Shown here: in pieces, positions 1-23,875 of the stretch
Numbering within the stretch: the first letter of the stretch is position 1
Layout of the letters: every line of letters begins with the position of its first letter
Source of the DNA: a virus
Length of the DNA stretch: 23,875 nt
Reading direction: 5' to 3' (one strand)
Virus record (IMG/VR): IMGVR_UViG_3300005068_000143
Coordinates: 1 to 23,875 of that record
The notes under the pieces: model-generated
Seen by the model: the letters and a program-made list of their open reading frames with translations, nothing else
What the model was told of the DNA's origin: nothing
Database searches by the model: none
Translations under genes and position numbers: made by a program

Positions 1-2
1 GA

Positions 3-578
3 AATATTGCATGCCATAAAGACTATAAGATTATTAGTGATAAGATAGAATGCCAATATGGAGATAAGCACTCAAAAAATGTAATAATAAATTCAAAAGA
101 AGATTTACTAGGTATAACAAAGAATATATATAGGATACTTCAATTTATTAATTTTGCAGCTAAATTCTTCTTGTATGATAATATTGAGAAAGTACAACCT
201 TTTTATTCATTAATTAAAGAAAACACAGATAGTCGACCGGAAAATTGGCATTTACCATTTGTTACTGAATTATATACCAATGGATTTAAGGTAATTTCTA
301 TAGATCAGGATAATGTTACAGTAAAGGTTAAAGTGAAAAGTATTGTTTCTGATGACATTAAAAAAATAGCAGTACAATCAACAATTGTATTGTACAAGGT
401 ATGGAGTTATACTCTTTGTACCAAACTACAAGTTTCTTATTTGGATGAAAAGTCTAATGTTTTATTAAGCGTCGAAACATCTGATGATGTATGCAAACTT
501 ATCGCACAAGGAGAAAAGGATATTTACTATTTAGCAGACAAGATGAAAATATTATATTGTGATAACAGCATTAAGTAA
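3..578 (+). CDS. C-terminal part of an unrecognised protein (runs off left edge)
   Basis: The reading frame is open from base 3 with no stop before 576-578, so the gene almost certainly begins outside the window. The TTG at 171 is in frame but has no ribosome site and should not be taken as the start. The visible 191 residues are Lys/Asp/Ile-rich and mostly hydrophilic, with a hydrophobic stretch (I-L-Q-F-I-N-F-A-A-K-F-F-L) just before residue 57 and an alternating beta-strand pattern around V-T-V-K-V-K-V-K. There are no cysteine clusters and no nucleotide-binding motif. I do not recognise a family. It lies just before a putative SIR2-type defence pair on the same strand and could be part of that cassette or of the preceding one. 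Confidence 0.55.
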   Translation, partial: NIACHKDYKIISDKIECQYGDKHSKNVIINSKEDLLGITKNIYRILQFINFAAKFFLYDNIEKVQPFYSLIKENTDSRPENWHLPFVTELYTNGFKVISIDQDNVTVKVKVKSIVSDDIKKIAVQSTIVLYKVWSYTLCTKLQVSYLDEKSNVLLSVETSDDVCKLIAQGEKDIYYLADKMKILYCDNSIK

Positions 579-671
579 GAAATATTAGAGAGTGGTAAAG
601 ATTAAAAGTGGGATAAATATACCTAAATGGATTTGTGAAACAAGTTGAATTACATAAAGAGGTGGGATTTT

Positions 672-884
672 ATGATAAAGAATAACATAGAAGTCGATGT
701 TAAAGTTAAGTGTATAGAGAATGGAACCACCCAAGCACAGCTTGCGGAGGAGATAGAAACTACAAAGTCCTATGTTAATCGAGTTATAAAAAAACAGGAT
801 GGTGTGGTAAATAAGACCTTTGTGCAGATGATGGAGGCACTTGGGTATGATATAGAACTAATTTATGTGAAGAGGGATGAGTAG
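672..884 (+). CDS. small HTH (XRE-like) protein
   Basis: A 70-residue protein consisting almost only of a helix-turn-helix domain. Q-A-Q-L-A-E-E-I as helix 2, T-T-K-S-Y-V-N-R-V-I as recognition helix 3, then F-V-Q-M-M-E-A-L-G-Y as the closing helix. The ATG at 672 is chosen because GAGGTGGG ends about 6 bases upstream; an in-frame TTG at 645 has no ribosome site. It overlaps or abuts the following SIR2-like gene, so the two are probably co-transcribed and this is probably the autoregulator of the cassette. The C-terminus (D-I-E-L-I-Y-V) resembles the ends of antitoxin-type HTH proteins, so an antitoxin role is possible; this is inference. Confidence 0.75.
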   Translation: MIKNNIEVDVKVKCIENGTTQAQLAEEIETTKSYVNRVIKKQDGVVNKTFVQMMEALGYDIELIYVKRDE

Positions 885-2322
885 ATTAATGAAAAACATT
901 TTATTAGGGAACGGTGTTAATATTCAATTTGGTGGTGTGGCATACAGTAGTAATTTTATTATGAAAAGAATTAAATTTAGGGCTAAACTTGATTGTTATG
1001 ACGAACTATTTGGAAATGAACTTACTGGGAAAGAAATTATAAATCTGCTGGAAAATTTTGTTGAAGAAGCAAATAAAATTCGTATAGGAGAGTATGATTC
1101 TTTTGCTGTAGATGATGATACCAAAGATGCTTTAGGTGATTTTAAAGATTTTTATGTTTCATCAATAGATAATTCATATGATATAATGCTTGAAGATTGG
1201 TTCTTTGTTGTTCATATGTTCTTTTTAAAAAATATTGATTTAGAGGAAAACAGAAAAGATGCAATACAAGGATTTGAGCATCTAATACTTGATGCAATAT
1301 TTAATAGTGGAAAAATACAAGAAATATATATTAAAATGAACGAGAATAAAAAGGTTAGACGTTTTTTTCAAGCCTTTGATAATATATACACATTGAATTA
1401 TGATAATAATATTGAAAATTTAACACATAAAGAAGTTTATCATCTTCACGGAGATTTTTCTGTGTTAGCAAATAGTGAAAATAAAAATAATGTTTTAGGT
1501 TACATTAGGATGAAAGCAGGTGAAACAGTTGCTTTTGATGAAATGAAACATTGTTTTTGTAATGCACTTTTAAATTATAGTGGTAGATTAAAATACAAGG
1601 TTATAAATGACAATCATAAGTTAATAGCAGAGGCTGAAAACTTTGGAAATCGTTATGCAAATGACAAAGCATTTAAGGAGAATATAGAAAAGTTAAAGGA
1701 TACTAAGCCACTAGAATACGATATGATTATCACCAAAATAAGGCATCCGCAATTGAATATGGCTACAGAGTATTATTTTAATGATTTTTGTAAGATAGAA
1801 GGGGAATTAGTGCTTATAGGAATGTCCCCCAATAATGATGCACATATTTTTGATGGGATATTGAGCAATCAGAATATATCAAAAGTTATTTTCTATTATT
1901 ACGATAAAAAAGACAAGATATATATAGACAAACATTTTCCACCAGAATTATTTGAATGTAGAGAAGTAGGTAGGCTGTGGAGAACATTGGACTGTAAGCA
2001 AAAAATCTATAATTGTAATCATCCGCTACCGAGCAAAGACTTTGAAAAATTTCTTAATGTTTTCAATGCATTATCTTCTGATGTTATTTCTAAAGAAATG
2101 ATTATTAAAAAGATTAATCAGATTCCTAAATTTGAAATGGATAGGCTATGTGGATTAGTAAAACAAGATATGTTAATCAGGAATCCAAATCATAAAACGA
2201 CCAACGAAAAAGAGTTTTTGCAGCAAAATGCAAGCATAAGTTATATTGCATTGCAGGAAGGTGTATTGCCATCTGTATTGTATATGATTTGTGTAATAAA
2301 TTTTGATATTATTAAGGATTAA
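877..2322 (+). CDS. SIR2-like (putative NADase-fold) protein, candidate defence effector
   Basis: 481 residues. The N-terminus I-L-L-G-N-G-V-N-I (residues 8-16) fits the glycine-rich nucleotide loop of SIR2-like proteins. T-L-N-Y-D (172-176) matches the catalytic N-x-D strand, H-L-H-G-D (189-193) matches the conserved histidine-glycine, and L-V-L-I-G-M-S-P-N-N-D-A-H-I (311-324) matches the late G-x-S-x-x-D-x-H element. Together these support a SIR2_2-type fold; members in anti-phage systems deplete NAD+. AbiH-like proteins share parts of this pattern and are the main alternative. The last ~100 residues have no recognised domain. Start: ATG 877 overlaps the HTH gene by 8 bases but sits right against GAGGG; ATG 889 is the alternative (GAGG about 12 bases upstream). 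The gene is very AT-rich, as expected for horizontally acquired defence genes. Confidence 0.72.
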   Translation: MSRLMKNILLGNGVNIQFGGVAYSSNFIMKRIKFRAKLDCYDELFGNELTGKEIINLLENFVEEANKIRIGEYDSFAVDDDTKDALGDFKDFYVSSIDNSYDIMLEDWFFVVHMFFLKNIDLEENRKDAIQGFEHLILDAIFNSGKIQEIYIKMNENKKVRRFFQAFDNIYTLNYDNNIENLTHKEVYHLHGDFSVLANSENKNNVLGYIRMKAGETVAFDEMKHCFCNALLNYSGRLKYKVINDNHKLIAEAENFGNRYANDKAFKENIEKLKDTKPLEYDMIITKIRHPQLNMATEYYFNDFCKIEGELVLIGMSPNNDAHIFDGILSNQNISKVIFYYYDKKDKIYIDKHFPPELFECREVGRLWRTLDCKQKIYNCNHPLPSKDFEKFLNVFNALSSDVISKEMIIKKINQIPKFEMDRLCGLVKQDMLIRNPNHKTTNEKEFLQQNASISYIALQEGVLPSVLYMICVINFDIIKD

Positions 2323-2345
2323 AAATTTGAATAGGAGAAGTACAA

Positions 2346-2939
2346 ATGGCAGATGTATATAAATTTAAAGTGAGGCTATGCGAATTAGAAAATGTGATAT
2401 GGAGAGATATAGAGATTACTTCTGTTTCCAGTGTTGCAAAATTGGGATATGCAGTATTGGCTGCATTTGAAAGCACAGCAAGTCATTTGTTTAATATAAG
2501 GCACAACGGAAAGCGTTATGAAATTGTATTTGAAGAGGATGATTTTGGTGATGAACCAGCAATTAACCCTATTAATACTAAGCTTTCGACTCTAAACCTT
2601 GGCATTGGAGATGAGTTAAGTATGGAATATGACTATGGTGCAGACTGGGAATTTAAGATAGAATTATTGTCTATAACTGATATGAAACGTGGAGCAGGAA
2701 CACATTATCCATATGTTACTGATGGAAAAGGTAGAGGAATTATTGAAGATGCTTCGCCTTATGAACTTGTTGAAATCGTTGGGAAGACAGATAGAGAGGG
2801 CGCCTTACCTAAAATAATGGATATGTATTCAGGTAAAGAAGTTCTATGGGATTATAGAAAATTTGACTTAGAGTATTGCAATGTGTTTTTTAAAGATAAT
2901 GTATGGAAAATGCAGTGTGCATATGAACAGTATGAGTAA
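2346..2939 (+). CDS. plasmid pRiA4b ORF-3-like family protein
   Basis: 197 residues that match my recollection of the pRiA4b ORF-3 / IS1096 passenger family: the opening Y-K-F-K-V-R-L-C-E-L-E-N-V-I-W-R-D-I-E-I, the central S-H-L-F-N-I-R, the strand-turn D-Y-G-A-D-W-E-F-K-I-E-L (residues 96-107), and the ending W-D-Y-R-K-F-D-L-E-Y-C-N. The biochemical function is not known. AGGAG lies 8 bases before the ATG, and only 23 bases separate it from the SIR2-like gene, so it belongs to the same transcription unit. Members are often found on plasmids, insertion elements and in accessory islands, which fits this context. Whether it is a working partner of the SIR2-like protein or a passenger cannot be told from sequence. 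Confidence 0.75.
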   Translation: MADVYKFKVRLCELENVIWRDIEITSVSSVAKLGYAVLAAFESTASHLFNIRHNGKRYEIVFEEDDFGDEPAINPINTKLSTLNLGIGDELSMEYDYGADWEFKIELLSITDMKRGAGTHYPYVTDGKGRGIIEDASPYELVEIVGKTDREGALPKIMDMYSGKEVLWDYRKFDLEYCNVFFKDNVWKMQCAYEQYE

Positions 2940-3080
2940 TAAGCAATTAATAGATTTATTCCCTACAACACGCACGGGTTGAGTTATTCATTCTTTTGAA
3001 TGGCACTTAAAAATCGTTTTAGTGAATAGAAAACACTGATGAAATCTACATATTTACTCTATCCCAGGTATCTAGACGGA

Positions 3081-3154
3081 AGGGATAAAATGCCCCTTGA
3101 CTTATTTACTAAAACTATAAGGGTTGAGTATTGAAACTGCTGATACTCTCGTGC
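3081..3154 (+). repeat. element-end repeat, copy 1
   Basis: Shares blocks in the same order with 8982-9056: AGGGRTAAAA, TGCCCY, TGAC, TATT, AAAAC, GGGTTGAGTAT and ATACTCTC, ending six bases before a CAYGT core. An inverted repeat GAGTAT (3126-3131) / ATACTC (3143-3148) with an 11-base loop is kept although the loop differs between copies. I interpret it as the right end of an integrated element abutting a rumA-type attachment core. Confidence 0.6.
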
Positions 3155-3199
3155 CATGTGGAAACTGTCTGCTTACTATCGCGTAAAGCCCCAGTTTAA
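3155..3199 (+). pseudogene. rumA/rlmCD 3'-end fragment A (attachment-site remnant)
   Basis: Translation from the CAT at 3155 gives H-V-E-T-V-C-L-L-S-R-K-A-P-V and a stop. H-V-E-T-V-x-L-L-S is the conserved motif near the C-terminus of RumA/RlmCD 23S rRNA (uracil-5)-methyltransferases. The frame is not preceded by methyltransferase sequence; the upstream DNA is the repeated element end. This is what an attR junction leaves when an element integrates inside the 3' end of rumA. The identification is by motif recall, not by alignment. Confidence 0.55.
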
Positions 3200-3219
3200 G
3201 CGGGGTTCAGGGCTTTTTT
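3185..3219 (+). terminator. intrinsic terminator after rumA fragment A
   Basis: AAAGCCC (3185-3191) pairs with GGGCTTT (3210-3216), followed by a T run to 3219. An inner CCCC/GGGG pairing (3189-3192 with 3202-3205) is an alternative. It would end transcription from cassette 1. Confidence 0.7.
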
Positions 3220-3271
3220 GAAGAATATGTACCTGTGTTTTTATTTGATAAAAATGTGAGCAAAAACGCAG

Positions 3272-3311
3272 GGGGGTAAAAATTCTAAAATGAGCCAAGA
3301 CGTGCGCGAAT
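3272..3311 (+). repeat. 40-bp two-block motif, copy 1
   Basis: GGGGGTAAAAATT, 15 unconserved bases, then ACGTGCGCGAAT. The same two blocks with the same 15-base spacing recur at 6010-6049 (31 of 40 positions identical without gaps). The second copy directly abuts a rumA-type core, so this is probably an element terminus or recombinase binding site. Confidence 0.6.
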
Positions 3312-3426
3312 AGTATAAGTTTTTGGGTGAAAAATGGCCCGAAATTAGCGGAAAAATGGTCAAAAAAATGTTCGCGCAAACTGGGGGATGTCGTTTTTGG
3401 GAACAGATTTTAAAGGAGTGTAATCT

Positions 3427-4971
3427 ATGTTTACATTTGGTTTTTCGTATGTTGGAGTGATTTATCTGTTAATGCTCTTCATACCTAATATAATTTGGGC
3501 GAAGAATCAGCCGAAAGGTTATGATGCCTCAGATGAAAATAAGATTCTTGGTATTTTTGAAAGAATAGGAGAAATCCTGTGTACGTGCTGTGCTTTGATT
3601 TTTTCGGATTTTAATTTGCATGCGACAAAATGGATAGTATGGCTAGGAATATCATTTTTATTAATGATTATTTATGAAATGTATTGGATTTGTTATTTTA
3701 AATCCGAAAAGACGTTAGAAGATTTTTATAAACCGCTTTTTGGAATATCTGTTCCAGGCGCATCACTTCCGGTTATAGCATTTTTTATTTTAGGTATATA
3801 CGGAAGTAATATGTTTATGATTATTTCAAGTATTATTCTCGGAATAGGACATATTGGAATTCATAAAGGCCACCTAAAAAAATTAAATCTGCCCAAAAGA
3901 AAGCTTGGATATCGAATTATAAAAGGTATTGCACTTTCTATTATCAGTTTGGTTTTGATTGTGATCTCTTTTTTTATAGGTGCACGAAATATTAACTATT
4001 TTAATCATTATCAATTAATTCAAAATGGTGTGGATGAGGGAATCTATGTAGAAATAGGCGGACAAGAGCAGTATTTATTGGTAAGAGGTGCAGATAAAAG
4101 CAATCCTGTAATCATCTTTTTACATGGTGGTCCATCAAGCCCAGAAAGCTACGTGAATTATGCGTGGGTAGATGATTTGCTGGATGATTATACTGTTGTC
4201 GATTGGGACCAGCGAGGATGTGGCCGGACATATATGAAGAATTGTGGTATCGATCCCAATAATAACTCAGCTACATACGAGCAAGCTTTGAAGGATTTAG
4301 ACGAGCTTGTTGATTACGCGTGTGAGCGATTTGATAAGGAGCAGGTTATTATTGTTGGTCACTCTTATGGAACAGTTTTAGCAGCTAATTATATTGAAAA
4401 ACATCCTGATAAGGTTTTGTCATATGTAGCAATTGCTCAGGTTGTTTCAATGGATATCAATAATAGATATTTAGCAGAGCAGGCAATTTCTAATGCAAAG
4501 TTAGCTGGAGAGGATGATTCGGAATTACAAAAAGTGTTGGAAGATTATAATGAAAATCCTTGCGTGGCAACAACAATGTCTTTAAGGCAGGAGATATTTA
4601 CACACTTGGAAGATCCACTACCAGAAAAATCCACATGGTTGGCACTTGCTTCTCCTTATATGGGAACGGCAGATTTCGATTGGTTTTTGAAACAGCTTAA
4701 GCCGCTAGATGAATATATTGAACTAAATAGACAGTTATATGATTCATTATTGGACTTCAATTTATATGATGTAAATATCCCTAAAAATATTTCTGTAACA
4801 TTTATTTCAGGTTCATTAGATTACGCTTGCCCAGTTCAAACGATTGAGGATTACATAAATGTAGGTGGCATTAATGGCTCTCTTAATATTATTGATGAGT
4901 GTGGTCATAATGTTCAGTATACCAAGCCACATGATGTGAGTAAGATTATTAAAGATTTCTTGTCGAAATAA
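3427..4971 (+). CDS. membrane-anchored alpha/beta hydrolase (prolyl iminopeptidase-like)
   Basis: 514 residues. The first ~185 residues are a membrane region with hydrophobic segments near 4-24, 68-90, 112-147 and 165-185. The rest is an alpha/beta hydrolase: oxyanion motif H-G-G-P (233-236), D-W-D-Q-R-G-C-G-R-T (259-268), nucleophile elbow G-H-S-Y-G with Ser313, acid Asp465 in S-G-S-L-D-Y, and His494 in E-C-G-H-N. The triad is complete, and H-G-G-P plus D-Q-R-G is characteristic of the S33 prolyl iminopeptidase group. The catalytic domain is predicted to be tethered to the membrane. AAAGGAG lies about 8 bases before the ATG. The substrate is unknown; lipase/esterase activity is the alternative. 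The partner downstream is the XRE-LPD3 gene, 52 bases away. Confidence 0.8.
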   Translation: MFTFGFSYVGVIYLLMLFIPNIIWAKNQPKGYDASDENKILGIFERIGEILCTCCALIFSDFNLHATKWIVWLGISFLLMIIYEMYWICYFKSEKTLEDFYKPLFGISVPGASLPVIAFFILGIYGSNMFMIISSIILGIGHIGIHKGHLKKLNLPKRKLGYRIIKGIALSIISLVLIVISFFIGARNINYFNHYQLIQNGVDEGIYVEIGGQEQYLLVRGADKSNPVIIFLHGGPSSPESYVNYAWVDDLLDDYTVVDWDQRGCGRTYMKNCGIDPNNNSATYEQALKDLDELVDYACERFDKEQVIIVGHSYGTVLAANYIEKHPDKVLSYVAIAQVVSMDINNRYLAEQAISNAKLAGEDDSELQKVLEDYNENPCVATTMSLRQEIFTHLEDPLPEKSTWLALASPYMGTADFDWFLKQLKPLDEYIELNRQLYDSLLDFNLYDVNIPKNISVTFISGSLDYACPVQTIEDYINVGGINGSLNIIDECGHNVQYTKPHDVSKIIKDFLSK

Positions 4972-5025
4972 AAATAATATGATACAATATCCGAAAATGC
5001 GGAATAATAAGAGGCGTTGTATCAT
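4960..5025 (+). promoter_or_regulatory. promoter with overlapping inverted repeat (probable operator)
   Basis: TTGTCG (4960-4965), a 17-base spacer and TACAAT (4983-4988) form a plausible sigma-A promoter inside the end of the hydrolase gene. ATGATACAA (4979-4987) overlaps the -10 and is exactly inverted as TTGTATCAT (5017-5025), which overlaps the start codon of the next gene; between them lies TCCG/CGGA. This suits autorepression by the XRE domain it precedes, or a leader hairpin hiding the ribosome site. Confidence 0.45.
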
Positions 5026-5887
5026 GAATATATATGAAAAAATCTTTGCCAGACTAGAAGAATTACATATGAGCCAGATTGAATTATCTCGTAGAACTGG
5101 TATTGCTACGAGTACCATCAGTGACTGGCGTAAGAAAAAGATTAATCCACAGGCAGATAAGTTAGTTGCTATTTGTAAGGCGCTTGATATATCACTTGTG
5201 GATTTGCTTTGTGATGAGGAAGATAAAAAGAACACGACTTTGACAGTAGATTATGCGTTAGATGAACAAACTATAATCAATCACATTGAAAATTCTTCAG
5301 TTGAAACGAAAAGAAGAATTGTAAGTTACTTTGAACAGTGGATATTGAAAAGCTGCACAAATTTGCCTACGGGAAATGTTTCAATAATTACAGATGCAGA
5401 AGGAAATAAGGTAGTTGTAATAAATGATCTTAGATTTAAACGAAGCAAAAAGGTTGATTGGAATACAGTAGAGAATTATTTAAAAGAGTATATCGGGGAG
5501 TGTACTGAGATTCTCGATACAAACGAGATGGTTTATATTGGAAGTGATTTTCCAGATGAGTATGCACATTCAAAGGATACCAAGGTGCTAAGAGGTCCCA
5601 ATGAATATGCGAAGGCAAATGTGTCCGGTGCAATTAAGGAACTAATCAAAATTGCTACAAATAAAGCATTTTCAGAGAATCATAAAGATAAGCATAATAG
5701 CAAGGCTAAATATGGATGGTATCGTTACGATACTAGGTTTGCTATTCCAAAGTATGATAATGCTGGCGAGCTAGCGGGATATAATATTTTTAAGGGTAGA
5801 CTTGTAATAAGACATGCCCAGGATGGTAAGCTTTACCTATATGATATTTTGAGAATAAAAAAAGAAACGAGTGAGCCGCTTGAGTAA
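5024..5887 (+). CDS. XRE helix-turn-helix fused to a putative LPD3/BECR-type domain
   Basis: 287 residues from the ATG at 5024 (an in-frame ATG at 4979 lies in the operator and lacks a ribosome site). Residues 1-65 are a standard Cro/CI HTH: M-S-Q-I-E-L-S-R-R-T-G-I-A-T-S-T-I-S-D-W, ending D-L-L-C-D-E-E. Residues ~65-145 are a linker with F-E-Q-W. The C-terminal ~140 residues contain S-D-F-P-D-E-Y, T-K-V-L-R-G, K-A-K(A)-N, A-K-Y-G-W-Y-R-Y-D-T-R-F, Y-N-I-F-K-G-R-L-V-I-R-H and L-Y-L-Y-D-I-L-R-I-K-K-E-T. I recognise this pattern from LPD3-type domains in large polyvalent and MuF phage proteins, placed in the Barnase-EndoU-ColicinE5-RelE fold group. A stand-alone HTH-plus-LPD3 protein would look like a self-regulated nuclease or its decoy. 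The assignment is from memory. Confidence 0.65.
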   Translation: MNIYEKIFARLEELHMSQIELSRRTGIATSTISDWRKKKINPQADKLVAICKALDISLVDLLCDEEDKKNTTLTVDYALDEQTIINHIENSSVETKRRIVSYFEQWILKSCTNLPTGNVSIITDAEGNKVVVINDLRFKRSKKVDWNTVENYLKEYIGECTEILDTNEMVYIGSDFPDEYAHSKDTKVLRGPNEYAKANVSGAIKELIKIATNKAFSENHKDKHNSKAKYGWYRYDTRFAIPKYDNAGELAGYNIFKGRLVIRHAQDGKLYLYDILRIKKETSEPLE

Positions 5888-5984
5888 AAACTGTACGGTT
5901 GTAAAACTCATTTCTTGTTTAGTATATTACAATAAAAATGTTTTGATGTCAATCCGAATACTCGAAATATTTGGACATACAGAA

Positions 5985-6017
5985 GATATCGAGACTGTCA
6001 TACTTTTACGGGGGTAA
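5985..6017 (+). pseudogene. rumA/rlmCD 3'-end fragment B (degenerate)
   Basis: From GAT at 5985 the frame reads D-I-E-T-V-I-L-L-R-G and a stop; nucleotides GAGACTGT and CTTTT align with fragment C 90 bp downstream (GAGACGGT, CTTTT). It runs straight into the 40-bp motif, as expected for an attL-type junction where an element end follows the core. Confidence 0.4.
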
Positions 6018-6049
6018 AAATTGCAAAAATCACTAGAACGTGCGCGAAT
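6010..6049 (+). repeat. 40-bp two-block motif, copy 2
   Basis: GGGGGTAAAAATT and ACGTGCGCGAAT separated by 15 bases, exactly as at 3272-3311. Here it begins inside the last codons of rumA fragment B. Confidence 0.6.
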
Positions 6050-6074
6050 GTTAATGCAAAGTAAAGTTTCAATG

Positions 6075-6194
6075 CATGTGGAGACGGTTGTTCTTTTGTC
6101 CCAACAAAAAGCTAGTAATCATATTGAGGTAAATTAGGACTTGGACGAGATTGGTGTGACTAGTGCTTACTTAATTTATTATGGAATCAATTGA
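6075..6194 (+). pseudogene. rumA/rlmCD 3'-end fragment C (longest, with decayed C-terminal extension)
   Basis: From CAT at 6075 the frame reads H-V-E-T-V-V-L-L-S-Q-Q-K-A-S-N-H-I-E-V-N, a stop at 6135-6137, then in the same frame D-L-D-E-I-G-V-T-S-A-Y-L. Clostridial RlmCD/RumA proteins continue after H-V-E-T-V with an H-I-E-V-x-x-(D/N)-L-D-E-(L/M)-D-x-T-(S/A)-A-type segment, so this is a decayed longer fragment of the host gene. It is the best evidence that the core really derives from rumA. It lacks all upstream methyltransferase motifs. Confidence 0.6.
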
Positions 6195-6263
6195 AGAATA
6201 TAAAACTGTGTTTTTGCCCAATAATATGAAATTTTCACTGGAAAATAGAAAGAGTGTTAAGTC

Positions 6264-6311
6264 AAATACCTGATTGCGGAATACTGAAAATGTGTGCTAT
6301 CAGGTATTTTT
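6264..6311 (+). terminator. intrinsic terminator
   Basis: AAATACCTGAT (6264-6274) is a perfect 11-bp complement of ATCAGGTATTT (6299-6309) with a 24-base loop and a T run to 6311. It separates the rumA fragment from the GT promoter. Confidence 0.75.
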
Positions 6312-6356
6312 AATGCGCTGATAAATCATACAGCGCTGGAATTAAGTTGTCCCGCT

Positions 6357-6385
6357 TTGACAATAAATGTTCAATCAGTTACAAT
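6357..6385 (+). promoter_or_regulatory. strong sigma-A promoter
   Basis: TTGACA (6357-6362), 17-base spacer, TACAAT (6380-6385). It points toward the glycosyltransferase genes, but a terminator begins about 20 bases downstream. Confidence 0.65.
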
Positions 6386-6406
6386 AGAAATATATGTTCG
6401 TGTAAA

Positions 6407-6438
6407 AAAAAGCCCTCTTCGAAAAGAGAGGGCTTTTT
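6407..6438 (+). terminator. terminator/attenuator in the GT leader
   Basis: AAAAAGCCCTCT (6407-6418) pairs with AGAGGGCTTTTT (6427-6438), loop of 8. As it lies between the promoter at 6357 and the GT4 gene, it would cut the transcript to ~45 nt unless read through; it may work in both directions. Confidence 0.75.
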
Positions 6439-6509
6439 ATTAGATTTGATTCAACAATTTTTAATTTAAGAAAATTAGTAATCAATCCTTATAGAAGAAA
6501 GGAATTATG

Positions 6510-7646
6510 ATGGATTTAAAAAACTTTAGAGAAACAGAATTTATGAGGCGAGAAATTCATTTAAAACATGCACAAAAACAGAAGTTAATTAAAACTAGCA
6601 CTAAAAGTAATCAACTTCATATTGTTTACGTTATGACACACGTCGGAATTTGCGGCGGTACAAAAATTATTCTTGAACATGTAAACAATCTTATAAGATT
6701 TAATCAGCGTGCAACGATTGTATCACATTTTGAAAAACCAACATGGTTTCCAATAAGTAATGATGTCAATTATATTCAAGTTCCATTTACAGAGGAATTG
6801 GCATTGGGGATACCATCATGTGATGTTATTGTAGCAACATACTGGAGAGAAATATATGAATGCATTGCGAGAGAAATCGCCCCAGTCGTATATTTTGAAC
6901 AGGGAGATTATCATCTATTCGCATGGGGGGATGTTTGCCAGAGAGAGAAAGATTATATACACAAACAATACCAACTTGTCTCCTTTATTTATACGGTTTC
7001 CCAAGGAGCTTCTGAACAAATAAAAAAGATTTTTGGGCGGGATTCAACGATTATCAATAATGCTATTGACAATACCATTTTCTATCATGACATTGTAAAA
7101 GAGGAAAAACAAGATTTTACTTTAATGATGATAGGCAGTGAAAATAATGAATTTAAAGGAATATCGGATATTATGCAAGCATTATCTATTTTAGAAGAGT
7201 TAGGATACAGAATGAAACTTGTTTGGGTTACCCCAGATAAACCAATCCATCCAATGGGATCAGTATTTGTTAATCCAAAGCAAAGGCAGATTGGCGATTT
7301 GCTTAGAAAGTCAGATGTTTTTATATGTGCCTCTCATTATGAATCATTTTCATTACCAGTTTTAGAAGCTATGGCGTCTGGATGTGCTGTTTTAACAACG
7401 AAAAATAAAGGAGTTGTAGAATATGCAGAGGATGGTAAGAATTGCATTATGTTTCATATGAACAATCCAGAAAACATGGCGGAGAAGATTATTAGTGTAA
7501 TTGAAAATGACATATTAAGAAAAAAAATAATTTCCCAAGGACTAAAAACAGCTTCTAAATACACGTGGGACAAGATTACTCCACAAATTATAGAGTATTA
7601 TAGACAAATAGCAGGTTACACGCCAATGAAAAGAAAAAGTAGCTAA
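6510..7646 (+). CDS. GT4-family glycosyltransferase
   Basis: 378 residues. A GT-B retaining glycosyltransferase of family 4. The N-terminal domain has H-I-V-Y-V-M-T-H-V-G-I-C-G-G-T-K, the usual first strand and glycine-rich loop. The C-terminal donor domain has L-M-M-I-G-S-E-N-N-E-F-K-G, D-L-L-R-K-S-D-V-F-I-C-A-S and the E-x7-E motif E-S-F-S-L-P-V-L-E followed by A-M-A-S-G. It should move a nucleotide-activated sugar to an unknown acceptor, in the cytoplasm or at the inner membrane face; no membrane segment is seen. Start: AAAGGA is 6 bases from ATG 6510 and only 3 from ATG 6507, so 6510 is preferred. A second glycosyltransferase follows 43 bases downstream. No polymerase, flippase or sugar-nucleotide genes are near, so this is not a full polysaccharide cluster. 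Confidence 0.85.
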   Translation: MDLKNFRETEFMRREIHLKHAQKQKLIKTSTKSNQLHIVYVMTHVGICGGTKIILEHVNNLIRFNQRATIVSHFEKPTWFPISNDVNYIQVPFTEELALGIPSCDVIVATYWREIYECIAREIAPVVYFEQGDYHLFAWGDVCQREKDYIHKQYQLVSFIYTVSQGASEQIKKIFGRDSTIINNAIDNTIFYHDIVKEEKQDFTLMMIGSENNEFKGISDIMQALSILEELGYRMKLVWVTPDKPIHPMGSVFVNPKQRQIGDLLRKSDVFICASHYESFSLPVLEAMASGCAVLTTKNKGVVEYAEDGKNCIMFHMNNPENMAEKIISVIENDILRKKIISQGLKTASKYTWDKITPQIIEYYRQIAGYTPMKRKSS

Positions 7647-7689
7647 AGCTCATATATGAGTCATTAGCAATTAATAGAGGAGTATAAGA

Positions 7690-8928
7690 ATGGAAAAAGT
7701 TAAAAAAATCAATGTAGGAATAGGCTTTGCAACAGGGCGCAAAAGTTTTCAGAAGATTTTAAAAACAAATGTTTATAATTGGGAAGAAAGTGGTTTGACA
7801 GAAAAAGAAAACATTAGTTTAAACCTTTTTGTTGCATATGATTTAAAGTATTCAAACACAAAATCAACTGATTATACTAATGTAAGTAAAGATGTGCTTA
7901 ATTTGATTGATAGCTCACATTTTATTGGCAGCACTGCTCTCCAAGAAGAAATTGATTATTTAATAAATGAGAATATAATTGATAAAGAAGAAGCTCAGTT
8001 GTTTTTCGGTAGAGGCTATGCAGGTAAACGCAATGCTGTGTTATATTTTGCCATGAAAAATAAAATGGATTATCTTATTTTTTTAGATGATGATGAATAT
8101 CCAATGGCAGTTACCAATACACGCTCTACCGCTATATGGGGTGGCCAACATGTGCTATCAACTCACTTGAAATATATTAAAGATGCTGATATAACTAATG
8201 GGCATCACTGTGGGTATATTTCTCCAATTCCCCATATAGAGTTCAATGACACAATGACTGAAGATGATTTTCGTCTCTTTATTGAAGCCATAAGCAATGA
8301 CATTATAAATTGGGATACAATACATTCCGTTATGAAAAATGGAGGTGTTACCTATGCTGACACTAAAATTCTAGTGCGTGACGAAGTAGAAGAGGTTCAG
8401 CAAGTTAATCATACCAAGTTTATTTCAGGTTCAAACTTATGTATAAATCTAACTAATCCAAAAAGAGTAAGTCCTTTTTACAATCCACCTAATGCACGAG
8501 GTGAAGATACTTTTTTAAGTACATGTTTAGGTGAACGTAAGGTATTACGTGTACCCTGTTATACATTTCATGACGGCTTTTCCAACTATCGCAATCTGAT
8601 GAATGGAGTGCTTCCTATCAAACTAAAGAATATTCCTGCTAATTCTGAAGCAATTGTCAATCGATTCTATCGTGCCTGCATAGGATGGGTACGGTATAAA
8701 CCATTACTAATATATATAACACAACAAGACCATTATGAGGAAAAAATTGAAGAGATGAGAGAGCAGATTGCAGCATCGCTTCCTAGTATTTGTAATTATT
8801 TTGGACGCAGGGATTTTATGAATATTTCATTAGAGTTAGAAAAGTACAATAGAAATGTTAAAAAGCATTATCAGCAATACCTTAAAACACAAGAAATCTG
8901 GGAGAAAATTGTGAGACAGTATTCTTGA
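7690..8928 (+). CDS. GT-A-type glycosyltransferase
   Basis: 412 residues, preceded by GAGGAG with good spacing. G-K-R-N-A-V-L-Y-F-A-M (112-122) followed by Y-L-I-F-L-D-D-D-E-Y-P (128-138) is the nucleotide-sugar binding and DxD metal site of GT-A (GT2-like) enzymes. Later, F-I-S-G-S-N-L-C-I-N and A-R-G-E-D-T-F-L-S resemble the acceptor region with the general-base E-D. The C-terminal ~90 residues are helical and charged. The family is less clear than its neighbour and the acceptor is unknown. Pairing of a GT-B and a GT-A enzyme in a mobile cassette suggests decoration of a cell-surface or protein acceptor, which would alter phage receptors; this is inference. Confidence 0.7.
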   Translation: MEKVKKINVGIGFATGRKSFQKILKTNVYNWEESGLTEKENISLNLFVAYDLKYSNTKSTDYTNVSKDVLNLIDSSHFIGSTALQEEIDYLINENIIDKEEAQLFFGRGYAGKRNAVLYFAMKNKMDYLIFLDDDEYPMAVTNTRSTAIWGGQHVLSTHLKYIKDADITNGHHCGYISPIPHIEFNDTMTEDDFRLFIEAISNDIINWDTIHSVMKNGGVTYADTKILVRDEVEEVQQVNHTKFISGSNLCINLTNPKRVSPFYNPPNARGEDTFLSTCLGERKVLRVPCYTFHDGFSNYRNLMNGVLPIKLKNIPANSEAIVNRFYRACIGWVRYKPLLIYITQQDHYEEKIEEMREQIAASLPSICNYFGRRDFMNISLELEKYNRNVKKHYQQYLKTQEIWEKIVRQYS

Positions 8929-8981
8929 TATGCCTTCATGGAAACGTTCGCTATTTAATTACCGGAAATGGCATAGACAAT

Positions 8982-9056
8982 AGGGGTAAAAATGCCCTAT
9001 GACATATTACCTAAAACAATGGGGTTGAGTATGCGATTCTGTCCATACTCTCAAGT
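8982..9056 (+). repeat. element-end repeat, copy 2
   Basis: Diverged copy of 3081-3154. Inverted repeat GAGTAT (9027-9032) / ATACTC (9045-9050) with a 12-base loop, again ending six bases before a CAYGT core. Confidence 0.6.
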
Positions 9057-9098
9057 CACGTTGAGACGGTGGTATTGATGTCAAGGGTGGATAAGTAA
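9057..9098 (+). pseudogene. rumA/rlmCD 3'-end fragment D (attachment-site remnant)
   Basis: From CAC at 9057 the frame reads H-V-E-T-V-V-L-M-S-R-V-D-K and a stop. Same logic as the fragment at 3155: a rumA C-terminal motif directly after an element-end repeat, with no methyltransferase sequence upstream. Confidence 0.55.
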
Positions 9099-9128
9099 GC
9101 GTGTAATAAGATAAGTAAATAAAGGGTT

Positions 9129-9178
9129 TCCGTGGTTTGAGGTCCGGTTTTGAAACGGAAGGATAATCACGGATTTTT
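9129..9178 (+). terminator. probable intrinsic terminator
   Basis: TCCGTGGTT (9129-9137) pairs with AATCACGGA (9165-9173, one G-T pair), enclosing a second hairpin TCCGGTTT/AAACGGA, then TTTTT to 9178. Confidence 0.55.
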
Positions 9179-9247
9179 AATTTGAGGGAAGTTATCCAAG
9201 ATTGGTGAATAAGAGATTTATTTATTGATAGATTTATTGATGAGGTG

Positions 9248-9297
9248 AGTTGATAAGATGGTTGGCAAAATAATGGTTAGTTGATAAGATGATTGGC
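9248..9297 (+). repeat. two 19-bp direct repeats, 31-bp period
   Basis: AGTTGATAAGATGGTTGGC (9248-9266) and AGTTGATAAGATGATTGGC (9279-9297), one mismatch. They lie about 90 bp upstream of the promoter for the XRE-methyltransferase genes; a regulator site or replication slippage are both possible. Confidence 0.5.
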
Positions 9298-9384
9298 TGT
9301 CTGTTATTATCATTTATTATTGATTTCTATTAATAACTGACTTAATATTTCCCTTAAAAAAGGCTTTCTTAAAAGCTTCATATA

Positions 9385-9418
9385 TGCTATAATAAAGCTA
9401 TATAAATGGATAGGAGGT
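9385..9418 (+). promoter_or_regulatory. extended -10 promoter and strong ribosome site
   Basis: TGCTATAAT (9385-9393) is a consensus extended -10; the -35 (TTTCTT, 9365-9370) is weak. An imperfect palindrome TATATGCT / AGCTATATA (9381-9388, 9396-9404) covers the -10 and could be the operator of the downstream XRE protein. AGGAGGT (9412-9418) sets the GTG start at 9425. Confidence 0.55.
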
Positions 9419-9424
9419 ACTGTT

Positions 9425-9643
9425 GTGGATTTATGTGAAACAATAAAAAATATAAGACGAAAATGTCTTTTAAGTCAGACGGATTTTGCTCATGCATTAG
9501 GTGTTTCATTTTCTACAGTAAATCGTTGGGAAAATGGAAAAGCAATTCCCAATTATCAAGCATTGCAGAAAATAAAAGAATTCTGTAACATAAACAACTT
9601 GCCTTTTGATGTTGATAGAAAAGTTTGGGAGGAAAAAGAGTGA
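9425..9643 (+). CDS. XRE-family regulator paired with the DNA methyltransferase
   Basis: 72 residues, a single Cro/[29 protein letters not shown] (17-40), then P-N-Y-Q-A-L-Q-K-I. The GTG start is fixed by AGGAGGT seven bases upstream. The stop codon overlaps the GTG start of the methyltransferase (GTGA), so translation is coupled. It probably acts like a controller (C) protein, delaying or limiting expression of the restriction-modification genes and repressing its own promoter; the role is inferred from position. Confidence 0.8.
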
Positions 9644-10641
9644 AGATTATTAGTTTATTTAGTGGCTGCGGTGGTTTAGATTTAGGATTTGAACGGGCAG
9701 GATTTGAAATCCCTGTTGCTAATGATTTTGATAAAACTATTTGGAGTACCTACAAGGTTAATCATCCTAATACTAAGTTAATAGAGGGTGACATTCGTCA
9801 AGTTACCAAAGTTGATATGGAAAAATACTTAAACGGAGATGTTGACGGAATAATTGGAGGTCCTCCTTGTCAATCATGGTCAGAGGCAGGCTCTCTTAAA
9901 GGAATTAAGGATGAACGAGGTCAACTTTTCTTTGACTATATTAGAATATTAAAAGAGTTCAGACCGAAATTTTTTCTAGCAGAGAATGTAAGTGGCATGC
10001 TTGCGAATAGACATTCAGATGCAGTGCAAAACATTCTAAAAATGTTTGAAGATGCTGGGTATAATGTATCTTTAACAATGGTTAATGCTAAAGATTATGG
10101 TGTTGCACAAGAGCGAAAGAGAGTTTTCTATATAGGATTTAGAAAAGATTTAGATATCAAGTTTGATTTTCCAGAGGGGTCAACAGTTTCAGATGATAAG
10201 AAGATTACGCTTAGAGATATTATCTGGGATTTACAGGATACTGCAGTTCCTGCCGCAGATAAAAACAAGCATAATCCTAATGCAAAAAACAATAATGAAT
10301 TCTTTACAGGAGCTTTCTCGCCAATTTTTATGAGCCGAAATAGGGTAAAGTCTTGGGACGAGCAAGCTTATACCGTACAAGCCTCAGGAAGACAATGCCA
10401 GTTGCACCCGCAAGCACCGAAAATGGTAAAGGTAGGAAAGAATGACTGTAGATTTGTTGAAGGTAAAGAGTCACTGTATAGAAGAATGACAGTAAGAGAA
10501 ATTGCTAGAGTCCAAGGTTTCCCAGATGATTTTCAGTTTATATATACTGATGTTAATAATGCATACAAGATGATCGGTAATGCTGTTCCAGTTAATCTTG
10601 CTTATGAGATTGCAGTGGCAATTAAAGAAGTTCTTAAGTAA
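9640..10641 (+). CDS. dcm: C5-cytosine DNA methyltransferase (type II modification enzyme)
   Basis: 333 residues; transfers methyl from S-adenosylmethionine to C5 of cytosine. Motif [12 protein letters not shown] (7-17), motif [10 protein letters not shown] with catalytic Cys77, motif VI E-N-V (115-117), motif VIII Q-E-R-K-R (157-161), motif [12 protein letters not shown] and motif X I-G-N-A-V-P (312-317) are all present in order, so it should be active. The target-recognition region is short (~200-260), typical of small type II enzymes. The GTG at 9640 is preceded by GGAGG and overlaps the XRE stop. It converges on a nuclease-like gene across a shared terminator, which suggests the cognate restriction enzyme. 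The recognition sequence cannot be read from the protein. The gene symbol denotes the family only. Confidence 0.93.
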
Positions 10642-10643
10642 CT

Positions 10644-10686
10644 AAAAAAGATGGTGCCCAAGTTTTGATAGGCACCATCTTTTTTT
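10644..10686. terminator. bidirectional terminator between methyltransferase and nuclease
   Basis: AAAAAA, GATGGTGCC (10650-10658), 12-base loop, GGCACCATC (10671-10679), then TTTTTTT. The perfect 9-bp stem has A and T tracts on both sides, serving both convergent units. The T tract reaches the stop codon of the leftward nuclease gene. Confidence 0.9.
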
Positions 10687-11581
10687 AGCCAAATATTATA
10701 CTACTATTCTCTACATTATATGAATTTAAGTCATTTGTTGTTTCCACACCAAGAGTATCTAATGCGAATTTTAATCTTGCAAAAGCATAATTACCACCTT
10801 GCTTCAGGGGAGTATCGAAATGAAGATTATATGCCAATTTTCCTTCTCTTACAAACCAATCAACATAAACAGCGAGAGGTCTATTACCATCATATTTTTT
10901 CTTAAAAGTTCTATAGTTTAAGGCTTTACATGCAAAATATACATTGGGGTTTAATTCAACATAATCCTCTATGGTTATTAATGAATCAATTACCTGTTGG
11001 ACACTGCCAAATGCTTTATCTTCAAAAAGAATATAGTTTGAAATTCCACTGTTGGGAACTATTATACGATTAACTGTTGAGTCCTTTTTATCACCCACGA
11101 GATTAGTACCTGCATAAACATCAATAACTTGTTCTCTTGAGAGGTCTATGACACCGCTTAACTGACCGCTTAGGACGTTTAGAAGTTCAAACTTCCAGCC
11201 TAGTGTAATTGCTCCTGCATCAGTTCTTCCGAACTTTTCTCTATAAATTAACGGTCTTGAAAGAAAAGCATCCTTCATATTAGATGTTGCCATTGCGATA
11301 ATATTATCCCATTCGCTTCCAAGTAATTGTTCGGCGCGTTCTGCATTAGTTTTATTTTCTAGAAAATCAGCATTAATCTTTTTGAATGAAATCTTAAATT
11401 CTTTAATTGTATTAACGGAACTCTTTGCTGCTATATAAATATCTGTTTTTGGTTCACCTTTACTACAAGTGGGTTTACCAGAAACTGTAACAACATATTC
11501 AATGTCGTCAAATATAAAACGCGTTCCAATTTTAAACATATCGAGTATACGATGCTCAGCAGCACCAAATGTCATTGTCAA
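10685..11581 (-). CDS. PD-(D/E)XK-like restriction endonuclease (putative)
   Basis: 298 residues. S-K-G-E-P-K-T-D-I-Y-I (40-50) followed by E-F-K-I-S-F-K-K (61-68) gives the G-E-x-K-x-D ... (E/S)-x-K arrangement of PD-(D/E)XK nucleases, with Asp47 and Lys67 (or Glu61/Lys63) as probable metal-site residues. The central and C-terminal parts have no recognised domain, as is usual for type II restriction enzymes. The TTG start at 11581 is preferred because AGGAGG lies 8 bases upstream; an ATG two codons in would be 14 bases away. It is the last gene of the leftward five-gene unit, 30 bases after an HTH gene, and faces the C5 methyltransferase, so it is probably its restriction partner. Confidence 0.6.
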   Translation of the reverse strand: MTMTFGAAEHRILDMFKIGTRFIFDDIEYVVTVSGKPTCSKGEPKTDIYIAAKSSVNTIKEFKISFKKINADFLENKTNAERAEQLLGSEWDNIIAMATSNMKDAFLSRPLIYREKFGRTDAGAITLGWKFELLNVLSGQLSGVIDLSREQVIDVYAGTNLVGDKKDSTVNRIIVPNSGISNYILFEDKAFGSVQQVIDSLITIEDYVELNPNVYFACKALNYRTFKKKYDGNRPLAVYVDWFVREGKLAYNLHFDTPLKQGGNYAFARLKFALDTLGVETTNDLNSYNVENSSIIFG

Positions 11582-11611
11582 ACTCCATACCTCCTCTTAT
11601 CTTATTTTATT

Positions 11612-11833
11612 CTATAAAGTATTTTCATCATGAACAGTTTCTACAATGTCGTGTAAATCACAGTCCAATGCATTACATATTCTAATTAGCACATCAGTGT
11701 TAACATTCTGACCTTTGCCCAACTTAGCAATTGGAGCAGAGCTTAGACCTGTGATTTTTCTTAGATCCTGCTTAGTCATTCCTCTATCTATCAACAGTTT
11801 CCATAATCGGTTGTAGCTTAAACTGATACCCAT
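11612..11833 (-). CDS. HTH_26-type (Cro/CI) regulator
   Basis: 73 residues: S-Y-N-R-L-W-K-L-L-I-D-R-G-M-T-K-Q-D-L-R, S-S-A-P-I-A-K-L-G-K-G, L-I-R-I-C-N-A-L-D-C-D-L-H-D-I-V. This is the compact HTH_26 pattern often found beside type II restriction-modification genes in Firmicutes. AAGGAG 8 bases before the ATG at 11833 lies inside the end of the ATPase gene. It probably controls the nuclease gene downstream and perhaps the methyltransferase. Confidence 0.8.
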   Translation of the reverse strand: MGISLSYNRLWKLLIDRGMTKQDLRKITGLSSAPIAKLGKGQNVNTDVLIRICNALDCDLHDIVETVHDENTL

Positions 11834-11838
11834 AATTC

Positions 11839-13476
11839 TCACTCCTTGATATTCCATGAGCGTCCAAATAGTTCATCACCGTTTTCGTTTAGGCGAATGA
11901 CAGCGGTATTATTAAGAATCTGGCTAGTTTCCTCTGAGTAAGATTCATCTTTGTCAAAAGCTATGAATATTTGTTTGTCAAACTCTGTGTATAGTTGAAT
12001 TATCTTATTGAGCGGTTCATCGCCAATGTTTTTAAATAGAAGTGAATCATGTGCCAGTGCAGGTAACATAGTCGTTTCTAAAACACTCAGGTCAAATACA
12101 ATAAGACTCTTATATGAAGTTCCTGTACCACTATCATCAGGTGTATAGAATTCATAAGTTGTACCACTGTCTAAATCTAGCACAGGAGCTTTTCTTTTTT
12201 TCTCGTAGATTCTATCGTTAAAACGGACCATTTGCTCATTGATGCTGCTCTCAATCCTACGCAATTCAGCTTCTTCAACTTTCTGAAGTTGTTCTTTGAC
12301 ACCCTTCTTTGAAACATTTAATTCCTCAACCAAAATATAATCTCGGTTTTGTGCTTCAAGTCTTTCTATAGCAAGATTTAACTCTTTGTATTTATTCAGG
12401 TAAGTAGTTGAATAGTTTGCTGGCTCTCCATGCTTAGAAAGCTGATTTTTCAGGCTCTCAATTTCATGGTTTAATCGTTCAAGATTTTTGCTCAACTCTT
12501 TTCTCTGTTGCTCATATTCAGCCATCAGTATTTCACTTAATTTTTCATGGAAAGATTCAATTTCAGATAGTTTGCGAATATTAACCCTGGGAAAGAACTG
12601 CTCTAACTCTTCATAAGGACCATGATGAACTTCCGGATTTGAAGAGAGATTGTCCTCAACAAGACTTAACTGTGTTTTAGTTGATGTTCTGTTTCTCAGC
12701 AAAATGTTTAATTGAGTCTTGATTTGACTTATCTGATCTGCCTGTTTCAAATCAAGGTCTACATAATTGGTGTTATTAGAGACAGTGTGATCTCTCAAGT
12801 CATCTTTGAGTTTTTCTAACTCATTAAGATTTTCGTTATAACGCTTCTTTGTTGTGATAGAGCCGTACGAGATAACATCTTGTTTCTTTGCTTTCTTGAG
12901 GGCATCAAGTTTGTCAGATACTTTTTTAAATTCTGTTCTATATGACTCAATAACCTCAAAAGAGTTAAATAACTTTTCTAATGCAGTAATTGCGGCTACA
13001 TTTTTTTCTCTTGGATCACTATGTAGGGGTTTCTTTTCGTCATGGTTGTTCTTTCCATAGATTCTAAAGTAGCGACTAATTAGCTCTCTAAATGAACTTC
13101 CATAAAAATCAACTCCATACTGTTCTTGTAAAAAAGACAAAAAGTCCTTAATGTTAATTTCCTCAATAAAATTAAATTGCTCATCGCATTTATTAATTGT
13201 AGTTCTCTGCGTGGTACTTCTAGAAAAAAAGTAAGATGTACCACTGAACTCAAATTCAAAATTAATTGTATGAAGTCCCACTTGGTTTACAGCATCGCTA
13301 TCAAGGTAGGAGTTTCCGCCGTATGCAAAGTCAATAATAAGTAGCAAAGTTGATTTGCCGATGGAGTTATTAGCATTCACACCTCCAAGAATCGTATTAA
13401 GCCCTTTCTTAAACTCTATTGGTGGACGCACTTGCCCTTTGGAAATAAATTTATCGCACTGAATCTTCTTCAACAT
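11839..13476 (-). CDS. DUF2326-type SMC-like ATPase (ABC-3C system ATPase)
   Basis: 545 residues from ATG 13476; an in-frame TTG at 13482 has slightly better ribosome-site spacing. Numbered from the TTG, the N-terminus carries the P-loop G-G-V-N-A-N-N-S-I-G-K-S-T (33-45) followed by L-L-L-I-I-D-F-A-Y-G-G, the form seen in ABC-three-component ATPases. A long charged region (~170-440), rich in Leu/Glu/Lys heptads, should be the SMC/Rad50-like coiled coil. The C-terminus has L-A-H-D-S-L-L-F (476-483) and Q-I-F-I-A-F-D-K-D-E (504-513), which I recognise as the DUF2326 signature and Walker B-like strand. Its start overlaps the small middle-component gene by 26 bases. Its likely role is a DNA- or invader-sensing ATPase that licenses the effector. 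Confidence 0.78.
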   Translation of the reverse strand: MLKKIQCDKFISKGQVRPPIEFKKGLNTILGGVNANNSIGKSTLLLIIDFAYGGNSYLDSDAVNQVGLHTINFEFEFSGTSYFFSRSTTQRTTINKCDEQFNFIEEINIKDFLSFLQEQYGVDFYGSSFRELISRYFRIYGKNNHDEKKPLHSDPREKNVAAITALEKLFNSFEVIESYRTEFKKVSDKLDALKKAKKQDVISYGSITTKKRYNENLNELEKLKDDLRDHTVSNNTNYVDLDLKQADQISQIKTQLNILLRNRTSTKTQLSLVEDNLSSNPEVHHGPYEELEQFFPRVNIRKLSEIESFHEKLSEILMAEYEQQRKELSKNLERLNHEIESLKNQLSKHGEPANYSTTYLNKYKELNLAIERLEAQNRDYILVEELNVSKKGVKEQLQKVEEAELRRIESSINEQMVRFNDRIYEKKRKAPVLDLDSGTTYEFYTPDDSGTGTSYKSLIVFDLSVLETTMLPALAHDSLLFKNIGDEPLNKIIQLYTEFDKQIFIAFDKDESYSEETSQILNNTAVIRLNENGDELFGRSWNIKE

Positions 13477-13693
13477 AGACAATCACGCCCCTTTCTTCAT
13501 CGAGTTCGATTTTTCTTAATGCATAAAGACAGCATAACGTTTCTGTATAATCTTCTATATCTAAAAACAGACTTTTGTTTGTGTTATATAATTCCTCTAC
13601 CGAGTAAGGTCTATTATTCAAGCATTTTATAAGTACTGGAAATTTAGCCAGGGTACTTTCTTTATAGCTAAACAGTTTGTTTGGAAGGAGCAT
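13451..13693 (-). CDS. ABC-three-component system middle component (putative)
   Basis: 80 residues from the ATG at 13693, which has GAGGT just upstream and overlaps the end of the preceding gene by 26 bases. The sequence L-L-P-N-K-L-F-S-Y-K-E-S, then a winged-helix-like pattern (L-I-K-C-L-N, S-V-E-E-L-Y, C-C-L-Y-A-L-R-K-I-E-L-D) resembles the small middle components (MC6-8 type) between effector and ATPase in ABC-3C operons. Such proteins are thought to bridge the two. The family call rests mainly on position and on the L-L-P-x-K opening and L-x-x-I-x-L-D ending. Confidence 0.6.
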   Translation of the reverse strand: MLLPNKLFSYKESTLAKFPVLIKCLNNRPYSVEELYNTNKSLFLDIEDYTETLCCLYALRKIELDEERGVIVYVEEDSVR

Positions 13694-14789
13694 CAAATAC
13701 CTCACATTTCTGTACAAAAAACGAAATAACTATCTCACAGGCTACTCTAGATTTGTTTGTGATGCCCATCAGCCACTCAACGAGGGAGTTATAGATTTCG
13801 TCTTGTATACTTGTTTTTTCTAATGCTGTGACATACGCAAGCCTTATTTGCGAAGATAGCACATCATAATTCATCTTTTTTTCTCTAGATAAAGATTTAA
13901 ACTGTGTTTCAATAAACGGATAATACTGAGTCACATTAAAAATATTAGTTCTTAACAAGAGGTAATTATTCTTGTAAATCTTATCTCTTACAGATTGAGG
14001 TTCATAATTTAACTTGGTGATTTCATTCGGATCGGTTACATAAAGAACTTCCAAAACTTCCGATATCGCTTTTTCAACTTTTATATCCGTAAGTGACTTC
14101 TGAGCTAATAAATGTTCATACATAGATATCTTTAAATCCTGCAATTCGATTTGATCTTCTTCTGTATGAGATAGTAAATATTTTGCTGCACATTCTGGAC
14201 AAAGAGCAATTAAATTTTCGCTATGCTCTCCACTTTTACTATCTATCATAATCACGTCAAAATATGCTTGTGTTGCTTCGTTGTTACTCAATAAGAGTGG
14301 CTTACCACACCCTTTAAAAGGGCAATTTCCTTTATTTTCTACTAATAATTGATTTCCATATCTATGTCTTAAATAGTACTTTGAAGGCATTAAGGACTTT
14401 TGCATATCAGTGTTTTCACCAGCAGCTTTATAAAGAATATCTAAGAAAAGTTTTCCTGCTATTGTTCCAACTATATCAGGGGTAACTGTTGGATCGTACT
14501 TTTTGAAGTCATCTGACAATCTTTCAATGACAACCTCATCATTTGAATTCACCGAATCAACAAAATTTTGAAATTCAATCTCTGCGATTATTCCTCTAGC
14601 ATATTCAGGAGACAGAGGTCTTTTTCCATTTGCATAAGATTTCAAAGTGTCGTCTGACTGATCTTGAGAAGGGTCAACATCGCTATCAGTTTTAGTAATC
14701 ATAGCTATTAGGTTTCGCACCAACTTAGCATTTGCTCTTTCTTTACCTAGTACAGGTTTCATTAGATTGAAGAAATCATTAAATTCCAT
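13668..14789 (-). CDS. ABC-three-component effector-like protein with Cys4 zinc-knuckle/HNH-like core
   Basis: 373 residues from the ATG at 14789, with AAAGGAG 8 bases upstream. Residues ~150-205 contain C-P-F-K-G-C (156-161) and L-C-P-E-C (196-200), with A-Y-F-D-V-I-M-I between and N-L-I-A-L just before the second pair. This is the layout of an HNH/treble-clef fold, but the usual HH of the first strand is replaced by F-D, so nuclease activity is doubtful. The C-terminal ~150 residues are helical and end V-S-F-F-V-Q-K-C-E-V-F (from I-V-I-S-F-F), which I associate with the C-terminal domain common to ABC-3C effectors. It is the first gene of the leftward operon. Confidence 0.62.
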   Translation of the reverse strand: MEFNDFFNLMKPVLGKERANAKLVRNLIAMITKTDSDVDPSQDQSDDTLKSYANGKRPLSPEYARGIIAEIEFQNFVDSVNSNDEVVIERLSDDFKKYDPTVTPDIVGTIAGKLFLDILYKAAGENTDMQKSLMPSKYYLRHRYGNQLLVENKGNCPFKGCGKPLLLSNNEATQAYFDVIMIDSKSGEHSENLIALCPECAAKYLLSHTEEDQIELQDLKISMYEHLLAQKSLTDIKVEKAISEVLEVLYVTDPNEITKLNYEPQSVRDKIYKNNYLLLRTNIFNVTQYYPFIETQFKSLSREKKMNYDVLSSQIRLAYVTALEKTSIQDEIYNSLVEWLMGITNKSRVACEIVISFFVQKCEVFDAPSKQTV

Positions 14790-14827
14790 TACGTTAACTC
14801 CTTTCAAGATAGTTGTCCCACTTTGTA

Positions 14828-14872
14828 CCCACCTTCGACCTGGAACGTACCCAGTTCGAAAGGTGGGTTTTT
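14828..14872 (+). terminator. long hairpin with rightward T tract
   Basis: CCCACCTTCGA (14828-14838) pairs with TCGAAAGGTGGG (14856-14867, one bulge), an inner CTGG/CCAG extends it, and TTTTT follows. It reads as a rightward terminator although no rightward gene precedes it. In the leftward direction it would sit in the 5' leader of the ABC-3C operon. Confidence 0.55.
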
Positions 14873-14905
14873 ATATTATGTAGATAGGATTTAAATCAGC
14901 ATCAT

Positions 14906-14946
14906 TTTGTTAAGGCATAACAAAGATATTCTATCATGTATCTTTG
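14906..14946. promoter_or_regulatory. two adjacent palindromes (possible operators)
   Basis: TTTGTTA (14906-14912), 5 bases, TAACAAA (14918-14924); then, overlapping, CAAAGATA (14921-14928), 10 bases, TATCTTTG (14939-14946). Both are perfect and lie in the 220-bp divergent gap between the ABC-3C operon and the small basic gene, where a regulator would bind. Confidence 0.4.
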
Positions 14947-15012
14947 CGAAAATCTACATTATATTTACGAAAATGAATGATTGAATCCAATTTGTGAAAG
15001 GAGGGAACGTAA

Positions 15013-15156
15013 ATGGCCAAACGTAATTCGAAGCAAACATCTAAAAGAGTTGCATCAAAAGCAAGCAAAATTCTTAGTGATGGGCGTTACAGCAAGAAAG
15101 CCAAGTCTGTGGCTGGCAGTGCTTTAAGTCAAACAAGACCAAGCAAGAAAAAGTAA
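15013..15156 (+). CDS. 47-residue basic Lys/Ser/Ala-rich protein
   Basis: Starts M-A-K-R-N-S-K-Q-T-S-K-R-V-A-S-K-A-S-K, continues with I-L-S-D-G-R-Y-S-K-K-A-K-S and ends A-G-S-A-L-S-Q-T-R-P-S-K-K-K. AAAGGAGGG lies 8 bases before the ATG. Two related S-K-x(A/S)-S-K segments suggest an internal duplication. I recall similar small proteins in phages and genomic islands of many bacteria, but no function. The strong positive charge and lack of hydrophobic core suggest nucleic-acid binding or a ribosome/nucleoid-associated role. It stands alone between the defence locus and the phage genes. Confidence 0.7.
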   Translation: MAKRNSKQTSKRVASKASKILSDGRYSKKAKSVAGSALSQTRPSKKK

Positions 15157-15170
15157 TTTTTAGAACAAAT

Positions 15171-15418
15171 GATAGGTAGAGACAGATTTGAATAATCAGC
15201 CTACCTATCCTCCCTAAGGGAGAAATCTATCCAGAGCGGTTATCGCTCAACAAAATCAATCTCAAAGTCCTAGTGCGCATACGGACGGCGGGATGCATAA
15301 GAGTTCAGAACACAGTGATAAAGACTGTGTTTGGAATGAAGATGCACCCACCGTTATTTCGTGTGCCCTTTTTTAGGACAAGCGGAGTCTGTGGTCATCT
15401 TCACCGCAGGCTCTTTTT
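15171..15418 (+). ncRNA. candidate structured RNA / leader upstream of the sigma-like gene
   Basis: Successive hairpins with no gene: GATAGGTAG/CTACCTATC (15171-15179, 15201-15209); CTCCC/GGGAG (15210-15222); GAGCG/CGCTC (15234-15248); a long two-part stem pairing 15285-15298 with 15342-15354 (13 pairs, one bulge, one mismatch) enclosing AACACAGT/ACTGTGTT (15309-15331); and a terminator-like stem GAGTCTGTGGT/ACCGCAGGCTC (15385-15395, 15403-15413) with TTTTT to 15418. It resembles a small RNA with its own terminator, or an attenuated leader. I cannot match it to a named RNA family. Confidence 0.5.
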
Positions 15419-15421
15419 GTA

Positions 15422-15452
15422 TTCCGCCGCCCAATTCCTAGGCGGAAAGGAA
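15422..15452 (+). promoter_or_regulatory. hairpin touching the ribosome site of the sigma-like gene
   Basis: TTCCGCC (15422-15428) pairs perfectly with GGCGGAA (15441-15447); AAAGGAA (15446-15452) is the ribosome site for the ATG at 15459. The stem takes up the first bases of the ribosome site and could tune initiation. Confidence 0.4.
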
Positions 15453-15458
15453 TACTTT

Positions 15459-16001
15459 ATGAAGATTCGAGTTTTATATGAAGATCAAATCAAAAACGGT
15501 CACAAGAACTACACCACAATTGAAATTCCAGATGGAGATTACAGCGTCATGCTGGATATCGACTATGAGCAACGTCTTGCAGAAGCAAAGCCTGAAAAGA
15601 AATCGGAAGTGAAACGCTGCGAGACTCTACAAGAAATGTTCGACCTCATGAACAACAAGGAATACAACCATTGGCGCCGATACCATAGGCATCTTGGTAA
15701 TCCCAAGACACTTTATCGAAAAGATGATGAAGTTGAAATAGATGTCATGGATACTTTCGCTGATAACTCTCAGGAGATAGAACGCAATCACCAAGATGAG
15801 TATGAGTCTGTCTGCTCATGGATACGCACCGCTCTTGGTAAAAAGCAGGATTGGGCAGATATGTTCATTGCAGTACGCATTGACGGTATGTCGATTCGAG
15901 AATATGCCAGCTCCATCGGAGTTAATGAAAACAACATTACTCAGAAATTAAAGCGGGCCACAAAGAAATTAGAACAAGAATATAAAAACCGTCAGATTTG
16001 A
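15459..16001 (+). CDS. phage sigma-70-like factor (region 4 HTH)
   Basis: 180 residues. The ATG at 15459 is chosen over in-frame upstream codons because those lie in the structured leader and AAAGGAA is 6 bases upstream. The N-terminal third (M-K-I-R-V-L-Y-E-D-Q, I-P-D-G-D-Y-S-V-M-L) is a conserved head of this Clostridia phage family. The middle has H-W-R-R-Y-H-R-H-L, and the C-terminus is a sigma region 4-type HTH: W-A-D-M-F-I-A-V-R-I-D-G-M-S-I-R-E-Y-A, G-V-N-E-N-N-I-T-Q-K-L-K-R-A-T-K-K-L. It probably redirects RNA polymerase to phage promoters or regulates early genes. It is the first gene of the phage unit. Confidence 0.72.
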   Translation: MKIRVLYEDQIKNGHKNYTTIEIPDGDYSVMLDIDYEQRLAEAKPEKKSEVKRCETLQEMFDLMNNKEYNHWRRYHRHLGNPKTLYRKDDEVEIDVMDTFADNSQEIERNHQDEYESVCSWIRTALGKKQDWADMFIAVRIDGMSIREYASSIGVNENNITQKLKRATKKLEQEYKNRQI

Positions 16002-16024
16002 CCTTCTCCCAAGGCTACTAGGTA

Positions 16025-16057
16025 GGAGGTCAAGACCTCCAAAAAACACAAGGAGGT
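16025..16057 (+). promoter_or_regulatory. anti-Shine-Dalgarno hairpin before the antirepressor
   Basis: GGAGGTC (16025-16031) pairs with GACCTCC (16034-16040); the true ribosome site AGGAGGT (16051-16057) is a second match for the same ACCTCC. The two pairings exclude each other, so this could control translation of the antirepressor. Confidence 0.4.
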
Positions 16058-16064
16058 AATTCGA

Positions 16065-16844
16065 ATGGAATTACAAGTTTACAAAAATGCAGAGTTCGGC
16101 TCTGTACGTACTACAACGCTTGGCGGTCAACCTTATTTTGTCGGTAAGGATGTAGCTGGTATTCTTGGTTACGCAAATACCCGAAAAGCATTAATTGACC
16201 ATGTTGACGAAGAGGACAAGGGGGTAACGAAATGTGACACCCTTGGCGGAAAACAAGATTTGGTTATCATCAATGAATCCGGTCTTTATAGCCTCATCCT
16301 CTCAAGCAAAATGCCTAATGCTAAGAAGTTTAAGCGATGGGTGACTAGTGAAGTCCTCCCTGCTATTCGGAAACATGGACTCTATGCTACGGATGATTTA
16401 ATCGCAAACCCAGACCTTGCTATCGCCGCATTTACCGCATTAAAAGAAGAGCGTGAAAAGAATAAGGAGCTGATGGCAGCAGTTGCGATTGGTCAGCAGC
16501 AAATTGCTGAGATGAAACCCAAGGCTACTTACTATGATGTGGTGCTTAAATGCAGGGATGCAGTTAATATCTCTGTGATTGCCAAAGATTATGGCTGGAG
16601 TGCCATGCGCATGAACGAATACCTTCATGAAAAAGGGATTCAGTTTAAGCAAGGTGATATTTGGCTTCTCTATCAAAAGTATGCTCCAAACGGATATACC
16701 AAAACCAATACTCACATTTACGAAGATAGCAAAGGTATAAAGCATACGAAAGTGCATACCAAGTGGACACAAAAAGGAAGGCTCTTTATTTATGAACAGT
16801 TGAAAGCGGATGGTATTTATCCGCAGATTGAGATGGAGGTGTGA
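16065..16844 (+). CDS. ant: phage antirepressor (BRO-N + ANT/KilA-C)
   Basis: 259 residues. The BRO-N domain spans ~5-110: P-Y-F-V-G-K-D-V-A-G-I-L-G-Y-A-N, then V-I-I-N-E-S-G-L-Y-S-L-I-L-S-S-K and F-K-R-W-V-T-S-E-V-L-P-A-I-R-K-H-G. The C-terminal ANT domain (~145-250) shows V-I-A-K-D-Y-G-W-S-A-M-R-M-N-E-Y-L and T-K-W-T-Q-K-G-R-L-F-I-Y-E-Q-L. Such proteins counteract the prophage repressor and favour lytic growth. AGGAGGT is 7 bases upstream. It begins a run of tightly packed phage genes. The repressor it would oppose is not in this window. Confidence 0.88.
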   Translation: MELQVYKNAEFGSVRTTTLGGQPYFVGKDVAGILGYANTRKALIDHVDEEDKGVTKCDTLGGKQDLVIINESGLYSLILSSKMPNAKKFKRWVTSEVLPAIRKHGLYATDDLIANPDLAIAAFTALKEEREKNKELMAAVAIGQQQIAEMKPKATYYDVVLKCRDAVNISVIAKDYGWSAMRMNEYLHEKGIQFKQGDIWLLYQKYAPNGYTKTNTHIYEDSKGIKHTKVHTKWTQKGRLFIYEQLKADGIYPQIEMEV

Positions 16845-16845
16845 T

Positions 16846-17280
16846 ATGGGAACCAATATGAAAAATGCAGAGGGGTATCATGACCCAACTCCTCATAAAG
16901 CACTTAGCAATATATCCCGTGAGGAAAAGGCAGCAGCAAAAGCTGCCTTTAAGCCCCTTGTCTATATTTGCTCTCCATTCAGTGGCGATATTGAAAACAA
17001 CAATAAGCGCACACGAGCATTTTGCCGTTTTGCTTTAGATAAGGGGAACATCCCGCTTGCTCCTCACCTTCTATTTCCACAGTTCATGGATGACAGCAAT
17101 GAACAGGAACGCGACCTCGCTATCTTTATGGATATTATCCTGATGGGCAAATGTCAAGAGGTCTGGGTTCTAGGTGATGTGATTTCAAGAGGTATGAGTA
17201 TTGAAATTGAAAAAGCAAAGAAACGCAGACAGCCGGTTAGATACTTTAATAAAGATTTTGAGGAGGTAGAGTCTCTATGA
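16846..17280 (+). CDS. DUF4406-like (nucleoside 2-deoxyribosyltransferase-like) phage protein
   Basis: 144 residues from the ATG at 16846, just after the antirepressor stop and preceded by GGAGGTG. The core is V-Y-I-C-S-P-F-S-G-D-I-E-N-N near residue 40, then A-P-H-L-L-F-P-Q-F, M-G-K-C-Q-E-V-W-V-L-G, I-S-R-G-M-S-I-E-I-E-K-A and P-V-R-Y-F. This layout (Y-I-x-x-P at the start, G-M-x-x-E late) is that of the DUF4406 / nucleoside 2-deoxyribosyltransferase-like fold. The activity in phages is not established; a role in nucleotide metabolism is likely. The stop overlaps the next start (ATGA). Confidence 0.75.
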   Translation: MGTNMKNAEGYHDPTPHKALSNISREEKAAAKAAFKPLVYICSPFSGDIENNNKRTRAFCRFALDKGNIPLAPHLLFPQFMDDSNEQERDLAIFMDIILMGKCQEVWVLGDVISRGMSIEIEKAKKRRQPVRYFNKDFEEVESL

Positions 17281-19634
17281 AGATAGCATACGGCAACAGC
17301 CGAATGGATAAGAAATGGAAAAACACAGACATCAGCTGGGAGGACTTCTGCTCCCGAGTTAAGACCACGCAGCGTACTACCGAAACCGTAGAAGAATATC
17401 GAAAAATGAGAAAAGGTGGCCAGGATTCCATTAAAGATGTCGGGGGTTTTGTTGGCGGTCACTTAAAAGATGGTAGACGTAAAAAAGGGAATGTTCTATC
17501 ACGCTCCATGCTCACCCTTGATATGGATTATGGCACAAGTACTATCTGGGAAGAAATCTCTACCTTCTTCCCTTATCAGTGTTGTATCTATTCTACTCAT
17601 AAGCATACTCCAGAAAATCCAAGACTAAGGCTGATCATTCCTCTCTTCCGTGATGTGGGAGAGGAAGAGTATGCAGCCGTTAGTCGCATGGTCGCAAAAG
17701 AAATCGGCATCGATCTTTTTGATGATACGACCTATGAACCGGAACGATTAATGTATTGGCCGTCTACTTCAAGAAACGGCATTTTCGTGTATGAGGAAAA
17801 AGATGGTTCTCTCCTAGACCCTGATGTATTTCTAAATAAATACGATGATTGGCGAGACACCAGTACTTGGCCCGTATCCTCCCGTCAGTCAGAAGTTATT
17901 GACCGCTCATTAAAGGAACAAGCCGATCCACTTTCAAAAGAGGGTGTCATTGGCACTTTTTGCCGTACCTACTCAGTAAGCAGTGCAATCGATACGTTCT
18001 TAAAGGATATATACGAGCCTTCAGCAATGACTGGACGCTATGATTATATTCCTGCTGACTCCAGTGCCGGTGTCATACTCTATGATGATAAGTTTGCTTA
18101 TTCCCACCACGCAACAGATCCTGCAAGTGGGAGACTGCTTAATGCTTTTGACCTTGTTCGCATTCATCGATTTGGTCATTTAGATGATAGAGCGACAGAA
18201 AGCACACCTCCAAGCAAACTCCCATCCTTTATCAACATGTGTGAATTTGCCATACAAGATGATGAAGTAAAGGCACAGTTTACAAAAGAGCGGATGGAAC
18301 AGGCAACGATTGATTTTACGGAGGATAATTGGCAGACAGCACTTGAACTGGATAAGCAAGGAAAAATTAAGGATACCTTGGACAATATTGTTCTCATCAT
18401 CCGCAACGATTCAGAACTAGAATCCATTGCTTTTAATAAGCACCGTGATGGAATCGATGCAAGAGACGGACTGCCTTGGGAACAGATGAAGGGCGGCTGG
18501 AATGATTCAGATAATGCAGCCCTTAAAGTTTATCTGTCTAATAAATATGGCATCTACTCCCCAACCAAAACAAAGGACGCAATACTAGCAGTCGCAGCAG
18601 AGCGATCCTATCATCCTATAAAAGAATACCTGGATCATCTACCAGAGTGGGATGGAACCGATCGCGTTGAAACCTTGTTGATTGATTATTTTAATGCAAC
18701 AGATAATTCCTATACCAGAGCCGTTACTAGAAAAATGATGGTGGCAGCAGTCGCTAGAATTGTTCATCCTGGTACGAAATTCGACAGCGTTTTAATTCTG
18801 AATGGACCACAAGGCATCGGTAAGTCTACCTTCTTTGCAAAACTTGCAGGTGATTGGTTTTCCGATAGTTTAACCCTCACCGATATGAAAGACAAAGCAG
18901 GCCCTGAGAAACTTCAAGGGTACTGGATCTTAGAACTGGGCGAACTTGCGGGTATGCGAAAAACTGATGTGGAAGTCGTGAAATCCTTTATTTCAAGATC
19001 CGATGATAAATACCGTGCCAGTTATGGGGTGAATGTGGAAAGCCACCCACGTCAATGTATCATTGTCGGTTCTACCAATGCAGAAAGTGGATTTTTGCGA
19101 GACATCACGGGTAACCGAAGATTCTGGCCTGTACGTATTAGTGGTGATGGTAAAAGAAAAGCATGGCAGATGTCCGTATACGATGTAGAGCAGATTTGGG
19201 CAGAAACTTTGGTGCTTTATGCCAAAGGTGAAAAGCTCTATTTAGAGGGTAGTGACGTAGAGTTAGCAACAAATGAGCAGGCAGATGCTATGGAGAGTGA
19301 TGAGCGAGAAGGTCTTGTTCGCGCCTACCTCGATACGCTGTTACCCGATGATTGGAATGCCCTGTCCTTATACGAGCGAAGAAATTACCTAAACGGTAGT
19401 GAATTTGGTGGGGAATCCCGTGTCGGTACGGTTGAACGTACGCTTGTTTGCAATATGGAAATTTGGTGTGAATGCTTTGGAAGGGATGCCTCCGCCATGA
19501 AACCTGCGGACTCCTATGCCATTGCAGGCATTATGAAAAAGATTAATGGCTGGAACAAGTACCAAGGGAACAAGAACGGAACAAGTAATTTTCCCCTTTA
19601 CGGTAGGCAACGTTGTTACGAGAAAAATGAGTAA
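17277..19634 (+). CDS. phage replication protein: AEP-type primase fused to VapE-type helicase
   Basis: 785 residues. The N-terminal ~230 residues look like an archaeo-eukaryotic-type primase: L-T-L-D-M-D-Y (79-85) supplies the h-D-h-D metal site and S-T-H-K-H-T-P-E-N-P-R-L-R-L the S-x-H and basic strand. The C-terminal half is a VapE (virulence-associated E) P-loop helicase: Walker A G-P-Q-G-I-G-K-S-T (510-518), Walker B-like W-I-L-E-L-G-E-L (550-557), S-R-S-D-D-K-Y-R-A-S-Y-G, and N-R-R-F-W-P-V. It should prime and unwind at the phage origin. ATGA overlap with the preceding gene gives coupled translation. Three GGAACAAG repeats lie inside its 3' end and continue into the next gap, suggesting that the origin is adjacent. 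Confidence 0.88.
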   Translation: MKIAYGNSRMDKKWKNTDISWEDFCSRVKTTQRTTETVEEYRKMRKGGQDSIKDVGGFVGGHLKDGRRKKGNVLSRSMLTLDMDYGTSTIWEEISTFFPYQCCIYSTHKHTPENPRLRLIIPLFRDVGEEEYAAVSRMVAKEIGIDLFDDTTYEPERLMYWPSTSRNGIFVYEEKDGSLLDPDVFLNKYDDWRDTSTWPVSSRQSEVIDRSLKEQADPLSKEGVIGTFCRTYSVSSAIDTFLKDIYEPSAMTGRYDYIPADSSAGVILYDDKFAYSHHATDPASGRLLNAFDLVRIHRFGHLDDRATESTPPSKLPSFINMCEFAIQDDEVKAQFTKERMEQATIDFTEDNWQTALELDKQGKIKDTLDNIVLIIRNDSELESIAFNKHRDGIDARDGLPWEQMKGGWNDSDNAALKVYLSNKYGIYSPTKTKDAILAVAAERSYHPIKEYLDHLPEWDGTDRVETLLIDYFNATDNSYTRAVTRKMMVAAVARIVHPGTKFDSVLILNGPQGIGKSTFFAKLAGDWFSDSLTLTDMKDKAGPEKLQGYWILELGELAGMRKTDVEVVKSFISRSDDKYRASYGVNVESHPRQCIIVGSTNAESGFLRDITGNRRFWPVRISGDGKRKAWQMSVYDVEQIWAETLVLYAKGEKLYLEGSDVELATNEQADAMESDEREGLVRAYLDTLLPDDWNALSLYERRNYLNGSEFGGESRVGTVERTLVCNMEIWCECFGRDASAMKPADSYAIAGIMKKINGWNKYQGNKNGTSNFPLYGRQRCYEKNE

Positions 19635-19835
19635 GGTCGTTCCTTGTTCTTTAGTTGTTCCTTATGCTTGTTCTCTTAAAAACCCAGTCATTACCGACAT
19701 TTTGGCTTTACTGGAATGAGTGGAACAAGAGTTTTACTACTTAGTAATAAATTAATAAATAGTAGTAGTAAGGCATCGTGAGCGTGTGTATGCGCGCGTA
19801 TAGGAAAAAACGCTAAAAGTTGTGCTTGTTGTTCC
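19552..19835. repeat. iteron-like GGAACAAG cluster, candidate phage replication origin
   Basis: Exact GGAACAAG at 19552, 19567, 19578 and 19722; one-mismatch copies on the opposite strand at 19643-19650, 19654-19661, 19667-19674 and 19828-19835. The gap after the VapE gene (19635-19858) has no gene and holds an AT-rich block (19735-19765) with TAGTAGTAG, next to a GC-alternating tract (GTGTGTATGCGCGCG). Repeats plus AT-rich DNA beside a primase-helicase gene is the usual form of a phage origin. Confidence 0.45.
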
Positions 19836-19858
19836 TGATGAATTGTTGGAGGTCATTT

Positions 19859-20131
19859 ATGCAAGAAAAATATATAGAACAAAAACTGGTAGCGACAGTA
19901 AAAAGCATGGGAGGTATGGCACCGAAATTTGTGAGTCCTGGAATAGATGGCATGCCCGACCGTATTGTGTTACTCCCCATGGGAAGAATCGCTTTTGTCG
20001 AATGTAAGGCGACAGGAAAAAAGATGCGACCTTTACAGAAAAAAAGAAAGAAGCAATTAGAGGCATTAGGCTTTCTGGTTTATTGCCTAGATGATGTAGA
20101 AAAGATTGGAGGGATACTTAGTGAAATATAA
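19859..20131 (+). CDS. VRR-NUC domain nuclease
   Basis: 90 residues from the ATG at 19859 (GGAGGT is 6 bases upstream). S-P-G-I-D-G-M-P-D-R-I (26-36) and A-F-V-E-C-K-A-T-G (45-53) give the P-D ... E-x-K nuclease motif with Asp34, Glu48 and Lys50. R-P-L-Q-K-K-R-K-K-Q-L follows. The length and motif order are typical of the stand-alone VRR-NUC proteins found next to SNF2 helicases in Firmicutes phages, where they probably cut branched DNA in replication or recombination. It overlaps the next gene by 11 bases. Confidence 0.9.
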   Translation: MQEKYIEQKLVATVKSMGGMAPKFVSPGIDGMPDRIVLLPMGRIAFVECKATGKKMRPLQKKRKKQLEALGFLVYCLDDVEKIGGILSEI

Positions 20132-21473
20132 GCCACATGAATACCAAAGCTATGCCACTGAATTCATTTTATCCCATCCCATATCGGCTGTATTTCTTGA
20201 AATGGGTTTAGGTAAAAGTGTGATTACCTTATCTGCCATATTTGATTTGTGTTTGGATAGTTTCCTCGTTTGCAAGGTGTTAGTGATTGCGCCTTTAAGA
20301 GTAGCAAGGGATACATGGCCAGCAGAAATCAATAAGTGGGATCACTTAAAAGGACTCTCTTACTCGGTGGCAGTGGGAACGGAAAAAGAAAGAATCGATG
20401 CTCTCAAGAAACAATCAACGCTATACATCATCAATCGTGAGAACGTGGATTGGTTGGTTCATAAAAGTGGTATTCCTTTTCATTTTGATATGGTGGTCAT
20501 TGATGAATTGTCATCCTTTAAGTCTTATGGAGCAAAACGGTTTAAAAGTCTACTCAAAGTAAGACCCTCTGTAAAAAGAATAGTCGGTCTTACCGGTACT
20601 CCCTCCAGTAATGGATTGATGGATTTATGGGCTGAATTTCGAATTCTTGATTTGGGTCAAAGGCTTGGACGCTACATTAGTCATTATCGAAATACCTATT
20701 TTAAGCCAGATAAGAGAAACGCACAGATTATATTTTCATATAAGCCACTGCCTGGTGCTGAAGATGAAATCTACAAACAAATATCAGACATCACCATTTC
20801 TATGAAATCTACCGATTATCTCAAGATGCCTGAATATGTCAGTAATGAAGTTTTTGTCACTTTAAGTGAAAAAGAATGGAAAGTCTATTCAGATTTTAAG
20901 GAGGACATGGTGGCTAACTTAGGTGATGAAGAAATTGATGCGGTTAATGCGGCCGTCCTTTCTGGAAAACTGCTACAGATGGCAAATGGTGCAGTATACG
21001 ATAGCGAAAATAAAGCTCATGTGATTCATGACAAAAAGCTAGATGCCTTGGAAGATTTAATCGAAGGAGCAAATGGGAAACCAGTCCTTGTTGCTTATTG
21101 GTATAAGCATGATTTAGAACGAATTAAAGCTCGATTTCCAGTCAGACAAATTCAGTCATCAAAGGATATTGAGGATTGGAATGATGGCAAGATACCCATT
21201 GCTGTTATTCATCCAGCCAGTGCCGGTCATGGTCTTAATCTTCAAAGCGGCGGTTCAACGCTTATCTGGTTTGGTCTGACTTGGTCACTAGAGCTGTATC
21301 AGCAAACTAATGCAAGACTTTACAGGCAAGGGCAAAAGGATACCGTCATTGTTCACCACATCATCACCAAAAACACGATCGATGAAGACGTACTACTTGC
21401 ACTCACAAAAAAGGAGAAAACTCAAGATGCCTTGATTGATGCGGTAAAGGCGAATTTAGAGGTGATGCGATGA
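20121..21473 (+). CDS. SNF2-type DEAD/DEAH helicase
   Basis: 450 residues from the GTG at 20121, set by GGAGGGA; an in-frame ATG at 20106 lies inside the ribosome site. Motif I is M-G-L-G-K-S (28-33), motif II is V-V-I-D-E-L-S, motif III is L-T-G-T-P-S-S-N-G, and the C-terminal domain has H-P-A-S-A-G-H-G-L-N-L-Q and Q-Q-T-N-A-R-L-Y-R-Q-G-Q. All SNF2-family signatures are present and it lacks extra domains, as usual for phage members. It forms a conserved pair with the VRR-NUC gene and probably remodels forks or recombination intermediates. The stop overlaps the next start (ATGA). Confidence 0.9.
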   Translation: MKYKPHEYQSYATEFILSHPISAVFLEMGLGKSVITLSAIFDLCLDSFLVCKVLVIAPLRVARDTWPAEINKWDHLKGLSYSVAVGTEKERIDALKKQSTLYIINRENVDWLVHKSGIPFHFDMVVIDELSSFKSYGAKRFKSLLKVRPSVKRIVGLTGTPSSNGLMDLWAEFRILDLGQRLGRYISHYRNTYFKPDKRNAQIIFSYKPLPGAEDEIYKQISDITISMKSTDYLKMPEYVSNEVFVTLSEKEWKVYSDFKEDMVANLGDEEIDAVNAAVLSGKLLQMANGAVYDSENKAHVIHDKKLDALEDLIEGANGKPVLVAYWYKHDLERIKARFPVRQIQSSKDIEDWNDGKIPIAVIHPASAGHGLNLQSGGSTLIWFGLTWSLELYQQTNARLYRQGQKDTVIVHHIITKNTIDEDVLLALTKKEKTQDALIDAVKANLEVMR

Positions 21474-21691
21474 CAGAACCTTATCAAGATTTAGCCAATG
21501 CCATTATTTTGATGGCTGTTAAGGATTATAGAGATACCTTAAAGAAACTAAAGAAACGGCCTAGATATGGACCGGCACAAGATTTGAAAAACGAGGTGGA
21601 GAGGTTCTTCCGCTCTGATTGGTATAGAGAACTTACCTCTGTTGATGGAAACGTCCTAATCAAAAAGCTACAAGCGGAGGTGAGCGAGTAA
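21470..21691 (+). CDS. small conserved phage protein, function unknown
   Basis: 73 residues: L-A-N-A-I-I-L-M-A-V-K-D-Y-R, K-K-R-P-R-Y-G-P, E-V-E-R-F-F-R-S-D-W-Y-R-E-L-T and G-x-x-L-I-K-K-L. I recall this type between the SNF2 helicase and the DUF1492 regulator in Lachnospiraceae and streptococcal phages, without a known role. It is compact, helical and charged. Both junctions are overlapping (ATGA at the start, TAATG at the end), so it is in the same operon and translationally coupled. Confidence 0.75.
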   Translation: MTEPYQDLANAIILMAVKDYRDTLKKLKKRPRYGPAQDLKNEVERFFRSDWYRELTSVDGNVLIKKLQAEVSE

Positions 21692-22143
21692 TGAAAGCAA
21701 AAGAATATTTACATCAAGCCTACAGGCTAGATAAACGAATCCAATCCAACATTGAGGAAATGGAAAGGCTAAGGGAGCTATCGACCAGTGTTTCCTCCCC
21801 TGGTTGGGGTGAGAGAATACAAACCCAGCGGCATACCGATGCTTTGTTTGTCAGATACCTGGAGCGAATTGAAGAACTTCAAATCAAGATTAATGATGAG
21901 GTGGATCATCTTGTAGCACTTAAAGCAGAGATTCGAGATGTGATTAATAAAGTAATGGATATTGATGAACGCATGGTGTTACGTTACCGTTATGTTCATA
22001 ACTATACTTGGGAGCAAATCGGCGATGAGCTGAATGCTGATAAGAGTACCATTCGCAGATGGCATGGCAATGCCTTAAATCACGTTGTCGTACCTGAAAA
22101 TCCAATAACTATTCAAAAGTTGAACAGCAATGAGCACTTTTGA
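21691..22143 (+). CDS. DUF1492 / sigma-like late transcription regulator
   Basis: 150 residues. The N-terminal half is a coiled coil (A-Y-R-L-D-K-R-I-Q-S-N-I-E-E-M, then R-I-E-E-L-Q-I-K-I-N-D-E-V). The C-terminal half is a sigma region 4-like HTH: D-E-R-M-V-L-R-Y-R-Y-V-H-N-Y-T-W-E-Q-I-G-D-E-L, D-K-S-T-I-R-R-W-H. This is the DUF1492/ArpU/RinA-like layout of regulators that switch on phage packaging and structural genes. Its position just before the packaging genes fits that role. The start overlaps the previous stop. Confidence 0.82.
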   Translation: MKAKEYLHQAYRLDKRIQSNIEEMERLRELSTSVSSPGWGERIQTQRHTDALFVRYLERIEELQIKINDEVDHLVALKAEIRDVINKVMDIDERMVLRYRYVHNYTWEQIGDELNADKSTIRRWHGNALNHVVVPENPITIQKLNSNEHF

Positions 22144-22218
22144 GCAGAGATAAGCACCTCATCTTTATGTTACATTATAATCAGCAAGATAGAATACTTA
22201 CCAAGCCTTGTGGGATGC

Positions 22219-22235
22219 GCCCTGCAGGGCTTTTT
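22219..22235 (+). terminator. short hairpin with T tract before the HNH gene
   Basis: GCCC TGCA GGGC (22219-22230) followed by TTTTT (22231-22235). AAGCC at 22203-22207 can pair instead with GGCTT at 22228-22232. It would end the early operon ahead of the packaging genes. Confidence 0.5.
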
Positions 22236-22261
22236 CTATGCCCAGAAAGCGAGGTGATATG

Positions 22262-22621
22262 ATGCCAAGAAAACCAAAACGACCATGCAGTACACCAGGC
22301 TGTCCCAACTTAACCGATGGCCAGTACTGTGAAGACCATCGAGTAGAAGAGCGTAGGCGCTATGACAAGTACCAACGGTCAAGTGATGTTAATAAGAAAT
22401 ACGGCAGAGCCTGGAAAAGAATCCGTGACAGATATGTACGAGAACATCCCCTGTGTGAGATGTGTAAAGAGGATGGAAGACTAACTCCCACTGATGAAGT
22501 GCATCACATCCTCCCTGTCTCTCAAGGTGGTACACACGATAGAAGTAATTTGATGTCCTTATGTAAATCCTGTCACAACAAGATTCATTTAGAACTCGGT
22601 GATCGACAGATTCGTAGCTGA
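22262..22621 (+). CDS. phage HNH endonuclease (packaging-associated)
   Basis: 119 residues. Two zinc-binding pairs, C-S-T-P-G-C near the N-terminus and C-E-M-C later, then the H-N-H core: D-E-V-H-H-I-L-P-V-S-Q-G-G, N-L-M-S-L-C-K-S-C-H-N-K-I-H. GAGGTG is 7 bases before ATG 22262; ATG 22259 is an alternative. HNH proteins directly upstream of the small terminase are known to act with terminase in cos cleavage in HK97-like phages, and the following gap looks like a cos region. All catalytic residues are present. Confidence 0.9.
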   Translation: MPRKPKRPCSTPGCPNLTDGQYCEDHRVEERRRYDKYQRSSDVNKKYGRAWKRIRDRYVREHPLCEMCKEDGRLTPTDEVHHILPVSQGGTHDRSNLMSLCKSCHNKIHLELGDRQIRS

Positions 22622-22739
22622 CCCAAGGGGGAGGTCAAATCTCTAGACCTCTTATGGCGGACAACGGCCTGGGGCTTCGCGTGTAAAAATCAGAAATCAA
22701 AGGGGGTATTAAAGACTTTTAGGAAAGTGGGGTGAAAAC
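22622..22739. other. probable cos region
   Basis: 118 bp without a gene between HNH and small terminase. GAGGTC (22631-22636) / GACCTC (22646-22651) form an inverted repeat, followed by a GC-rich block with GGCGGACAACGGCC and GGGGCTTCGCG, then AAAAATCAGAAA and GGGGGTATT. I recall very similar sequence at this position in many Firmicutes cos phages. The cut position cannot be read from sequence. Confidence 0.5.
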
Positions 22740-23279
22740 ATGGCGAAAGATGGTACAGCAAGAGGTGGTCAGCGCGTTGGTGCTGGAAGGAAATCAAAGG
22801 CTCTAACCGATAAAATTGCTGATGGCAGATTAAATGGTGCCATGGTACTGCCAGAACCAACGGATATAGAAGGTGCAGATGTGCCAGCTGTAAAAGATTA
22901 TTTAAAGGCTACTCAGAAAAATGGCAAAGACCTCTGTGCAGAAGATATATATATCGAAACTTACAAGTGGCTGAAAGATCGTAGCTGCGAAATGTTAGTA
23001 AACAACCAGTTAATCGAGCAGTATGCCATGAGTGTTTCTCGTTGGATTCAGTGCGAAGAGTGCATTTCAGAGTATGGCTTTCTTGCCAAGCATCCAACCA
23101 CTTCCGCTGCCATCGCATCACCTTACGTTGCGATGAGCCGTGAATACATGAAACAGGTCAACCAGTGTTGGTATCAGATTTACCAAATTGTAAAAGAAAA
23201 CTGCTCTGTGGAGTTTGGTGGAAGAAGTCCACAAGACGATTTGATGGAGCGCTTATTATCTGCTCGGAAAGGAAAATAA
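22740..23279 (+). CDS. terS: terminase small subunit, P27 family
   Basis: 179 residues. The basic N-terminus M-A-K-D-G-T-A-R-G-G-Q-R-V-G-A-G-R-K-S-K is typical of this family. E-D-I-Y-I-E-T-Y-K-W-L-K, L-I-E-Q-Y-A-M-S-V-S-R-W-I-Q and N-Q-C-W-Y-Q-I-Y-Q-I-V-K-E-N form the helical DNA-binding and oligomerisation part. It should recognise the packaging site just upstream and hand DNA to the large terminase, which would lie to the right of this window. The ribosome site is the weak GTGGGGTG upstream. It is followed immediately by the SAM synthetase gene rather than by the large terminase. Confidence 0.85.
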   Translation: MAKDGTARGGQRVGAGRKSKALTDKIADGRLNGAMVLPEPTDIEGADVPAVKDYLKATQKNGKDLCAEDIYIETYKWLKDRSCEMLVNNQLIEQYAMSVSRWIQCEECISEYGFLAKHPTTSAAIASPYVAMSREYMKQVNQCWYQIYQIVKENCSVEFGGRSPQDDLMERLLSARKGK

Positions 23280-23280
23280 A

Positions 23281-23875
23281 ATGAAAAAATATAGAACGTG
23301 TGAAAGTGTATGTAAAGGTCATCCCGATAAACTATGTGACCTTATTTCAGATAGCATTTTAGATGCGTGTTTAAGAAAAGATAAATCTTCTCGTGTTGCT
23401 TGCGAGGTGATGGCTACCAAAGGACACATCATTGTTGCTGGTGAGATCACCTGCTCAAAGAGAATTGATATCAGAGGTGTTGTTCGCCGTGTTCTGACGG
23501 ATGTGGGCTACAATCCTAGAAAGTTTTTAGTCTTTGTCTACGTCCATCAACAAAGTAAAGATATCGCAGGTGGTGTAGATAGGGCCTTGGAATCTCGTGA
23601 GGGTGATATGTCATGGTATTCCATGTTAGGAGCGGGTGACCAAGGCACCGTTTATGGCTATGCCACCAATGAAACTAGTGAGAAACTACCTCTCCCCTTG
23701 GTCTTATCCCATGCCATTTGCGAAAAGCTAGATAAGGTGATGAAGAATGGTGTGATCAAAGACATTGGTCCTGATGGTAAGGCTCAAGTTACCGTTGAAT
23801 ATGAAGGTGACAAACCAAAACGAATTAAGACCATTGTAGTTTCCGTTCAACACAGTGCAGATAAAGATTTAGATG
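23281..23875 (+). CDS. metK: phage-borne S-adenosylmethionine synthetase (3' end outside window)
   Basis: 198 residues are visible, about half of the usual length; the frame runs off the right edge. C-E-S-V-C-K-G-H-P-D-K-L-C-D (residues 7-20) matches the ATP-binding E-S-V-x-x-G-H-P-D-K, with Cys in place of the usual Gly. V-A-G-E-I-T, Q-Q-S-K-D-I-A-G-G-V, G-A-G-D-Q-G-T-V-Y-G-Y-A-T-N-E and V-V-S-V-Q-H-S follow in the correct order. The enzyme makes S-adenosylmethionine from methionine and ATP. AAAGGA precedes the ATG, one base after the small terminase stop, so it is part of the packaging operon. It may feed a DNA methylase further right or protect phage DNA; that part is inference. Confidence 0.88.
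   Translation, partial: MKKYRTCESVCKGHPDKLCDLISDSILDACLRKDKSSRVACEVMATKGHIIVAGEITCSKRIDIRGVVRRVLTDVGYNPRKFLVFVYVHQQSKDIAGGVDRALESREGDMSWYSMLGAGDQGTVYGYATNETSEKLPLPLVLSHAICEKLDKVMKNGVIKDIGPDGKAQVTVEYEGDKPKRIKTIVVSVQHSADKDLD

Follow-up and report, generated by a model that had tools for sequence, protein, structure and literature searches.

A conserved leader RNA with alternative pairings directly upstream of the first early gene in temperate phages of Bacillota

Locus organization

The window analyzed here, the whole 23,875-nt stretch of IMG/VR record IMGVR_UViG_3300005068_000143, carries an early phage operon whose first gene (15459-16001, plus strand, as are all leader features described below) encodes a sigma-70 region-4-like protein of 180 aa, with a Pfam Sigma70_r4_2 match (E 2.6e-5) slightly under the cut-off and matches to phrog_11138 and phrog_1740. 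The order of the operon is sigma-like gene, antirepressor Ant, nucleoside deoxyribosyltransferase-like gene, VapE-type primase/helicase, endonuclease, helicase, transcriptional regulator, HNH and small terminase. A strong terminator-like hairpin at 22203-22232 (12 pairs followed by TTTCT) lies between the transcriptional-regulator gene and the HNH/terminase genes and possibly marks the early/late boundary.

On its left, the early operon is adjoined by a region (9625-14807) encoding a type II cytosine methyltransferase (PADLOC MTase_II, E 3e-123) and a restriction enzyme (REase_II, E 2e-50), together with an ABC-3C/Lamassu-like pair of CTD11 and DUF2326 proteins (PADLOC LmuA, E 2e-17; PDC-M68B). 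Relatives carry other genes at this position, for instance a type IIS endonuclease and a RecD-like helicase in phi1605 and an ATPase in Javan630, which suggests a cargo hotspot. Just upstream of this minus-strand defence operon, an inverted repeat, CCCACCTTCGA...TTCGAAAGGTGGG, is followed by a T-run (14826-14871) and is either a terminator for rightward transcription or a leader hairpin.

Between the defence genes and the sigma-like gene, we identified a 47-aa basic ORF, MAKRNSKQTSKRVASKASK (MAKRNSKQTSK..., 15013-15156, plus strand, phrog_5079), then the hairpins of this small-gene cassette (15171-15222), a variable hairpin, GAGCGGUUAUCGCUC (15234-15248), the place of which is taken in many loci by a hairpin of unrelated sequence, and a conserved leader RNA core (15255-15458) that abuts the ATG of the sigma-like gene.

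A structured RNA conserved between phages

The initial annotation had described 15171-15458 as free of genes and far more heavily paired than an ordinary intergenic region, and both statements hold. The plus strand folds at -117.7 kcal/mol, compared with -72.9 +/- 5.1 for 200 dinucleotide shuffles (z -8.8), none of which reached the native value; the minus strand gives z -6.0. All the hairpins named previously are present (15171-15209, 15210-15222, 15234-15248, a long arm at 15267-15379, 15384-15414 and 15419-15455), and there is no conserved reading frame inside. A leader peptide or uORF was considered and rejected: indels in relatives interrupt the ORF that starts with MHKSSE in the window, and none of the frames consistently stays open. 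Public annotations place hypothetical proteins of 41-49 aa over the leader RNA in three loci (L074, L171 and L172), which look spurious, and the short ORFs annotated over the RNA in phages NatCom_28274, 2329 and 38182 were judged spurious.

In the aligned DNA upstream of the sigma-like gene, conservation is sharply bounded, extending from ATCTCAA(A/T)GTCC (~15255) to the ATG at 15459, and the sequence 5' of ~15255 differs from locus to locus. The 47-aa ORF lies directly 5' of the leader in many, not all, relatives, and its cassette has its own conserved, covarying 3' hairpin (15171-15209). Because the hairpins at 15171-15222 travel with this cassette, being kept where the ORF is present and absent elsewhere, 15171-15458 joins two things, the 3' region of the small-gene cassette and the leader proper. 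Thus, of the segment first delineated, 15255-15458 is the element conserved across phages, whereas 15171-15254 is variable. The core is more than a chance fold, given that it is conserved between loci with different upstream and downstream genes.

The stretch is therefore a real structured RNA of ~200 nt that was previously uncatalogued. ARAGORN detected no tRNA or tmRNA, and Rfam 15 yielded no matches at gathering thresholds for the window or for 14 distant loci; at E<=10, the best match was a chance hit to a lncRNA at 7.8 bits. A role as a packaging or defence decoy, also raised initially, has no support, as no link was seen between the RNA and packaging genes or any known defence RNA. Our search of PMC full text found no paper on the leader RNA; PMC8040213 refers to 28 candidate RNAs, given in its supplement, that lie near integrase, sortase or phage domains, and an earlier computational sighting is therefore possible.

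Distribution and gene context

Relatives were fetched with the sigma-like protein (33 viral and 37 genomic, plus the annotated phages Javan630, phi1605 and NatCom_38182), and 48 distinct copies form alignment A1 and the covariance model R1, with 204 positions. Searching for homologues with this model, as had been proposed for phages of Clostridia, recovered ~110 distinct RNAs with hits over 1-204/204; the prophages that carry them belong to Clostridia, Negativicutes, Bacilli and Erysipelotrichia. By group, the genomes with an R1 match numbered 15 of 391 for Clostridia, 18 of 200 for Negativicutes, 4 of 398 for Bacilli and 11 of 398 for a phylum sample. It also found the RNA in divergent families in which the protein match began only at residue 57, in further IMG/VR contigs, and in four more annotated phages, in each of which the match ends at the start codon.

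The leader is almost always located directly 5' of the first gene of the early operon, and in 113 copies no more than a few bases separate its 3' end from the start codon. This gene mostly encodes a sigma-70-region-4-like protein, from several unrelated families, and once Rha. In locus L182, an RNA close to that of the window (192 bits) precedes a different protein family. The leader therefore behaves as a module whose downstream gene can be exchanged. A scheme in which a single sigma-like protein regulates its own synthesis through the RNA was considered and is unlikely, because the RNA also precedes unrelated proteins and, in L182, a different family.

Two irregular arrangements were observed among the relatives. 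In L029, L058-L064 and L187, the C-terminal half of the first gene product is near the protein of the window, with an N-terminal half and a leader of another class (palindrome GCUGGCCAGC), a pattern that reads as mosaic recombination within the gene. In L114, the leader is followed by the first ~44 sigma-like codons fused in frame to an apparent transketolase/DXS-type protein, and this locus is either a rearranged prophage remnant or an assembly error.

Default fold

The RNAalifold consensus of A1 comprises hairpin A, P2, P3, T and an SD hairpin. Hairpin A (15267-15286) has an outer stem GUCC/GGAC that is invariant in A1, with weak covariation support (z -2.8), and, in the window, the palindromic loop UGCGCA (15274-15279). 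Its 3' strand continues into the 5' strand of P2, and the two together constitute strand S (15283-15301), which pairs in P2 with 15341-15356, within the P2 3' strand (15337-15356). The apical hairpin P3 (15303-15337) is variable in sequence and conserved in pairing, with both-side changes in 9 of 12 pairs. Downstream of P2 lie motif M, CGUGUGCCCUUUUUUAGGAC (15360-15379), and T, an intrinsic-terminator-like hairpin with a U-run (15384-15418); its stem of 12 bp covaries in A1, and 15384-15414 tops the regional list of terminator-like sites. The SD hairpin GUAUUCC...GGAAUAC (15419-15455), in which 3 of 7 pairs are changed on both sides, pairs the anti-SD strand (15414-15432, including the U-run) with the strand that contains the Shine-Dalgarno sequence (15446-15451). 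Among 24 lineage representatives, T is clear in only 16, whereas nearly all have the SD hairpin.

Compensatory changes, the feature by which homologues were to decide whether the fold is genuine, support it. Both-side changes occur in 16 of the 41 pairs of the default fold (68 cells, compared with 13.8 +/- 3.1 in shuffles), and 97.3% of A1 cells are paired, compared with 37-47% when the strands are slid; the P1, K and X helices described below are likewise kept by such changes. Minimum-free-energy folding of growing prefixes of the window produces A, P3, P2 (which displaces A), P1, T and the SD hairpin, in this order.

Alternative helices

On reading diverse copies, we identified three further complementarities. 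P1 pairs the 5' half of A with motif M (15267-15273 with 15373-15379 in the window; AUGCCUGAGA/UUUUCAGGCAU in L183) and is a competitor of hairpin A. K pairs the P2 3' strand with the T loop and the 5' side of T; in the window, the 5' part of the P2 3' strand, UGAAGAUG (15337-15344), pairs with 15396-15403, and examples from other copies are GACGAUG/CAUCGUC, GAAGUAC/GUACUUC and GAGAUAC/GUAUCUC. In X, S (of which the A 3' strand is part) pairs with the anti-SD strand and its U-run (15414-15432), as in GGCAAAGGAUACA/UGUAUCCUUUGCC, GGACAGAUUGAAACAAA/UUUGUUUCCUUCUGUCC and GAGGACGAUGGGAUGC/GCAUCCCUUCGUCCUC.

For each helix, complementarity with the sequence's own partner was compared with that for partners from other sequences, using RNAduplex energies, 5000 permutations and 24 representatives under ~80% identity. 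Under this permutation null, which leaves part of the relatedness in place, own partners were favored for P1 (-9.7 vs -7.1 permuted, z -5.6), P2 (z -7.2), K (z -7.0), X (-28.1 vs -19.8 permuted, z -8.4, part of which could stem from the resemblance of S to the SD strand) and the SD hairpin (z -6.8). Versions with ungapped scoring agree. Among the control strand combinations, |z| was <= 1.6 in five of six; the exception, S paired with the T-loop window (z -3.4), shares sequence with the X strand. The A5 and SD strand combination gives z -4.1, which can arise indirectly from A, X and SD. In A1, 97.3% of the cells of X are paired over 17 positions, with a predominance of G-C/G-U exchange, as expected for RNA. 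The helices were defined on part of the data later used for testing, and five copies found later were held out: the palindrome and X are kept in all five, and P1 and K also in the divergent L183 and L184. In L187, of the GCUGGCCAGC class, only the palindrome and X are kept, and K and P1 are weak in this class (L029, L187). Pairing of the A loop with the GUGCGC that precedes the U-run, as a pseudoknot, was tried and rejected; it fails in lineages with GGCC loops and was replaced by P1 with M.

X occupies the 3' strand of A, the 5' strand of P2 and the anti-SD strand with the U-run, and is thus incompatible with A, P2 and the SD hairpin; where X is extended, the 3' end of T is excluded too. K engages the P2 3' strand together with the T loop and some of the 5' side of T, and P1 and A are mutually exclusive. 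The sets P1+P2+T+SD and X+K each account for most strands. Hence, the leader has two mutually exclusive folds, each with covariation, measured against a null that leaves some relatedness, and the compensatory changes appear to support two incompatible pairings, one in which the SD would be hidden and another in which it would be freed.

In model energies, which contain neither tertiary contacts nor proteins, enforcing X places the fold a median of 10.5 kcal/mol (0.3-24) above the free ensemble and increases the openness of the SD in 91 of 113 copies. For the window, the X fold lies 19 kcal/mol above the default and SD openness goes from 0.50 to 0.31; given this cost, and an SD that X alone does not open, the alternative fold of the window would need help.

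The architecture, with conserved internal-loop and motif nucleotides, mutually exclusive helices, a terminator and an SD hairpin, would also fit a metabolite-binding riboswitch, in which P1-P2-P3 with motif M would be the aptamer and K, T and the SD hairpin the expression platform. However, no known class matches and the downstream genes are regulators, not metabolic genes or transporters, and we regard this possibility as quite unlikely.

Self-complementary loop of hairpin A

All credible copies have a self-complementary stretch of 6-14 nt at the center of hairpin A; shuffles reach the lower end of this range, 6 nt, in 15% of cases. The palindrome centers take six forms (GCGC, UGCA, GGCC, AGCU, CGCG and UCGA, the last in the held-out L184), and the palindrome of L174 is GUAGGCCUAC. 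A loop that varies and yet remains palindromic suggests loop-loop dimerization; beyond pairing between molecules or a read-out of the palindrome, there is no obvious reason for self-complementarity to survive such changes.

A read-out at the level of DNA might be envisaged, since the DNA of hairpin A is palindromic and that of S and the anti-SD strand likewise forms an inverted repeat; the locus would then be an operator or recombination site, with RNA pairing incidental. Yet partner changes are often G-U wobbles, which are meaningless in DNA, and P3 and the SD hairpin covary as RNA stems. Furthermore, the internal loops flanking A are asymmetric, which favors an RNA rather than a DNA operator, and we consider a DNA site highly improbable.

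The universal loop palindrome would equally suit a trans-acting phage small RNA of ~165 nt that ends at T and dimerizes via the loop, the first gene being reached by read-through only. The discrete phage RNA raised in the initial annotation stands to the extent that the stem and U-run of T could end such a transcript, and T is a good terminator in the 16 lineages mentioned above. Nevertheless, T is absent in several lineages, the conserved pairing runs on through the SD, the hairpin of which nearly all lineages have, to the ATG, and a conserved promoter directly 5' of the core was not found. A small RNA acting in trans is thus rather unlikely.

Proposed mechanism

The structured 5' leader lies directly before a gene and is conserved by compensatory change. 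We consider it probable (roughly 60%) that the element is a cis-acting bistable leader RNA controlling the first early-operon gene, a small sigma-like or HTH regulator, and possibly also transcription into the operon. The earlier suggestion of a riboregulator of the early operon is supported by the compensatory changes that keep the helices in homologues and by an RNA that runs right up to the start codon of the operon's first gene. Comparative sequence analysis shows which helices are kept, that their strands exclude one another, that the loop is a palindrome, and where the RNA lies relative to the start codon. We infer from these patterns that both folds would occur in the cell and that X would mean 'on'.

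In the default fold, the 5' strand of A would pair with motif M (P1) and S with the P2 3' strand (P2); T would form and could stop transcription, and the anti-SD strand would cover the Shine-Dalgarno. The alternative fold would contain X, in which S takes up the anti-SD strand and its U-run, and K, in which the T loop and the 5' side of T are bound by the P2 3' strand; T would thereby be disrupted and the SD strand released. Hairpin A could form first during transcription and would compete with P1, which makes it a plausible control point, where control might be exerted via loop-loop dimerization or protein binding. We rank translation of the first early gene as the primary target and read-through via K versus T second, given that the start-codon abutment, the SD hairpin and X are constant, unlike a clear T. 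Of the two alternative helices, only K could influence termination at T, since the anti-SD strand needed for X is made after T.

A more speculative and unlikely extension of the bistable leader is that a kissing dimer of two nascent or free leaders, formed via the A loop, would stabilize A over P1 and tip the RNA to the X/K fold. By RNA alone, the phage would thereby sense how many copies of its transcript or genome are present, whether from the multiplicity of infection or from replication after induction, before translating its first early regulator.

Comparison with known systems

With this leader, an uncatalogued family of structured RNAs is added to the early control region of many temperate phages of Bacillota, the gut 'Ca. 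Heliusvirales' phages among them. As the fold is kept while the governed gene swaps between unrelated regulators, the leader may be a general RNA gate on the lytic program in a large phage group.

A processive antitermination RNA of the put, EAR or canT type, which would ride with RNA polymerase past T and later early-operon terminators, would likewise fit the position of the leader at the start of a long early operon and upstream of varied first genes. A complex structured RNA is indeed followed by a terminator, with the other terminator-like site at 22203-22232, and there are precedents in HK022 put (PMC9378689) and Tn916 canT (PMC11658703). HK022 put, an element of ~70 nt with two stem-loops that acts on RNA polymerase (PMC9378689), shares with the phage leader its occurrence at the start of phage early transcripts. 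By contrast, the leader is an element of ~204 nt with A/P1, P2, P3, T and SD helices in place of the put architecture, abuts a start codon, and has alternative pairings that reach the SD. Tn916 canT and the leader have in common that they are cis-acting RNAs of Gram-positive mobile elements, found where termination and antitermination are at play; canT lies upstream of xis, with active sequences tested at 341-452 nt (PMC11658703), whereas the leader sits against the start codon of an early regulator. R1 showed no similarity to the orf8-xis excisionase region expected to hold canT (<= 5.3 bits, E >= 0.8, in four Tn916-type Xis loci with filters off). The window has no strong terminator between 15459 and 22200. 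The SD hairpin and X are the most constant parts of the leader, the end of which keeps a fixed position at the start codon, whereas 8 of the 24 lineages have a weak T or none. We therefore consider antitermination unlikely and favor the bistable leader.

The closest architectural parallels of such a leader are the 5' leaders of riboswitches and attenuators, which are likewise long and structured and combine helices that exclude one another with a terminator-like hairpin and a Shine-Dalgarno that is sequestered beside the start codon. The phage leader differs from these in being without an Rfam family or known ligand, in preceding phage regulators of several unrelated families, and in its strictly self-complementary A loop.

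For this loop, the counterpart is the dimerization initiation site of retroviruses, a palindromic hairpin loop that varies in sequence and keeps its self-complementarity. Hairpin A resembles these sites in that the palindrome is kept through sequence change; it differs in lying in the operon leader of a DNA phage, where dimerization is predicted only. A self-complementary loop kept through six core sequences provides a directly testable prediction of RNA-RNA recognition.
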